Part shown: positions 1 to 64,000 of the stretch, piece by piece
How positions within the stretch are numbered: position 1 is the first letter of the stretch
How the letters are laid out: every line of letters begins with the position of its first letter
NCBI GenBank assembly: GCA_031655335.1
Contig: CP134226.1
Span: forward strand, 2,560,001-2,624,000
From: Thalassospiraceae bacterium LMO-SO8
GTDB lineage: Bacteria; Pseudomonadota; Alphaproteobacteria; Rhodospirillales; Casp-alpha2
Reading direction: 5' to 3'
DNA: 64,000 nucleotides
Notes under the pieces: model-generated
Databases searched by the model: none
Told to the model about the DNA's origin: nothing
The model's input: the letters and a program-made list of their open reading frames with translations, nothing else
Program-made: the position numbers and the translations under genes

Positions 1-646
1 CCTGGCGCGCCTGTTTCTTCAGGTTGTTCATCTGGGCGTCCAGGGTGACCAGGATGTCGTCCAGGCGCTCCATGTTGGCTTCGGCACCCTTGAGGCGCAG
101 TTCCGCCTCGTGGCGGCGGGAATGCAGGCCGGTGATGCCGGCGGCTTCTTCCAGCAGAAGTCGCCGTTGCGCCGGCTTGGCGTTAATCACGGTGCCGATG
201 CGGCCCTGGCTGACCAGGGCGGTCGAGCGCGCGCCGGTCGCCTGGTCGGCGAACAGCAGCTGCACGTCGCGGGCGCGGACCTCCTTGCCGTTGATGCGGT
301 AGTTCGACCCCTTTTCGCGTTCGATGCGGCGGGTGACCTCCAGTTCGTCCGTGTCGTTGAACTGGGCCGGGGCCTTGCGCTCGCTGTTGTCGAGGGTCAG
401 GGTGACCTCGGCGATGTTGCGCGACGGCCGGTCCTGCGTTCCGGAGAAGATGACGTCTTCCATCTCCGTGCCGCGCATCTGCTTGGCCGAGGTCTCGCCC
501 ATCACCCATTTCAAGGATTCGACCACGTTCGATTTGCCGCAGCCGTTCGGGCCGACCACGCCCGTCAGGCCCGGTTCGATGAACAGCTCCGTGGGGTCGA
601 CGAAGGATTTGAACCCCAGAACGCGGATTTTCTTGAAATTGAGCAA
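1..646 (-). CDS. smc: Chromosome segregation ATPase SMC (N-terminal part)
   Basis: Only the first 215 codons lie in the window; the gene runs off the left edge. The protein begins with the SMC N-terminal ATPase lobe: a conserved [10 protein letters not shown] start and a Walker A motif GPNGCGKS at residues 32-39, followed by the hinge-ward start of the coiled coil. SMC compacts and segregates chromosomes with ScpA and ScpB. The start chosen is TTG at 646, because no ATG gives a complete N-lobe and a purine-rich GGCGAGG sequence precedes it. It is the last visible gene of a dciA - DsbA-like - smc series, an order common in Alphaproteobacteria. Family assignment is firm; the start codon is less certain. 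Confidence 0.93.
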
Positions 647-682
647 GTCGCCTCGCCGATCCTGATTGCCTGTTTGCGCCGC

Positions 683-1300
683 TTATTTCTTCAGGGCACG
701 TTCGATGATGTCCTCGAATACCTTGAAGTCCTGCGCGCCCGAGACCTTTTCCCCGGCGACGATGAAGAACGGCGTGGAATCGACGCCGTGATCCTTGTTG
801 CCGGCTTCGGCGGTCTTCTGGATGCCTTGCAGAAGGTCTTCGTTGCGCAGGCAGGCATCGACCTGGGCCGGCGACATGCCGCCTTTCTTGGCCGTGGTCT
901 GAATGGCGGCAAGGCCATCCGGCGCCTGTGCCCAGATCGCCTGGTCGCGGAACAGGATGCTGATCATGGCGAAATAGCGCACGGGGCCGGCGCAGCTGGC
1001 GACCATATGCGCGGCCAGGGCGCGCTGGCCCAGGGGAAAGTCGCGGAAGATCAGTTTCACCTTGCCCGTGTCGATGTACTTTTCCTTGATCTGGGGCAGG
1101 GTCTTTTCATGGAACTCGCGGCAATGGGGGCAACTCAGCGAGGCATACTCGATCATCGTCACCGGCGCGTCGGCCTTGCCGAGCACCTTTTCCGCCAACA
1201 TGTCCTGAGCGCTCTGCGCCTGTGCCGAGCCCGCGAAGGGGCCGGAAAGGGCCAAAATCAGTGTCATTGCGAGCGCAAGACCTTGTGCTAATTGCAGCAA
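683..1300 (-). CDS. DsbA-family periplasmic thiol:disulfide oxidoreductase
   Basis: A 205-residue secreted thioredoxin-fold protein. A signal peptide covers about residues 1-28 and ends in an AQA-type cleavage site. The redox motif is CPHC at about residues 57-60, and a conserved TPFF segment near the C-terminus supplies the cis-proline. This fits the DsbA/DSBA-like family (Thioredoxin_4), which oxidises cysteines of exported proteins. The frame opens at a GTG at 1318, but a strong AGGAGG ribosome-binding site lies inside that extension and is 5 nt before TTG at 1300, so TTG is preferred. It sits between dciA and smc on the same strand. Its electron partner (DsbB) is not in the window. Confidence 0.88.
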   Translation of the reverse strand: MLQLAQGLALAMTLILALSGPFAGSAQAQSAQDMLAEKVLGKADAPVTMIEYASLSCPHCREFHEKTLPQIKEKYIDTGKVKLIFRDFPLGQRALAAHMVASCAGPVRYFAMISILFRDQAIWAQAPDGLAAIQTTAKKGGMSPAQVDACLRNEDLLQGIQKTAEAGNKDHGVDSTPFFIVAGEKVSGAQDFKVFEDIIERALKK

Positions 1301-1402
1301 ATTAACCTCCTGAAACACAAGATGTTGATGACTATAGAATCGGCCCCGAGACGGAGTCGACTCCTTTTGCTAAATCGTTGATATGGGCCGCCGATCCGCA
1401 AT

Positions 1403-1921
1403 TTATCCACCGTCCCCGCGGCGCCGCCGGACGGCCTGTCCCAGGCCTTCGAGGGCGCGGCGCAGGTCCGGGTCCGTCACGGCCTTCAGGTCGCGCTCCA
1501 GCGCCGCCCGTTCGGCCGGGCTCAGCGTTCGGGGCGGGGTCGGGGTGGTGTCCTCGCGCGGCGGCAGGGGGCGTTGGAAAATGTGGATGCCCCTGACGGC
1601 GCCATAGCCGAAATAGGTGTTCACCTTTTCCACGATCAGGGGCTCCAGGTGCTGGACTTCGGTCGCCACGGCGGAATTGCCGGCCTGCAGGTGCAGAAGC
1701 CCGCCCGTGCGCTGGCCGCGGGGAAAGATGATGCGGTCGGGCAGGGTATGGCGGGCCAGCAGTTCGCCGGCGATTTCCGGCCAATGGCGCAGGATGTCGC
1801 CCTGGGCGAAGCCGCGCTTGCCATAGGCGGCGGCGGTCACCTTGCCCAGCGCCTGGCCGACGGCACGCACCCCACCTTTGCGGCGGCGGGGCGGCTTGGT
1901 CGTTTCGTCGTCCTGGGCCAT
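1403..1921 (-). CDS. dciA: DUF721/DciA-family protein
   Basis: A 172-residue protein with a basic N-terminus (PPRRRKGG) followed by a DUF721 domain at about residues 20-120. That domain carries the WPEIAG segment and the AVATEVQHLEP segment typical of the family. DciA is the ancestral loader of the replicative helicase DnaB in bacteria that lack DnaC. The frame extends upstream to 2077, but the ATG at 1921 has an AAAGGAA ribosome-binding site and starts where family members start. The C-terminal third is proline- and arginine-rich and looks disordered. It is divergent from mutY and lies upstream of the DsbA-like gene and smc. Confidence 0.85.
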   Translation of the reverse strand: MAQDDETTKPPRRRKGGVRAVGQALGKVTAAAYGKRGFAQGDILRHWPEIAGELLARHTLPDRIIFPRGQRTGGLLHLQAGNSAVATEVQHLEPLIVEKVNTYFGYGAVRGIHIFQRPLPPREDTTPTPPRTLSPAERAALERDLKAVTDPDLRRALEGLGQAVRRRRGDGG

Positions 1922-2075
1922 GGTGTTCCTTTCGGGCCGTCGCCGCCCTTTTCCGCGTGCAGGCGGCGTGGCATTAACGGGGGATGCATTTAAGAGTGCC
2001 GACCCAGGGCCCCGCAAGGGCCTGCCGGCGGAAGCCGGGGGATAACACGGATATTGCCGGAATCGGGAGCCTGCC

Positions 2076-3131
2076 ATGAGTCTTGCGTCCGCCGATGATG
2101 CCCTGCCCGGGGCGTTGCTGGGCTGGTACGACCGCCACCGGCGGGTATTGCCGTGGCGCGCACCCGCGGGCCGGCGGGCGGACCCCTACCACGTCTGGCT
2201 GTCGGAAATCATGCTGCAACAGACCACCGTGGCGACCGTAAAAACCTATTTTGACGACTTTGTGGCGCGCTGGCCCCGGGTCGAGGACCTGGCGGCGGCG
2301 GATCTGGACGACGTCCTGCACGCCTGGCAGGGGCTGGGTTATTACGCCCGTGCGCGCAACCTGCACAAATGCGCGAAGGCCGTCGCCGGAGATCACGGCG
2401 GCCGGTTTCCCGATACGGAAGCAGGGCTTTTGGCCCTGCCCGGCGTCGGCCCCTATACGGCGGCGGCCATCGCCGCCATCGCCTTCGACGTGCCGGCGTC
2501 GCCCGTGGACGGCAATATCGAACGGGTCACCGCGCGTCTGCGGCGCATCACCGAACCGCTGCCGGGCGGCAAGAAGGCGATCCAGGCGGCGGCGCGGGAC
2601 CTGACCCCCAACCGGCGGCCCGGCGATTTCGCCCAGGCAATGATGGACCTGGGAGCCATGGTTTGCACGCCGCGGGCACCCAAATGCGATCTCTGCCCCT
2701 GGCGCGACCCGTGCGCCGCGCGGGCGGCGGGAGATGCGGAGGAGTTGCCAGCCCGTCCGCCGAAAAAAGCCAAGCCGACGCGCCACGGCGTGGTGTTCTG
2801 GATCAACGACGCGCAGGACCGGGTGCTGCTGCGCCGGCGGGCCGAACGGGGACTTCTGGGCGGCATGATGGAAGTGCCGTCGACGGACTGGCGGGAAGAT
2901 TCCTGGAATCTGGACGAGGCGTCGGGCCGCGCGCCCCTGCCGGCGGCGGCCTGGGCCGAGGCCGGTGAGGTCCGCCATACCTTCACCCATTTCCATCTGC
3001 GCCTTACGGTCGTGCACGGGACGGTGGCGGGCGGAGATATCGCCGACGGAATTTGGGTGCATCCCAGCGATTTCGGCGCCCAGGCCCTGCCGACCCTGAT
3101 GAAGAAGGTGGTGAAGGCGGCCCTCGGCTAG
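2076..3131 (+). CDS. mutY: A/G-specific adenine glycosylase MutY
   Basis: A 351-residue base-excision repair glycosylase that removes adenine paired with 8-oxoguanine. The catalytic glutamate is E44 in SEIMLQQT, the helix-hairpin-helix is LPGVGPYTA at 121-129, and the catalytic aspartate is D145 in VDGN. The iron-sulfur loop has Cys197, Cys204, Cys207 and Cys213 in the usual C-x6-C-x2-C-x5-C spacing. The last third is a NUDIX-like domain that reads 8-oxoguanine. Length is normal for the family. The gene diverges from dciA and its last 4 nt overlap the convergent GNAT gene. Confidence 0.96.
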   Translation: MSLASADDALPGALLGWYDRHRRVLPWRAPAGRRADPYHVWLSEIMLQQTTVATVKTYFDDFVARWPRVEDLAAADLDDVLHAWQGLGYYARARNLHKCAKAVAGDHGGRFPDTEAGLLALPGVGPYTAAAIAAIAFDVPASPVDGNIERVTARLRRITEPLPGGKKAIQAAARDLTPNRRPGDFAQAMMDLGAMVCTPRAPKCDLCPWRDPCAARAAGDAEELPARPPKKAKPTRHGVVFWINDAQDRVLLRRRAERGLLGGMMEVPSTDWREDSWNLDEASGRAPLPAAAWAEAGEVRHTFTHFHLRLTVVHGTVAGGDIADGIWVHPSDFGAQALPTLMKKVVKAALG

Positions 3132-3586
3132 TCCAATTCCAAGGTCAGGAAACAGCTGTGCGGGTCGGGGCCATAGCCGGGGATCGGCCCGGTCTCGGTG
3201 AAACCGGCGGTGCGGTAGAGCATCTGCGCCGCCTGGAAAGATGCCGTGGCGCCCGTCTCCAGACTAAGCCGGCGATATCCCCGGCGCTGTGCTTCGGCCA
3301 GGATGTGGGACAACATGGCGCGCCCGTACCCCTTGCCCCGGAACCGCGCCAGGGTATGCATGGATTTGATCTCGCCGTGGCGGGGGTCGAGTTCCTTGAG
3401 CGCCCCGCAGCCGACGATCTCATCCCCGTCCCAGACGGACCAGAAGGTGACCTCGGGCGCGGTCAGGCCGGACAGGTCCAGGGCATAAACGCTTTCAGCC
3501 GGCGTCTGGCTGAACATCTGGTCCAAGTGCGCGCGGATCACGCCGCGCGCGGCGTCGCCCCTCAGGTCGTCTTCGCGGATATCCAC
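3128..3586 (-). CDS. GNAT-family N-acetyltransferase
   Basis: A 152-residue acetyltransferase of the GNAT fold. The acetyl-CoA pyrophosphate-binding motif RGKGYG lies at residues 83-88, followed by a helix and the beta-bulge region typical of motif A. The substrate cannot be read from sequence; similar short proteins act on small amines or protein N-termini. It lies 19 nt downstream of apt on the same strand and is probably co-transcribed with it. It is convergent with mutY with a 4-nt overlap. Confidence 0.85.
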   Translation of the reverse strand: MDIREDDLRGDAARGVIRAHLDQMFSQTPAESVYALDLSGLTAPEVTFWSVWDGDEIVGCGALKELDPRHGEIKSMHTLARFRGKGYGRAMLSHILAEAQRRGYRRLSLETGATASFQAAQMLYRTAGFTETGPIPGYGPDPHSCFLTLELD

Positions 3587-3605
3587 TGGGCGGTCCGCCG
3601 CCGGG

Positions 3606-4121
3606 TCAGTCGTCGTAGGCCATCAGCGCGCTGAACGGCACGTCCAGCTTGTCACGGCCCTTCAGGAAGGTCAGTTCGATCAGGCAGGTCGCGCCCACGA
3701 CCTCGGCCCCCGCACCCCGCAACAGGTCGATCGACGCGGCCATGGTGCCGCCGGTCGCCAGCAGGTCGTCCATGACCACCACGCGCTGGCCCGGTTCGAT
3801 GGCGTCCTTTTGAATCTCGATGGTGTCGGTGCCGTATTCCAGGGCGTATTCGTGGGCGATGGTCTCGCCGGGCAGTTTGCCCTTCTTGCGCACCATGATG
3901 AAGCCGCAGCCCAGCCGGGAGGCCAGGGGGGCGGCCGTCAGGAACCCGCGCGATTCGATGCCGACGAGAAGGTCCGGCCGAAACCCGGAGACGATCTTGG
4001 CCAGGCGGCCCAAGGCCACCTGCCAGGCGTCGGGATGCCGCAGCAAGGTCGAAATATCGTAAAACAAAATACCGGGAATGGGAAAATCGGGAATGCCCCG
4101 GATGTGGTCTTTCAGGTTCAT
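3606..4121 (-). CDS. apt: Adenine phosphoribosyltransferase
   Basis: A 171-residue purine salvage enzyme that makes AMP from adenine and PRPP in the cytoplasm. The PRPP-binding loop [13 protein letters not shown] is at residues 114-126, and the N-terminal [14 protein letters not shown] segment is diagnostic for Apt. The ATG at 4121 is preceded by an AGGGGGG ribosome-binding site; the frame stays open far upstream, but that extension is antisense to the aminotransferase gene. It heads a short minus-strand operon with the GNAT gene and diverges from the aminotransferase. Confidence 0.96.
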
Positions 4122-4235
4122 ATGCCCCCCTGGGGAAAAATCTATCTGTGTGAATGCCGGACGCATCCTATTGGATTGACGCGCGGCCATGCAATCGCGT
4201 CCTATGGCCGGGTGGGTTGCGCAGCGGACGATCCG

Positions 4236-5573
4236 ATGACCAACGTTTTTTATCGCGAACTCAAGTCCGACATGCCGGTCGCCGTGAAGGGCGACGGCAT
4301 CTACCTGATCGACGAGACCGGAAAACGCTATCTGGATGCCTCCGGCGGGGCCGCCGTATCCTGCCTGGGGCATAGCGACGCCGACGTCATCCAGGCGATC
4401 AAGGATCAGGTCGACAAGGTCGCCTTCGCCCATACGGGGTTCTTCACCACGCAGCCGGCGGAAGACCTGGCTGAATTTCTGGTCGGCGCGGCGCCGGACG
4501 GCATGTCGATGGTCTACTTCCTGTCCGGCGGGTCGGAAGCGGTGGAGGCGGCGCTCAAGATGGCGCGCCAGTATTTCCTGGAAACAGGCGCGCCGGAGCG
4601 CACGAAGTTCATCGCTCGGCGGCAGAGCTATCACGGCAACACCCTGGGGGCGCTGTCCGTCGGCGGCAACGTGTGGCGGCGGGAGCCCTATAAGGAAATG
4701 CTCATGCCGGCGTCGCACATCGCGCCCTGTTATCCCTACCGCGACATGCGGGACGGTGAGGGCGAAGAAGAATACGGACATCGCGTCGCCGACGAGCTTG
4801 AGGCCGAAATCCTGCGCCTGGGCCCGCGCAACGTGGCCGCCTTCATCGCCGAGACCGTGGGCGGGGCGACGGCGGGCGTGCTCGCCCCCGTGCCCGGATA
4901 CTTCAAGCGCATCCGTGAAATTTGCGACAGATACGGCGTGCTGATGATCCTGGACGAGGTGATGTGCGGCATGGGCCGCACGGGCACCTTGTTCGCCTGT
5001 GAGCAGGACGGCGTGGCGCCGGACATCATCTGTATCGCCAAGGGCCTGGGCGCGGGTTATCAGCCGATTGGTGCTACCCTGGTGTCTGGCGACGTCTACC
5101 GCGCGTTCAAGGACGGCTCTGGCGCGTTCCAGCACGGCCATACCTACATGGGCCATCCCGTGGCCTGCGCGGCGGCCCTGGCGGTTCAGCGCAAGGTGCG
5201 GGACGCCAACCTGCTGGACAGCGTGAAGGCCATGGGGGCGGTTCTGGTCGACCAACTGCACGACCGCCTGGGCAATCACCCGCACGTCGGCGACATCCGG
5301 GGGCGGGGGCTGTTCCAGGGGATCGAGCTGGTCGCCGACAGGGCGACCAAGGAAACCCTCGACCCGACCCTGAAGATTCACGCGCGGGTGAAGAAGGCGG
5401 CGTTCCAGCGCGGGCTGATCTGCTATCCCGCCGGCGGCACGGCGGACGGCGCGCGCGGCGACCATATTTTGCTGGCCCCGCCCTTCATCATCGACGTGAC
5501 CCAGGTCAAGGACCTGGTCGAACTGTTGGGCGAATCTATCGACGCAACGTTGAAGGAGGCGGGGATCATGTGA
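4236..5573 (+). CDS. Class III PLP-dependent aminotransferase
   Basis: A 445-residue fold-type I aminotransferase. The N-terminal [14 protein letters not shown] segment, the [13 protein letters not shown] segment and the DEV-x-CGMGRTG segment are typical of class III enzymes. The PLP-binding lysine is K269 in IAKGLGAGY. The family uses omega-amino acids, diamines or glutamate semialdehyde-type substrates; which one applies here cannot be told. The ATG at 4236 was chosen because homologous enzymes begin near this point. It stands 45 nt upstream of the first TAXI-type TRAP receptor, so the enzyme may act on the transported compound. Confidence 0.9.
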
Positions 5574-5618
5574 TCCGGGGGGAGGAACCGGATTAACATC
5601 AAAAGAGGCGATTGAAAT

Positions 5619-6623
5619 ATGGCCATTCAGGGCGGCCCGGGCGGAACCCGGTTCAAGGGGATGTTGGTGAACGGCATCGCCATGGCGGGTTGCGCCGTGT
5701 TCCTGACGTGGGGCGTTCCGGCTTCGGCGCAGGCGAAGACCCTGACCATCGGCACCGGCAGCAACAGCGGTGTCTATATTCAACTCGGCAAGGCGATCTG
5801 CGACATCGTGCGGCGGGAAATGCGCGGCACGCAATGCCGTGCCGTTACCAGCACGGGGTCCATCGACAACCTGATCGGCATCAAAAAGGGCACCTTCGAC
5901 CTCGGCATCGTCCAGTCGGACGTCCAATATCACGCGGTGAACGGAACCGGCACCTTCGCCAACATCGGGGCGGTCAAGGGCATCTATTCACTGTTTTCGG
6001 CGCATCCCGAATCCCTGGCCATCGTGACCAAGAAGGGCAGCGGGATCGAGGATCTGGACGACCTGTCCGGAAACCGCATCGATATCGGCAAGGTGAAGTC
6101 GGGCACCAATGCGACCATGCGCCTGCTGTTCGAGGCCATGGGCAAACCGCTTTCCAGCTTTCCCCTGATCGCGACCCTGGACGTTAAGGATCAGTACGGC
6201 GCGATCTGTGGGCATCAGGTGGACGCCACGGCGTTTCTCGCCGGCCACCCCAATGCCGGCATCAGGAAGTTGATCAAGCTGTGCGATATCGGTTTCGTGC
6301 GGGCCGACGGCGTGGCGGTGGACCGGCTTCTGGCGTCCAATCCTTATTATGTGCGGGCGCTGATTTCCAAGGATTCATACGACGGCATGCAAGAAGACGT
6401 GCCGACGGTGGGGCTGGTCGCGACGGTCATGGCCTCGGACAAGCTTGATTCCACGACGGCCTATTTCCTGACCAAGGCGGTGTTCGAAAACCTTTTCTTC
6501 ATCCATTCGAAACATCGCGCGTTCCTGCGGCTGCACCCCCTGGAAATGGCCCGCAAGGGCATGACCGCCCCCCGCCACCCGGGGGCCGAACAATATCTGC
6601 GCGAGGTCGGACGCCTGCCTTGA
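5619..6623 (+). CDS. TAXI-family TRAP transporter solute-binding protein (copy 1)
   Basis: A 334-residue periplasmic receptor. A positively charged N-terminus and a hydrophobic stretch ending near ASAQA form the signal peptide, and the mature protein opens with the TAXI hallmark [16 protein letters not shown]. Further family segments are [19 protein letters not shown] and the GHPNAG segment. TAXI proteins deliver substrates such as dicarboxylates or glutamate to fused TRAP permeases. It is one of three TAXI paralogues here and the most divergent of them. It is co-directional with the upstream aminotransferase. Confidence 0.9.
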
Positions 6624-7063
6624 TGCCCCAGCCTTGATGTTGATGTCCGCGTCTTTCTGAGGAACAAGCCCGCACAGCATAAGACAAGGTTAATCTTCGC
6701 CGTTGGCCTTTCCCGGCGATGTGTTACACTTTGGCACAACGACATGGTTCAGGGAATCACATGGCATTGTCAGGGGGGAGTCTGAAGAGGACGCCTGCGG
6801 TGGGAATTTGCGCACCGGCACCGGCAAGGCCGCCCCGATCCCTGGTATACCAAGACAATCGCCAGCCTTGCAGGTCGCGTCGTTTCCCGTTCATTCATCG
6901 AAATTCGGTCCCGCGGGACGGCTTCGGGGCTGCAACCCCAGGATTCCGCATGACCGATACGCCGGGGTATTCCCGGCAACTCCCCCTGCCGGACGGCTCG
7001 GCGCATGCCGCGTCCCGGCGTTTAATCATTACCCAACCCGAAAAAATCCAAGGAGGAATGGAG
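6624..7063. other. 440-bp intergenic region upstream of the second TAXI gene
   Basis: No convincing gene is seen here. A sigma-70-like promoter may lie at 6703-6708 (TTGGCC) and 6725-6730 (TACACT) with a 16-bp spacer. Two short perfect palindromes follow: TGGTATACCA at 6843-6852 and GTCCCGCGGGAC at 6908-6919. The stretch ends in a strong AGGAGG at 7051-7056 that serves the next gene. An open frame runs through the region into the TAXI gene, but its sequence has no signal peptide or family match before position 7064, so it is treated as a long 5' leader. Confidence 0.6.
6843..6852. promoter_or_regulatory. GTATAC-centred palindrome, possible GntR-family operator
   Basis: TGGTATACCA is a perfect 10-bp palindrome about 210 bp upstream of the second TAXI gene and downstream of the putative promoter. 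GntR/FadR-type regulators often bind T-x-GTATAC-x-A sites. No GntR gene is in the window, so the assignment is only suggestive. Confidence 0.35.
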
Positions 7064-8041
7064 ATGTTCCTGAGAAAAACTCTGGCCGCGGCCGTCGCCG
7101 TCGCCGCGATGGCGGCGACCGTCGGCGGCGCCCATGCGGCGGATGAGAAATTCATCACCATCGGCACCGGCGGGCAGACCGGCGTGTACTTCGTCGTCGG
7201 CCAGTCGATCTGCAAGCTGGTCAACCGCAACACATCGAAGCACGGCATCAAGTGCACGGCGCCGTCGACCGGCGGCTCGATCGCCAACATCAACGCCATC
7301 AAGGCAGGCAACCAGGATATGGGCGTGGCCCAGTCCGATTGGCAGTATCACGCCTATCACGGCACGTCGAAGTTCAAGGACGACGGTGCCTTCAAGGACC
7401 TGCGGTCGGTGTTTTCGGTGCATGGTGAGCCGTTCACCGTGGTCGCCCGCAAGGATTCCGGCGCCACCAAGTTCGACGACCTGAAGGGCAAACGCGTCAA
7501 CGTCGGCAACCCCGGTTCCGGCCAGCGCGCGACCATGAGCGTCGTGCTCGAAGCGCTCGGCTGGGACGAGTCCGCGTTTTCCCTGGCTTCCGAGCTGAAG
7601 TCCTCGGAACAGGCGGCGGCGCTTGGCGACAACAAGGTCGACGCCATCGTGTTCACGGCCGGTCATCCGAACGGCTCGATCCAGGAAGCGACGACCACCA
7701 CCGACGCGCTGCTGATCCCCGTGGTCGGTCCGGCCATCGACAAGCTGGTCGCCGACAATCCCTACTACGCGCACGCCACGGTTCCGGGCGGCATGTACAA
7801 GGGCAACGCGAAGGACACCAAGACCTTCGGCGTGAAGGCGACCTTCGTGTCCTCGGCCAAGGTGCCGGATGACGTGGTCTATCAGGTCGTCAAGGCCGTG
7901 TTCGACAACTTCGGACGTTTCAAGAAGCTGCACCCGGCCTTCGAACACCTGAAGGAAACGGACATGATCTCCGCCGGCAACTCTGCCCCGCTGCATAACG
8001 GCGCGGCCAAGTACTACAAGGAAAAGGGCTGGTTGAAGTAA
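7064..8041 (+). CDS. TAXI-family TRAP transporter solute-binding protein (copy 2)
   Basis: A 325-residue periplasmic receptor with a clean signal peptide (FLRKTLAAAVAV... ending GGAHA, about residues 1-24). The mature part shows the TAXI motifs FITIGTGGQTGVYFVVG, STGGSIANINAIKAG and GVAQSDWQYHAYHG. Two ATGs are close together; the one at 7064 is 7 nt from AGGAGG and is preferred over 7058, which is too near. It sits directly before the fused TRAP permease, separated by a stable hairpin, and is probably the main receptor for that permease. Confidence 0.93.
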   Translation: MFLRKTLAAAVAVAAMAATVGGAHAADEKFITIGTGGQTGVYFVVGQSICKLVNRNTSKHGIKCTAPSTGGSIANINAIKAGNQDMGVAQSDWQYHAYHGTSKFKDDGAFKDLRSVFSVHGEPFTVVARKDSGATKFDDLKGKRVNVGNPGSGQRATMSVVLEALGWDESAFSLASELKSSEQAAALGDNKVDAIVFTAGHPNGSIQEATTTTDALLIPVVGPAIDKLVADNPYYAHATVPGGMYKGNAKDTKTFGVKATFVSSAKVPDDVVYQVVKAVFDNFGRFKKLHPAFEHLKETDMISAGNSAPLHNGAAKYYKEKGWLK

Positions 8042-8050
8042 TCAGCGACC

Positions 8051-8080
8051 GCTTCCCCGCCGGGTGACCGGCGGGGAAGC
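8051..8080 (+). other. Intercistronic hairpin between receptor and permease genes
   Basis: GCTTCCCCGCCGG and CCGGCGGGGAAGC form a perfect 13-bp stem around a GTGA tetraloop. No T-run follows, so it is not a classical terminator. Such hairpins 3' of binding-protein genes usually protect the upstream mRNA from 3' decay or partly attenuate read-through, which gives more receptor than permease. Confidence 0.75.
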
Positions 8081-8145
8081 CCTTCGCCCAACCGTCCGCG
8101 CGGCATCGCCTTTATTGGGGGCCTTAAGAAAAAAGCGAGAAGAGC

Positions 8146-10737
8146 ATGAGCGAACAGACGAACGATACCGGCGCCAGCGCCGACGAGTTGGCCGATCTGG
8201 TAGCATCGACCGATACCGGCGGGCGGCATCCCGGCAAGGCCTGGACGGCGGTTCTGTTCTTCACCGCCCTGGCCTGGTCCCTGTTCCAGCTTTGGTTTGC
8301 GTCGCCGCTGCCTTTCGCCCTGCACATCGGCGTGTTTAACGATACCGAGGCCCGCTCGATCCATCTGGCTTTCGCGATTTTCCTGGCATTCCTGGCCTAT
8401 CCGGCGTTCAGCCGCTCGCCCCGCAATTACATCCCCGTTCTCGACATCGCCTTCGCCTTCGTCGGCGCGGCGGCCGCGGCCTACCTGTTCGTATTCTACC
8501 GCGACATCGCCGACCGCGTTGGCGCGCCGATCGAACAGGATTTCGTGGTCGCGGTGATCGGGGTGCTGCTTCTGTTGGAAGCCACCCGCCGCGCGCTGGG
8601 TCCGGCGCTGGCCATCGTCGCTTCCGTATTTCTACTCTATACCTTCCTCGGTCCGTACATGCCGGGGATCATCGCCCATAAGGGCAATTCCCTGGCCGAG
8701 GTGGTCAACCATCACTGGATCACCACCGAAGGCGTGTTCGGCATCGCGCTCGGCGTGTCGACCAGCTTCGTGTTCCTGTTCGTGCTGTTCGGCGCGTTGC
8801 TGGACAAGGCCGGGGCCGGCAACTACTTCATCCAGGTCGCGTTCTCGCTGATGGGGCACATGAAGGGCGGGCCGGCCAAGGCCGCCGTCGTCGCCTCGGC
8901 CATGACGGGTCTGATTTCCGGCTCCTCCATCGCCAACGTGGTGACCACGGGCACGTTCACCATCCCGCTCATGAAGCGCGTCGGGTTTTCCAGCGAGAAG
9001 GCGGGTGCGGTCGAGGTCGCGTCCTCGGTCAACGGCCAGATCATGCCGCCGGTCATGGGGGCTGCCGCGTTCCTGATGGTCGAATACGTGGGCATTCCCT
9101 ATTTCGACGTGGTCAAACACGCCTTTATTCCGGCCCTGATCAGCTATATCGCCCTGGTCTACATCGTGCATCTGGAAGCCATGAAGCTGGGCATGGAAGG
9201 CCTGCCGCGCGCGGTCGAGCCCAAGCCCTGGGTGCAGCGCCTGGTCGGACTGGCCTTCGGCATCGCCATGGTGTCCGGCCTGTCGCTTGCGGTCTATTAC
9301 GGGCTCGGCTGGATGAAGCCGATCCTGGGCGGTTATGCGTCGATCGTCGTCGCGTTGGGCATTACCGTCGTCTATGTCCTGCTGGTGCGCTTCGCGGCCC
9401 AGTTCCCGGACCTCAAGATGGACGACCCGAACAAGCCGGTGGTCAGCCTTCCCGAACCGGCGCCGACCATCAAGTCGGGCCTGCATTTCCTGCTGCCGGT
9501 CATCGTTCTGGTGTGGTGTTTGATGGTCGAACAGCTGTCGCCCGGCCTGTCGGCGTTCTGGGGTTCGGTGCTGATGATCTTCATCCTGCTGACCCAGCGC
9601 CCGATATACGCCTATTTCCGCAATCAGACGGATTTCAATGCCCAGATCAAACGCGGCTGGCACGAACTGCTCGACGGCCTGGTCACCGGGGCCCGCAACA
9701 TGATCGGCATCGGCATCGCCACGGCGACCGCCGGGATCATCGTCGGCGTGGTCAGCCAGACCGGCGTCGGATCGGCGCTGGCCGACGTGGTCGAGGTGCT
9801 GTCCGGCGGCAACCTGATGGCGATCCTGTTCCTGACCGCCTTCCTGTCGCTGATCCTGGGCATGGGCCTGCCGACCACCGCCAACTACATCGTGGTGTCG
9901 GCGCTGCTGGCCCCCGTCATCGTGACCCTGGGACAGCAGAACGGCCTGATCGTGCCGCTGATTGCGGTGCATCTGTTCGTGTTCTACTTCGGGATCATGG
10001 CCGACGTGACGCCGCCCGTGGGCCTGGCGTCGTTCGCTGCCGCCGCCGTGTCGGGCGGCGATCCGATCCGCACGGGCTTCGTCGCCTTCTTCTATTCCCT
10101 GCGCACGGCGGCGCTGCCGTTCCTGTTCATCTTCAACACCGATCTTCTGCTCATCAACGTCGATGTCCTGCACGGGGTGTTCGTGTTCATCACGGCGACA
10201 TTGGCGATGCTGTTGTTCGCGGCGGCGACGCAGGGATACTTCCTGACCAGAAGCAAGATATGGGAGACGGCGTTGCTGTTGTTGCTGGCGTTCTCGTTCT
10301 TCCGGCCCGGGTTCTGGATGGACATGATCTCGGCGCCCTATATCGACCACAAACCGGCGGAGATGGCGACGGCCTTCGAAAACACGCCGGAGGGCGAAAA
10401 AATCCGTCTGATGATCGCCGGCAAGGACGAGGTCGGCAATCCCCGCGAATGGATGGTCGTGTTGCCCATGGGGCCGGCGGCAAGCGGGGCCGAACGCATC
10501 AAGGCGGCCGGCATCACGCTCCGCGAAGACGACGGCAAGGTTCTGATCGACGACGTCGCCTTCGGCTCCGAGGCCAAGAAAGTCGGCCTGGATTGGGACC
10601 AGGAAATCACCCATGTCCTGCAACCGGCCGATCAGTTGAACAAGTACTGGGTCTATCTTCCCGCGTTTCTGATCTTGTGCCTGGTTGTTCTGGCGCAGAA
10701 AGCACGTATCCGCAAAACATCGGCCCAGGCGGCCTGA
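8146..10737 (+). CDS. Fused TRAP transporter permease (4TM + 12TM, DUF3394 C-terminus)
   Basis: An 863-residue inner-membrane protein combining the small DctQ-like membrane part (about residues 25-140) with the large DctM-like permease (about 150-720), as is usual for TAXI-type TRAP systems. Segments such as TGLISGSSIANVVTTGTF and GLPTTANYIVVSALLAP are typical of the DctM core. After the last helices a soluble C-terminal domain of about 120 residues resembles DUF3394. The system imports organic acids using the sodium gradient with a TAXI receptor. The downstream UspA gene begins 18 nt later. Confidence 0.93.
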   Translation: MSEQTNDTGASADELADLVASTDTGGRHPGKAWTAVLFFTALAWSLFQLWFASPLPFALHIGVFNDTEARSIHLAFAIFLAFLAYPAFSRSPRNYIPVLDIAFAFVGAAAAAYLFVFYRDIADRVGAPIEQDFVVAVIGVLLLLEATRRALGPALAIVASVFLLYTFLGPYMPGIIAHKGNSLAEVVNHHWITTEGVFGIALGVSTSFVFLFVLFGALLDKAGAGNYFIQVAFSLMGHMKGGPAKAAVVASAMTGLISGSSIANVVTTGTFTIPLMKRVGFSSEKAGAVEVASSVNGQIMPPVMGAAAFLMVEYVGIPYFDVVKHAFIPALISYIALVYIVHLEAMKLGMEGLPRAVEPKPWVQRLVGLAFGIAMVSGLSLAVYYGLGWMKPILGGYASIVVALGITVVYVLLVRFAAQFPDLKMDDPNKPVVSLPEPAPTIKSGLHFLLPVIVLVWCLMVEQLSPGLSAFWGSVLMIFILLTQRPIYAYFRNQTDFNAQIKRGWHELLDGLVTGARNMIGIGIATATAGIIVGVVSQTGVGSALADVVEVLSGGNLMAILFLTAFLSLILGMGLPTTANYIVVSALLAPVIVTLGQQNGLIVPLIAVHLFVFYFGIMADVTPPVGLASFAAAAVSGGDPIRTGFVAFFYSLRTAALPFLFIFNTDLLLINVDVLHGVFVFITATLAMLLFAAATQGYFLTRSKIWETALLLLLAFSFFRPGFWMDMISAPYIDHKPAEMATAFENTPEGEKIRLMIAGKDEVGNPREWMVVLPMGPAASGAERIKAAGITLREDDGKVLIDDVAFGSEAKKVGLDWDQEITHVLQPADQLNKYWVYLPAFLILCLVVLAQKARIRKTSAQAA

Positions 10738-10755
10738 CCGAGGAGCCCGCAAGAC

Positions 10756-11178
10756 ATGTATAAGGACATCCTCCTTGCCATCGACATCGACGACAAATCG
10801 TCCTGGACGGCGTCCGCGCCGATCGCCGTCGAGCTTGCCGAAAAGTTCGGGGCGACGCTTCACGTGATGGTCGTCATCCCGACCTTCGGATCTTCCCTGG
10901 TCGCCAATTTCTTTCCCGAGGGCTACGAAAAGAAGACCATGGAGGAAGCGGCGGCCCGCCTGCATGCCTGGACCAAGGCGAACATCCCGGGCGGGATCAA
11001 GAAACAGCATATTGTCGGTCACGGCCGGGTCTATGAGGAAATCCTTCGCGGCGCGCAGGAAACCGACTGCGACCTGATCGTCCTGTGCGACCGGCGCACC
11101 GATGCGGACATGCTCGGCCATAACGCGGACAAGGTCGCCCATCAGGCCAAGCAGTCGGTGCTAATCGTCCGCAACTGA
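10756..11178 (+). CDS. UspA-type universal stress protein
   Basis: A 140-residue single-domain Usp protein starting MYKDILLAIDIDD, with the C-terminal SVLIVRN strand typical of the fold. The ATP-binding glycine signature G-x2-G-x9-G-S/T is poorly preserved in the segment DRRTDADMLGHNADK, so nucleotide binding is doubtful. UspA-like subunits are often encoded with TRAP transporters; in Halomonas the TeaD protein binds ATP and regulates the TeaABC transporter. Its position directly after the permease suggests the same kind of regulation. A GAGGAG ribosome-binding site precedes the start. Confidence 0.85.
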   Translation: MYKDILLAIDIDDKSSWTASAPIAVELAEKFGATLHVMVVIPTFGSSLVANFFPEGYEKKTMEEAAARLHAWTKANIPGGIKKQHIVGHGRVYEEILRGAQETDCDLIVLCDRRTDADMLGHNADKVAHQAKQSVLIVRN

Positions 11179-11311
11179 TCCTCGGCGGCATTCCCGTGCA
11201 GATCGGCCCTCATCAAACGTCATAGGAACGGCTATCATCCGCGCGAGCGTGGGGCTGGCGGTGTTCTCCGCGCGGCACATGGACGGCAGGCATCCACCAG
11301 GGAGCAGACGA

Positions 11312-12283
11312 ATGTGGGTTAGACGGGGCGCTTTGATCGTGGCGATGTCCATCGCCTGGGCGGCGGGGCCGGGGGCCGCGCGGGCGGCCGAATTCGTTTC
11401 GATCGGCACGGGCGGGGTCACGGGGGTCTATTTTCCCGCCGGCGGCGCCGTCTGCCGGCTGGTCAACAAGGGCCGCAAGGACCATGGCGTGCGCTGTTCG
11501 GTCGAATCGACCTTTGGGTCCGTATTCAACATCAACGCGATCAGATCCGGCGATCTGGACCTGGGGCTGGCCCAGTCGGATACCCAGTACAGCGCCCTGC
11601 GCGGCGAAGGGCCGTTCGACAAGCGCGGCCCCTATGGCGAACTGCGCGCCGTGTTCTCGCTGCATGCCGAGCCGGTGACCCTGATGGCGCGGGCGGATTC
11701 AGGCATCAAGCACATCAACGACGTCAAGGGCCGGCGCATGAACATCGGCAATCCCGGCTCGGGGACGCTGGCGACCTGGCAGGTGATCGAACAGGCGCTC
11801 GGCTGGAAGCGCCGCGACTTGGCGCTGGCCGCCGAGTTCAAGGCCAACCAGCAGGGCGAGGCCTTGTGCGACAACAAGATCGACGCCTTCTTCACGCTGG
11901 TCGGCCACCCGTCCGCCGCGACCCGCGAGACGGCGAACGCCTGTGCCGCGGTTCTTGTGCCGATCGACGGCCCCGGTATCCAGGCCCTGGTCAAGACCAG
12001 CCCCTTCTACCGCTGGGCGGCGATTCCGGGCGGCATGTACCGGGGCAATCCGAAGGACGTGAAGACGTTCGGTGTCGGCGCGACATTGGTCAGTTCGACC
12101 AAGACCAAGCCCGAGACCGTCTACACCATCGTCAAGGCCGTGTTCGACAACTTCGACGCCTTCCGCGAGATGCATCCGGCGCTCGCCAATCTGCGGAAAG
12201 AGGAAATGGTGCGCGACTCCCTGACCGCGCCCCTGCATGAAGGGGCGGCGCGGTACTTCCGAGAAAAGGGATTGATCAAGTGA
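11312..12283 (+). CDS. TAXI-family TRAP transporter solute-binding protein (copy 3)
   Basis: A 323-residue secreted receptor with a signal peptide of about 27 residues ending ARA and the TAXI motifs FVSIGTGGVTGVYFPAGG, FNINAIRSGDLDLGLAQSD and GGMYRGNPKDVKTFGVGA. It is clearly closer to copy 2 than to copy 1. The frame opens at 11249, but the ATG at 11312 follows GGGAG by 7 nt and starts at the signal peptide. It lies 133 nt after the uspA-like gene and may have its own promoter. It could widen the substrate range of the same permease. Confidence 0.91.
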   Translation: MWVRRGALIVAMSIAWAAGPGAARAAEFVSIGTGGVTGVYFPAGGAVCRLVNKGRKDHGVRCSVESTFGSVFNINAIRSGDLDLGLAQSDTQYSALRGEGPFDKRGPYGELRAVFSLHAEPVTLMARADSGIKHINDVKGRRMNIGNPGSGTLATWQVIEQALGWKRRDLALAAEFKANQQGEALCDNKIDAFFTLVGHPSAATRETANACAAVLVPIDGPGIQALVKTSPFYRWAAIPGGMYRGNPKDVKTFGVGATLVSSTKTKPETVYTIVKAVFDNFDAFREMHPALANLRKEEMVRDSLTAPLHEGAARYFREKGLIK

Positions 12284-12318
12284 CCGACCCGCGGCCGGCG
12301 AGCGGCCGCGGGCGCCGA

Positions 12319-12735
12319 TCATTTCGCGCTTTTCAGGTATTCGATGATCAGCGCGCGCTGATCTTCTTTCTTCAGGCCCGGATAGGCCATCTTGGTCGTC
12401 GCCTTGGGGTCGCCCAGATAGTCTTGCAGGAACTTTTTGGGGTTGGTGATATAGGCGTCGAGGGTCTTGGCGTCCCACACCAGGCCTTTTTCGCCGGCGG
12501 CGACCATGGAGCTGGAATAGCGCGACGTCTTGAAGCCTTCGGCCGTACCGGCCTTGCGCCCGATGATGTTGTTCAGGGACGGGCCGATGGTGTGCTTGCC
12601 GGAAACCGTATGACACTGTGCGCAGCGGTTGCCCTTGAACGCCTTGGCGGCGTCGGCCTGGACGGGGGCGGCGGCCACCATCATCGAGGCTGTGATGCCG
12701 GCCACCGCGGCGGCCATTAGGGAAGCGTGTTTCAT
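12319..12735 (-). CDS. Class I c-type cytochrome
   Basis: A 138-residue periplasmic cytochrome c. A signal peptide (about 1-27) is followed by the heme-attachment motif CAQCH at residues 38-42, and the distal ligand is probably M116 in TKMAYPG. The GPSLNNIIGRKAG and DYLGDPKATTKM segments resemble mitochondrial-type cytochrome c / c2 of Alphaproteobacteria, so an electron carrier between the bc1 complex and an oxidase or reductase is likely. It is convergent with the third TAXI gene and divergent from the DUF2336 gene. Confidence 0.93.
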   Translation of the reverse strand: MKHASLMAAAVAGITASMMVAAAPVQADAAKAFKGNRCAQCHTVSGKHTIGPSLNNIIGRKAGTAEGFKTSRYSSSMVAAGEKGLVWDAKTLDAYITNPKKFLQDYLGDPKATTKMAYPGLKKEDQRALIIEYLKSAK

Positions 12736-12877
12736 GAGACAAAACCTTCCATCGTGTTTTGGTTGGAAATCTTAACCACACCCTTGCGGGTGGGGCCGCA
12801 TTATCTGCATCCCGTCCGGGATGTGCAATCGGCAACCCTGGCAGCGGAGATGATTTCATTCATCCGGCGATCCGCAT

Positions 12878-12883
12878 TATACT
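12878..12883 (+). promoter_or_regulatory. Putative -10 element for the DUF2336 gene
   Basis: TATACT at 12878-12883 has a weak -35-like TTCATT 17 bp upstream (12855-12860). It lies about 70 bp before the DUF2336 start codon. The 219-bp intergenic region otherwise shows only GC-rich inverted repeats. Confidence 0.4.
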
Positions 12884-12954
12884 GTTCGCCATGGAAGTCG
12901 TGGGCGCAGTCATGGGGGATATCCCCCGGACTGTGAAAGGAGTGTTGCATACTC

Positions 12955-14118
12955 ATGCCGGTAGATAATCTAAGCAAAGCGGATGTTGCCAAGCTTTTGT
13001 CCGACCCCACGCCGGACAACCGCGCCGCGACCGCCGCCAAGGTCGCCGGGGCCTTCGATCCCGGCAAGCTGAGCCCCACCGAGCGGGCCCTTGCCGAGGA
13101 AATCTTTCGCCTGATGGTCAAGGACGCGGAGGTCCGCGTGCGTCAGGCATTGACGGAAAACCTGAAGCAGAACGGCAACGTGCCGCACGACGTGGCGGTG
13201 GCTTTGGCCAACGACATCGACCAGGTGGCGCTGCCGATGATCGAGTTTTCCCAAGTCCTGAACGACGACGACCTGATCGCCATCATCGGATCGCAAGACC
13301 CCGCCAAGCAGGAAGCCGTCGCCGGCCGCGCCACCGTGTCGGAGGCATTATCCGACGCCCTGGTCAGTTCCGGCAACGAGGCGGCGGTGACCCGTCTGGT
13401 CGCCAACGAGGGGGCGGCCATTTCCGAAAGCACCTTCCAGAAGGTGGTTGACGATTTCGGCGACCGCGCCGGGGTGCAGTCGGCCATGGTCAACCGAGCC
13501 TCCCTGCCGGTGACGGTGGCCGAACGGCTGGTGACCCTGGTGTCGGAAAACCTGCGTGACCAGTTGGTCAAACGCCACGAACTGCCCGCGTCGATGACCA
13601 CGGACATCATCCTGCAATCGCGCGAGCGGGCGACCATCAGCCTGTCCTCCGATTCCGGTGTCGATGACGTGATGATCCTGACCCGCCAGTTGAATGACAA
13701 TGGCCGCCTGACGCCGTCGATCACCCTGCGGGCGCTGTGCATGGGCGACATCACCTTTTTCGAATGCGCGATGGCGACACGGGCGGGGGTCACGCTGGAA
13801 AATGCGCGGCGTCTGATCCACGACCGCGGCCCCCTGGGCCTGCGCGCGATATTCGACAAGGCCAAGCTGCCGCCGGCCCAGTTCATGGCCGTGCGCGCGG
13901 CGCTCGACGTCAGCCGGGAAACGGAAATGGATGGTGGCGAGAACGACCGCGAACGCTATGCCCGGCGCATGATTGAGCGGATCATGACCCAGTACGACGA
14001 CCTGGGCGTCGAGTTCGAGTCCTCGGACCTGGAATACCTGTTGACCAAGATGGATGAATTGCCCGCCGACGTGCTGGGCGACGACGGGCCGGGCACCGTG
14101 GCCGGCGCGGGCCAGTAA
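12955..14118 (+). CDS. DUF2336 domain-containing protein
   Basis: A 387-residue soluble protein made of repeated alpha-helical units that resemble HEAT repeats, as seen in the alphaproteobacterial DUF2336 family. Recurrent helices include the KDAEVRVRQALTENLK and DDDLIAIIGSQDPAKQEAVAGR segments. No catalytic motif is visible and the molecular function of the family is not settled. The C-terminus is acidic. It has no signal peptide and stands alone between a divergent cytochrome c gene and a convergent DctP-like gene. An AGGAG sequence lies rather far (about 13 nt) before the ATG. Confidence 0.85.
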   Translation: MPVDNLSKADVAKLLSDPTPDNRAATAAKVAGAFDPGKLSPTERALAEEIFRLMVKDAEVRVRQALTENLKQNGNVPHDVAVALANDIDQVALPMIEFSQVLNDDDLIAIIGSQDPAKQEAVAGRATVSEALSDALVSSGNEAAVTRLVANEGAAISESTFQKVVDDFGDRAGVQSAMVNRASLPVTVAERLVTLVSENLRDQLVKRHELPASMTTDIILQSRERATISLSSDSGVDDVMILTRQLNDNGRLTPSITLRALCMGDITFFECAMATRAGVTLENARRLIHDRGPLGLRAIFDKAKLPPAQFMAVRAALDVSRETEMDGGENDRERYARRMIERIMTQYDDLGVEFESSDLEYLLTKMDELPADVLGDDGPGTVAGAGQ

Positions 14119-14154
14119 GCAAGCCGAAATCAGGGTGAATGAGCGGAGCGGGGC

Positions 14155-15354
14155 CTATCTGCCGCCCGCGTCGCGCCATACGGCGTAATCCTTGCGGAAC
14201 CGATCAAGCGATTTCCACACCTTGGCGAAATCCTTGTCCTGCTTCGCGGTGTCGCGCGCGACTTCGTCCCAGGCCTTGGACAATTTGCCGAGAATCTCCC
14301 GCGGCCAGCGACGTACGGTCACGCCTTCCTTGGTCAGGTTCAGAAGAGCGCGATACTGCGAGGCCTCGCCCTCGGCCAGGCCGTGGCGCACGTTGTCGCC
14401 GCACACGGCGCGCAGCTGCGAGCGCTGCACCGGCTTGAGGGCGGCCCAGCGGTCATTGTTGACGACCAGCGCCAGCAGTGTCGCCGGTTGATGCCAGCCG
14501 GGGAAATAGTAGTTCCGCGCCATGCGGTGCAGGCCGAGCTGCACGTCGATGGCCGGCATGGAATACTCGGCGGCGTCGATCGCGCCGGTTTCCAGGGCGT
14601 GGAAGATTTCCCCTTCGTTCAGGGTGACCGTCTTGGCGCCCAGGCGGTTCATTACCCTGGCCCCCAGGCCCGTCATGCGCACCCGCAGCCCCTTCAGGTC
14701 CTCGACCGTGGTCAGCGGCCGGCGGTACCAGCCGGCCCCTTCGGGCGACACCAGTCCGCAGATTACGATCCGCACACCAAGGCCCTCGGCCAGGCCGTTC
14801 AACAGCTTTTCGCCGCCGCCGAAATAAAGCCAGGCCAGGTATTCCTCGGCCCGCGGGCCGAATGGCACGGCGCCGAACAGTTGCAGGGCGGGGATGGCCG
14901 CCGGCCAGCTTTCGGGGGCGACAAAGGCGGCATCGACGGTGCCGTCCTTGACGGCGCTGATCATGTCCTTGCCCTGCACCAGGGTTCCCGGCTCGTTGAA
15001 GGCGATCTCCATCCCGCCGGCGGACACGCGCCAGATCTCCGTCTCGATCCGCTTGGCCTGGGCGCCGAGCTGCGGCAGGCCGCTGGCGAAGGCGCTTTCC
15101 ATGCGCCAGCGCACGATGGGATCGGGGGTGATGGCGGGGGCCAGCAGACTTTCCGCGGCGGCGGTCGGGCCGGAGGGCTCTGCCGCCGGTGCGGGGGAGG
15201 GCTCGCTTGGCGCCGAGGGCTCGGGGGTAAGCCCGGCCACGGCCTGGGCGGCGGTTTCGGGCAGCGATGCGTTCAGGCGGGGGGCGATGATGGAGACCCC
15301 CAGGACAACGCCGACAACCAACCCCACGACGATGCCGATGACGGCATTGCGCAT
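14155..15354 (-). CDS. DctP-like TRAP solute-binding protein with N-terminal membrane anchor
   Basis: A 399-residue protein. An N-terminal hydrophobic helix (about residues 4-26) rich in glycine and valine lacks a clear cleavage site and is followed by a proline/serine-rich linker (about 40-70). The rest is a DctP fold with LKGLRVRMTGLGARVMNRLGA, which holds the conserved carboxylate-binding arginine, and the ATLLALVVNNDRWAAL segment. The start at 15354 follows GGAAAGG; the upstream extension is poor. No TRAP permease lies beside it, so it is an orphan receptor that appears tethered to the membrane rather than free in the periplasm. Confidence 0.82.
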   Translation of the reverse strand: MRNAVIGIVVGLVVGVVLGVSIIAPRLNASLPETAAQAVAGLTPEPSAPSEPSPAPAAEPSGPTAAAESLLAPAITPDPIVRWRMESAFASGLPQLGAQAKRIETEIWRVSAGGMEIAFNEPGTLVQGKDMISAVKDGTVDAAFVAPESWPAAIPALQLFGAVPFGPRAEEYLAWLYFGGGEKLLNGLAEGLGVRIVICGLVSPEGAGWYRRPLTTVEDLKGLRVRMTGLGARVMNRLGAKTVTLNEGEIFHALETGAIDAAEYSMPAIDVQLGLHRMARNYYFPGWHQPATLLALVVNNDRWAALKPVQRSQLRAVCGDNVRHGLAEGEASQYRALLNLTKEGVTVRRWPREILGKLSKAWDEVARDTAKQDKDFAKVWKSLDRFRKDYAVWRDAGGR

Positions 15355-15453
15355 GATGATGACCTTTCCGTTCCGCCCTCCCTTGGGCGGCCCTCCACGG
15401 GCGCGCAAGTGTACCCGAAGTGGCCCGGGGCTCGGAGTCCTTAGGCCACGGGG

Positions 15454-15474
15454 TTATTCACAATCTGTGGATAT
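15454..15474. promoter_or_regulatory. Pair of inverted DnaA-box-like sequences
   Basis: TTATTCACA (15454-15462) matches the DnaA box pattern TTATnCACA. After 3 bp, TGTGGATAT (15466-15474) reads ATATCCACA on the other strand, one mismatch from TTATCCACA. The pair lies between the divergent DctP-like gene and the FNR-controlled unit. There is no dnaA, hemE or AT-rich unwinding region here, so a regulatory or titrating site is more likely than an origin. Confidence 0.45.
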
Positions 15475-15509
15475 GTCCGAAGCGCTCCGTGCCGGAAACC
15501 TCCGAGGTG

Positions 15510-15523
15510 TTGATTTAGATCAA
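15510..15523 (+). promoter_or_regulatory. FNR/FixK-type box
   Basis: TTGATTTAGATCAA matches the FNR/FixK/Anr consensus TTGAT-N4-ATCAA perfectly. A -10-like TAAAGT lies at 15547-15552. The box centre (15516.5) is about 30 bp from the -10 start, the spacing expected for an activating class II site at about -41.5. This predicts a transcript starting near 15558 and induced when oxygen is low. The divergent DctP-like gene starts 156 bp away and could also be affected. Confidence 0.8.
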
Positions 15524-15583
15524 TGCCGGCGCCTTTCCCGGCGCCCTAAAGTCATGCCATTGGAACCACGGGAATTTCGAAAG

Positions 15584-15688
15584 ATGACGACAGGAAGCAT
15601 GATTTTTCTTGGTGTTTGCATCGCCGCCGCCGTTGCGTTCATGGCTGCGGCCGCCTACGGCATTCGTCACACCAACAACCCCCGCTAG
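15584..15688 (+). CDS. Putative 34-residue single-helix membrane microprotein
   Basis: A short frame from ATG 15584 to a stop at 15688 encodes 34 residues: a short polar start, one hydrophobic helix rich in Ala and Val (about residues 6-25), and a basic tail ending RHTNNPR. That is the build of small accessory subunits of respiratory oxidases, but no known family is recognised. It sits 60 bp after a perfect FNR box and is followed by a strong terminator, so it is the only frame in its own transcription unit. The ribosome-binding site is weak (GAAAG), and an internal ATG at 15599 follows AGGAAG very closely. The unit could instead make an untranslated sRNA. Confidence 0.5.
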   Translation: MTTGSMIFLGVCIAAAVAFMAAAAYGIRHTNNPR

Positions 15689-15750
15689 GCGGGTCCGCAT
15701 TCGTTAGGGCATTACGCCCGATCCGACCCCAAGGATTGGCAAACCCACGG

Positions 15751-15782
15751 CCCCGGTCCGCGTTCGCGCGGGCCGGGGTTTT
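15751..15782 (+). terminator. Rho-independent terminator of the FNR-controlled unit
   Basis: CCCCGGTCCGCG and CGCGGGCCGGGG form a 12-bp stem (one G-T pair) around a TTCG loop, followed by TTTT. It closes a predicted transcript of about 225 nt that starts near 15558. Confidence 0.85.
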
Positions 15783-15835
15783 GCGTTTGGCGGCGAATCG
15801 GACGGGGCGCGAAATTCGAAGGGGTCGGGCGGCCG

Positions 15836-16579
15836 TCAGTCGCACTTGCGGTAGACGAGGTCCACCTGATGCCATTGGTCGTTGTACTTGACGGCGTAGG
15901 ACCGCAGTTCCGTCGCGCTGACGATCTTGTCCTGGTAGATCAGGCCGTCGGCCTCCAGCACCAGGATGTCGTCCTCGCGGCGTACGGCATAGACGGCGGC
16001 GCTGCCGTCGTCTCGGATGACCCGGACCTTGCCGGCATCGACCTGATTGTAGGTGACGCCGTTGCCGCCTTCCTTGCGCGAACAGTCGATGGCCCAGCGG
16101 CCCAGGACCCAGGGCACGGGGAACTGGCCCGGCGGGGCGGGCGGCGGCATCTGCCCCGTGGTGTGGCGAACCTGGGGCGGCCGCGGCTGTTCCGTCGCAT
16201 AGGTCGAGGGAACATGCGTTCCCTGGGTCGGCTGCAGGGTCGCCAGCCGGCGGCGTGCCAGATGGGTCAGGGCGCTGTCCGGATAGGTTTCGATGAAAGT
16301 CTGGAACACGGTCGGATCGTCGGATTCGCGGATGCGTTCCCATTTCTCCACGTCGGCGCGGCGTTCGCGGGTGGGGTCGCGGCTGAGTTCCCTGTCCTCG
16401 CCCCGGGCAAACGGCGATGACATGGTGTTCCACAGTTCCGCGGATTTGTCGGCAACGGTCGAGAGGGCGTTGTTGGCCGTCTCGCAGCCGCCGAGCAGCA
16501 ACAGGACGGCCAGCATCGGCGCGGCCGCCAGACGGCGGGTCCTGGCGGCGCGGCGCGGCGTTTCGGTCAAAGAAGTCAT
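15836..16579 (-). CDS. Hypothetical outer-membrane-type lipoprotein
   Basis: A 247-residue protein with a signal peptide rich in Arg and Leu and a lipobox LLGGC at about residues 28-32, so it should be lipidated and exported. The middle part (EKWERIRESDDPTVFQTFIETYPDSALTHLA) looks like a short TPR-like helical repeat. The C-terminal half, after a proline-rich linker, has a beta-rich domain with two cysteines (CSRKEGG and YRKCD) that might form a disulfide. No family is recognised with confidence. The start at 16579 fits the signal peptide; its ribosome-binding site is weak. Confidence 0.75.
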   Translation of the reverse strand: MTSLTETPRRAARTRRLAAAPMLAVLLLLGGCETANNALSTVADKSAELWNTMSSPFARGEDRELSRDPTRERRADVEKWERIRESDDPTVFQTFIETYPDSALTHLARRRLATLQPTQGTHVPSTYATEQPRPPQVRHTTGQMPPPAPPGQFPVPWVLGRWAIDCSRKEGGNGVTYNQVDAGKVRVIRDDGSAAVYAVRREDDILVLEADGLIYQDKIVSATELRSYAVKYNDQWHQVDLVYRKCD

Positions 16580-16983
16580 GGCACGGCCCCGGCGTGTGGT
16601 TCTTGAATCTGCAAGGAGCGGTGCTCCTCCCCTTCGGCCGCCTAACCTAGCCAATTAAACGCGAAAGCGAAAGCGCCCGGTCCCGGCCCGGCGGGCCGTC
16701 AAATGCATTTAAGCGATTGCTGTCATGATGTTCTTGCGGGGGATTTGGCCCCGGATTTCCTGGGGGTTGGTTCGCGAAAGGCGTATTATCCGCAATTGAG
16801 GACTCTGGGATTGAAGACCTGTCGCGCGCGTCCCCGCAAAAATCGGACGCGCCGCTCGCGCGGGCCCCGGGAAACCGGACGGGCCCGCGGTGTCAGGCGC
16901 CACATGCTGCTTGTTCAGCCCTTAATGCGTCACTCTCAGCGCCCCTGGTTGGAACCGGGGAGCGCCTTTGATGGAGCACTTCC
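16580..16983. other. 404-bp divergent intergenic region with two hairpins
   Basis: No gene is seen. A TATTAT -10-like element is at 16784-16789 without a good -35. CGGGCCC (16861-16867) pairs with GGGCCCG (16881-16887) around an inner CGG-GAAA-CCG hairpin. A second hairpin at 16939-16965 lies just before the ribosome-binding site of the next gene and may affect its expression. Confidence 0.45.
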
Positions 16984-17268
16984 ATGTCGCTTTCGAGCGC
17001 CAAAAAGACCGCCGCCGTTCTTGGTTTTCTTTCTTTCGTGCCGTTCGCCACGGCCGTTTCCGCGCAGGAAATCGCCACCCTGCCGGTATGTGAACAGGTC
17101 ATCGCCGATACGCTGAAGACGAAGGACGAAAACCCCGTCGTCGGCGAACAGTCGGAACTGCTGTTCAACCAACTGATCGAGCGGGCCCGCGTCGAATGTG
17201 CCGACGGCAACTTCCGCGACGCCGGCGCCACGCTGAATCAGGCCCGCACGGTGGTCGCCGCCGAATAA
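16984..17268 (+). CDS. Small secreted protein of unknown function
   Basis: A 94-residue protein with a signal peptide of about 27 residues (cleavage after VSA) and a mature part of about 67 residues that is helical and acidic. It has two cysteines (PVCEQ and VECAD), which could form a disulfide, and a helix-turn-helix-like layout around ELLFNQLIERARVECADGNFRDAGATLNQAR that resembles one TPR-like hairpin. No family is recognised. A GGAG ribosome-binding site precedes the ATG. It ends before a terminator shared with the convergent tRNA-Pro gene. Confidence 0.7.
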   Translation: MSLSSAKKTAAVLGFLSFVPFATAVSAQEIATLPVCEQVIADTLKTKDENPVVGEQSELLFNQLIERARVECADGNFRDAGATLNQARTVVAAE

Positions 17269-17377
17269 CGGCAGGCCTATAAGACACGTTCCGCCCGGCG
17301 CGGGTTAGCATCCGCCGCCGGTAAGAGCGCCGACCGCTGGCGAGAGGCTGGTGGGAAAGATTAGCGCCCGGAACGGA

Positions 17378-17422
17378 AAAACGGCCCCTGGGGGATAAAA
17401 TCCCCAGGGGCCGTTTCCGTTT
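17378..17422. terminator. Bidirectional terminator
   Basis: ACGGCCCCTGGGG (17381-17393) pairs with CCCCAGGGGCCGT (17402-17414). An A-run precedes the stem and a T-rich run follows, so it can end both the small secreted protein gene on the plus strand and tRNA-Pro on the minus strand. Confidence 0.85.
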
Positions 17423-17447
17423 CAACACATCGGGCTTCCGCCCAGAA

Positions 17448-17524
17448 TGGTCGGAGTGAGAGGATTCGAACCTCCGACCCCCGCCTCCCGAAGACGGTGC
17501 TCTACCAGGCTGAGCTACACTCCG
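17448..17524 (-). tRNA. tRNA-Pro (anticodon CGG)
   Basis: A 77-nt cloverleaf including an encoded CCA. The acceptor stem is CGGAGTG/CACTCCG, the D-arm contains GCTCAGCCTGG, the anticodon loop is TTCGGGA, and the T-loop is TTCGAAT. The anticodon CGG maps to plus-strand bases 17488-17490. Confidence 0.96.
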
Positions 17525-17592
17525 GCATGGACGCCGCGGACAAGGCCGGCAGGGACGTGACGTCCGTTGCCGCCGGGCCGCGACGGGCGCCC

Positions 17593-17621
17593 GTTATAGC
17601 GGTGCTTGAGGGCCAGAGCAA
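17593..17621 (-). promoter_or_regulatory. Promoter of tRNA-Pro
   Basis: Read on the minus strand, TTGCTC (17616-17621) and TATAAC (17593-17598) are separated by exactly 17 bp. Transcription would begin near 17586, about 60 nt before the mature tRNA. Confidence 0.7.
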
Positions 17622-17717
17622 GCGCCGGGACGCGGCAGGCGGCAAGTGTTTTGGCGGGGGCATTCGGCGGGGCAATCGGCGGGCTTCGCGCCGGCCGGCG
17701 GCGGACGAATTTCTTGA

Positions 17718-17746
17718 TTGATCGGGCCGGGCGCGGGCTGTAGTCT
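17718..17746 (+). promoter_or_regulatory. Putative promoter of the CYTH-CHAD operon
   Basis: TTGATC (17718-17723) and TAGTCT (17741-17746) are spaced by 17 bp. The predicted start near 17753 gives a leader of about 130 nt before the CYTH-CHAD start codon. Confidence 0.5.
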
Positions 17747-17758
17747 GAAAATACGCAC

Positions 17759-17777
17759 TTTGTGCGGTTTTGTGCGG
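17759..17777 (+). repeat. Tandem 9-bp direct repeat in the operon leader
   Basis: TTTGTGCGG occurs at 17759-17767 and 17769-17777, a 10-bp period that puts both copies on the same helix face just downstream of the predicted start. It could be an operator for the small HTH protein encoded at the end of the operon. Confidence 0.5.
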
Positions 17778-17885
17778 CGAATGACGCATCGCGAACGGTC
17801 AAACAGGGAAGAATCGCGGGACGATGATTGTCCGGCGGGGGGCATTTTGACGGATAGCACGCAGCGCGGCCGGGGGGGAGAGACC

Positions 17886-19529
17886 ATGACGGCGACGGCG
17901 TCCCATGCCGCTGGGCATGGCGACCGGGAATACGAATGCAAGCTGGGCGGCACGGTTGCCCAACTGCGCGCCGTCCGGAAGGCGGCCCAGAACCTGTCCA
18001 GCGGCCGCATCACCTGGGTCACCGACGATCTGGAAAGCGTCTATTACGACACCCCGGACATGCGCCTCGGCCGGCGGGGGGCGACCCTGCGCGTGCGCCG
18101 CAAGAAGGGCCGGTTCATCCAGAACGTGAAATCGCAAAACGACGGCACCGGCGCGCTGTTCGCGCGCGGCGAATGGGAACAGGAAGTCGACAGCCTGACC
18201 CCGCGCCTGGACCTTTTGCCCGAGGCGGCGGTCGAGGTCATGGGCCTTGTTCTGCCCGGCGAGTTGCAGGAAACCTTCCGCACCCGCTTCACGCGCGAGC
18301 GGGCGGTGGTGACCCGCCGTGGCGCCATGGGCCCGGAAAGCCGCATCGAAATCGCCATCGACAACGGCGAGGTCGTCGCCGTCAATCGCAACGCCGCGGG
18401 CATTCCGGTAAAGGGCGCCCGCGCCAAGCTGCGCGAGAAGATTCAGGAATGCGAACTGGAACTGTTGCAGGGCGACCCCCGCGACCTGTTCGAGGTGGCG
18501 CTGGAATTACAGCAGACGGCGGGCCTGACGATCATTCAGGAAACCAAGGCGGCGCGTGGTTACCGGCTGCTGACGCCACCCGTGGTCGCTCCCGTGCGTG
18601 CCGGGCGCACGGCCTTGCGCCCTGATCAATCGGTCAACGCGGCCATCGCCGAGATTTTGCGCGCCGGTACCCGCCACATGTTGGCCAACGAAGGGCCGGC
18701 CATAGAGGGCACGGACCCAGAAGGCGTGCATCAGTTCCGCGTCGCCGTCCGGCGCATGCGGTCCATGTTGTCGGTGTTTTCCAAGCTGCTCGATCCGGCC
18801 CGGGTGGACTGGTTGAAGGCGGAATTGAAATGGATCGCCGACCAGTTCGGCCCGGCCCGCGACTGGGACGTGTTCACCGCCGAAATTCTCGGCCCGCCGA
18901 AAAAGGCGGGGGTCGAGCCGGCGGCCATGATCGAGCTTGCCGCCGCCGCCGAGGACCGAAGGCTCGACGCCTATGTGCTGGTTCGCGAGGCCTTGAAATC
19001 GCCGCGTTATGCCGGTCTCGTGCTGCGCTTGTCGGCCTTCACGGAAACCCAGGGCTGGGCGCCGCAGCCCTGTCCGCCGGACCATCCGTTGGCCCAGCCG
19101 ATCATGGATTGGGCCGGCCCGATCCTGAACCGCGCCCATAAAAAGACGCTACAGGCCGGCGACGGCCTGGCGAAACTGGACGTGCCGGCACGCCACCTGC
19201 TGCGCATCCGGCTTAAGAAGCTGCGCTACAACACCGATTTTCTGCAAGGGCTCTACGAGTCGCCGGCCAAGAAGAAATACCTGCGGGCACTTGAGCGTTT
19301 GCAGGACGACTTCGGTCACCTCAACGACGTCGCCGTCGCGGAGACCCTGCTGGCCGATCTCGCCGCCGACCATCGGGGCGGGCGCAGCGGCAAGGAACCC
19401 GCGGTCCGCGCGGCCTCGGCCGCCATCATGGGTTGGCACGCGCGGGGTTTGCACGACAGCGAACCGCGCCTGCTGGCCGATTGGGACAAGTTCACCAACG
19501 CCCCGCCGTTCTGGCGCAAGGGCAAATAG
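17886..19529 (+). CDS. CYTH and CHAD domain protein
   Basis: A 547-residue protein. The N-terminal CYTH triphosphate tunnel domain (about residues 12-215) shows the ExExK signature as EYECK at 15-19, so it may hydrolyse inorganic triphosphate or a related polyphosphate. The C-terminal CHAD domain (about 245-535) has conserved histidines and basic residues, with VHQFRVAVRRMR near 281 and LRIRLKKLRYNTDFLQ. CHAD domains are known to bind polyphosphate and to localise to polyphosphate granules in some bacteria. The ATG at 17886 follows a GGGGGAG ribosome-binding site; the frame is open upstream without family sequence. A ParA-type ATPase gene follows after 30 nt. Confidence 0.93.
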   Translation: MTATASHAAGHGDREYECKLGGTVAQLRAVRKAAQNLSSGRITWVTDDLESVYYDTPDMRLGRRGATLRVRRKKGRFIQNVKSQNDGTGALFARGEWEQEVDSLTPRLDLLPEAAVEVMGLVLPGELQETFRTRFTRERAVVTRRGAMGPESRIEIAIDNGEVVAVNRNAAGIPVKGARAKLREKIQECELELLQGDPRDLFEVALELQQTAGLTIIQETKAARGYRLLTPPVVAPVRAGRTALRPDQSVNAAIAEILRAGTRHMLANEGPAIEGTDPEGVHQFRVAVRRMRSMLSVFSKLLDPARVDWLKAELKWIADQFGPARDWDVFTAEILGPPKKAGVEPAAMIELAAAAEDRRLDAYVLVREALKSPRYAGLVLRLSAFTETQGWAPQPCPPDHPLAQPIMDWAGPILNRAHKKTLQAGDGLAKLDVPARHLLRIRLKKLRYNTDFLQGLYESPAKKKYLRALERLQDDFGHLNDVAVAETLLADLAADHRGGRSGKEPAVRAASAAIMGWHARGLHDSEPRLLADWDKFTNAPPFWRKGK

Positions 19530-19559
19530 CCACCGGCAGGCCGGAGAGGGACGACGGAT

Positions 19560-20186
19560 ATGGCGCGCGCGATTTTGGTCGCAAATTCCAAGGGCGGCTG
19601 CGGCAAGACGACCATCGCCACCAATCTGGCCGCCGCCTTCGCCCAGGGCGGCCTGAACACGGCGCTGGCCGACGTCGACCGCCAGAAAAGCAGTCTGTCC
19701 TGGCTCAAGCGCCGCCCTTCGGATTTGCCGGGCATCACCGGATTGGATTGGACCAAGACCTTCAAGGCACCGCCCAAGAAGGTTCAGCGTCTGGTCATCG
19801 ACGCGCCGGCGGCGCTCGGCCTGGCGCGGTTCCGCGAACTGCTGAAGATGGCCGAGGTCATCATCCTGCCGATCCTGCCCTCGGCCTTCGACCAGGCGGC
19901 GACGCAGCGGTTCCTGAAGAAGATCGACGATCTGAAGCCGATCCGCAGCCATCGGAAGCCGGTGATCCTGGTCGGCAACCGGGTGCGGGCGCGTACGCGC
20001 TCGGCCCAGGAATTGGACACATTCATCGAAAGCCTGGAGCATCCGGTGGGGGCGATCATCGCCGACCGGGCGCTATATACGGATGGGGCCTATTCGGGCG
20101 TCAGCGTGTTCGACAAGGGCGATCGGCGGTCCCTGGATGCCCAGGCCGATTGGTCCCCATTGATCACCTTCGTCGAGACGAACTAA
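19560..20186 (+). CDS. ParA/MinD-family ATPase (short, orphan type)
   Basis: A 208-residue P-loop ATPase. The deviant Walker A motif KGGCGKT (11-17) has the signature lysine, Walker A' is ADVD at 37-40, and Walker B is VIDAPA at 79-84. It lacks the N-terminal HTH of plasmid ParA proteins. Short ParA proteins of this type position cellular cargo such as carboxysomes, storage granules or chemoreceptor arrays along the nucleoid. It lies between a polyphosphate-binding CHAD gene and a small HTH gene (6-nt gap), which suggests the CHAD protein or its granule is the cargo. No ParB is adjacent. Confidence 0.9.
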   Translation: MARAILVANSKGGCGKTTIATNLAAAFAQGGLNTALADVDRQKSSLSWLKRRPSDLPGITGLDWTKTFKAPPKKVQRLVIDAPAALGLARFRELLKMAEVIILPILPSAFDQAATQRFLKKIDDLKPIRSHRKPVILVGNRVRARTRSAQELDTFIESLEHPVGAIIADRALYTDGAYSGVSVFDKGDRRSLDAQADWSPLITFVETN

Positions 20187-20192
20187 ATTGCC

Positions 20193-20465
20193 ATGACACT
20201 TGAGTTACAGAACATGAGCATGGACGGCGACGCATTCCGGCATTGGCGCAAGCGCCACAAGTTGTCGCAGAAGGACGCGGCAAAGGCGTTGGGCCTGAAG
20301 CCCCGCATCATCCAGTATTATGAAAAGGGTGAGCGCGACGGAAAGACGGTGGAGATTCCGCTGTCCGTCCGGCTGGCCTGCTATGCCATCGAAAGCGGCG
20401 TCGGCGATTTCGACGGCAAGGACAGCGCCAAGCTGAAGCCGCGATCGAAGAAGGGCAAGGACTGA
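20193..20465 (+). CDS. Small XRE-type helix-turn-helix protein
   Basis: A 90-residue protein. An XRE-like HTH lies at about residues 12-50 (FRHWRKRHKLSQKDAAKALGLKPRIIQYYEKG as a whole), and the C-terminal tail is lysine-rich (KLKPRSKKGKD). It starts 6 nt after the ParA-type gene, so the two are almost certainly co-expressed. It may be an operon repressor, a DNA-binding partner that stimulates the ATPase, or both. The start could also be the second ATG (20214). Confidence 0.8.
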   Translation: MTLELQNMSMDGDAFRHWRKRHKLSQKDAAKALGLKPRIIQYYEKGERDGKTVEIPLSVRLACYAIESGVGDFDGKDSAKLKPRSKKGKD

Positions 20466-20506
20466 ACCGGAAATCGCGGCTGGCCGCGCCGGGTTCGGAA
20501 TTTAGG

Positions 20507-21523
20507 TCAGTACGCCCGCTCGATACAAAAATCGACCAGTTCCAGCAGCGCCTGTTTCTGCGCATTGTCGGGGAAAATGCCGAGCGCGTCGCGCGCCACG
20601 GCGCCGTAATGCCGCGCCCGGTCGACGGTGTCGGAAAGCGCGTGATGCTTGGTCATCAGGGTAATGGCATGCGCCAGATCGTCGTCGGTCTGTTCCATGT
20701 CCTCAAGCGTGCGGCGCCAGAACGTGCGCTCGGTCTCATTACCCCGGTTGAACGCCAGGATCGTCGGCAGCGAGATCTTGCCCTCGCGGAAATCGTCGCC
20801 CACGGTTTTGCCCAGTTCGGCCTGCTTGGCCGAATAGTCCAGCACGTCGTCGATCAGCTGAAACGCGATGCCCAGATTGGTGCCGTAGGACAGCAGGGCG
20901 TCTTCTTCCGCCTTGGGGCGTTCGGCGACCACGGCGCCGATGCGGCAGGCGGCGGCGAACAGTTCCGCCGTCTTGGCGGTGATGACTTCCAGATAATTGG
21001 CTTCGCCCGTCGCGGTGTCGCCGGTGGTCATCAACTGCATGACCTCGCCCTCGGCGATCACCGCCGAGGCGTCGGACAGAATCTTCAGCACCTTGATCGC
21101 GCCGTCGGCGACCATCACCTGGAACGCGCGGGAAAACAGGAAATCGCCGACCAGCACGCTGGCCTGATTACCCCAGACCGCGTTGGCCGATGCCTGGCCC
21201 CGGCGCAGTTCGCTTTCATCGACCACGTCGTCATGCAGCAGGGTCGCCGTGTGGATGAATTCGACGCAAGCGGCGAGCGGGATATGGCGCTTGCCTTGGT
21301 AGCCGCACATGCGGGCCGACGCGAGTGTCAGAATGGGGCGCAGACGCTTGCCGCCCGATGCCACCAGATGACCCGCCAGTTGCGGAATCAGCGCGACCGG
21401 GCTTTCCATGCGCTGGACGATGACTTCGTTCACGGCCTTCAGGTCGTCGGCGACCAGGGCCTGAAGCTTGTCCAGATTGGGTTTCTTTTGGCGTTCGCCT
21501 TCAAGGTCGACCACAAGGGCCAC
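20507..21523 (-). CDS. ispB: Polyprenyl diphosphate synthase (quinone side chain)
   Basis: A 338-residue trans-prenyltransferase with the two aspartate-rich motifs DDVVDE at 98-103 and DDVLD at 225-229, and the GGKRLRP segment near residue 58. It extends farnesyl diphosphate to the long isoprenoid tail (often C50 in Alphaproteobacteria) of ubiquinone. GTG at 21523 is preceded by AAGGGGA at good spacing and starts where the family starts. The gene is convergent with the HTH gene and divergent from the DUF2007 gene, the arrangement found next to trmN6-like genes in related bacteria. Confidence 0.92.
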   Translation of the reverse strand: MALVVDLEGERQKKPNLDKLQALVADDLKAVNEVIVQRMESPVALIPQLAGHLVASGGKRLRPILTLASARMCGYQGKRHIPLAACVEFIHTATLLHDDVVDESELRRGQASANAVWGNQASVLVGDFLFSRAFQVMVADGAIKVLKILSDASAVIAEGEVMQLMTTGDTATGEANYLEVITAKTAELFAAACRIGAVVAERPKAEEDALLSYGTNLGIAFQLIDDVLDYSAKQAELGKTVGDDFREGKISLPTILAFNRGNETERTFWRRTLEDMEQTDDDLAHAITLMTKHHALSDTVDRARHYGAVARDALGIFPDNAQKQALLELVDFCIERAY

Positions 21524-21646
21524 GGCGTTTCCCCTTATATCCGATTGTTCGTCGCTTGACGGTTGTTCCAGGAGCCGTGAGCATAGGGACCGCCAGGCCC
21601 CATGGTCAACTGCGACGGACGGGCCGGGGCGGCGAAGGGGCATGCC

Positions 21647-21880
21647 ATGGTCGAACTGTTCCGCACCAACGATCCGGTGCTGTTGTCCTGGATGCAGGCG
21701 CGGCTGGCGGCGCTCGACGTGCCGGCCCAGGTGTTCGACACCCACGCCAGCGTCATGGACGGCAATGTCCTGGCCATCCAGCGCCGCATCATGGTGGATG
21801 AGGGCGACCTTGCCCGCGCCAAGCGGGTTGTCGTCGAGGCCGAGGAAATCGCCCGCGGCGACCGCGATCCCCTGGATTGA
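21647..21880 (+). CDS. DUF2007 domain-containing small protein
   Basis: A 77-residue soluble protein matching the DUF2007 pattern: an ELFRTNDPVLLSWMQARL helix, the VFDTHASVMDGN turn and an RRIMVDEGDLARAKRVV end. The family is annotated as a putative signal-transducing protein, without firm function. The ATG at 21647 is used because the upstream extension has no family sequence. Its stop codon is 9 nt before the methyltransferase start. Confidence 0.82.
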   Translation: MVELFRTNDPVLLSWMQARLAALDVPAQVFDTHASVMDGNVLAIQRRIMVDEGDLARAKRVVVEAEEIARGDRDPLD

Positions 21881-21888
21881 GGCCCGCC

Positions 21889-22650
21889 ATGACCGCTGCC
21901 GCCATCGACGCCGAGGAGACCCGCCTGCTGGACGGCAGGGTCGTCTGTTTTCAGCCCCGGCGCGGCTATCGCTCCGCCATCGACCCGATCCTGATGCAGG
22001 CGGCCGTTCCGGCTCGGCCCGGCGACCGCGTGCTCGACCTGGGATGCGGTGCCGGTGCGGCGGCGCTTTGCCTGGCCCATCGCGTGGCCGGGGTGTCGGT
22101 CACCGGGCTGGATATTCAGGAACCGCTGATCGCCCTGGCCCGCGAAAGTGCCGCGGCCAACGGCATGGCGGAGGCGGTCCGGTTCGTGGCGGGCGATTTG
22201 TTGGCTCCGCCGGGTGGCGTCGGGGCCGGGGCCTTCGACCATGTCATGGCCAATCCACCCTTTCAAAAAGCCGGCACCTCGCGTCCCTCGCCCGATCCGG
22301 TGAAGGCACTGGCGACGGTGGAGGGGCGGGCCGGCCTGGCCGATTGGGTGCGGACGGCGGCCAGCCTGGTGCGGGGCGGCGGCACGGTCACCTTCATCCA
22401 CCACGGCGGGCGGGGGGATGAACTGGCCGATCTTATGTCGGGGTTTTTCGGCGCGGTTACCCTACAGCCGGTTCAGGGCAAGCCGGAGGAGGGGCGTCCA
22501 GGGCGGATGATCGCGCAGGGAATCAAGGGTGCTGCGATGGACATGCGCAGGCTGGCGCCCCTGGTTTTGCATGAACCGGAGGGTGGTTTTTCCGCCCCTG
22601 TGGATGAAATCCTACGGGGGTATGCGGATATCGCCCTGAATCGCCCTTGA
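21889..22650 (+). CDS. TrmN6-like adenine-N6 methyltransferase
   Basis: A 253-residue class I SAM-dependent methyltransferase. The SAM motif is DLGCGAG at 50-56 and the catalytic NPPF motif at 122-125 marks an exocyclic-amine methyltransferase, as in TrmN6 (YfiC), which modifies A37 of tRNA1-Val. The RGYRSAIDPILMQAAV segment is typical of this subgroup. A TTG at 21877 overlaps the preceding stop, but ATG 21889 follows GAGG at a normal distance and is preferred. Confidence 0.85.
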   Translation: MTAAAIDAEETRLLDGRVVCFQPRRGYRSAIDPILMQAAVPARPGDRVLDLGCGAGAAALCLAHRVAGVSVTGLDIQEPLIALARESAAANGMAEAVRFVAGDLLAPPGGVGAGAFDHVMANPPFQKAGTSRPSPDPVKALATVEGRAGLADWVRTAASLVRGGGTVTFIHHGGRGDELADLMSGFFGAVTLQPVQGKPEEGRPGRMIAQGIKGAAMDMRRLAPLVLHEPEGGFSAPVDEILRGYADIALNRP

Positions 22651-22802
22651 GGTCCAGAAAGTGGCCCAAACTGTGCGTCTCGTCACTTGTCAGGCCTGTC
22701 CCTACCTGGGATATTCCCTTACAGAATGCTTACATAATATATGGCGCGAAACGACGCCAAATATCAAAAATTCAGGGACGGTCTTCGAGGGCCGGTGAGA
22801 TA

Positions 22803-23234
22803 GTGGGTAACGCAGCGGTTATCGCCATCATTGGCGCATTCATCGCATTGGGCGTTCTGGGCGTGCTGTTCTACGTCAGCACGCTGGCCAAGAACGTCTA
22901 TCAGATCAAAATTCAGATGAAGGACGACCTGGCTTACGAGCTGGACCGTCTGAAGGATCACGTCGAAAAGGAAATGGTCCAGCGCCAGAAATGGATCACC
23001 CGTGACGTCGCCAGCGTGTCCGACGCCAAGTTCGACCTTGTCGACGGTGAAATGGCGGCGCTCAAGTCGCAGGTCCGCGCCGATCTCAATATCCTCGATG
23101 AAAAGCTCCGCAAACTGGCCGCCTTGCAGCAGGCCATGGCGGCGAAGTCGAACCGGCAGGGGGCCGATTTCGACGAACCGGATCTGGCCGCCGCCTTCAC
23201 GGTGGACAGCGTGGGGCGCAAGGCCGCACAATAG
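22803..23234 (+). CDS. Membrane-anchored coiled-coil protein of unknown function
   Basis: A 143-residue protein with one N-terminal transmembrane helix (about residues 4-27) followed by a long charged helical region (about 30-115) that should form a coiled coil, and a short acidic tail. No catalytic motif is visible. GTG at 22803 is used because translation from upstream codons would put a polar stretch before the helix. It stops 3 nt before the S49 peptidase gene, so the two are probably one operon; the pair recalls membrane scaffold proteins encoded beside SppA/SohB-type peptidases. Confidence 0.7.
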   Translation: MGNAAVIAIIGAFIALGVLGVLFYVSTLAKNVYQIKIQMKDDLAYELDRLKDHVEKEMVQRQKWITRDVASVSDAKFDLVDGEMAALKSQVRADLNILDEKLRKLAALQQAMAAKSNRQGADFDEPDLAAAFTVDSVGRKAAQ

Positions 23235-23237
23235 GGC

Positions 23238-24116
23238 ATGTCAGACACCCAGCCGGAATCCCGTGGTCTCGGCGGCCTTCCCATCATCGGCGCCCTGCTC
23301 GACCCGCCGCCCACGGTGGCGGTGGTCCGGCTGTCCGGCGTTATCGGAGGCATGGGCGGGTTGCGCCGGGGGCTCAGCCTGGGCACCCAGGCGGGCGTTC
23401 TTCAGCGCGCGTTCAAGCTGCGCAACCTCAAGGCCGTGGCGCTGGCCGTCAACTCGCCGGGCGGCTCGCCCGTGCAGTCGGCGCTGATCGCGGGCCGCAT
23501 CCGCCAATTGGCCGATGAAAAGCAGATTCCCGTCGTCGCCTTCGCCGAAGATGTCGCTGCGTCCGGCGGTTATTGGCTGGCCTGCGCCGCCGACGAAATC
23601 TATGCGGATGCGTCCTCCATCATCGGGTCCATCGGCGTGGTGTCGGGCGGATTCGGCCTGCAAGGCCTGATCGAAAAGCTGGGGGTGGAACGCCGCCTGC
23701 ATACGGCCGGCGACAAGAAGGCGATGCTCGACCCGTTCCAGCCGGAAAAGCCGGCCGAGGTGAAACACCTGAAGGACATTCAGGGCGATATCCACGAGGC
23801 GTTCAAGGACATGGTCCGCGCCCGCCGGGGCGACCGCCTCAAGGGCGCGGAAAAAGACCTGTTCTCCGGCGCCTTCTGGACCGGGAGCAAGGCCGTGGAA
23901 TTGGGCCTGATCGATGGCCTTGGCGACCTGCGGGCGGTCATGCGCGCGCGTTATGGCGACAAGGTGAAACTGCGGGTGGTCGGCGAGCGGCGGGGGCTTT
24001 TCGGCCGTCTGCGCTTCGGCGCCTTGTCGGGCGATGCCCCCGCCGGCCCCGATTGGGCGGGCCAGGCGGTGGCCGCTATCGAGGAACGGATGATCTGGAA
24101 CCGTTTCGGTCTTTAA
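23238..24116 (+). CDS. S49-family serine peptidase (SohB/SppA-like)
   Basis: A 292-residue peptidase of the SppA/SohB family with the catalytic serine S109 in ASGGYW and the catalytic lysine at K160 or K161 in AGDKKAMLDPF. Two further family segments are NSPGGSPVQ and SIIGSIGVVSGGFG. These enzymes cut signal peptide remnants or membrane proteins. The protein is short, of the SohB half-length type, and lacks a clear N-terminal signal, so it may be cytoplasmic-membrane associated through the upstream coiled-coil protein. Confidence 0.9.
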   Translation: MSDTQPESRGLGGLPIIGALLDPPPTVAVVRLSGVIGGMGGLRRGLSLGTQAGVLQRAFKLRNLKAVALAVNSPGGSPVQSALIAGRIRQLADEKQIPVVAFAEDVAASGGYWLACAADEIYADASSIIGSIGVVSGGFGLQGLIEKLGVERRLHTAGDKKAMLDPFQPEKPAEVKHLKDIQGDIHEAFKDMVRARRGDRLKGAEKDLFSGAFWTGSKAVELGLIDGLGDLRAVMRARYGDKVKLRVVGERRGLFGRLRFGALSGDAPAGPDWAGQAVAAIEERMIWNRFGL

Positions 24117-24167
24117 GAGGCCACGGGATTCCTTGACCACTCTGCCGCCCAACCCCTAAAAGGCCTC

Positions 24168-24431
24168 ATGTTCGGATTTTCCATCCAAAAGCTGTTGTTC
24201 ACGGGTTTGGCCATCGCCGCCGTGTGGTATGCGTTCAAGTGGCTGGGCCGCGTTCAGGCCCAGAAACGCGCGCTCGACCGCCAGGACGCCCGCCGGATGA
24301 AGGAATCCGGGCCCGCCAAGGCCAGGACACCCGAGGTCGAGGACATGGTCGAATGCGCCACCTGCGGTGCCTTCGTCGCCGCCCAGGGCATGCGAAATTG
24401 CGGTAAAACCGACTGTCCCTATCCGGAGTGA
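24168..24431 (+). CDS. Small membrane protein with C-terminal zinc-ribbon-like cysteines
   Basis: An 87-residue protein with one N-terminal helix (about residues 7-25), a basic middle and a C-terminal cysteine cluster C-x2-C ... C-x4-C (CATCGAF, NCGKTDC). This layout fits the PP0621-like family of small membrane proteins, whose role is unknown. An AAAAGG ribosome-binding site lies just before the ATG. It stands between the S49 peptidase and glyQ. Confidence 0.75.
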   Translation: MFGFSIQKLLFTGLAIAAVWYAFKWLGRVQAQKRALDRQDARRMKESGPAKARTPEVEDMVECATCGAFVAAQGMRNCGKTDCPYPE

Positions 24432-24535
24432 CGAAGGTGCGGTTCCTTCCTTGACCGTCCGGACCCCGCCCCCTATTTTCTGGCACCGCAACATAACGCG
24501 ATTTCTTAACCGCAAATCCTTTGGAACCCGCCGCC

Positions 24536-25438
24536 ATGGCGAACACCTCCGGCGACAAGCCGAGCTTTCAGTCGCTCATCCTCACGCTTCAGCAGTTCTG
24601 GGCCGACCAGGGCTGCGTGATCCTGCAGCCCTACGACATGGAAGTGGGGGCGGGCACCTTCCACCCGGCGACCACCCTGCGTTCGCTGGGCAAGCCGGAT
24701 GACGTGTGGAAATGCGCCTATGTGCAGCCGTCGCGCCGCCCGACCGACGGCCGTTACGGCGAGAACCCCAACCGCCTGCAACATTATTACCAGTTTCAGG
24801 TGCTCATGAAGCCGAGCCCGGCGGACGTGCAGCAGACCTATCTGGAAAGCCTCTATGCCATCGGCATCGACAAGGACACCCACGACATCCGTTTCGTCGA
24901 GGACGACTGGGAAAGCCCGACCTTGGGCGCCTGGGGGCTGGGCTGGGAAGTCTGGTGCGACGGCATGGAGGTGACGCAGTTCACCTATTTCCAGCAGGTC
25001 GGCGGATATGAATGCGATCCGGTGCCGGTGGAAATCACCTACGGGTTGGAACGTCTGGCGATGTACGTGCAGGGCGTCGAAAACGTCTACGACCTGGACT
25101 GGGACGGCATTCCGAAAGACAAGGGCGGCAAGACCTACGGCGACGTGTTCCTGCAGGCCGAACGGGAATATTCCGCCCATAACTTCGAACATGCCTCGAC
25201 CGACATGCTGCGCCGCCATTTCGAGGACGCGGAAAAGGAATGCGCGCACCTGCTGTCCAAGGATCTGGCGCTGCCCGCCTATGACTACTGTCTGAAGGCG
25301 TCGCACCTGTTCAATTTGCTGGATGCGCGGGGCGTCATCAGCGTCACCGAACGCCAGGCGTTCATCCTGCGCGTGCGTGATCTGGCCAAGGGATCGGCCA
25401 GGGCCTGGATGAAATCCCAAGGGGTCGAGGTCGCGTGA
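24536..25438 (+). CDS. glyQ: Glycine--tRNA ligase alpha subunit
   Basis: A 300-residue class II synthetase subunit of the bacterial tetrameric GlyRS, which charges tRNA-Gly. The [35 protein letters not shown] and [15 protein letters not shown] segments are diagnostic. Length is normal. The ATG at 24536 is preferred to a TTG at 24521. Its stop overlaps the glyS start. Confidence 0.97.
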
Positions 25439-27489
25439 TGCCCGAGCTTCTTCTGGAACTGCTGTCCGAGGAAATCCCCGCCCGCATGCAGGCGCGCGCC
25501 GCCGACGACCTGAAACGTCTGGTCGGCGACGGCCTGAAGGGCGCCGGGCTGTCCTTCACCAATGCGCAGACCTATGTCACCCCGCGCCGTCTGACCCTGG
25601 TCGTCCACGGTCTGCCGGCCAAGCAGGCCGACATTTCCGAGGAACGCCGCGGCCCCCGCGCCGACGCGCCGGAACAGGCCAAGCAGGGCTTTATGAAGTC
25701 CCTGCCCAAGAACACCAAGGTCACGGAACGGGAAACGGAAAAAGGCACCTTCCTGTTCGCCCAGGTCGAACAGGCGGGCGGCAAGACGCGCCTGATCCTG
25801 CCGGACATCATCCAGGCGGCCCTACAGGCCCTGCCCTGGCCCAAGTCCATGCGTTGGGGCACGGGCAAGGCGCGCTGGGTCCGCCCGCTGCATTCCATCC
25901 TGGCGGTCTACGATCAGGAAGGCCTGGAATTGGAATTCGCCGGCATTCAGGCCGGGGTCACCACCCGCGGTCATGCCTTCATGGCGCCGGCCGGCATCTC
26001 GGTGTCCGATTTCGCCGACTACGAAAAGGCGATGAAGGCGGCCAAGGTCGTCATCGACCCGGACGCCCGCAAGCAGACCATCGCCGCCGACGCCGCCAGA
26101 ATGTGCAAGGGTGCCGGCGTGACCCTGAAGGACGACCCGGCGCTGTTGGATGAGGTCGCGGGACTGGTCGAATGGCCGGTCGTGCTGATGGGCGACATCG
26201 ACGCCGAATTCATGGACGTGCCGCCGGAGGTTCTCATCACCTCCATGCGCAAGCACCAGAAATATTTCGCGACGGAAGACGCCAAGGGCAACCTGGCGCC
26301 CAGGTTCGTGGTCGTCGCCAACCGGGAAACCGCCGACGGCGGCCGCCAGGTCATCGCCGGGAACGAACGGGTTCTGCGCGCGCGGCTGGCCGACGCCAAG
26401 TTCTTCTGGGACCAGGACCGCAAGACGACCCTGGCGTCGAAGGCGCCGCAGTTGAAGGACCGGGTGTTCCACGCCAAGCTGGGCACGCTCGACGAAAAGG
26501 TCGACCGCATGCAGGCCCTGGCGGTTGCCTTGTGCGACTATGTGCCCAAGGCGGACCGCGACAAGGTGCGTTCCGCCGCGCGCCTCGCCAAGGCGGACCT
26601 GTCGACCGGCATGGTCGGCGAATTCCCTGACCTGCAGGGCGTCATGGGCGCCTATTACGCCCGCCACGACGGCGAGAGCGAGGCCGTGGCCGCCGCCATT
26701 TCCGATCATTATTCGCCGCTTGGTCCCTCCGACGCCTGCCCGTCGAAGCCGGAAAGCGTCTGCGTGGCGCTGGCCGACAAGATCGACAGCCTGGTCGGCT
26801 TCTGGACCATCGGCGAAAAGCCGACGGGATCGAAAGACCCCTATGCGCTCCGCCGCGCGGCGCTGGGCGTCATCCGCCTGATCATTGAAAACAAGCTGAG
26901 CCTGCCGCTGCTCGCCGCCTTCACTCAGGCGCGGGAACTTTACGGCAAGGGCGATGCGGTCGGGTCGGACCTGCTGGCCTTCTTCGCGGACCGTCTGAAG
27001 GTCCATCTGCGCGAACAGGGCGTGAAGCACGACCATATCGACGCGGTCTTCGCACTGGGCGGGGAAGACGACCTGGTGCGTCTGCTGGCCCGGGTCGAGG
27101 CCCTGGCCGATTTCCTCGGCAGCGACGACGGCGGCAATCTTTTGACCGCCTACCGGCGCGCGGCCAACATCCTGAAGATCGAGGAAAAGAAGGACGCCAC
27201 GTCCTACGCGGCGCAGCCCGACGACACGCTTCTGAAGGACGACGAAGAACGGGCGCTTTACAGCGCGCTCGAGGACGCGGCACCGGCGATCGCGGAAAAG
27301 GTCTCGGCCGAGGACTTCACCGGCGCCATGGCGGCGCTGGCCGGCCTGCGCGCGCCCGTCGACGCCTTTTTCGACAAAGTCACCGTCAATACGGACGACG
27401 CCAAGGTTCGCGAGAACCGTTTGAAACTGCTCTCCATGATCCGGACGGCGCTGGAAGGCGTCGCCGACTTTTCCAAGATCGAAGGATAG
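25438..27489 (+). CDS. glyS: Glycine--tRNA ligase beta subunit
   Basis: A 683-residue beta subunit beginning [17 protein letters not shown], a hallmark of GlyS. It contains the B-domain HD-like region and a C-terminal anticodon-binding domain (about 590-680). The start ATG at 25438 shares one base with the glyQ stop; a GTG at 25435 is also possible. The ppdK gene begins 7 nt after its end, so the three genes are probably transcribed together. Confidence 0.97.
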
Positions 27490-27496
27490 GTATTCG

Positions 27497-30157
<2,661 letters not shown>

Positions 30158-30224
30158 GCCGCCGCCCGCGTATCCTGCGGGTATAATCGGTGCACCCTGA
30201 GGGGCAGAGGGAGGAACCAGCCGC

Positions 30225-31295
30225 GTGTCCGATAAAGTTGCACTGATTACCGGCGTGACCGGCCAGGACGGGGCCCTTTTGGCCGAACTGCTGCTTGCCA
30301 AGGGATACACCGTTCATGGGGTGAAGCGGCGGTCGTCGTCGTTCAACACCGACCGCGTCGATCATCTGTACCAGGATCCCCACGAACGGGACGTCCGCTT
30401 TCACCTGCACTACGGCGACATGACGGACGCCACCAATCTGATCCGCCTGGTGCAGGAAACCCAGCCCACGGAAATCTACAACCTGGCGGCGCAAAGCCAC
30501 GTCCAGGTCAGCTTCGAAACCCCGGAATACACGGCGAACTCCGACGCACTCGGCACGCTGCGGCTGCTCGAGGCCATGCGGATTTTAGGTCTGGAGAAGA
30601 CCGCGAAATTCTATCAGGCCTCGACGTCGGAACTGTACGGCAACGCGCCGGCGCCGCAGAACGAGGACACCCCGTTCGAGCCGCGCAGCCCCTATGCGGC
30701 GGCCAAGCTGTACGCCTATTGGATCACCCGAAACTACCGCGAGGCCTATGGCCTGCATGCCTCCAACGGCATCCTGTTCAACCACGAAGGCCCGACCCGG
30801 GGGGAGACCTTCGTGACCCGCAAGATCACCCGCGCGGTCGCCGCCATCGCCCAGGGGTTTCAGGACAAGCTGTTCCTCGGCAACCTGGACGCCAAGCGCG
30901 ACTGGGGTCATGCCCGGGATTACGTCGAGGGCATGTGGCGGATCGTGCAGCAGAAAACGCCTGACGATTTCGTGCTGGCGACCGGCGAAACCCACAGCGT
31001 GCGCGAGTTCGTCGAACTGGCCTTCGCCGAAACCGGCGTGACCATCCGCTGGCAGGGCAAGGGCGTCGCGGAACAAGGCCTGGACGACGCCAGCGGCCGC
31101 GTTCTGATCGAAATCGATCCCCGCTATTTCCGCCCGACGGAGGTCGAACTTCTGCTCGGCGATCCGGCCAAGGCGCATAAGGTTCTGGGCTGGAAACACA
31201 CGACACCGTTCAAGACCCTGGTCACGGAAATGGTCGCGGCCGACATGGCGGCGGTCGCCAAGACCGGCCAGGGCCGGGTCCGCGGCGGTGACTGA
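30225..31295 (+). CDS. gmd: GDP-mannose 4,6-dehydratase
   Basis: A 356-residue short-chain dehydratase. The NADP-binding GVTGQDG motif is at 10-16 and the catalytic pair is Y157/K161 in [15 protein letters not shown] near residue 36 is typical of Gmd. It converts GDP-mannose to GDP-4-keto-6-deoxymannose, the first committed step to GDP-fucose. GTG at 30225 follows GGGAGG. The next gene (fcl) overlaps its end by 8 nt. Confidence 0.96.
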
Positions 31296-32247
31296 CGAAT
31301 TGTTCAGCCTGTCCGGCAAGCGTGTCTGGGTGGCGGGCCACCGGGGCATGGTCGGATCGGCTTTGGTTCGGCGGCTGGCCGACGAGGACTGCGAGGTCGT
31401 GACGGTCGGCCGCGCCACCGCCGACCTGACCCGCCAGGCCGAGGTCGAGGCCTGGATGGCCGACGCCAAGCCCGACGCCGTGTTCCTGGCGGCGGCCAAG
31501 GTCGGCGGCATTCTCGCTAACGCGACCTGCGCGGCGGACTTCATCTACGACAACCTGATGATCGAGGCGAACATCATCCACGGCGCCTACCGCACCGGGG
31601 TGAAGAAGCTGATGTTCCTGGGGTCGAGCTGCATCTATCCCAAGCTGGCGGACCAGCCCATGCGCGAGGACGCGCTGTTGACCGGCCCGCTGGAGCCGAC
31701 GAATCAATGGTACGCCGTCGCCAAGATCGCCGGCATCAAGCTGTGTCAGGCCTACCGCGAACAGCACGGCTGCGATTTCATTTCCGCCATGCCGACCAAC
31801 CTGTACGGCCCCGGCGACAACTTCGATCTGGTGACCAGCCATGTCGCCGCCGCCCTGATGGTGAAAATCCATCAGGCCAAGGTGTCCGGGGCGGACAGCG
31901 TGGAAATCTGGGGCACGGGGTCCCCCTTGCGCGAATTCCTGTATGTCGACGATCTGGCCGACGCCCTGGTGTTCCTGATGACCCGCTATTCCGATGCCGA
32001 CCACGTCAACGTCGGCAGCGGAACGGAAGTCTCGATCAAGGATCTGGCCCATCTGCTTGCGCGGATCATCGGCTACAAAGGCGGCTTTCATTTCGATGCG
32101 GCCAAGCCCGACGGCACGCCCCGCAAGCTGATGGATTCGTCCAGGCTGGCGGCCATGGGATGGGCCGCCGCCCGGCCGCCCGAGGCCGGGTTCGCCGATG
32201 CCTATGCCTGGTATGTCGCCAACGTGGCGGACAATGCCGATGGCTGA
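31288..32247 (+). CDS. fcl: GDP-L-fucose synthase
   Basis: A 319-residue epimerase/reductase with an N-terminal GHRGMVG nucleotide-binding motif (17-23) and catalytic Y142/K146 in YAVAK. It converts GDP-4-keto-6-deoxymannose to GDP-L-fucose. The start is GTG 31288, overlapping gmd; the end overlaps manC by 8 nt, so translation of all three is coupled. Confidence 0.95.
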
Positions 32248-33670
32248 GGCGGGCAAGCTTTATCCGGTCATTCTGTCGGGCGGGTCGGGCTCGCGCCTAT
32301 GGCCCCTGTCCCGTGCGTCCTATCCCAAGCAGCTGCTGCCGCTGACCGGGGACGACAGCCTGTTGCAGGAAACCGCCGAGCGCGTCGCCGACCGCGCGCG
32401 GTTCGCGCCCATTCTGGTGCTGGCCAATGATGAACACCGTTTCGTGGTGGCGGAACAGCTGCGTAGCCAAGGCCACGTGGACGCCCGCATCGTGCTGGAG
32501 CCCGTGGGCCGCAACACCGCGCCTGCCGCCGCCGTGGCGGCTCTGGTGATCGCCGAGGACGACCCCGATGGCGTGATGGTGCTGCTGCCGTCCGATCACG
32601 TGATCGGCGACCGGGCGGCGTTCCTGGACGCTGTCGATCGCGCCCATGCCTTGGCGCGGGAGGGCATGCTGGTGACCTTCGGCGTGCAGCCGTCCCACGC
32701 ATCTACGGAATACGGCTACATCAAGCGCGGGGCCGGTCTGGGCGGGGAGGGGTGTTTCCGCGTCGATCGGTTCGTGGAAAAACCGGATGCCGCGACGGCG
32801 CAAAGCTATCTCGACAGCGGCGATTACGCCTGGAACAGCGGCATGTTCGTGTTTCCCGTGCGCGAATTCTTGGCCGAACTGGAGACACTTAATCCGGACA
32901 TCGTCGCCGCCTGCCGCAAGGCGGTGGCCGGGCGCGGCGCGGACCTGGATTTCATCCGCCTGGACGCCGCCGCCTTCGCGGAAAGCCCCGCCGATTCCAT
33001 CGACTACGCGGTCATGGAAAAGACCGATGCCGCCGCCGTGGTGACCGCCGATTTCCGCTGGAACGACGTGGGCGCGTGGAACGCGCTGTGGGATCTGGCC
33101 GACAAGGACGGGGACGGCAACGCCCTGATCGGCGACGTCGTCGCCGAGGACGTCGCCGGGTGCTACCTGCGCAACGAGGACGGCGGCCTGGTCGCCGCCC
33201 TGGGCCTGCGCGATCTCTGCGTCGTCGCGACCGGGGACGCCGTGTTCGTGGCGCCCCGCGCGCGGGCGTCCGAGGTCAAGGCCCTGGTCGAGCGCCTGGC
33301 CGGGGCGGGGCGGGGCGAAATCACGTCCCACCCCCGCGTGCACCGGCCCTGGGGTGCGTTCACGGATATCGAGCGCGGCGACCGCTTCAAGGTCAAGCGC
33401 CTGGTCGTCAAGCCGGGTGGGCGGCTGTCCCTGCAACGGCACAAGCATCGCACGGAGCATTGGGTGGTGGTCGAGGGCACGGCGACGGTCGTCAACGGCG
33501 ACAAGGAATTCACCCTGCAACGGGACCAGTCGGCCTATATCGACGCGGGCGCGGTCCATCGCCTGGAAAACCGCACGGACCAGTCCCTGCACCTGATCGA
33601 GGTGCAGGTCGGCGATTACCTTGAGGAAGACGACATCGAACGCCTTCAGGACGACTACAAGCGCGGCTAG
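32240..33670 (+). CDS. manC: Mannose-1-phosphate guanylyltransferase / mannose-6-phosphate isomerase
   Basis: A 476-residue two-domain protein. The guanylyltransferase domain holds the [12 protein letters not shown] motif at 14-25 and the type II phosphomannose isomerase cupin domain covers about 365-470 ([27 protein letters not shown]). It supplies GDP-mannose for gmd and fcl. ATG at 32240 overlaps the fcl stop; an ATG two codons upstream is also possible. The phosphomannomutase needed between the two reactions is not in the window. Confidence 0.95.
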
Positions 33671-33679
33671 AGCCGGGCC

Positions 33680-34705
33680 TTAGACCTTCCAGCGCTTGGG
33701 GCGAAGGCTCCGCGGCACCGCGCGCTTCAGGCGCTTGCGCAGCTTGCGGAGTTCGGAATCGCGGTATTCGGATTCCGGCTGAAGGACCATCGGTCGCGGG
33801 GCCTGCCGCACCGGGCGTTCGGCCAGCCGGGCCATCAGCGCGAAGATGTTGTATTCGTCCATCAGGCGCACGCGGTCGGCGTCGCGGATCGCCTGGGTCT
33901 TCTCGTACAGGCCTTCGTCGATGGCGGTGGCGATCGTTTCGGCCGCGCCTTCGGGATCGTAGACGTTGATGCGGCGGAAGCCTTCTGGATTGAAATAATC
34001 CTCGACGTTGGGGCAACCCCAATAGAACGGGAAGGTGTCGCCCAGATAGGCGTCCGCCAGTTTTTCCGTGAAATAGTTGGGAAAGCGGCTGTTTTCCAAG
34101 GCGACGTGGTACTTGAAGGGCGCGACGGCGCTCCACTTCTCGGTGAACGGAATGGCGTCCCGGCCCATCACGGCGACCTGATCGCCGAACTTTTTCTTCA
34201 AGGCCTCGACCAGGGCGATGCGCGCGCGGTGGCCGTTGGTCGTGTTGCGGAACGACGCGATGACGGAAAGCAGTCCCGTCTTTTCCGGCCGCGCCGCGCG
34301 GTGGTCCTCCAGCGTCATGATCGCCTTGTTGGGGGCGTCCACGTACTGGCCGATCCCGGCCAACCAGGGCTGCGCCGTCTGGCTGTCGATCAGGCTGGGA
34401 TGCGGCGTGTTGGTGTCGGGTGACACGACGTTGCCGAACTGCGCCAGGAAGGGCAGGGGGTAGTCCTTCAGTTCCGGCGGCTCGCCGACCAGCATGAAGG
34501 TGCCGTCCGGCGGGCAATTGGCCTGCACGGGCCCAGCCATGGTGTCGTAGACGAACACTCGGTCATAGTCGCCCGGCGGTCCGTTGACGATGAATTGGCA
34601 GTTGCCCCACACGCCCGTGCCATTGGGGGTCTGGCGCAGGATCCAGTCCCCCAGGAACTTGCTGTGCAACAGGACCCGCAGGGCGGGAGTGTCCTTGCCG
34701 TTCAC
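33680..34705 (-). CDS. GT10-family fucosyltransferase
   Basis: A 341-residue glycosyltransferase. The region 197-230 carries the conserved fucosyltransferase signature, with ALENS, YFTEKL and a following glycine-rich segment that binds GDP-fucose. The basic C-terminal tail may attach the enzyme to the membrane, as in Helicobacter-type GT10 proteins. It lies convergent with and just 10 nt from the GDP-fucose genes, which strongly supports fucose as donor sugar. Acceptor and linkage cannot be read. Confidence 0.85.
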   Translation of the reverse strand: MNGKDTPALRVLLHSKFLGDWILRQTPNGTGVWGNCQFIVNGPPGDYDRVFVYDTMAGPVQANCPPDGTFMLVGEPPELKDYPLPFLAQFGNVVSPDTNTPHPSLIDSQTAQPWLAGIGQYVDAPNKAIMTLEDHRAARPEKTGLLSVIASFRNTTNGHRARIALVEALKKKFGDQVAVMGRDAIPFTEKWSAVAPFKYHVALENSRFPNYFTEKLADAYLGDTFPFYWGCPNVEDYFNPEGFRRINVYDPEGAAETIATAIDEGLYEKTQAIRDADRVRLMDEYNIFALMARLAERPVRQAPRPMVLQPESEYRDSELRKLRKRLKRAVPRSLRPKRWKV

Positions 34706-34826
34706 GTCGTCGGATTCCTTCGCCTGTTCGGTTGTTTGACGTGGGACACGTATGGATCAAAACCGCCGTCTGGGCAACCTGCGGCATAGGTCGTATAAAC
34801 ATGCGGGCGACAAAACGAGGGGCCGA

Positions 34827-35642
34827 ATGCCGATCATCAACAAACTCCACGAACTGTACGAAGGCCTCGGCTTTTCGGTTTCGTCCGGCCTCAGCCCGAG
34901 CCACCTGGACGGCTGTATCGAAGCGCCCTTCACATGGTTGCTGAAGGACGGGGAAAGCTTCACCAACGGGCTCGGCATTTCCATGAAGGAAATCTATTTC
35001 CTGGAATGCCTGTTCGACGGCTGGCGGCCCAAGACCGGCTTCCTGATCGGCAACTCCTTCGGCTGGAGTGCGCTTGCCGTGGGTCTGTTGAACCCGACGG
35101 CGCGGATTGTCGCCATTGACGCCGGCTTCGACGCCAATTCCCTGACCGGGCTGGAGATGACCAACACGCTCGCCCGTCAGGAAGGTCTCAACCTGACCGC
35201 CGTGCAGGCGGTCTCGCCCGAAGGCGTCGCCGGGGTGATGGCGGATCAGTTCGACGGCCCCGTCGAGTTCTGCTTCATCGACGGCCTGCACACCAACGAG
35301 CAGGTGGTGAAGGACTTCAAGGCCGTGCAGCCGTACCTGGCCAAGGATGCCCTGGTGTTGTTCCACGATGTGGTGATGTGGAACATGAACCCGGGCATGG
35401 CCGAAATCGCGCGGATCGCCGGTGCCGCGCCCGAACTGCTTTACGGCACCTGTTCCGGGATGGCGGTGCTTTACTTCGGTGACGACCCCGCCGTCCGGCG
35501 AACGCTCGCCACTTTCCACGGCAACGACCGGGCGCGCGAAATCATGCAGGCCATGCCCCATCAGCGCCGATTCCGGCATTTCTATCGTTGGAAACGCAGT
35601 TTCAACAAACGGTTCGGCCGGGACAAGGCACGGTCGGCCTGA
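34827..35642 (+). CDS. Class I SAM-dependent methyltransferase
   Basis: A 271-residue protein of the Methyltransf_24 type. A nucleotide-binding segment FLIGNSFGWSALAVGLL is followed by the acidic strand IVAIDAGFD and the later FCFIDGLH and LVLFHDVV strands. Sugar or hydroxyl methylation fits its place beside fucosyltransferase and FkbM genes. The ATG at 34827 is preceded by GAGGGG. Its stop is 20 nt before the FkbM gene. Confidence 0.8.
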   Translation: MPIINKLHELYEGLGFSVSSGLSPSHLDGCIEAPFTWLLKDGESFTNGLGISMKEIYFLECLFDGWRPKTGFLIGNSFGWSALAVGLLNPTARIVAIDAGFDANSLTGLEMTNTLARQEGLNLTAVQAVSPEGVAGVMADQFDGPVEFCFIDGLHTNEQVVKDFKAVQPYLAKDALVLFHDVVMWNMNPGMAEIARIAGAAPELLYGTCSGMAVLYFGDDPAVRRTLATFHGNDRAREIMQAMPHQRRFRHFYRWKRSFNKRFGRDKARSA

Positions 35643-35662
35643 CGGCCGGGAAGGGGATTGGG

Positions 35663-36550
35663 GTGGCCTTCGATACGTTGCGTAAGCTGTTCAAGGAAAT
35701 CGGCCGTTATCGCGTCACCCGCGACAAGTGGCGGGGCCGCCTGCGCCTGCGTCATTTGCTGAGCGATCCGCGCGACGGGTTTGCCCGGCGTCTGGCGGCG
35801 GATTGGCGGGGCGGCTATGTGCCCTACGGCGCCGACGGCCTGTGGCTGTACATCCCGGCGGACCTGGACCGGCAGGGACAGCGTCTGGTGATCGACGGCG
35901 GTGTGCCGGACCCGGTGACGGCCCTGGTGGCGCGGCCCGGCGACGTGGCGGTCGATATCGGCGGCAACCTGGGCGAATGGATGGTGCCGCTGGCGGCCGC
36001 TGTCGGCACAGAAGGCCGGGTCTACGCCTTCGAGCCGGTGCCGGTCCTTGCCGACGCCCTTGAAAAGACGGCCCGTCTTAACGGCCATGGGGAGACGGTC
36101 GAGATCGTGCGGTCCGCCGTGGCGGAGGCGACCGGCGAGGCCCCCTTCAACGTGACCATGGCGGCCGGCGGTGACGGCGCCCTGTCCGGCCTGTCGTCGG
36201 GGGGTGGCGCCACGGTGCCGACGATCACTCTGGACGACTTCGTGGCGGAACGCGGCCTGGGCCGGCTCGACCTGATCAAGATCGATGTCGAAGGGGCGGA
36301 GCGCCGCGTGCTGGAAGGGGCACGGCGCACGCTGGAAACCTGCAAACCGCGCCTTGTGTTCGAAAGCGGGCACGAAAGTGCCGGGGACCGGGCGGCGATC
36401 GCCGATCTTCTCGACGGGGCCGGATACGACCTCGTCGGCCTGCTGCTCGACGGTGTCATCGCCGACTGCGGCTGGCCGGATTTCCGCGCCGCCACGGGCG
36501 CCTTCGCCGACGGCCAGACGCGTAATCTTCTCGCTCTGCCGCGCTCCTGA
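35663..36550 (+). CDS. FkbM-family methyltransferase
   Basis: A 295-residue methyltransferase with the FkbM SAM-binding motif VDIGGNLGEW at 97-106, an acidic loop VYAFEPVP and the LIKIDVEGAE segment typical of the family. FkbM enzymes O-methylate sugars or other hydroxyls, so it may cap the fucosylated glycan. GTG at 35663 is preferred because AAGGGG precedes it at good spacing; the frame is open for 25 codons upstream. Confidence 0.85.
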   Translation: MAFDTLRKLFKEIGRYRVTRDKWRGRLRLRHLLSDPRDGFARRLAADWRGGYVPYGADGLWLYIPADLDRQGQRLVIDGGVPDPVTALVARPGDVAVDIGGNLGEWMVPLAAAVGTEGRVYAFEPVPVLADALEKTARLNGHGETVEIVRSAVAEATGEAPFNVTMAAGGDGALSGLSSGGGATVPTITLDDFVAERGLGRLDLIKIDVEGAERRVLEGARRTLETCKPRLVFESGHESAGDRAAIADLLDGAGYDLVGLLLDGVIADCGWPDFRAATGAFADGQTRNLLALPRS

Positions 36551-36809
36551 TTCCAAACATTAGGTTTTCCCCATGTTCCACAGGGGTGTGGATCGTATCG
36601 CCGTTGTCCGCCCCGGAGGCGGGGCGTATCCTTCACATGGGTTCAGGGACAAGGGTGGTCCGCAAGGAACATCCCCAGGCCTAGAACCCGGTCAGTTTTC
36701 CCAGGGGCCCCCTTCGGGGGGAATGAAGGATCTCTGATCAGGGACGGCCCCACCGGGCAACTGGTGGGGCCGTTCTTCGTTCGGCTTCCGTATCAGGGTG
36801 ACAAGTTCT
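36551..36809 (+). other. Hairpin-rich intergenic region, candidate structured RNA
   Basis: This 259-bp stretch holds no gene but several self-complementary elements. CCACA-GGGG-TGTGG (36578-36591) is a small hairpin. ATGTTCC (36573-36579) can pair with GGAACAT (36666-36672). TTGTC (36604-36608) pairs with GACAA (36648-36652) around the perfect hairpin CGCCCCG-GAGG-CGGGGCG (36609-36626). CCCCC-TTCG-GGGGG (36708-36721) has a stable tetraloop. A terminator follows. No known RNA family was recognised. Confidence 0.5.
36744..36778 (+). terminator. Rho-independent terminator
   Basis: CGGCCCCACC (36745-36754) and GGTGGGGCCG (36763-36772) form a 10-bp stem with an 8-nt loop, followed by a T-rich tail (TTCTTCGTT). 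It ends transcription of the upstream methyltransferase genes or of a structured RNA in this region. It is close enough to the next gene to act as an attenuator instead. Confidence 0.75.
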
Positions 36810-38204
36810 ATGGTCTCCGCCAAACAGGCAGGGGAGCATCCGTCGGTGAAACTGACGTTCATGGGGGCCACGGGCACGGTGACCGGGTCGAAGTATCTGG
36901 TCGAGGCCGCCGGGGCCAAAATTCTCGTCGATTGCGGGCTGTTTCAGGGCCTCAAGGACCTGCGTCTGCGCAACTGGGCGCCGCTGCCGGTCGATCCCAC
37001 GGAAATCGACGCGGTGATCCTGACCCATGCCCATCTCGATCACAGCGGCTATCTGCCGCTTCTGGTCAAGAATGGGTTCAAAGGCCCCATCTATTGTTCC
37101 GAGGCGACGGAGGACCTTTGCGCCATCCTGCTGCCGGACAGCGGCTACCTGCAGGAGGCGGATGCGGACCGCGCCAACCGGCATGCCTACACCAAACACA
37201 AACCGGCCCTGCCGCTCTATACCCAGGCCGACGCCCATCGCTCGCTCGACCAGTTCAAGGCCGTTCCCTTCGGCGCCGCGCAGACGCTTGCCGACGGCGT
37301 GACCTTCAGCCTGTCCCGTTCCGGGCATATCCTGGGCTCGGCCTTCGTGCGCATCGACGACGGCGCGACATCCTTGGTGTTCTCGGGCGACCTGGGCCGC
37401 GCCGACGACCCGGTCATGGTGCCGCCCGTGGAAATTCATGATGCCGACTATCTGGTCGTGGAATCGACCTATGGCGACCGCTTGCATCGCGACAGCGATG
37501 CCGAGGGCAAACTCGGCGCCATCATCCGCGACACGGCGGCGCGCGGCGGCACGGTCCTTATTCCCGCTTTTGCCGTGGGGCGCACGCAAAGCATCCTGTT
37601 TCACATTCACCAACTGAAGCAGAAGAAGGCCATTCCGGATATTCCGGTGTTTCTCGACAGTCCCATGGCGATCAACGCGACGCGCCTTCTCAAGCACCAC
37701 CGCGCCGACCATCGCCTGTCGGGGCCGCTCTGCGCCGAGGTTTGCCACGCCGCGAAATATGTGAATACCGCCGATGAATCACGGGCCCTGGATGAAGGGA
37801 TGGCCGTGCCCCAGGTCATCATCTCGGCCAGCGGCATGGCGACGGGCGGGCGCATCCTGCATCACCTGAAGCATTTTATCGGCGACGCCCGCAACACGGT
37901 CCTGTTCACCGGGTTTCAGGCGGCGGGGACGCGGGGCGCGCGGCTGGTTCATGGTGAGGACGAGATCAAGATTCACGGCCGCCTTTGGCCCGTGCGCGCC
38001 GAGGTCGACATCCTGCACAATATGTCGGCCCATGCGGACTACAGTGAAATCCTCGGATGGCTCGGCCATTTCCGAAAGCCGCCCCGGCGCACCTTCATCA
38101 CCCATGGCGAGCCCGAGGCCGCATCCTCGCTACGCATGAAGATCGAGGACCACCTGCATTGGGATGTGACGGTGCCGGAATACCTCGACCAGGTGGACCT
38201 CTGA
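36810..38204 (+). CDS. Beta-CASP metallo-beta-lactamase-fold hydrolase
   Basis: A 464-residue metallohydrolase with the zinc motif HAHLDH at 73-78, the beta-CASP domain in the middle and a C-terminal HNMSAHADYSE / THGE region typical of RNA-processing exonuclease-type proteins. It is the CPSF/YSH1-like bacterial group, probably a nuclease acting on RNA. Alternative starts are GTG 36798 and GTG 36846; homologues usually begin near KLTFMGATGTVTGS. It follows the hairpin-rich region and is convergent with the DUF4197 gene (4-nt gap). Confidence 0.87.
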   Translation: MVSAKQAGEHPSVKLTFMGATGTVTGSKYLVEAAGAKILVDCGLFQGLKDLRLRNWAPLPVDPTEIDAVILTHAHLDHSGYLPLLVKNGFKGPIYCSEATEDLCAILLPDSGYLQEADADRANRHAYTKHKPALPLYTQADAHRSLDQFKAVPFGAAQTLADGVTFSLSRSGHILGSAFVRIDDGATSLVFSGDLGRADDPVMVPPVEIHDADYLVVESTYGDRLHRDSDAEGKLGAIIRDTAARGGTVLIPAFAVGRTQSILFHIHQLKQKKAIPDIPVFLDSPMAINATRLLKHHRADHRLSGPLCAEVCHAAKYVNTADESRALDEGMAVPQVIISASGMATGGRILHHLKHFIGDARNTVLFTGFQAAGTRGARLVHGEDEIKIHGRLWPVRAEVDILHNMSAHADYSEILGWLGHFRKPPRRTFITHGEPEAASSLRMKIEDHLHWDVTVPEYLDQVDL

Positions 38205-38208
38205 GGCC

Positions 38209-38958
38209 CTATTTCGCGAATACCTTTTGCAGCAGTTCGGTGGTGCGCTTCGCGGGGTTTTCGCGGATCGCCGCTTCCTCGCGCCCCAGGTACAGAAAGA
38301 CGCCGTCGATGGCCTTGGTCAGGACGTGATCGGTCAGGTTCGCCTTCACGTCGGGGACGAAGGGCAGGGATTTGTACTGTCCCATCATCTTGTCATAGGC
38401 GGCGACGGCGCCGACTTCAGACAGTTGGGTATCGACGATCGGTTTCATGTCGGCCGCCAGCGGCGCCGACATCTTGGATCGGAAATACTGCGTTGCCGCA
38501 TCCTTTGGGCCGTTGAGAATACCCTTGGCGTCATCGACCGTCATGGCGGAAATGGCGTCGACGAACAGGGATTTGGCCTTGGGTACGGCGGCTTCGGCCG
38601 CGCGGTTGAGCCGCAGTTCCACATCGTCGGCAAGCGATGACATGCCGATCTTGGACAGCGCCGATTGCACCTTCTGCAAGGTGTCCGGCAAGGGAATATG
38701 CACGTCGGGGGATTTGTTGAAGCCGTCGGCGGCACCCAGCGTGCCGACCACCCGTTCCGAGCCGACGCGCAGCGCCTCCTTGAGCCCGGCCGCGATGTCC
38801 GTGCCGCTTAGGGCGCCCGCCGATGTCGAGGAAGAGCCGCCGAGTCCCTTGAGCAGGTCCTTCCCCTTGTCCAGGAAGCTTTGGGCGCCGGCGGGTGGGG
38901 TGAACGCCGCGACCCCGGCAAGCAGGGTGCAAATAGCGGCAAGCTGTTTCATGGTCAT
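38209..38958 (-). CDS. DUF4197 domain-containing secreted protein
   Basis: A 249-residue exported protein. The signal peptide (about 1-25) ends AGAQS, followed by a helix-rich DUF4197 domain with GLKEALRVGSERVV, DVHIPLPDTLQ and DAISAMTVDDAKGILNG segments. The function of the family is unknown. A GAGGAG ribosome-binding site lies 6 nt before the first ATG. It diverges from the IclR gene. Confidence 0.85.
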   Translation of the reverse strand: MTMKQLAAICTLLAGVAAFTPPAGAQSFLDKGKDLLKGLGGSSSTSAGALSGTDIAAGLKEALRVGSERVVGTLGAADGFNKSPDVHIPLPDTLQKVQSALSKIGMSSLADDVELRLNRAAEAAVPKAKSLFVDAISAMTVDDAKGILNGPKDAATQYFRSKMSAPLAADMKPIVDTQLSEVGAVAAYDKMMGQYKSLPFVPDVKANLTDHVLTKAIDGVFLYLGREEAAIRENPAKRTTELLQKVFAK

Positions 38959-39063
38959 CGCGGTCTCCTCGGGCGGTCTGCGGGATAGGATGGTAACGCG
39001 GATATAGGCTTGGCGGGAGGAATTCAGGCAGCGCTTGGGGACGCCGCAGGGCGCAACATTTTG

Positions 39064-39080
39064 CGTGACACGGTGTCACG
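39064..39080. promoter_or_regulatory. 17-bp perfect palindrome, likely IclR operator (autoregulatory)
   Basis: CGTGACAC-G-GTGTCACG is an 8-1-8 perfect palindrome 46 bp before the IclR-family gene. The same half-site GTGTCACG recurs just after that gene before the ABC transporter. IclR-family regulators bind palindromes of this size. Confidence 0.75.
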
Positions 39081-39126
39081 GTTTTTGCTCATATGAATTC
39101 CCGCACCCCACGTAAAAGGACAACCC

Positions 39127-39897
39127 GTGGCAGACAAACCGGAAACCAATTCGGCGATCCAGAAGGCGTTGACCATCCTTGAAATGGTGACCCAGGAAAT
39201 CCGTCCGCTCGGGATTGTCGACATCTCGCGCGACCTCGGCCTGCCGCGCCAGACCGTGCACCGGGTGATCCGCCAATTGGAGGACCTGAACCTTCTGCGC
39301 AAGGACCCGGGCACCGACCGCTACACCACGGGGGCGCGGCTGCGGGCCCTGGCCCTCAACACCATTTCGTCGTCCCATTCGACCCGCGCCAGCCATGCGA
39401 TCCTTCAGGGCCTGGTCGACGAGGTCAAGGAGACCTGCAACGTCGGCATGCTGGACGGCCACGAAGTCATCTATATCGACCGGGTGGAATGCGACTGGCC
39501 GTTGCGCATGCTGTTGAAGGCGGGCAGCCACGTCCCCGCCCATTGCACGGCCATCGGCAAGCTTTTGTTGGCCTATCAGCCCAAGGACGCGCGTGACCGC
39601 ATTCTGCGAACGGCGCCGCTGCGCAAGTTCACCAAATACACGATCACCGATCCGGACCAGTTGGAGGCCAACCTGGACCAGATCGCGGCCCAGGGGTACT
39701 CCATCAACAATCAGGAAGACGCCATCGGCTTGGTCGCCATGGCGGTGCCTGTGCGCGACCCTCAGGGCGAGGTCATCGCGGGCCTTGCCGTACATGCGCC
39801 GGAGCCCCGGTTTCCCATCGCCAAGGCCATCGAGCATATCGACAGATTTCGCGAAGCGGCCGATCGGATCGGCCAGTCCTTGTTCGAGCAAGAATAA
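39127..39897 (+). CDS. IclR-family transcriptional regulator
   Basis: A 256-residue regulator. An N-terminal winged HTH (about residues 8-65: AIQKALTILEMV, GLPRQTVHRVIRQLE) is followed by the IclR effector-binding domain with HCTAIGKLLLAYQ and GLVAMAVPVRD segments. It begins with GTG at 39127. A palindrome before it and a matching site after it frame the gene, so it likely controls itself and the ABC transporter/amidase operon downstream. Confidence 0.92.
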   Translation: MADKPETNSAIQKALTILEMVTQEIRPLGIVDISRDLGLPRQTVHRVIRQLEDLNLLRKDPGTDRYTTGARLRALALNTISSSHSTRASHAILQGLVDEVKETCNVGMLDGHEVIYIDRVECDWPLRMLLKAGSHVPAHCTAIGKLLLAYQPKDARDRILRTAPLRKFTKYTITDPDQLEANLDQIAAQGYSINNQEDAIGLVAMAVPVRDPQGEVIAGLAVHAPEPRFPIAKAIEHIDRFREAADRIGQSLFEQE

Positions 39898-39901
39898 AAA
39901 A

Positions 39902-39918
39902 TGAGACGCTGTGTCACG
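39902..39918. promoter_or_regulatory. Second IclR operator-like site at the transporter promoter
   Basis: TGAGACGC-T-GTGTCACG keeps one half-site of the upstream palindrome exactly (8 of 8) and the other at 5 of 8 positions. GTGTCA (39911-39916) is also repeated inverted as TGACAC (39927-39932). Confidence 0.65.
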
Positions 39919-39925
39919 TTTTTCG

Positions 39926-39931
39926 TTGACA
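39926..39931 (+). promoter_or_regulatory. Putative -35 element of the ABC transporter operon
   Basis: TTGACA is a consensus -35 and overlaps the operator-like inverted repeat; the -10 (GAATCC, 17 bp downstream) is poor. Repressor binding would block this promoter. Confidence 0.45.
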
Positions 39932-40070
39932 CTTGCGGCCCTCCCAAGGAATCCTGACGGCACTGGTCATCCAAGGACGGATGTCGAAAATCGGCCGAGC
40001 CGGCAAAAAGACATCTAAGAAAATGCACCGGCAGCGGTCGTTCACCCAACGCCTCACAGGGAGAGCGAGA

Positions 40071-41066
40071 ATGCTGCAGAAATTCCTCAAGACCATGGCC
40101 GTCAGTGGCGGGCTATTCGCCGCCGCGGCCCTCACGGGGCCGTTCAACGGCCCCGCCAACGCCACCGACACCATCAATTTCGGGACCCAACCGGCGACCA
40201 TGCCGATCTACATCGCCAAGGCGATGGGGCTGTTGGCGGAGATCGAGAAGAAACACGACGTCAAGATCGAGTTCAAGGTGTTCTCCTACGGCGCGCCGGA
40301 GAACCAGGCACTCGCCGCCGGTGAACTCCAGATCGCGTCCGCCGGCATGGGCCCGGCCATCGTCGCCTCCGCGCGCCTGCCCGCTAAGTTGCTGGCCATC
40401 TCGATTCTTGAGCAGACGGCGCTCATGGTGCCGATGGACTCCCCGATCAAATCCGTGAAGGAACTGAAGGGCAAGCGCATCGCGTTCCCGGGCAAGGGCT
40501 CGCAGCAGTATCCGCTTCTGGTCAAGGCGCTCGCCGATGCGGGCCTGAAGGTCAGCGACGTGGAACTGTTCAAGACCAAGGGGTCGGACGTGCCGACCCT
40601 GCTGGCGAACAAAAGCGTCGATGCCGGGATCACGTGGGACCCGCACGTTTCCAACGCGCTGGCGGCAGGCCATTCCAAGGTCCTGATCAAGGCCGAGAAA
40701 ATTCTGCCGATCAAGGCCGGACATTACATCGGTAACGGCGTCTATGCCCGCGAGGATTTCATCGCCGCCCGGCCCGAGCTGGTCCAGGACCTGATCACGT
40801 CCATCGTTAAGGCCATCGACTTCATCCTCAAGAACGAGGACAAGGCGATCAAGATGTGGGCCGAGCAGATCAAGTTCCCGGAAAAGGTCATCGCCTTCGC
40901 CCTGAAGGAAGGCATCTCCGTCTATAACCTGGACGTGGCGCCCGAGGCCTCGACCATCGACGCCTATACCAAGTTCCTCAAGGACGCGGAAATCCTCAAG
41001 CCCGAGGACAACCCCAAGTACGATCCCAGCTTCGCCAAAAAGGCGCTGGAGATGATGAAGAAATAA
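40071..41066 (+). CDS. ABC transporter substrate-binding protein (NMT1/taurine type)
   Basis: A 331-residue periplasmic receptor. The signal peptide (about 1-30) ends near ANA; the mature protein starts with INFGTQPATMPIYIAKAMGLL and follows the NMT1/SsuA pattern (GIT WDPHVSNALA segment). Known ligands of this class include sulfonates, nitrate, thiamine and pyrimidine precursors, and amides. ATG 40071 follows GGGAGAG. It is the first gene of an IclR-controlled operon with permease, ATPase and amidase. Confidence 0.9.
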   Translation: MLQKFLKTMAVSGGLFAAAALTGPFNGPANATDTINFGTQPATMPIYIAKAMGLLAEIEKKHDVKIEFKVFSYGAPENQALAAGELQIASAGMGPAIVASARLPAKLLAISILEQTALMVPMDSPIKSVKELKGKRIAFPGKGSQQYPLLVKALADAGLKVSDVELFKTKGSDVPTLLANKSVDAGITWDPHVSNALAAGHSKVLIKAEKILPIKAGHYIGNGVYAREDFIAARPELVQDLITSIVKAIDFILKNEDKAIKMWAEQIKFPEKVIAFALKEGISVYNLDVAPEASTIDAYTKFLKDAEILKPEDNPKYDPSFAKKALEMMKK

Positions 41067-41080
41067 CGCTCCGGGCGTTC

Positions 41081-41109
41081 GGCGGCGGGTGCCCTCGGTG
41101 CCCGCCGCC
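41081..41109 (+). other. Intercistronic hairpin after the binding-protein gene
   Basis: GGCGGCGGG (41081-41089) and CCCGCCGCC (41101-41109) form a 9-bp stem. No T-run follows. Like the hairpin at 8051-8080 it separates a receptor gene from its permease and probably favours receptor mRNA. Confidence 0.6.
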
Positions 41110-41155
41110 GCCGCTGGTGCTGCGTTTTCCATCTTCGCTTTTTCAAGGAATTCCC

Positions 41156-41920
41156 GTGAAAACATCGGCTAAGACCGCTGCGTCCATTCTGCCCTACTTA
41201 TGGGCGGCGATCTTCATCGTCTTCGTATGGCAGATGGCGGTCATCTTCACCCAGGCGCATGTCGCGCTGCTGCCGCCGCCGCTGTTGGCGGCCAAGACCT
41301 TCGCCGAACTGGTGGTCAACGGTCAGTTGTTCGTCCATGCGGGCGCCAGCCTGGGCCGCGTGGTGTCGGCCTGGCTGTTGTCGGCCGCCGTCGCCATTCC
41401 GCTCGGCCTCGCCATGGGCCGCTGGCGACGCTTTGAACACTTGGTCGACCCGGTGATCGAACTGTTCCGGCCGATCTCGCCGCTGGCCTGGATTCCGCTG
41501 GCCATCCTGTGGTTCGGCATCGGCGAGACCGGCAAGATCTTTATCATCTTCATCGCCACCTTCTTCCCCATCCTGCTGAACACCGTGTCAGGGGTGAAGG
41601 GGGTCGATCCGGTTCTGATCCGCGCCGGTCAGGTGCTCGGCTGCGATAACGACCGCGCCCTGTTCCGCAAGGTCATTCTGCCCGCCGCCATGCCGACCAT
41701 CATTGTCGGCCTGCGCATTTCCTTCGGCACCGGCTGGGCCGCGATCATCGCCGCCGAACTGGTCGCCGCCCAGGTCGGGCTCGGCTATCTGATCGCCGAC
41801 GGGATGGAGGTCCTGCGTTCCGACCTGGTTCTGGTCGGCATGGTCGCCATCGGCATCCTGGGGGTGCTGATCGATGCCGTGTTCCGCACCATCAACGACC
41901 GTTTCTCCTGGGGGGCATAG
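41156..41920 (+). CDS. ABC transporter permease (SsuC/TauC-like)
   Basis: A 254-residue inner-membrane permease with about six helices and the BPD_transp_1 loop (the segment VLGCDNDRALFRKVILPAAMPTIIVG contains the ATPase-coupling EAA-like loop). GTG 41156 follows AAGGAA. The ATPase gene starts directly after its stop. Confidence 0.9.
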   Translation: MKTSAKTAASILPYLWAAIFIVFVWQMAVIFTQAHVALLPPPLLAAKTFAELVVNGQLFVHAGASLGRVVSAWLLSAAVAIPLGLAMGRWRRFEHLVDPVIELFRPISPLAWIPLAILWFGIGETGKIFIIFIATFFPILLNTVSGVKGVDPVLIRAGQVLGCDNDRALFRKVILPAAMPTIIVGLRISFGTGWAAIIAAELVAAQVGLGYLIADGMEVLRSDLVLVGMVAIGILGVLIDAVFRTINDRFSWGA

Positions 41921-41921
41921 G

Positions 41922-42749
41922 ATGGCCGACCACACAAGCCAGAACCGCGGCACCAAGGGAATTTCCATTTCCGAGCTGGCGGTCACCTTCCATCCGGCGA
42001 CGTCCGAGCCGGTCGAGGCCCTGCGCCCGACCTCGCTCGAGTTCGAGGCGGGCGAGTTCATCGCCCTGGTCGGCCCGTCGGGTTGCGGCAAGTCGACGCT
42101 GTTGAACGTGCTGGCCGGCTTCATCACGCCGTCGGCCGGGCGCGCCTTGGTCGGCGGCGAGCCGATCACCAAGCCCGACATCGACCACGGCATGGTGTTT
42201 CAGGACTACGCCCTGTTTCCCTGGCTCAACGTCATCGACAACGTCGCCTTCGGGCTGGAACGTCAGGGCATGGGCAAGGATGAACGCCATGCCAAGGCCC
42301 GCGACTATCTGGACATGGTGGGCCTCAAGGACTTCGCGGAAAAGCGGGTGACGGAGTTGTCCGGCGGTATGAAGCAGCGCGTCGCCATCGCCCGCGTGTT
42401 CGCCACCGATCCGTCGATTATCCTGATGGACGAACCCTTCGGTGCGCTCGACGCCCTGACCCGCCGGTTTCTGCAACACCAGTTGCTGGAAATCTGGCAG
42501 CGCAACCGCAAGACCGTCGTGTTCGTCACCCATTCCGTGCAGGAAGCGGTCTATCTGGCGTCGCGGGTCATCGTCATGACGGCCCGTCCGGGGCGCGTGA
42601 AACTGGATCAGAAGATCGACCTGCCGCATCCCCGCGATTTTTCGGGCGAGGAATTCCGCCGTCTCGAAAAACTGATCTACGACCAGTTGGACGAGGAACT
42701 GGCCAAGTCCTTCAAGCTCGAAGGCGGAGGAGGGACTTTCCATGACTGA
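41922..42749 (+). CDS. ABC transporter ATPase (SsuB/TauB-like)
   Basis: A 275-residue nucleotide-binding subunit with Walker A GPSGCGKST (51-59), signature LSGGMKQR (146-153) and Walker B IILMDE (166-171). It energises the upstream permease. Its last 8 nt overlap the amidase gene. Confidence 0.95.
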   Translation: MADHTSQNRGTKGISISELAVTFHPATSEPVEALRPTSLEFEAGEFIALVGPSGCGKSTLLNVLAGFITPSAGRALVGGEPITKPDIDHGMVFQDYALFPWLNVIDNVAFGLERQGMGKDERHAKARDYLDMVGLKDFAEKRVTELSGGMKQRVAIARVFATDPSIILMDEPFGALDALTRRFLQHQLLEIWQRNRKTVVFVTHSVQEAVYLASRVIVMTARPGRVKLDQKIDLPHPRDFSGEEFRRLEKLIYDQLDEELAKSFKLEGGGGTFHD

Positions 42750-43992
42750 GGCACCTCCTCGCCCGGCCAACGACACGATGGGAATCGCCGCCGTCGCCGC
42801 CGAACGGTTTCTGGCCCGCGCGGCGGAAATCGAGCCGGACCTGCGCGCGTTCCGCAGCATCGACGCGGGCCAACTGCGCGCCGACGCGGCCGCCCTCGAC
42901 GCCTTGCCGGAATCCCGGCGCGGGCCGCTCCACGGCATGCTGTTGGCGGTCAAGGAAGTGTTCGACGTTTGCGGTTACGTCTGCGGCTGGGGCACGCCGA
43001 TTCACGACGGCCGCCGCCCGGCGGCGGATGCCCGCGCCGTGGCGTGCCTGCGCGCGGCGGGGGCGCTGGTGGCTGGTATCACCGTGTCCTCGGAATATGC
43101 CATTTCCCGGACGGGACCGACGACCAATCCGTTCGATCCGGCGCGCACGCCGGGGGCTTCGTCGCAAGGGTCCGCCGCGGCCGTCGGCGCCGGTCTGGTG
43201 CCGGCGGCGCTGGGATCGCAGACCATCGGCTCGATCATCCGCCCGGCTTCCTACTGCGGTTGCATCGGCTTCAAGCCGACCTGGGGGAGCATCGACGTCG
43301 GCGGGTCCATGCCGCTGTCCGGTGCGCTCGACCATGTCGGTTTCCTGGCTGCCGACCCGAAGGTGGCGGCGGCGCTGATGGATGTGCTGATGCCGGCGAT
43401 GGCGGCCGAGCCCGTGGGCCTGCCGGCCACGGCGACCGTGCTGCGCCCCTGGTATCCCGATGGGGCCGCGCCGGCGGTTCTGGCCGCGCTTGCCGAGGCC
43501 GCCGGTCATCTGCGCGCCAAGAAAATCGCGGTCGACGACGGGGCGCTTCCCGATGGGGTCGCCGCCCAGGAAGCGGGCGTGATCGACACTCTTCTGGCCC
43601 ATGACATGGCGATGCACCATGGCGGCGATTTCGACGCCCAGGGCGACAAGATGAGCGACCGGGTGCGGGATTACATCACCCGCGGGCGCGGGATGACGGC
43701 GGCGGATTACACCGCCGCCCTGGCCGGACGCGACAAGATCGCCGCGGCGCTGGATGACTGGATCGGCGACGGCGTGATCCTGATGCCGGCGACGGTCGAT
43801 GTCGCCCCCTTGCTGAGCGAGGGCACCGGCCCGCGCGAACCACAGCGCCTGTGGACCCTGGGGGGGCAGCCGGCGATGACCGTGCCCGTGGCGCGGGCCA
43901 ATGGGCTGCCCATCGGCGTGCAGGTGATCGCCCGGCGCGGGGCCGACCGCCGGGTGCTGGCCGTGGCCGCGCTGCTGTTCGACAACGCCTAG
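42742..43992 (+). CDS. Amidase-signature family hydrolase
   Basis: A 416-residue amidase with the Ser-cisSer-Lys triad: K71 in LLAVKEVFD, S140 in GASSQGS and nucleophile S164 in TIGSIIRPAS. It overlaps the ABC ATPase gene by 8 nt, so it is translated with the importer and probably hydrolyses the imported amide in the cytoplasm. The substrate cannot be read from sequence. It is shorter than GatA and has no GatB/GatC neighbours, so a tRNA amidotransferase role is excluded. Confidence 0.9.
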   Translation: MTEAPPRPANDTMGIAAVAAERFLARAAEIEPDLRAFRSIDAGQLRADAAALDALPESRRGPLHGMLLAVKEVFDVCGYVCGWGTPIHDGRRPAADARAVACLRAAGALVAGITVSSEYAISRTGPTTNPFDPARTPGASSQGSAAAVGAGLVPAALGSQTIGSIIRPASYCGCIGFKPTWGSIDVGGSMPLSGALDHVGFLAADPKVAAALMDVLMPAMAAEPVGLPATATVLRPWYPDGAAPAVLAALAEAAGHLRAKKIAVDDGALPDGVAAQEAGVIDTLLAHDMAMHHGGDFDAQGDKMSDRVRDYITRGRGMTAADYTAALAGRDKIAAALDDWIGDGVILMPATVDVAPLLSEGTGPREPQRLWTLGGQPAMTVPVARANGLPIGVQVIARRGADRRVLAVAALLFDNA

Positions 43993-43995
43993 GCG

Positions 43996-44646
43996 TCAGC
44001 GCCTGACGATGAAGGTGTAATCGGGCAGGGGATCGTCGTTGGTGACGGTTGTGCGAGGCGACAATTCCGTCCGGCAAAAATTCAGGAACTCCCCACCGTC
44101 GACATAGAACAGGCCCTGATATCGTTCGACGGCATCGGCGCGCAGCAGGTTGAAGGCGAGGATTTTGTTGGTCTTGGCCCAAAGTTCGCGCAGGCTGTCC
44201 TTCACATAGTCGCCCCATTCCGCGCCGTCGGCCCCCATGTGCATGTTGTAGGTGCCGCAGGCGAAGACGTAGTCGGCGGGCTCGGTCACGGTGATCTGCT
44301 GTAGGAAGCGCGCGCGGGGATCGCGGATACGCGCACGCGCGGCCTCGACCATCTTTTTCGACATGTCATAGCCGACGTACCGCCCACCCTTGAGAGCCGG
44401 GGTGTCTTTTAGAAAATCGAACAGGGCGCCGTAACCGCAGCCGAAATCGGCGATGGAGAGCCCGCCCGCCCGCGCGTCGACGTCGTCGATGACCTGGTAC
44501 AGGGTTTCGAATCGGACAAGCTGATGGTCTTCGCTTTTCCAGAACACGGCGCGGGCGTCGGGGCCCAGTTCGGCCAGCCGGCGTTCATAACTGCGCGCCA
44601 CGGGTTTCAGCAGGCGCGCGGCCCGTTTGAAAAAGAACAAGGTCAT
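43996..44646 (-). CDS. Class I SAM-dependent methyltransferase
   Basis: A 216-residue methyltransferase with the SAM motif IADFGCGYG and the later YDMSKKMVEAARARI acidic loop. It has no signal peptide and the target is unknown. It lies 41 nt after the YgfZ-like gene on the same strand and is convergent with the amidase gene. Confidence 0.82.
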   Translation of the reverse strand: MTLFFFKRAARLLKPVARSYERRLAELGPDARAVFWKSEDHQLVRFETLYQVIDDVDARAGGLSIADFGCGYGALFDFLKDTPALKGGRYVGYDMSKKMVEAARARIRDPRARFLQQITVTEPADYVFACGTYNMHMGADGAEWGDYVKDSLRELWAKTNKILAFNLLRADAVERYQGLFYVDGGEFLNFCRTELSPRTTVTNDDPLPDYTFIVRR

Positions 44647-44687
44647 GGGCCGACATTAGGCCCCGGGCCCTGGCGGAACCAGTTTCT

Positions 44688-45596
44688 TTACGATTCCGTC
44701 TGGAACACAACCCAATCCGGCTTGTGCGGCGTGATCTTGGCTCCCGCCGCCTCGAACGGACCACCCGTTTCCAGATGTTCCAGGCGAATCATGGCAAGTC
44801 CCCGGCCACCCGTGCCATCGGCAACGGTGGAACGAACCTCGCCCACTTCCTTGCCGTCCAGGGTTACCGGCGTGCCTGTTTCGGGCAGGGCGCCCTCGAT
44901 CTCCACGGGCAGCAGGCGTTTTCGGACCAGGCCGCGATATTTGGTACGGGCCGTCAGTTCCTGGCCCATGTAACAGCCCTTTTTCCAGTCGATGCCGTTC
45001 AATTCGTCAAAGCCGCTTTCCAGAAGAATGGATTTATCGACGATCATGTCGCGGCTGCCATCGGGCACGCCCAGGCTCAGGCGGAGGATGTCGTAGGCCG
45101 CACGGTCCCCGGCACTGAGGCCGAGCCCGCTCAGCGTCGCTTCCGCGCCGTCGGCGGGGAGAATGGCCCGTGCCCCCAGGGCCGTCAGGCGCGGGTCGAC
45201 GAACAGCACGCCGCCGTCCCTCACTTCAGCCGCACCGGCATCGGGGGCCAATGTTGCTGTGCCCGCGCCGCCGGGCAGGGCGGCAATGCGCCATTGGTCG
45301 CTTTGGTCCTCAATCGTGACCTTGGCGCGTAATTTGTAGAGCTTCAGGCGCTTGACCAGATCGTCCAGGCGCGCGCGCTCACCGTCCAGTAACAAGGTGC
45401 CGTCGGCGGCTTCGGTGATGAAGAAATCGTGCAGGTATTTACCCTGGGGTGTCAGCAGCGCCGCATGTATGGCATGCGTGGGGGTGACCTTGTTGATATC
45501 GTTGGAAATCAGCCCCTGAAGGAAGGTCCGCGCGTCGTCGCCGGTAAGGGCGAGCACGCCGCGGTCTTCAAGGACGACATAGGTCTGTTCAGTCAT
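44688..45596 (-). CDS. ygfZ: Folate-binding YgfZ/GcvT-like protein
   Basis: A 302-residue member of the YgfZ family, recognised by KGCYMGQE at 206-213. YgfZ binds folate and helps maintain or assemble certain 4Fe-4S enzymes. ATG 45596 starts at the usual family start; longer upstream frame lacks homology. It diverges from the GT9 gene. Confidence 0.9.
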   Translation of the reverse strand: MTEQTYVVLEDRGVLALTGDDARTFLQGLISNDINKVTPTHAIHAALLTPQGKYLHDFFITEAADGTLLLDGERARLDDLVKRLKLYKLRAKVTIEDQSDQWRIAALPGGAGTATLAPDAGAAEVRDGGVLFVDPRLTALGARAILPADGAEATLSGLGLSAGDRAAYDILRLSLGVPDGSRDMIVDKSILLESGFDELNGIDWKKGCYMGQELTARTKYRGLVRKRLLPVEIEGALPETGTPVTLDGKEVGEVRSTVADGTGGRGLAMIRLEHLETGGPFEAAGAKITPHKPDWVVFQTES

Positions 45597-45801
45597 GTTC
45601 TGATCCCGAAAATGGATGGGTGCCGGTGTCCTGAATATGGGAGCGCCCAGCGGCCTAGGCAACAGGGGATGGTGGCCGTATAAGACGGGGAGCGTGTAAA
45701 ATCGGTCGTAATCGGGGGGCGCCCGGAATTCGGCCCGCAACGGCAACCTGTTGGGACGGCCCAAAGAACGGTCGGCAGTACGGCTAAGAAATCGATAGGT
45801 C

Positions 45802-46764
45802 ATGGCGAAAAGCATCCTGTTCGTGACGGCGACGCGCATCGGTGACGCGGTTCTGTCCATGGGAATTCTGGGCCGCTTGGTCCAGGACAACCCAGGCGCG
45901 CGGGTCACGGTCGCCTGCGGGCGCGCGGCGGCCCCCCTGTTCGACGCCGTGCCGGGTCTGGAGCGGGTTATCATCCTCGACAAGAAACCTTATTCCCTGC
46001 ACTGGCTGGGCCTGTGGACGGAATGTGCCGGGCGCATCTGGTCGGTCCTGGTCGATCTGCGCAACACGCCCATGAGTTATCTGATTCCGGCGGTTCGGCG
46101 CTTTCGCATGGGGCGCAAGGGGGCGGGGCACCGGCTGGAACGCTATGCCCAGGTCATGGGTCTCACGGACGGCGTGCCGACGCCGAAAATCTGGATCACC
46201 GATGCCCACCGCGCGACGGCGGACCGCCTGATGCCCAAGGGTCGATCGGTGCTGGCGATCGGACCCACGGCCAACTGGCAGGGCAAGACCTGGCCCCAGG
46301 ACCGCTTCACGGACCTGGTGGCGGACCTGACCGGCGACAACGGCATCCTGCCGGGCGCCGCCGTGGCCGTGTTCGGGCACGAGACGGAACGGGCATCGGT
46401 CCAGGACTTCCTGGACAGCATCCCTGCCGACCGGCGCATCGATCTGGTCGGCCGCATTTCCCTGCTCGAGGCCTATGCCTGCCTGGAACGCGCGTCGCTT
46501 TACGTCGGCAACGATTCCGGGCTGATGCACCTGGCGGCGGCGGCGGGCGTGCCGACCCTGGGGCTGTTCGGCCCGACGCAGGATCAATTGTACGGTCCCT
46601 GGGGGGCGCATTGCCGGGTCGTGCGCGGCATGGCCTTCCTGGATATCTTCCCCGAGAACTATGATTGGGAAAACTCGCCGTCGCTGATGGCCACGCTCAC
46701 CGTTGACGCGGTCGCGGATGCGGCCCGCGACCTGTGGACCGAATGCAAGGAAGCGGCGTCGTGA
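45802..46764 (+). CDS. GT9-family glycosyltransferase (LPS heptosyltransferase-like)
   Basis: A 320-residue transferase with the GT9 fold: the N-terminal TRIGDAVLSMGILG and the C-terminal YVGNDSGLMHLAAAAG and LGLFGPT segments. GT9 enzymes add heptose from ADP-heptose to the LPS inner core. It is the first gene of a five-gene operon with two GT4 enzymes, a GT2 enzyme and AsnB, all overlapping or closely spaced. Confidence 0.9.
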   Translation: MAKSILFVTATRIGDAVLSMGILGRLVQDNPGARVTVACGRAAAPLFDAVPGLERVIILDKKPYSLHWLGLWTECAGRIWSVLVDLRNTPMSYLIPAVRRFRMGRKGAGHRLERYAQVMGLTDGVPTPKIWITDAHRATADRLMPKGRSVLAIGPTANWQGKTWPQDRFTDLVADLTGDNGILPGAAVAVFGHETERASVQDFLDSIPADRRIDLVGRISLLEAYACLERASLYVGNDSGLMHLAAAAGVPTLGLFGPTQDQLYGPWGAHCRVVRGMAFLDIFPENYDWENSPSLMATLTVDAVADAARDLWTECKEAAS

Positions 46765-47561
46765 CCGGCGGTACGGGCACCGGCCCCCGGCTTTCCATCG
46801 TCGTCTGCGCCCATAACGAGGCGGCGCATCTGGCCGACTGCCTGGCGACCCTCGGCTTCGGGGACGAGTTGGTCGTGCTGGCCGACAAATGCACGGACGC
46901 GACGGCCGAGATCGCCCGCCGCTTCACCGACCGCGTGATCGAAGGCGCCTGGGACCCGGAAGGGAGCCGCCGCAACGCGGCCATCGACGCCTGCACCGGC
47001 GACTGGGTGCTGGAGGTCGATGCCGACGAACGGGTGCCGGACGCCTTGGCCCGGGAAATCCGCAAGGTCATCGCCACGACATCCCACGATTGGCACGAAA
47101 TCCTGGTCGACAACTACATCGGCGGCCGCCTGGTGCGCTGGGGCTGGGGCGCCAGCTTCGGCAAGGCCGCCTATCCGGGGCTGTTCCGCAAGGGCGTCAA
47201 ACGCTGGGGGCCGCAGCGCGTCCATCCCGCCCTGACCTGGACCGGCGCCAAGGGGCCCATGCTGACCAATCGTCTCGACCATTACGTCGACCGCAACGTG
47301 TCGGACATGCTGAAACGCCTCGACAGCTACACCACCGCGCGGGCGGCGGATTTGCGGGACACGGGGCAAATCGGCTCCTTCGCCAACAACCTGCGCCGCT
47401 TCTTCACCCGCTTCTTCAAATGCTACGTGCGGCGCAAGGGCTACCGCGAGGGTGGGTACGGGTTTCTAATCGCGCTCTGCGCCGGGCTCTATCCGCTGAT
47501 CTCCCATCTCAAGGCGCGGCTCGAGGACGATGCCGGCAATCCCCTGGCCGGGGAGGGCTGA
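46761..47561 (+). CDS. GT2-family glycosyltransferase (WaaE-like)
   Basis: A 266-residue GT-A enzyme. SIVVCAHNEAAHLADCL and the DxD-like VDADERV are visible, as in KdtX/WaaE proteins that add glucose to the LPS inner core. GTG 46761 overlaps the GT9 stop. The C-terminus has one or two hydrophobic stretches (GYGFLIALCAGLYPLISHL) that may contact the membrane. Confidence 0.88.
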   Translation: MTGGTGTGPRLSIVVCAHNEAAHLADCLATLGFGDELVVLADKCTDATAEIARRFTDRVIEGAWDPEGSRRNAAIDACTGDWVLEVDADERVPDALAREIRKVIATTSHDWHEILVDNYIGGRLVRWGWGASFGKAAYPGLFRKGVKRWGPQRVHPALTWTGAKGPMLTNRLDHYVDRNVSDMLKRLDSYTTARAADLRDTGQIGSFANNLRRFFTRFFKCYVRRKGYREGGYGFLIALCAGLYPLISHLKARLEDDAGNPLAGEG

Positions 47562-48596
47562 ATGGCGCGCATCGTTCTGGCCGACGACGGCATCGAATTC
47601 GACGGCCGCACGCCCGAGGAACGCCCCCTGGGCGGGGCGGAAAGCTCCCTCGTGTTTCTGATGGAAACACTCGCGGCGCGCGGCCACGAGGTTTCGGTCC
47701 ATAACAACTGTGCGGCCCCCCTGGTGCACAAGGGCGTTACCTGGGTGCCGCTGACGGCGGGCATGCCGGACAAGGCCGACCTGTTCATCGCCAACCGGGG
47801 AGACAAGGTCCTGCCGCTGATGCCGCGCGCCGGGCGCACCGTGTTCTGGACGCACAATCCGGCGACCTACATGGTCAAATGGCGCTACCTCACGAAGCTG
47901 TGGAAATACGCCGACGCCATCGTGTTCATCGGCGATTATCACGCGACGACCTATCCCCGTTGGTGCCCGGTCAAAAATCGCGTTGTCATTCCCTATGGTC
48001 TGCCCGACGATTTCTGCAATGCGCAACCGGCCTCGGCGCCGCCGGGTCCCCGCGCGGTATTTTCCTCCAACCCCCTGCGCGGGCTTGACTGGCTGCTCGA
48101 CCGCTGGGCCCAGGATATCCAGCCCCGGGTGCCGGGGGCGGAATTGATCCTGTTCACCGGGGCCGCCGTTTATGGCAGCGCCGGCGCGGCCAAGGCCGAC
48201 CCCATGGCGAAAGTTCTCGACAAGGCTAAATCGTTGGAAGAAAAAGGGGTCCGATTGCCGGGTCCGGTGCCCAAACAACGCCTCATCGACGAATTCCGAC
48301 AGGCCAGATGCATGCTCTATCGTGGTGACATCAACGAGACCTTTTGCATGGCCGTGGGCGAGGCCCAGGCCATGGGCATGCCCGCCGTGGTGACCGACCT
48401 GGGCTCCATGTATGAGCGGGTGATCGACGGCGAAACGGGTTTCGTCGCCGGCGACGACCGGGCCTTTGCCGATGCCGCCGTGAAATTGTTGAGCGACGAC
48501 ACCCTGTGGTCGGCGCAACAGGCGGCGGCGCTTGAAAAACAACGGTCCTGGCGCTGGCCCGCGGCGGCCGAGGCCTGGGAAAGGTTGCTGCCGTGA
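47562..48596 (+). CDS. GT4-family glycosyltransferase
   Basis: A 344-residue GT-B enzyme. The N-terminal domain has a glycine-rich loop RPLGGAESSLVFLM, and the C-terminal donor domain has the segment YRGDINETFCMAVGEAQAMGMP, with the E-x7-E arrangement of GT4. It starts directly after the GT2 stop and ends overlapping the next GT4. Confidence 0.88.
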   Translation: MARIVLADDGIEFDGRTPEERPLGGAESSLVFLMETLAARGHEVSVHNNCAAPLVHKGVTWVPLTAGMPDKADLFIANRGDKVLPLMPRAGRTVFWTHNPATYMVKWRYLTKLWKYADAIVFIGDYHATTYPRWCPVKNRVVIPYGLPDDFCNAQPASAPPGPRAVFSSNPLRGLDWLLDRWAQDIQPRVPGAELILFTGAAVYGSAGAAKADPMAKVLDKAKSLEEKGVRLPGPVPKQRLIDEFRQARCMLYRGDINETFCMAVGEAQAMGMPAVVTDLGSMYERVIDGETGFVAGDDRAFADAAVKLLSDDTLWSAQQAAALEKQRSWRWPAAAEAWERLLP

Positions 48597-49627
48597 AGGT
48601 CATGCAGGCCATGGCGGGGGCGGAATTCGGCGGCGCCGAGGCGTTCTTCGTGCGTCTTGTCCGCGCCCTGCACCGCGCTGGGTTGGAACAGCGCGTGCTG
48701 ATCCGCGAGAACAAGGCCCGCGCGAATTCCCTGCGCGACGCCGGGATCGAGCCTTTGCAACTGCCGTTCGGCGGTATGCTCGACCGTCGCACGCCGCGCG
48801 CCTTCAAACACGAAATCAAGGAATTCCAGCCGCAGATCGTCATGACCTGGATGAACCGGGCCAGCAAGATGTGCCCCAAGGGCGATTTCGTCCAGGTCGG
48901 CCGGCTGGGCGGGTATTACGACCTGAAGTACTACCGCACCTGTGACCACCTGATCGGCAACACGGAAGACATCGTCAACCATATCGTCGGCCAGGGATGG
49001 GACAAAAACCGGGCCCATTACCTGCCGAATTTCGTGTCCGAGGAGCAGGCCGAGCCGCTCAGCCGCCGTTCCCTCTACACGCCTGAAAACGCCGTGCTGA
49101 TCCTGGCCCTGGGCCGGCTGCACGAAAACAAGGGCTTCGACGTGCTGCTGCGCGCCATGGCGCGGGTGCCCAACACCTATTTGTGGCTGGCCGGCGACGG
49201 CCCCTTGCGCGAAAGCCTGGAAAAACAGGCGGAAGATCTGGGTATCAAGCCGCGTGTGCGGTTCCTGGGCTGGCGCGAGGACACGGCGGAATTGTTCGCC
49301 GCCTGCGACCTGTTCGTCTGCCCGTCGCGGCACGAGCCGCTGGGCAACGTGGTGCTGGAGGCCTGGGCCCAGGGGGTTCCCGTGATCGCTGCCGACAGCA
49401 TGGGGCCGGGGACACTGATCGATCACATGGATTCCGGCATTCTGGTGCCGGTCGACGATTCAGACGCCCTGGCCCGTGCCGTGCGTGCCGTGATCGACGA
49501 TTACGAACTGGCGGAACATATCGCCCGCCGCGGCCGCGAGGTCTATGAAGCAAGCTTCACCGAAGGTCAGGTCGTGCAGCGTTATCTGGACTTTTTTCAA
49601 TCGATTGTTACCAATCGGGAAAACTGA
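48593..49627 (+). CDS. GT4-family glycosyltransferase
   Basis: A 344-residue GT-B enzyme with an N-terminal acceptor domain (GAEFGGAEAFFVRLV) and a C-terminal Rossmann domain with ILALGRLHENKGFDVLL and the E-x7-E motif region SRHEPLGNVVLEAWAQG. GTG 48593 overlaps the upstream stop. Sugar and linkage are not readable; it should act in the same LPS or capsule pathway. Confidence 0.9.
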   Translation: MKVMQAMAGAEFGGAEAFFVRLVRALHRAGLEQRVLIRENKARANSLRDAGIEPLQLPFGGMLDRRTPRAFKHEIKEFQPQIVMTWMNRASKMCPKGDFVQVGRLGGYYDLKYYRTCDHLIGNTEDIVNHIVGQGWDKNRAHYLPNFVSEEQAEPLSRRSLYTPENAVLILALGRLHENKGFDVLLRAMARVPNTYLWLAGDGPLRESLEKQAEDLGIKPRVRFLGWREDTAELFAACDLFVCPSRHEPLGNVVLEAWAQGVPVIAADSMGPGTLIDHMDSGILVPVDDSDALARAVRAVIDDYELAEHIARRGREVYEASFTEGQVVQRYLDFFQSIVTNREN

Positions 49628-49641
49628 CGTAAGATCATCCC

Positions 49642-51420
49642 ATGTGCGGTATCGCAGGCATCATGACACGAGACGGCTCCGCCCCGCCGGCGGGGATTCT
49701 CGACGCGTTGGCCGTTGCCCTGGCCCATCGCGGGCCTGACGGCCATGGGCGTCATGTCGACGGCGACGTCGGCCTGATTCAGACTCGCCTCGCCATCATC
49801 GATCTGGAAACGGGCGACCAGCCCATCGCCGCCAAGGGCCCCGACGGCAACGAGGCGGTCCTGGTCGCCAACGGGGAAATCTACAATTACGTCGAGGTCA
49901 AATTGGACCTGGGCCGTGTGCCGTTCAAGACGCGGTCCGACTGCGAGATTCCGCTGCAACTTTACCTGCGCGAGGAACTGGCCTTCACCGACCATCTGCG
50001 CGGCATGTACGCGATCGCCATCCATGACCGGGCCCGTGGCCGCCTGGTGCTGACCCGCGATCCGTTCGGCATCAAGCCGCTGTATTTCACCCAGTCGGGC
50101 GCGGCCTTCGCCTTCGCCTCCGAACCGCAGGCCCTGATCCGGGCCGGGCTGGCGACGGCGCGCCTCAACCCCATGGCGCGGGACGAGATGCTGCAAATGC
50201 AGTTTTCCTCGGGCCGGGAAACGCCTTTCGCCGGGATCGAGCGGGTCTTGCCGGGGGAAACCCTGATCGTCGAGAAGGGCCGGGTGATCGGGCGCAACCG
50301 CATGTCGGCCCTGCCGGATGGCCCGCCCAAGGGCCTGGGCCGGTCGGATGCCTTGATGCGGCTCGACGATTTGTTGGATGACGCGGTCGGGGTGCATCAG
50401 CGCTCGGACGTGCCTTACGGCATGTTCTTTTCCGGGGGCATCGATTCCACGGTCCTGCTGGCCATGATGTCGCGCCTGAACGAACGGCCTGTCACCGCCC
50501 TCACCGCCGGGTTTTCCGACACCCAGGTTCATGACGAGCGCGCCCTGGCCCGTGAGATCGCGGCCCATATGGGCGCCGACCACCACGAGGTCGAATTCGG
50601 CGCCGCGGATTTTTGGGACCTGTTGCCGGAGATCGCCGCCGCGGTGGATGACCCGGCGGCCGATTATGCCGTGCTGCCGAGCTATAAACTGGCCCGCACG
50701 GCGCGTGAACGGGGGATCAAGGTCATTCTGTCCGGCGAGGGCGGGGACGAGGTCTTCGCCGGCTATGGCCGCTATCGCCGGGCCATGCGCTGGCGCCTGC
50801 TGGGCGGCCGTCCCATGCGCGAGCGGGGGACCTTGGAAGGCCTGGGCGTGCTGCGCGAGGAAACCCGTGCCTGGCGGGGCGGGATCGAGATGGCCGAGGA
50901 AGAGGTCCAGGGCAAGGGTTGGACGTCCCTGCAACGGGCCCAGGCCGTGGACATGGCTGACTGGCTGCCCAACGACCTGTTGACCAAACTCGACCGTTGC
51001 CTGATGGCCCACGGGGTCGAAGGCCGGGTGCCGTTCCTGGACCCCAAGCTGGCGGCCTTCGGCTTCGGCCTGCCGGACGCGCTGAAGGTGCGGCACGGGC
51101 GGGGCAAGTGGATTTTGCGCAAATGGCTGGAAAAGGTCGTGCCCATGTCCCGGCCGTTCGCCGCCAAGCGCGGCTTCACCGTGCCCGTGGGCGAATGGAT
51201 TCTGGCCGAGGGCCGGCGCCTGGGCCCCCTGGTCGCGGCCCAGCCGGGGGTCGCCGAAATCTGCCGCCCCGATGCGGTGGCCAACCTGTTCCGCAACGCC
51301 GGAAAGCGCGAGATGCAGGCCGCCTGGACGCTTCTGTTCTATGCCGTCTGGCATCGACACCACATTCTGGGCGGGGTGCCCAAGGGCGGCGTTCTCGAAG
51401 TCCTGGGGGAGGCCGTCTGA
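49642..51420 (+). CDS. asnB: Asparagine synthase-type amidotransferase (glutamine-hydrolysing)
   Basis: A 592-residue protein with N-terminal glutaminase Cys2 (MCGIAGI) and a C-terminal synthetase with the FSGGIDST P-loop pyrophosphatase motif and the LSGEGGDEVFAGYGRY segment. It either makes asparagine or, given its place at the end of a glycosyltransferase operon, amidates a sugar acid such as a uronic acid of the glycan. Length is normal. The gene starts 14 nt after the GT4 stop and is followed directly by pyrC. Confidence 0.93.
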   Translation: MCGIAGIMTRDGSAPPAGILDALAVALAHRGPDGHGRHVDGDVGLIQTRLAIIDLETGDQPIAAKGPDGNEAVLVANGEIYNYVEVKLDLGRVPFKTRSDCEIPLQLYLREELAFTDHLRGMYAIAIHDRARGRLVLTRDPFGIKPLYFTQSGAAFAFASEPQALIRAGLATARLNPMARDEMLQMQFSSGRETPFAGIERVLPGETLIVEKGRVIGRNRMSALPDGPPKGLGRSDALMRLDDLLDDAVGVHQRSDVPYGMFFSGGIDSTVLLAMMSRLNERPVTALTAGFSDTQVHDERALAREIAAHMGADHHEVEFGAADFWDLLPEIAAAVDDPAADYAVLPSYKLARTARERGIKVILSGEGGDEVFAGYGRYRRAMRWRLLGGRPMRERGTLEGLGVLREETRAWRGGIEMAEEEVQGKGWTSLQRAQAVDMADWLPNDLLTKLDRCLMAHGVEGRVPFLDPKLAAFGFGLPDALKVRHGRGKWILRKWLEKVVPMSRPFAAKRGFTVPVGEWILAEGRRLGPLVAAQPGVAEICRPDAVANLFRNAGKREMQAAWTLLFYAVWHRHHILGGVPKGGVLEVLGEAV

Positions 51421-51423
51421 CCC

Positions 51424-52470
51424 GTGCCCACGCCTGATATCCTGACCCTCCGCCGCCCGGACGACTGGCACGTGCATTTCCGCGACGGTGCCATGATGGC
51501 CGCCGTCGTGCCCTTCACGGCGCGCCAGATGGCCCGCGCCATCGTCATGCCCAATCTGGTGCCGCCGGTGACCACGGCGGCCCTGGCGGCGGCCTACCGC
51601 GCCCGCATCCTGGCCGTGGTTCCCAAGGGCGTCGACTTCACGCCCCTGATGACCGCCTACCTGACCGACAAGACCGACCCGGATGATCTGGCCGCCGGGT
51701 TCCGGGACGGCGTGCTGACGGCGGTGAAGTATTATCCCGCCGGGGCCACGACCAATTCGGACTCGGGCGTCACCGCCATCGACAAAGTCATGCCCGTGCT
51801 GGAACGCATGGCCGACATCGGCATGCCGCTTCTGGTCCACGGCGAGGTCACGGACGCCGACATCGACGTGTTCGACCGCGAGGCCGTGTTCATCGAACGC
51901 ACCCTGGCCCCCCTGGCGGCGCGCCTGCCGGGCCTCAAGATCGTGTTCGAACACATCACCACGGCGGACGCGGCGGCCTTCGTCGAAGGGGCGGGGGGCA
52001 ATGTCGGTGCCACGATCACGGCGCACCATCTGGTCATCAACCGCACGGACATCTTCCGGGGCGGCATCCGCCCGCACCTCTACTGCCTGCCCATCGCCAA
52101 GCGCGAGGTTCACCGTCAGGCGCTCGTCAAGGCCGCGACCTCGGGCAATCCGAAATTCTTCCTTGGCACCGACACGGCGCCCCACGCGGCCCATGCCAAG
52201 GAAGCGGCCTGCGGCTGCGCCGGTATCTTTTCCGCCCCGGCGGCGATCGAGGTCTATGCCGAGGTGTTCGACCGTGCGGGCGCTTTGGATAAGCTCGAAG
52301 CCTTCGCGTCGCTCAACGGCCCGGCGTTCTACGGCCTGCCCGTGAACGACGGGACGATCACCCTGGAGCGCCAGCCCTGGACCCAGCCCGAGGCCGTGGA
52401 CCTGCCGGACGGCGACCGCCTGGTTTCCTTCCGCGGCGGGGAAACGCTTTCCTGGCGGCTGGCCGACTGA
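51424..52470 (+). CDS. pyrC: Dihydroorotase (E. coli PyrC type)
   Basis: A 348-residue zinc enzyme of pyrimidine synthesis that interconverts carbamoyl aspartate and dihydroorotate. The zinc histidines H16 and H18 are in WHVHFRDG, the carboxylated lysine is K102 in AVKYYPAG, and HGE, FEHIT and GTDTAPH segments follow. GTG 51424 begins 3 nt after asnB. It is a single-domain type II dihydroorotase, unlike the longer PyrC fused or paired with PyrB. Confidence 0.95.
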   Translation: MPTPDILTLRRPDDWHVHFRDGAMMAAVVPFTARQMARAIVMPNLVPPVTTAALAAAYRARILAVVPKGVDFTPLMTAYLTDKTDPDDLAAGFRDGVLTAVKYYPAGATTNSDSGVTAIDKVMPVLERMADIGMPLLVHGEVTDADIDVFDREAVFIERTLAPLAARLPGLKIVFEHITTADAAAFVEGAGGNVGATITAHHLVINRTDIFRGGIRPHLYCLPIAKREVHRQALVKAATSGNPKFFLGTDTAPHAAHAKEAACGCAGIFSAPAAIEVYAEVFDRAGALDKLEAFASLNGPAFYGLPVNDGTITLERQPWTQPEAVDLPDGDRLVSFRGGETLSWRLAD

Positions 52471-52560
52471 TCGCGCTCCCCCGTTGACCCGGGGCGGGGG
52501 CTTCTCTACACCCATTAACAACCCATCCACACCGAACCACCGATCCCGGGAGGCACGCTC

Positions 52561-53556
52561 ATGTCCACGTTCAAAGGACTTCTGCTCGAAGAAACCGACG
52601 GCAAGGTTTCGTCGTCCATTCAGGACATCGACGAGGCCCGCCTGCCCGAGGGCGACGTCACCGTCGCCGTCAAGTATTCGACCATCAACTACAAGGACGG
52701 CATGGTCATCAACGGCCTGGGCCGCCTGGTGCGGGATTACCCGCATGTGTCGGGCATCGATTTTTCCGGCGTCGTCGAGGCTTCGGACAATCCCGCCTAC
52801 AAGCCCGGCGACGAAGTCATCCTGACCGGCTGGCGGGTCGGCGAGGTCCATTGGGGCGGCCATGCCCAGAAGGCGCGGGTCAAGGGCGACTGGCTGGTGC
52901 CGATGCCCAAGGGCCTGGACCTCAAGCGCGCCATGGCGGTCGGCACGGCGGGCTTCACGGCCATGCTGGCGATCATGACCCTGGAAGACCACGGCCTGAC
53001 GCCGGAAAACGACGGCGAGGTTCTGGTCACCGGCGGGTCCGGCGGCGTCGGCTCCGTCGCCACGTCGATCCTGGCCAATCTGGGCTACCGGGTCGCGGCG
53101 TCGACCGGCAGCCCGGAATCCCACGCCTATCTGAAGGATCTGGGGGCGACCACCATCGTCGACCGGGCCGAACTGGAAGAAGCGCCCAAGGGGCCGCTCG
53201 CCCGCGAACGCTGGTCCGGCGCCATCGACAACGTCGGCGGGCCGACCCTGCATACGGTGCTGGCGACGCTCAAGTACTGGGGGACGTGTGCCTCGGTCGG
53301 CAACGCCGGGTCGTTCAAGCTGGAAACCACGGTGCTGCCGTTCCTTTTGCGCGGCATCAACCTGTGCGGCATCGACTCAGCGACCTGCCCCAGGGATCGG
53401 CGCATCGCCGCCTGGAACCGCATCGCCAAGGATTTGCCGCTCGACAAGCTCGACGCCCTGACGGAAACGGCGGGTCTGGGTGATCTGCCGGACCTTGCGG
53501 GCAAGATTCTCAAGGGTCAGCTGCGCGGGCGCACGGTGATCGACGTCAATTCATGA
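52561..53556 (+). CDS. acuI: Zinc-independent MDR oxidoreductase (AcuI/YhdH acrylyl-CoA reductase type)
   Basis: A 331-residue NADPH-dependent reductase of the medium-chain family without structural zinc cysteines. The nucleotide-binding motif is GGSGGVGS, and the segments YSTINYKDGMVINGLGR and DFSGVVEASDN match the YhdH/AcuI group. AcuI reduces the toxic acrylyl-CoA formed from DMSP or 3-hydroxypropionate, so the organism may meet DMSP, but other acrylyl-CoA sources are possible. ATG 52561 follows GGGAGG. Confidence 0.85.
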   Translation: MSTFKGLLLEETDGKVSSSIQDIDEARLPEGDVTVAVKYSTINYKDGMVINGLGRLVRDYPHVSGIDFSGVVEASDNPAYKPGDEVILTGWRVGEVHWGGHAQKARVKGDWLVPMPKGLDLKRAMAVGTAGFTAMLAIMTLEDHGLTPENDGEVLVTGGSGGVGSVATSILANLGYRVAASTGSPESHAYLKDLGATTIVDRAELEEAPKGPLARERWSGAIDNVGGPTLHTVLATLKYWGTCASVGNAGSFKLETTVLPFLLRGINLCGIDSATCPRDRRIAAWNRIAKDLPLDKLDALTETAGLGDLPDLAGKILKGQLRGRTVIDVNS

Positions 53557-53577
53557 TGTCAGGCGGGGAGCATGGAC

Positions 53578-54390
53578 ATGGATCAAGCGGCTAAGGTCGC
53601 GGCGTTTCAAAAACTGCACGCCGACCCGGGATGTTTCATCATCCCCAATCCCTGGGACCGGGGCTCCGCCCGCATGTTGGAAGCCATGGGTTTCAAGGCG
53701 CTGGCGACGACCAGCGCGGGGTATAACCTTTCCCGGGGTCAGGCCGACGGCGACGCGACGGTTGAGGATCACTTCGCCCATTTCCGGGATCTCTGCGCCA
53801 GCGTCGATGTGCCGATGAATGCGGACTTCGAAAATGCCTATGCCGACACCGCCGATGGCGTCGCCGAAAACATCCGGCTGGCGGCGGGCACCGGGCTCGC
53901 CGGCGGGTCGCTCGAGGATTACGACGGCACGGGCATCTATGACATGGCCGAGGCGGTCGACAGGCTGACGGCCGCCGTCGAGGCGGCGCGTTCGGTCAAC
54001 CCGCCCTTCGTGCTGACCGCCCGGGCGGAAAACCTGATCCGCGGCAACCCGGATCTGGACGACACCATCAAGCGGCTCCAGGCCTATCAGGAGGCCGGCG
54101 CCGACGTTCTGTATGCGCCGGGGCTGAAGACGGCGGACGACGTGCGCGCCGTGATCTCGTCCGTCGACCGGCCGGTCAACGTCCTGGGCGGCATCGCCGG
54201 CATGACCCTGACTTATCGGGAAATGGCGGAACTGGGCGTCAAGCGCATCAGCGTCGGCGGCTCCCTGTTCCGCTCGGCCTACGGCAAAGCCATGGCGGAC
54301 GCCCGGGAAATGCTCGATGCCGGAACCTTCGGCTTCGCCACCAGCGCGCCGCCGCTGTCGGCGTTCGACAAGCTTTTCCGGCAGGGGTGA
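53578..54390 (+). CDS. Isocitrate lyase / PEP mutase family protein
   Basis: A 270-residue (beta/alpha)8 barrel of the PEP mutase/isocitrate lyase superfamily, with the segments IPNPWDRGSARMLE, VPMNADFENAYAD and GGSLEDYDG. The usual catalytic K-K-x-x-G-H-x-x-G-K loop of isocitrate lyase is absent, so it is not a glyoxylate-shunt enzyme. Related proteins are oxaloacetate decarboxylases or carboxyvinyl-carboxyphosphonate mutases; which applies is unknown. The second ATG (53578) is preferred because GGGGAG precedes it at good spacing. Confidence 0.8.
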   Translation: MDQAAKVAAFQKLHADPGCFIIPNPWDRGSARMLEAMGFKALATTSAGYNLSRGQADGDATVEDHFAHFRDLCASVDVPMNADFENAYADTADGVAENIRLAAGTGLAGGSLEDYDGTGIYDMAEAVDRLTAAVEAARSVNPPFVLTARAENLIRGNPDLDDTIKRLQAYQEAGADVLYAPGLKTADDVRAVISSVDRPVNVLGGIAGMTLTYREMAELGVKRISVGGSLFRSAYGKAMADAREMLDAGTFGFATSAPPLSAFDKLFRQG

Positions 54391-54412
54391 CGGGCTGCCT
54401 GGACGGCCGGAA

Positions 54413-54431
54413 TTAACCAATTGCTAACCAT
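54413..54431 (+). promoter_or_regulatory. CtrA-box-like sequence
   Basis: TTAA-CCAATTG-CTAACCAT is one base off the full CtrA site TTAA-N7-TTAA, and its right half matches the TTAACCAT half-site at 7 of 8 positions. It lies 57 bp before the lipoprotein gene. CtrA is the cell-cycle and motility regulator of Alphaproteobacteria. Confidence 0.45.
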
Positions 54432-54487
54432 CGGGTGCCATCCTGAAGTCGGACGAGTTTTTTGACGCAGGATGGGATAGAACGCCC

Positions 54488-54985
54488 ATGAGAAAGATCA
54501 TCGCAGCCCTTGCCTTCTCGGCCGTGCTGACCGCGTGCGGTTACGTGGACAAGTACGAGGAAGGCGTCGCCGATTACGAGCCGACCTATTGTTACGCGGC
54601 GCTCGGCGGCGGCGTGGAATGCTACCGCGAGCCCGTCGCCGGCGAGGACCGGCGGCTGGTCAACTATTACGGCAAGCATCCGTCGCGATTTGACGCCCCG
54701 GCCAAGCCGGCCCCGGCCCAGTATCAGGCGCCGCCCATGGTCAACGCCTGGGTCAAGGACCCGGAACCCGTGGTCCGCGCGATGCCCAAGGGTGACCTCT
54801 CGGATCGGCCCTGGCTGGCCTCCGATTATCAGGCGCCGGTGGCCCGCGCGGCGTCGCCGGTCGCGACCCAGGCCCTGCTGCGCCAGGCGCACGAGCACCT
54901 CAGCCGGTCGATCCAGCAGGATTCTCAGAACAAGCTGAACGGCTTGAACGGCTCGGCAGGCGAAGATGCGCCGCCCTTTCGTTAA
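54488..54985 (+). CDS. Hypothetical lipoprotein
   Basis: A 165-residue protein with a short signal peptide and a lipobox LTAC at about residues 14-17, so it should be lipidated. The mature part contains a cysteine pair (PTYCYAAL, VECYREP), an alanine-proline-rich middle and a helical Gln/Leu-rich end. No family is recognised. The CtrA-like site upstream suggests cell-cycle-linked expression. Confidence 0.75.
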   Translation: MRKIIAALAFSAVLTACGYVDKYEEGVADYEPTYCYAALGGGVECYREPVAGEDRRLVNYYGKHPSRFDAPAKPAPAQYQAPPMVNAWVKDPEPVVRAMPKGDLSDRPWLASDYQAPVARAASPVATQALLRQAHEHLSRSIQQDSQNKLNGLNGSAGEDAPPFR

Positions 54986-55013
54986 TACCAGCATCTGATC
55001 CCTGGGCTGAAAA

Positions 55014-55034
55014 GCCGGGGAAACCGGCCTTTTT
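55014..55034 (+). terminator. Rho-independent terminator
   Basis: GCCGG-GGAAA-CCGGC forms a 5-bp stem followed by a CTTTTT run. It ends transcription of the lipoprotein gene. A second GC-rich palindrome (55051-55067) lies just beyond. Confidence 0.75.
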
Positions 55035-55106
55035 CTGGCTGGCTGGCCGTCCCGCCCCTGGGGCGGGCATTCGATTTTTCGAATATTCCACAGCTTTTTG
55101 GACGTT

Positions 55107-55122
55107 TGTGATGCATATCACA
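55107..55122. promoter_or_regulatory. CRP-type site
   Basis: TGTGA-TGCATA-TCACA matches the CRP/Clr half-sites exactly with the correct 6-bp spacer. It lies 78 bp before the GTG start of the small protein downstream. A class I or II activating role depends on the unmapped start site. Confidence 0.6.
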
Positions 55123-55163
55123 TGACTCTTTTGGTGGTATTTGCTACGAGTCCCTTTCCACAA

Positions 55164-55182
55164 ACCTGACAAAAACCTGACA
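55164..55182 (+). repeat. 11-bp-period direct repeat ACCTGACA
   Basis: ACCTGACA occurs at 55164-55171 and 55175-55182, one helical turn apart, just before GGAGGGG and the start codon of the next gene. It could be an operator. Confidence 0.5.
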
Positions 55183-55200
55183 TATTGACGGAGGGGTGCG

Positions 55201-55395
55201 GTGGACCAGGACAAGACGCAGAAACCGGCGATCAAGCAGACCGAGCTGCAACGTTTGCAGAACGAAATGGTCGGCGGCGCGGCAGCGGATAAGGCGAAAA
55301 AGGCCCCGTCCGCCGCGAAAGCCCGCATGATGAAGGGTGCGCGCAATGCCTGCGGCCCGCTCAACGGCCGCGACTGGCGCTGGAGCGCCAGCTAA
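55201..55395 (+). CDS. Small basic protein of unknown function
   Basis: A 64-residue protein starting at GTG 55201 after GGAGGGG. It is rich in Lys and Ala, is probably helical and has a C-terminal end ACGPLNGRDWRWSAS. No family is recognised. The promoter region carries a CRP-type site and direct repeats, which suggests it is a real, regulated gene. Confidence 0.55.
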   Translation: MDQDKTQKPAIKQTELQRLQNEMVGGAAADKAKKAPSAAKARMMKGARNACGPLNGRDWRWSAS

Positions 55396-55513
55396 GCCGC
55401 CAGCTAAGCCGGACAACGCCGGAGCCGGTTTCCGTTAGGCCGTTTCGTCCGGCGTATCGCCGGGCGACCTGACGTTGTTCGATACGGTGACCGCAGGGTG
55501 GACGAGGTCTTTC

Positions 55514-55541
55514 TTGACACCTGCGCGACAGGGCCTTAAAT
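55514..55541 (+). promoter_or_regulatory. Promoter of tRNA-Met
   Basis: TTGACA (55514-55519) and TTAAAT (55536-55541) are spaced by 16 bp, which gives a start near 55549, about 44 nt before the tRNA. Confidence 0.75.
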
Positions 55542-55592
55542 CCCTCCACGCCGTTCAACGGGTCTCTGACCCGCGGCCGGCCCCAACACGGG

Positions 55593-55669
55593 GGCGGAGT
55601 AGCTCAGCTGGTTAGAGCAGCGGAATCATAATCCGCGTGTCGGGGGTTCGAGTCCCTCCTCCGCTACCA
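55593..55669 (+). tRNA. tRNA-Met (anticodon CAT, elongator type)
   Basis: A 77-nt cloverleaf with encoded CCA. The acceptor stem is GGCGGAG/CTCCGCT (first pair G-T), the anticodon loop is ATCATAA, and the T-loop is TTCGAGT. Lack of an unpaired first base argues against initiator tRNA. A tRNA-Ile with lysidine at a CAT anticodon cannot be excluded fully, but the body resembles elongator Met. Confidence 0.92.
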
Positions 55670-55676
55670 ATTCCCA

Positions 55677-55710
55677 AGCCCCACGACCTGAACAGGTTGC
55701 GGGGCTTTTC
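55677..55710 (+). terminator. Rho-independent terminator of tRNA-Met
   Basis: AGCCCC plus CGACCT pairs with AGGTTGCGGGGCT around a GAAC loop (one mismatch), followed by TTTTC. It lies 7 nt after the tRNA. Confidence 0.85.
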
Positions 55711-55860
55711 ATTTGAATGAATTTGCATTTTCGACAAAAAAACGATATGCCCTGCGCCAAGAGCACGATGTCTCTTATTTCCGACGCTTAATTTCCGACA
55801 GATGACCCCGGGTTGGCCGAATTCGGCCCGTCCTTAAACCTGTCAAACGGAGGCCTCCAC

Positions 55861-56091
55861 ATGGCCGGTAAGAAATCCAAGGGCAAAAGCCCTCAGTTCC
55901 TGATGTTCAACGTAACCTACGGTGACGGGTCGGTGACCTCGAACCGCCGGGTGTCGATGGATCTGCTCGACCAGTCCTACGGCGATGCCCTGGAAGACCT
56001 GGTGCGCGCCGCCATCGAACAGCAGGACAACGACATCGCCGAGCGGTCGGGGCAGACCCGCGCGCCGATCAAGTCCATCGCCAAGGCGTAG
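55861..56091 (+). CDS. Conserved-looking small hypothetical protein
   Basis: A 76-residue soluble protein beginning MAGKKSKGKSPQFLMFNVTYGDGS, with a predicted beta-hairpin, then helices and a basic end. A GGAGG ribosome-binding site lies 8 nt before ATG 55861, and a strong terminator follows, so it is a monocistronic gene. No family is recognised. Confidence 0.7.
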   Translation: MAGKKSKGKSPQFLMFNVTYGDGSVTSNRRVSMDLLDQSYGDALEDLVRAAIEQQDNDIAERSGQTRAPIKSIAKA

Positions 56092-56136
56092 GCGGCCGGA
56101 CGCCCGCCGTAACGACGGCGGATCGCGACAGGAAAG

Positions 56137-56161
56137 GCAGGCCGTTTGGCCTGCTTTTTTT
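56137..56161 (+). terminator. Rho-independent terminator
   Basis: GCAGGCC (56137-56143) and GGCCTGC (56148-56154) form a perfect 7-bp stem with a GTTT loop and a following run of seven T (56155-56161). Confidence 0.9.
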
Positions 56162-56180
56162 CATCCCGCGTCCCGGCAAG

Positions 56181-56190
56181 TTGTATACAA
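56181..56190. promoter_or_regulatory. GTATAC-centred palindrome, possible GntR-family operator
   Basis: TTGTATACAA is a perfect 10-bp palindrome 88 bp before the efflux gene. It shares its centre with the site at 6843-6852. Many GntR/FadR-type regulators bind such sequences; none is encoded nearby. Confidence 0.45.
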
Positions 56191-56277
56191 TCCCTGACGC
56201 TGGGAGGCAGGCAGGGGCGGGCGCTTTATCCGTTCCCAGGCTTTTCCGGCACGCCCTCGTAACCGGATAACGCCAGC

Positions 56278-57837
56278 GTGCAGACCGACAATCCCGCCAT
56301 CGCCAGACAATTCGAACGGTTCGGGCCGTCCTATCGCTGGTGGGCGACGGCCTGCGGCATGCTGGCGTCGATGACCATGGTGCTGTCGTCGACCATCGTC
56401 AACGTGTCCATCCCCTCTATCATGGGTGCGTTCGGCATCGGCCAGGATTTGGCGCAATGGGCGTCGACCGCCTTTCTCACGACCATGGTCGCGAGCCAGT
56501 TGCTCAATTCCTGGACCTCGCGCTTCATCGGGCCGCGCAACACCTGCCTGATGGCGCTCGGCGTGTTCGCGGCCGGTGCGGTGCTGGCGGCGGTCAGTCC
56601 GTCCATCGAGGTGCTGATCCTGGGCCGCATCATGCAGGGATTCAGCGCCGGCCTGGTGCAGCCCCTGGCGCTGGCCACGGCGGTCGCCGTGTTCCCGCCG
56701 GAACGCCGGGGCCTGGCCGTCGGCACGGTCGGCATGGGCATCGCGCTGGCGCCCACCTTCGGGCCCCTGGTCGGCGGCGTGACCATCGATCTGGTGACCT
56801 GGCGTCATGTCTTCATCGTGCCGCTGCCGCTGGTCGCCTTGTCGGCCATGATGGCGCTGACCTTCATGCCCGCGCGCAATCCCCTGGAAAAGAAGCCGAG
56901 CTTCGATTGGCCCGGATTCATCCTGCTGTGCGTGGCGCTGATCACCCTGATGGCGGGGATCGGCAACGGCCAGCGCTGGGGCTGGGACTCGGCCAAGTTC
57001 CTGTCGTTCATGCTGATCGGCGGTCTCTCGGCGATTTTGTTCGTGGCGACCCAGATGCGCTCCAAAAGCCCGCTGCTCGATCCCAAGCTGTTCCTCGACG
57101 CGCGCTTCGCCTCGGCCGTGGCCGTGGCCTTCGCCTTCGGGCTCGGCAATTTCGCGACCAACTATTCGATCCCGCTGTTCACCCAGACCATCCAGGGCTA
57201 CACGGCGACCAAGGCCGGTCTGGTCCTGGTGCCGGCGGGGTTGTTGCTGGTCATGATGATGCAGGCCTCGGGGCGGCTTGCCGATGCGGTTCCGCCCCAT
57301 TGGCCGATCATCGTCGGCTGCAGCACCTTCGCCGTGGCGGCCATGGCGCTGGCCACCATCGACGTCAACACGGGCTTCGTGACGGTGGCGCTGTTGGCCA
57401 TGTGGACGCGCGGCTCCATGAGCCTGATTTCCCCCAACATGGGCAAGGCGGCGCTGTCCGCCGTGCCGGCGGACAAGATCGCGCAGGGGGCGGGAACCTT
57501 CAATTTCTTCCGCCAGATGGGCGGGGCATTCGGCGTCAACCTGACGGCCGTGACCATCGAAATGCGCACCGCCTATCACGCCGATTTCCTGACCGCGACC
57601 CAGACCAACGCCAAGGGGCCGACGGCGGAGATGCTGGACAAGGTGCGCGATCTGTTGAACGCGGGCGGTGTGCCTGCCCCCGCCGACGGCGCCATGGCAT
57701 TGGATTTCCTGGGCCGCGTCCTCTATGCCCAGGCCAATACCTTCGCGTTCCACGATTCGTTCCGCCAGGTCGCCCTGATCTTCGCGCTGACCCTGATCCC
57801 GGCCATCGTTTTGGGGCGCTCGCGGTCGAAGGAATAA
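56278..57837 (+). CDS. MFS multidrug efflux permease (DHA2/EmrB type)
   Basis: A 519-residue inner-membrane protein with about 14 hydrophobic helices and DHA2-family segments (motif C-like GPLVGGVTI, RIMQGFSAGLVQP). Proteins of this type expel drugs or toxic metabolites with an EmrA/TolC pair, but no EmrA gene is adjacent. GTG 56278 is the best start. The gene is convergent with the Amt-kinase gene. Confidence 0.9.
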   Translation: MQTDNPAIARQFERFGPSYRWWATACGMLASMTMVLSSTIVNVSIPSIMGAFGIGQDLAQWASTAFLTTMVASQLLNSWTSRFIGPRNTCLMALGVFAAGAVLAAVSPSIEVLILGRIMQGFSAGLVQPLALATAVAVFPPERRGLAVGTVGMGIALAPTFGPLVGGVTIDLVTWRHVFIVPLPLVALSAMMALTFMPARNPLEKKPSFDWPGFILLCVALITLMAGIGNGQRWGWDSAKFLSFMLIGGLSAILFVATQMRSKSPLLDPKLFLDARFASAVAVAFAFGLGNFATNYSIPLFTQTIQGYTATKAGLVLVPAGLLLVMMMQASGRLADAVPPHWPIIVGCSTFAVAAMALATIDVNTGFVTVALLAMWTRGSMSLISPNMGKAALSAVPADKIAQGAGTFNFFRQMGGAFGVNLTAVTIEMRTAYHADFLTATQTNAKGPTAEMLDKVRDLLNAGGVPAPADGAMALDFLGRVLYAQANTFAFHDSFRQVALIFALTLIPAIVLGRSRSKE

Positions 57838-57867
57838 GGCCGCCGGCCGTCGGTCCGGTTGGGCCTG

Positions 57868-59928
57868 CTACTTCGCGGCCGCGGCCGTGCGGATCGGAAG
57901 AATAACGCGGACGGTGGTGCCGCGCCCGACACGGCTGTCGATCTGAAGTTCGCCGTCGTGGGCCTCGGTCAGGGCCTTGGCGATGGTCAGTCCCAGTCCT
58001 GTGCCCAATTGGGCGATATGCGGATCGGAATGCAGCTGTTGGAACGGCTCGATCACGCGTTCAAGCTTTTCGTCGGGAATGCCCTTGCCGGTGTCGGAGA
58101 CCTCAAGGATGTGGTGGTCCGATTCCTCGCGGGCGTTCAGGGTCACCAGGCCGCCCGGCGGCGTGAACTTCACGGCGTTGAACAACAGATTGAGAACCAC
58201 CTGCTTGATCGCGCGCTCGTCCGCGAAAAGCGGCGAGACCGCCTCCGGCACCTTGATGTCGAAATAGATCTGATTGCAGTCGATGGCCCCGGTGACCACC
58301 CGCAGGCAGTCATCGAACAGGGCGGCGATGTCGATGTGGGACCGATTGAGGGTATTGCGCCCGGCCTCGATCTTCGACAAGTCGAGGATGTCGTCGACCA
58401 GGGACAGCAGATGGCGGCTGGAGTGCATGATGTCGCCGGCATACTCATGGTATTTTTCCGAGCCCAGGGGGCCGAAATACTGCCGGTTGATCATTTCCGA
58501 AAACCCGATGATGGCATTCAGTGGTGTGCGCAGCTCGTGGCTCATGGAGGCGAGAAAGTTGGATTTCGCCTTGCTGGCCTGTTCGGCCTCCATTTTCGCC
58601 GAATACAGGTTTTCCAGCACCAGGTTGTATTGGCGCGCGATGTCGCCGATGTCGGAATTGGGCTCGACCGGAATGGGCCGGGAGAAATCCCCGGTCAGGC
58701 GCTGCATCTCCATGGAGCGCAGGATGTCGAGTTGTTCCGTCGACTGGTTATGTTCGCTGACGTTCAGGCCGATGCGTTCGGCCTCGGGCGATACGCGCAG
58801 CGGCACGATTTTGTTGATGAGCGACAGCAGGATGTAGCTGATGCCGAAGGCCCAGACGGCGGCGGTCAGCACGCCGGTGCCCTGGGCGACGAACTGTCCC
58901 CAGCGGTCGAGGCCGGTGCCGAGCGTTTCCAGGTCACCCAGGAGGGCGACCGCCATGGTGCCCCAGACACCGGCGACGCCGTGCACGGGAAAGGCATAAA
59001 CCACGTCGTCGAGCCGCCATCGGTCGAGCAGCAGGGAGGTCAGCACGCAGAGCCCGCCGCCGACGGCGCCCAGGGTCACCGCGCCCGCGGTCGATACGCA
59101 ATGAGCCGCCGGCGTGATCGCGACCAAACCGGCGAGCGCGCCGTTGAGCATGGTCGGCACGTCAAGCCGCTTCATGGTGATGGGGCCCAGCAGCATCGCG
59201 CCCAGGCCGCCGAAGGCACCGGCAATGACGGTATTGAGGATGATATGCGGCACCTTGTCCGTGGCCGCCAGGGTGCTGCCGCCGTTGAACCCGATCCAGC
59301 CGACCCAGATGATGAACACGCCGAGCGCCGCCAGCGGCAGCGAATGGCTGCGAAAGGGGGCGCCCGACCCGTCGAACCGCCCGGTGCGGGGACCGATGAT
59401 GATCACGGCGGCCAGACTGACCCAGCCGGCCACGGAATGCACCACCGTGCCGCCGGCGAAGTCGACGAAGCCCAATTCCACCAACCATCCAGGATCGCCG
59501 CCGAAGGCACCGCCCCAGGCCCAATGGCCGAACACAGGATAGATGGGCAGGGCGACGACGAGGCTGATCAGGAGGTATCCCGTGTAGCGCGCCCTCTCGG
59601 CGATGGCGCCGGACACGATGGTCGTCGCCGTGCCGCAGAACATGAGCTGGAAAACGAAGAAAGCCGCCGATTTGGGATCGGTCAACGAGAACAGAAAATT
59701 TTCAGACCCGATCAGGCCGTTGTGACTGGCGCCGAACATCAGGCCGAAGCCGACGAACCAGAACACCCCGGCGGAGATGCAGAAGTCGGCGAAGTTCTTG
59801 GCCGCCACGTTGATCGAGTTCTTGGAGCGGACGGAACCGCTTTCCAGGCAGCAGAACCCGGCCTGCATCATGAAGACCAGTGACGACGCGGTCAAAATCC
59901 AGACGATGTCGACTTTGGTTGCGTCCAT
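57868..59928 (-). CDS. Ammonium transporter fused to a histidine kinase (Amt-HK)
   Basis: A 686-residue fusion. Residues 1-375 form an 11-helix Amt domain with the conserved pore residues: F97, W138, D156, H164, F214, S218 and H316 (twin histidines H164/H316). A linker of about 75 residues (375-450, with a HAMP-like piece) leads to a HisKA domain with phosphohistidine H464 in SHELRTPL and an HATPase domain with N584, DTGKGIP (612-618) and GTGLGL (642-647). This fits the Amt5-like sensor kinases, which probably sense ammonium passage rather than serve as bulk transporters. No response regulator or PII gene is adjacent. Confidence 0.93.
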   Translation of the reverse strand: MDATKVDIVWILTASSLVFMMQAGFCCLESGSVRSKNSINVAAKNFADFCISAGVFWFVGFGLMFGASHNGLIGSENFLFSLTDPKSAAFFVFQLMFCGTATTIVSGAIAERARYTGYLLISLVVALPIYPVFGHWAWGGAFGGDPGWLVELGFVDFAGGTVVHSVAGWVSLAAVIIIGPRTGRFDGSGAPFRSHSLPLAALGVFIIWVGWIGFNGGSTLAATDKVPHIILNTVIAGAFGGLGAMLLGPITMKRLDVPTMLNGALAGLVAITPAAHCVSTAGAVTLGAVGGGLCVLTSLLLDRWRLDDVVYAFPVHGVAGVWGTMAVALLGDLETLGTGLDRWGQFVAQGTGVLTAAVWAFGISYILLSLINKIVPLRVSPEAERIGLNVSEHNQSTEQLDILRSMEMQRLTGDFSRPIPVEPNSDIGDIARQYNLVLENLYSAKMEAEQASKAKSNFLASMSHELRTPLNAIIGFSEMINRQYFGPLGSEKYHEYAGDIMHSSRHLLSLVDDILDLSKIEAGRNTLNRSHIDIAALFDDCLRVVTGAIDCNQIYFDIKVPEAVSPLFADERAIKQVVLNLLFNAVKFTPPGGLVTLNAREESDHHILEVSDTGKGIPDEKLERVIEPFQQLHSDPHIAQLGTGLGLTIAKALTEAHDGELQIDSRVGRGTTVRVILPIRTAAAAK

Positions 59929-60368
59929 CAGGTTCTGCCTGCAGGTATCAGCCGGTTATTCATCAGGTCTGGAATGGCCTGTATTGGTCGGCTGCCTACC
60001 GAGGCACCGCATCGGCGTGTAAGCAAAAAATCCCTCCCCCACGGAGTGGTTCGTCAATGTTGCAGTGCAACATGTAAAGAATATTACGGGTCCCTTCGAT
60101 TGCAGACAAGTCCCAAGACGGTCAATTGATTAGACTAAATGGCACCGTCGCCGCCCGTTACGGCAGGCTTTGCGGAACTGGCTGCCCGTATCTCCGGTCG
60201 GATCGGATGGCGGTCGGCGAAAATAGATACAAATTCCGCAGAGCAAAACTGAATTTCGAAAATTGACCAAATTATTCCGTCGTGACAAAGTGCCGCCCGC
60301 TCGGGAGAGGATTTCCCGTCCCGGGCCTGAATGAGGAGGCGGCGCGCACCGGCGCCGGACACAAGAAC
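59929..60368. other. 440-bp AT-richer divergent intergenic region
   Basis: No gene is seen between the Amt-kinase and the second IclR regulator. It contains the 17-bp palindrome at 60057-60073 and, before the IclR gene, TTGACC (60263-60268), but the matching -10 is weak. The region is AT-richer than its surroundings, as expected for promoters. Confidence 0.5.
60057..60073. promoter_or_regulatory. 17-bp perfect palindrome
   Basis: ATGTTGCA-G-TGCAACAT is an 8-1-8 perfect palindrome, the same size and format as the IclR site at 39064. It is 129 bp upstream of the Amt-kinase start and about 296 bp upstream of the second IclR gene, so it may control either. Confidence 0.6.
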
Positions 60369-61214
60369 ATGGCTGGCCGTGCCGACCGCAGCGCCCTGCC
60401 GCTGGACGATTATCCCGAAGCAACCGAAACCGAAGACCGGCAGTTCGTTACCGCCCTGGCGCGGGGGCTCAGCGTTCTGCGCGCGTTTCAGCCCGGCGAC
60501 GGCGTGCTCGGCAACGGCGACATCGCCGAGCGCACGGGCCTGCCCAAGCCGACGGTGTCGCGCCTGACCCATACCCTGACGCGGCTGGGCTATCTGGTCC
60601 ACGCGGAACGCTTGGGCAAATACCGGCTGGGGCCGGGGGTTCTGTCGCTGGGCTATTCGCTGCTTGCCAACATGGACATCCGCAAGATCGCGCGGCCCTA
60701 CCTGCAGGAGTTCGCCAACGCCTCCGGCCTGTCGCTGGCCCTGGGCTCCCGCGACCGCCTGAACATGGTCTATCTGGAACACGCCCGCGATGCCGGTTCG
60801 GTGACGCTGCGCCTCGACATCGGCTCGCACATTCCCATCGCCACCACGGCCATGGGCCGGGCTTTTCTGGCGGCCATTCCCGAGGATGAGCGCGCCTATC
60901 TGATGACGGCCATGGCCGAACGCGCGGGGCCGGCCTGGCCGGTCATGGCGAAAGGCATCGAGCGCGCCGTCCGGCAGGTCGCGACCCAAGGGTTCTGCAC
61001 ATCCTTCGGGGAATGGCAGCACGACGTCAACGCGGTCGGCGTGCCGCTCCGGTCCTTGGACGGGGCCACGGTCATGGCGCTCAACTGCGGCGGCCCGGCC
61101 TTTCTGCATAAGCCGGAAAAGCTGGAGGCCGAATGGGGGCCGCGTCTGGTCAACGTGGCGCGCACCATCGAAGCGGAAATGCAGAACGGATTGGCCGCCC
61201 AGGGAACCTGGTAA
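60369..61214 (+). CDS. IclR-family transcriptional regulator
   Basis: A 281-residue regulator with a 25-residue polar extension, an N-terminal winged HTH (FVTALARGLSVLRAF, GLPKPTVSRLTHTLTRLGYL) and an IclR effector domain with IPIATTAMGRAFLAAIPE. It starts at ATG 60369; an upstream in-frame ATG at 60282 is possible. It lies 28 nt before two acyl-CoA dehydrogenase genes, so it probably regulates their pathway. Confidence 0.9.
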   Translation: MAGRADRSALPLDDYPEATETEDRQFVTALARGLSVLRAFQPGDGVLGNGDIAERTGLPKPTVSRLTHTLTRLGYLVHAERLGKYRLGPGVLSLGYSLLANMDIRKIARPYLQEFANASGLSLALGSRDRLNMVYLEHARDAGSVTLRLDIGSHIPIATTAMGRAFLAAIPEDERAYLMTAMAERAGPAWPVMAKGIERAVRQVATQGFCTSFGEWQHDVNAVGVPLRSLDGATVMALNCGGPAFLHKPEKLEAEWGPRLVNVARTIEAEMQNGLAAQGTW

Positions 61215-61242
61215 CGGCAGGCCGCAGCGGGAGAAACAAGCA

Positions 61243-62451
61243 TTGGACCTGAACCTGACGCCCGAGGAATTGGCCTTTCAGAACGAAGTGCGCGGGTTCC
61301 TGCGCGCCAACATCCCGCCCGCGACCAAACGCAAGGTCGATCTCGGCCTGAAGCTGGTGAAGGACGATTACGTCGTCTGGCAGCGCATCCTGCATGAACG
61401 GGGCTGGATCGCCCCCAGCTGGCCCAAGGAATACGGCGGTCCGGGCTGGTCGCCCGTGCAGCGCTACTTGTACGAAGAAGAACTGGCGGCGGCGTCCAGC
61501 CCGCGGCTTATCACCTTCGGGCTCAAGATGCTGGGGCCGGTGCTGATCGAATTCGGCACGCCGGAGCAGAAGCAGCGTTTCCTGCCGCGCATCCTGGCCA
61601 GCGAGGACTGGTGGTGCCAGGGCTTTTCCGAACCGGGGGCGGGGTCCGATCTGGCGTCGCTGACGACCCGGGCGGTGCGGGACGGCGACCACTATATCGT
61701 CAACGGCCAGAAGACCTGGACCACCCTGGCGCAATACGCCGACTGGATCTTCTGTCTGGTGCGCACCTCGACCGAGGGCAAGAAGCAGCAGGGCATCTCG
61801 TTCCTTTTGATCGACATGAAGACCCCGGGCGTCACCGTGCGCCCGATCAAGACGTTGGACGGCGGCCAGGAAGTCAACGACGTGTTCCTGGAAAACGTTC
61901 GGGTTCCGGCGGAAAACCTGGTGGGCAAGGAAAACGACGGCTGGACCGTCGCCAAGTTCCTGCTCAGCCACGAACGGTTCGGTATTGCCGGGGTCGCGCG
62001 GTCCAAGAAACAGATGGAACGCCTGCGCGACATCGCGGCCAAGGAAATGAAGCGCGGCCGCCCGCTGATCGAGGACGCCCGGTTCCGCGAACGCATGGCC
62101 GAGGTCGAGATCGAGTTGACGGCGCTGGAGATGACCGAACTGCGCCTGCTGTCCGAGGAAGCCGCCGGGCGCAAGCCGGGCCCCGAGGCCTCGATCCTCA
62201 AACTGAAGGGCACACAGGTGCAGCAGGGCATCACCGAACTGCTGCTGGAAGCCGTCGGCAACCGCGCCCATGCCTTCGATCCGGGAATTCTGGATGACGA
62301 CTGGCCGGGGCCGGGCAACGATGGCCTGCCCGTGCCGGAACACGCGGCGACGGTGGCCAGCCATTACTTCAACTGGCGCAAGGCGTCGATCTACGGCGGC
62401 AGCAACGAAATCCAGCGCGGCATCATCGCCAAGGCGATCCTCGGGCTCTGA
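61243..62451 (+). CDS. Acyl-CoA dehydrogenase (FadE/PimC-like)
   Basis: A 402-residue flavin enzyme with the FAD-binding segments FSEPGAGSDLASL and TWTTLAQYADW, and the C-terminal IYGGSNEIQRGIIAKAILGL. The usual catalytic glutamate position of medium-chain enzymes holds Gly; in this subgroup the base is on another helix, so the enzyme is probably active. The start is TTG 61243. The next dehydrogenase begins 16 nt later, and pairs like these often form a heterotetramer with one active subunit. Confidence 0.9.
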   Translation: MDLNLTPEELAFQNEVRGFLRANIPPATKRKVDLGLKLVKDDYVVWQRILHERGWIAPSWPKEYGGPGWSPVQRYLYEEELAAASSPRLITFGLKMLGPVLIEFGTPEQKQRFLPRILASEDWWCQGFSEPGAGSDLASLTTRAVRDGDHYIVNGQKTWTTLAQYADWIFCLVRTSTEGKKQQGISFLLIDMKTPGVTVRPIKTLDGGQEVNDVFLENVRVPAENLVGKENDGWTVAKFLLSHERFGIAGVARSKKQMERLRDIAAKEMKRGRPLIEDARFRERMAEVEIELTALEMTELRLLSEEAAGRKPGPEASILKLKGTQVQQGITELLLEAVGNRAHAFDPGILDDDWPGPGNDGLPVPEHAATVASHYFNWRKASIYGGSNEIQRGIIAKAILGL

Positions 62452-62467
62452 CAGGCATCTTCCGACC

Positions 62468-63601
62468 ATGAACTTCACCTTCTCCGACGAACAAATCCTC
62501 ATCCGTGACATGGCGGAACGGTTCTTCCGCGACGACTACGGGCTGGAAGCCCGGCGCAAACATCAGGCCATGCCCGGCGGGTTCTGCCGCGACACCTGGG
62601 CGCAATACGCCGATATGGGCTGGCTGGCGCTCGGCATTCCCGAGGATTTGGGCGGCATCGGCGGCGGTGCGGTCGACATGGCGATCCTGATGGAAGCCAT
62701 GGGCGGCGGTCTGGCGGTCGAACCGTTCCTGGCGACCGTGGTGCTGGGCGGCACGCTGGTCCGGGACGGCGCGTCGCCGGACGTTCGGGCGGACCTGCTG
62801 CCGCAATTGGCCGCGGGGGAATTGCATCTGTCCTTCGCCTGTTCAGAGGCGCAATCGCGCTATGACCTCAATGACGTGCGGACCCGCGCCCGTGCCGACG
62901 GGGGCGGCTTCGTCCTGAATGGCGTGAAGACCATGGCGCTCCACGCCGGGACGGCGGACAAGATCGCCGTCACGGCGCGCACCGCGGGCGACGAGCGCGA
63001 CGACGGCGGCGTCACGGTGTTCCTGATCGACGCCGACGCCCCCGGGGTGACGATCACGGATTACGCCACGGTCGATGGCCTGCGCGCCGGCGACGTGACG
63101 TTGGAAGGCGTGCGTGTTGGCGCCGACGCGGTGCTGGGCGACATCGACGGCGGCCTGGCGCTTGCCGAAACGGTGGTCGACCGGGCGGCGGCCCTGGTTT
63201 CGGCGGAAGCCGCCGGGCTGATGGCCGCCCTCACGCGTGATACGGTCGCCTTCCTGAAGGAGCGCAAACAGTTCGGCCGTCCCTTGGGCGATTTTCAGGC
63301 CCTACAGCACCGCGCCACGGAGATGTACATGGAAACGGAACTGACCCGCTCCCTCGCCTACATGGCCGCCGTGCGCCAGGATGGCGGCGACCGGGAGGCC
63401 GCCCGCCGCGCGGCGTCCCAGGCCAAGGCCAAGGCCGGGCAGGCGGGCCGGCTGATCGGCCAGGAAGCGGTGCAACTGCACGGCGGCATGGGGGTGACGG
63501 ACGAGATGCCCGTGGGTCATTACTTCAAGCGCCTGACCCTGATCGATCACAGCTTCGGCGACCGGGCGCATCATCTGGACCGTCTGGCGGACATGTCATG
63601 A
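62468..63601 (+). CDS. Acyl-CoA dehydrogenase (second subunit or paralogue)
   Basis: A 377-residue acyl-CoA dehydrogenase with the segments FSDEQILIRDMAERF, RKQFGRPLGDFQALQHR and VQLHGGMGVTDEMPVGHYFKRL. It is shorter and more divergent than the upstream copy. The two could act together as in pimeloyl- or steroid-side-chain dehydrogenases. Its stop overlaps the DUF2238 gene by 4 nt. Confidence 0.9.
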   Translation: MNFTFSDEQILIRDMAERFFRDDYGLEARRKHQAMPGGFCRDTWAQYADMGWLALGIPEDLGGIGGGAVDMAILMEAMGGGLAVEPFLATVVLGGTLVRDGASPDVRADLLPQLAAGELHLSFACSEAQSRYDLNDVRTRARADGGGFVLNGVKTMALHAGTADKIAVTARTAGDERDDGGVTVFLIDADAPGVTITDYATVDGLRAGDVTLEGVRVGADAVLGDIDGGLALAETVVDRAAALVSAEAAGLMAALTRDTVAFLKERKQFGRPLGDFQALQHRATEMYMETELTRSLAYMAAVRQDGGDREAARRAASQAKAKAGQAGRLIGQEAVQLHGGMGVTDEMPVGHYFKRLTLIDHSFGDRAHHLDRLADMS

Positions 63602-64000
63602 TCGCCGGAAATGCGAAGGAACCCGCCGTTCTCGGCCTGCTGTGGCTGGTGGCGCTGGCGGTCTCAGCCATCGGTCCGGCGGACTACCTGACCTGGTTCA
63701 TGGAAGTCCTGCCGGTGATGATCGCCCTGGTCCTGATGGTGGCGACGCAGCGCGGCTTTCCCCTGACGCCGCTGCTTTACCGCCTGGCCTTCCTGCACGG
63801 GTTGGCGTTGATCCTGGGCGGCCATTACACCTATGCCCATGTGCCCCTGGGGTTCTGGTTTCAGGATCTGTTCGACCTGGCGCGCAATCCTTATGACCGC
63901 ATCGGGCATTTCTTCCAGGGTTTCGTGCCGGCGCTTCTGGCGCGGGAAGTTTTGATCCGCAAGGGCTTCCTGCCTCGGGGACGCATGCTGTTTTTCATCG
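63598..64000 (+). CDS. DUF2238 (YjdF-like) membrane protein, partial
   Basis: The visible 134 residues contain about four hydrophobic helices and the segments GGHYTYAHVPLGFWFQDLFD and YDRIGHFFQGFVPALLARE, typical of DUF2238. The function is unknown. It runs off the right edge. ATG 63598 overlaps the stop of the dehydrogenase gene. Confidence 0.85.
   Translation, partial: MIAGNAKEPAVLGLLWLVALAVSAIGPADYLTWFMEVLPVMIALVLMVATQRGFPLTPLLYRLAFLHGLALILGGHYTYAHVPLGFWFQDLFDLARNPYDRIGHFFQGFVPALLAREVLIRKGFLPRGRMLFFI

Follow-up and report, generated by a model that had tools for sequence, protein, structure and literature searches.

A putative oxygen-responsive transcript of an alphaproteobacterium that encodes a membrane microprotein and may carry a second, RNA-level function

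FnrS of Escherichia coli and SicX of Pseudomonas aeruginosa are short monocistronic RNAs that are activated by FNR or Anr and end in terminators; to our knowledge, neither contains a conserved transmembrane open reading frame (ORF) of the microprotein kind. Short proteins with a single helix are found under the same type of control, FixQ/CcoQ and CydX being oxidase subunits of this kind encoded in FNR/FixK-controlled operons. The system that by its layout appears to be the closest precedent for the locus described here is PhrS of P. aeruginosa, an Anr-dependent RNA of 213 nt with a 37-codon ORF, whose peptide is described as having no known role; past the ORF, at nt 169-182, comes an element of 12 nt that is highly conserved (PMC9308961). 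PhrS is also treated in the literature for its dual-function status (PMC8395346, accessible part). A second precedent, from the same class of bacteria as the present locus, is the alphaproteobacterial small coding RNA Pos19 (RSs0019) of Rhodobacter sphaeroides, which is 219 nt long and has a translated small ORF and a terminator (PMC5036791); RSs0019 is also entered in the CrpK/FnrL section of a ChIP-seq table (PMC4263372). Pos19 differs, however, in having an RpoE-dependent promoter and an ORF of 150 nt, it is reported in R. sphaeroides strains only, and its main text uses neither the word FnrL nor the word transmembrane (PMC5036791).

The locus analyzed here lies in a 64,000-nt stretch of DNA from Thalassospiraceae bacterium LMO-SO8 (hereafter the window), which is part of a 3.98-Mb single-contig genome. 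Its features, numbered from the first nucleotide of the window, are as follows:

15510-15523, plus strand: FNR/FixK-type box TTGATTTAGATCAA (from the sequence, a pattern search of the window and genome, and 8/8 genomes of the genus)
15547-15552, plus strand: -10 element TAAAGT at class II distance, with a predicted start near 15558 (from the sequence and an alignment of the family loci)
15584-15688 including the stop codon, plus strand: 34-codon ORF MTTGSMIFLGVCIAAAVAFMAAAAYGIRHTNNPR with one hydrophobic helix (from the ORF list, comparison and AlphaFold2)
15704-15745, plus strand: hyperconserved block in the 3' UTR (from an eight-genome alignment, folding and the covariance model R1)
15749-15780, plus strand: intrinsic terminator stem-loop, the end of the unit (from the sequence and paired changes)

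Box, ORF and terminator occur together in all eight sampled genomes of the genus (the window genome and seven relatives). The predicted transcript is about 220 nt long, with the ORF at nt 27-131, the block at nt 147-188 and a hairpin loop at nt 168-175. With FnrS and SicX the unit shares the short, monocistronic, FNR-type layout closed by a terminator. The likeness to PhrS, as far as the accessible parts of its sources go, extends to the regulator (Anr is of the FNR class), the length (213 nt compared with ~222 nt predicted here), the ORF (37 codons compared with 34) and the position of the conserved element (nt 169-182 compared with the loop at nt 168-175). Likewise, we find both a short ORF under protein-level selection and, outside it, a separate conserved non-coding element, in which 37 of 42 positions are invariant. 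PhrS, however, comes from another class of bacteria, the comparison being one of layout and not of sequence, and acts on known targets (on pqsR through the ORF upstream of it), whereas inspection of the window yielded none for the present unit; moreover, it is the ORF and not the RNA element that is the widespread part here. We propose, with a probability of about 0.6, that the locus produces an oxygen-responsive dual-function transcript of ~220 nt, which would encode a membrane microprotein and carry a trans-acting RNA element in its 3' region. Directly visible in the sequence comparison are the box, the promoter spacing, selection on the ORF as coding sequence and on the 3' block as non-coding sequence, and a terminator maintained through paired changes.

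TTGATTTAGATCAA is the sole perfect match to TTGAT-N4-ATCAA in the window; with up to one mismatch there are three matches, compared with a shuffle mean of 0.89, and 7 of 100 shuffles reach three. In the whole genome the perfect pattern has five sites, each found on both strands, and a reversed control pattern has none. Three of the five stand in sensible contexts, namely before the microprotein unit, before a gene for a di-haem cytochrome c peroxidase and ~320 nt before napD-napA, and at neither of the other two (L001/L124 and L005) is a respiratory target evident. The looser pattern TTGAYN4RTCAA additionally has a perfect site ~300 nt before ccoN. Genes for the peroxidase, Nap and CcoN count among the classical targets of FNR/FixK, which makes it probable that this organism uses sites of this type.

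Among the eight genus genomes, pairwise diversity is 0.074 in the box compared with 0.475 before and 0.454 after it, and in the seven relatives the box lies 72-81 nt before the ATG. The centre of the box is 41.5 nt from the predicted start at 15558, and the spacing between box and -10 element is ungapped in 8/8 genomes; two near-identical genomes of the genus (L010, L011) have a poor hexamer. The arrangement recurs among the homologues of the microprotein. When the box was sought with its start 45-115 nt upstream of the ATG, a perfect TTGAYN4RTCAA was found at 42 of 54 family loci, which are not independent because they include near-duplicates (L010/L011, L144/L145), and a site with at most one mismatch at 46; control windows of the same size at the same loci gave 4/2026 and 20/2026, respectively. 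Left out beforehand were the presumed chance matches with long or broken frames listed below, together with L039 (whose match contains a stop codon and which shares its genus with L036 and L038), L053 (whose match lacks a start), L122 (where the contig ends within the upstream region), L142 (at the position of L077) and L147. A good box is missing at eight loci, L036 and L038 (one genus), L052, L064, L134, L140, L141 and L146; for L146, taken here as a miss, the scoring had used a wrongly placed start. The 41 non-genus loci recruited by protein score have a perfect box in 29 cases and one with at most one mismatch in 33; this count leaves out the genus, L123, L150 and L033 to L035, which had entered the first alignment after their boxes had been seen.

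When the 46 loci are aligned on the box, an A at +30.5 (33 loci) and a T at +34.5 (31 loci) stand out; these are positions two and six of a -10 hexamer compatible with transcription starting 41.5 nt downstream of the box centre, a class II architecture. By box position and matching -10 element, the family loci thus look like FNR/FixK class II targets with predicted starts, and we infer that the unit is induced at low oxygen by a regulator of this type. The initial annotation had described a perfect FNR/FixK site, a TAAAGT -10 element at class II spacing and a self-contained oxygen-controlled unit. The site at 15510-15523 is confirmed and kept in 8/8 genus genomes, the -10 spacing holds throughout the genus with a signal that recurs over the family loci, and the unit as a whole finds support far beyond the window genome (42/54 loci compared with 4/2026 controls).

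The same annotation had placed a 34-codon frame with one transmembrane helix behind this promoter, and had proposed comparing frame and box in relatives. The frame is borne out at 15584-15688, and both it and the box are kept in the seven other genus genomes, where the ORF is 68-88% identical. Pairwise diversity at codon positions 1, 2 and 3 is 0.188, 0.117 and 0.45, the leader between box and ATG having 0.454, and dN/dS is at most 0.46 in all genus pairs that allowed its computation (27 of 28), some of which are close to saturation at synonymous sites or beyond it. These patterns indicate an ORF that is coding and under purifying selection at the protein level. AlphaFold2 predicts one helix at residues 3-31 (mean pLDDT 90.5), and 19-residue hydropathy means reach 2.48 within the 34-residue protein. 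Lysine and arginine are more numerous after the helix than before it in 33 of 38 family members, which by the positive-inside rule suggests that the microprotein has its N terminus outside and its C terminus inside. It would be expected to insert into the membrane and to act there with a partner.

We consider it very improbable that the unit is a purely non-coding, FnrS-like small RNA in which the frame is incidental. Such an RNA would accord with the short FNR-type monocistronic unit, the terminator and the hyperconserved 3' block, but dN/dS is well below 1 within the genus, and in distant genomes the ORF keeps its start, length and hydrophobic pattern despite diverged DNA.

The family has a consensus of roughly M-T-x-G-E-x-x-[YF]-L-x9-F-x3-L-A-[WY], and in profile searches it reaches, patchily, beyond its own bacterial family into the rest of the order and the class Alphaproteobacteria. 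The matches examined were the fetched loci together with G065 and G012. Several were dropped as chance matches with long or broken frames, L077, L078, L080, L081, L085 and L086 on inspection, and L082 to L084 and L149 by frame length alone. In the class-wide sample we judge about 25 of 385 genomes to be carriers by eye, that is, those with a short frame at E<=1e-3 plus G517 (E 0.003), G378, G414 and G320 being excluded; 69 of the 385 match at E<=0.1, many of them by chance. The rows of the family alignment used (A3, with the window ORF as its first row) were picked after boxes had been seen: boxed L050, L051 and L054 went in and boxless L052, L053 and L066 stayed out, while boxless L064, L069 and L074 also went in. 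The class-wide search may therefore favor boxed matches.

The absence of a recognizable family, already remarked on from the sequence, holds against the libraries: Pfam, NCBIfam and PHROGs give no convincing match and the PDB sequences none. In Pfam, none of 38 members scores above threshold (FixQ has a best E of 0.028, in 3/38, and PhrC_PhrF E 0.0064 in one member); the best single NCBIfam match among 22 members is GPS-CTERM (E 0.00089, 1/22); and PHROGs gives phrog_9340 at E 0.0084 in one of 38 members. A search of plasmids for homologues returned nothing, or one chance match at E 8. By these searches, the family appears to be unnamed in the libraries covered and scattered over the Alphaproteobacteria. 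It was not recognized in the accessible parts of the literature consulted (PMC4999443, PMC4842269, PMC4263372, PMC4634722, PMC5036791, PMC9308961, PMC8395346, PMC10117765), although the FnrL ChIP-seq papers list hypothetical proteins, some of which may be members (PMC4263372, PMC4634722).

When the 396 neighbor ORFs of 41 loci were clustered, every gene family was limited to five loci at most, so that no conserved neighborhood emerges, and the nearest downstream ORF is convergent at 22 of 37 non-genus loci by a crude ORF caller. Some individual neighborhoods hint at low-oxygen respiration. In G012 the homologue (L123, G012:C135) is followed directly by ccoNOQP, the two having separate boxes (region around 0 to +3654 from the ATG), and nearby are apparent genes for a hemerythrin, a universal-stress protein (Usp) and a regulator of the FNR/Crp type; the homologue precedes a cytochrome c gene in G038 and a hemerythrin gene in G011. 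Two further observations concern the flanks of homologues. At L103, a second hydrophobic ORF of 33 residues (MEFFGVRIFPFVVLLCALFPYIEQVYNHRNREE) lies at +127 to +228 from the ATG of the homologue, before a cytochrome c gene. At L063 and L132, in two genomes of another genus, a common stretch about CTTGATCCTCYGTTAACGRTCCC lies downstream of the ORF, where a neighboring unit may begin or the clade may have a 3' element of its own.

The initial annotation had offered a small oxidase or membrane accessory protein as one identity for the unit. In the oxidase version, the microprotein would belong to a terminal oxidase of high affinity (cbb3 or bd), either as a small subunit akin to CcoQ or CydX or as a factor in its assembly, which would be compatible with either reading of the RNA; we regard this as improbable. 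The family is indeed short, with a single helix and FNR/FixK-type control, as are FixQ/CcoQ and CydX, and besides the ccoNOQP neighborhood in G012, where the boxes are separate, the class-wide counts lean its way: ccoN is found in 18/25 carriers compared with 136/360 other genomes (one-sided Fisher p 8e-4, relatedness ignored) and cydA in 15/25 compared with 136/360 (p 0.025, relatedness again ignored). Under the plain rule of E<=1e-3 the carriers number 19/27 for ccoN and 16/27 for cydA. At the order level, however, where carriers include weak members and non-carriers were chosen by hand, ccoN is found in 16/30 carriers compared with 14/20 chosen non-carriers; these counts include the sub-cut-off G076 (a carrier) and G009 (a non-carrier), and become 15/30 and 13/20 above the cut-off. 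All co-occurrence counts were read by eye.

The exceptions and profile comparisons also bear against an oxidase subunit. We did not find ccoN in 7/25 class carriers or 14/30 order carriers, and 5/25 class carriers have neither ccoN nor cydA, although two of these genomes are less than 90% complete; among the five, G649 has a perfect box, G626 and G327 have one mismatch, G440 has two, and G393 has no good box. In one bacterial family of the sample (f20; L104, L105, L111-L114), boxes are perfect in six genomes without a detected ccoN, of which 2/6 are at least 90% complete, and the gene seems to be used there without a cbb3 oxidase. In the window genome, ccoN lies ~1.9 Mb from the microprotein gene and has its own CcoQ. 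The family thus differs from FixQ/CcoQ in standing outside the oxidase operon of that genome, in occurring where ccoN was not found, in lacking the C-terminal tail of CcoQ and in remaining below the Pfam threshold: HHalign gives 30% probability over 21 columns locally and 4% globally, the FixQ/CcoQ family PF05545 reaches E 0.028 at best in 3/38 members, and the microprotein gene is not within ccoNOQP. The CydX Pfam family is absent from the matches at E<=0.1 of the 38 members. With co-occurrence, neighborhood and CcoQ profile comparison all unconvincing, the oxidase subunit was rejected as a candidate, and the suggestion of an oxidase subunit is, as it stands, not supported, given the missing conserved neighborhood, the lack of a convincing Pfam or NCBIfam match and the order-level counts. 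If we were to guess, the partner would be the bc1 complex or another common membrane complex.

New relative to the initial annotation is the hyperconserved block at 15704-15745, between the stop codon and the terminator. In the eight genus genomes 37 of its 42 positions are invariant, and its diversity is 0.044, compared with 0.45 at third codon positions, 0.454 in the leader and 0.165 in the terminator region. The block is not coding because a 1-nt length difference occurs inside it, in two near-identical genomes of the eight; a hidden coding frame was rejected on this ground. The pattern indicates non-coding selection on the block that is stronger than the selection on the ORF. Its predicted structure comprises a GGGC/GCCC stem and a hairpin GATCC-(RACCCCAA)-GGATT with CCCC in the loop, followed by GGCAAACCC. 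The hairpin appears in single-sequence folds of 5/5 3' UTRs, and the GGGC/GCCC stem in a single one of these folds as well as in the consensus structure. The five 3' UTRs, terminator included, fold with z of -3.1 to -5.7 relative to shuffles; the whole 226-nt transcript, at z -1.16, does not fold better than shuffles, 26/200 of which fold equally well. The two small stems of the block are invariant in the eight genomes, so covariation is uninformative on them.

The terminator, which had been proposed to end the unit, is confirmed as a stem of 14 pairs, 11 of them G-C, with a modest T tail TTTTGCGTTT. The stem is paired in 8/8 genus genomes and changes on both sides at 2/12 pairs; 30 of 500 shuffles reach two such pairs, and 3 of 500 reach the covariation score.

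The covariance model R1 has one strong match in each genus genome (8/8, E 2.2e-17 or better), which makes the element single-copy. Among the 23 of 31 genomes that lie outside the genus, ten match at E<=1, the best (E 0.0024) being in an apparent dehydrogenase gene, and we take all of these matches to be chance. The block was not found in 77 other loci, mostly surroundings of non-genus homologues and many overlapping each other, and an RNA function, if real, therefore looks young or diverged. No copy was found in viral contigs, and Rfam gives no match at gathering score at the locus, only two at chance level (E 0.72 and 1.1). In the window, CTTGGGGT has four sites (shuffle mean 1.77), of which one is the loop and three appear antisense to likely genes; no RNA target was identified among them.

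The block might instead act in cis, through stability, processing, termination efficiency or as a landing site for an RNA chaperone, in a transcript that is a microprotein mRNA without targets in trans. We consider this unlikely without being far-fetched: it is the ORF that is distributed widely, the block having turned up in the genus only, and the block sits directly before the terminator. The C-rich loop and its flanks, however, are more conserved than the terminator region (0.044 compared with 0.165), and a purely cis-acting stem could vary with compensation, yet does not. Pairing RNAs conserve a C-rich loop and its flanking bases strongly. In the genus, the hyperconserved element is best explained as a second, RNA-level function, and a trans-acting role is the form of it that we infer. 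The initial annotation had posed protein and small RNA as alternatives; each gains support, the protein from selection on the frame and the RNA from non-coding selection on the 3' UTR, and it is the either/or that falls. With a frame under protein-level selection and a 3' UTR under stronger non-coding selection, both functions are likely.

In the dual-function model, an FNR/FixK-type activator would bind 15510-15523 at low oxygen and, from a class II position, recruit RNA polymerase to the TAAAGT -10 element. The transcript would start near 15558 and stop at the terminator at 15749-15780. Its translation would yield the 34-residue single-helix membrane microprotein, probably oriented N-out and C-in, which would likely serve as an accessory or stabilizing peptide of a common membrane or respiratory complex. 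In the genus, the 42-nt 3' element would present its C-rich hairpin loop (ACCCCAA) to other RNAs, and the whole transcript or a processed 3' fragment could pair with target mRNAs near G-rich ribosome sites. A wider evolutionary account is tentative, and we put it slightly below even odds: an FNR-controlled microprotein family old enough to be class-wide, whose mRNA gained a trans-acting C-rich riboregulator in one genus of the Rhodospirillales, would have arrived independently at a PhrS-like solution, in which oxygen sensing controls a membrane peptide and, in addition, an RNA that silences mRNAs.

The microprotein is apparently FNR/FixK-controlled in many Alphaproteobacteria and unnamed in Pfam, NCBIfam, PHROGs and the PDB sequences, and part of the low-oxygen response may consequently escape notice in studies of the class. 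Should the 3' element prove to act in trans, the spread of the ORF over the class and the finding of the RNA element in one genus only would suggest a route by which a small mRNA of older origin takes on a second function as an RNA.

As for the surroundings of the unit in the window, the opposite strand upstream encodes a DctP-type (TRAP) solute-binding protein, and on the downstream side a 247-residue frame without assignment is convergent with the unit. Further upstream are a c550-like cytochrome c (12319-12735, minus strand) and a DUF2336/SpbR-family protein (12955-14118, plus strand). At 15454-15474, 5' of the FNR box, the sequence TTATTCACA-ATC-TGTGGATAT contains two inverted 9-mers, TTATTCACA and TGTGGATAT, which we take to resemble DnaA boxes, and several other genomes of the genus share it.
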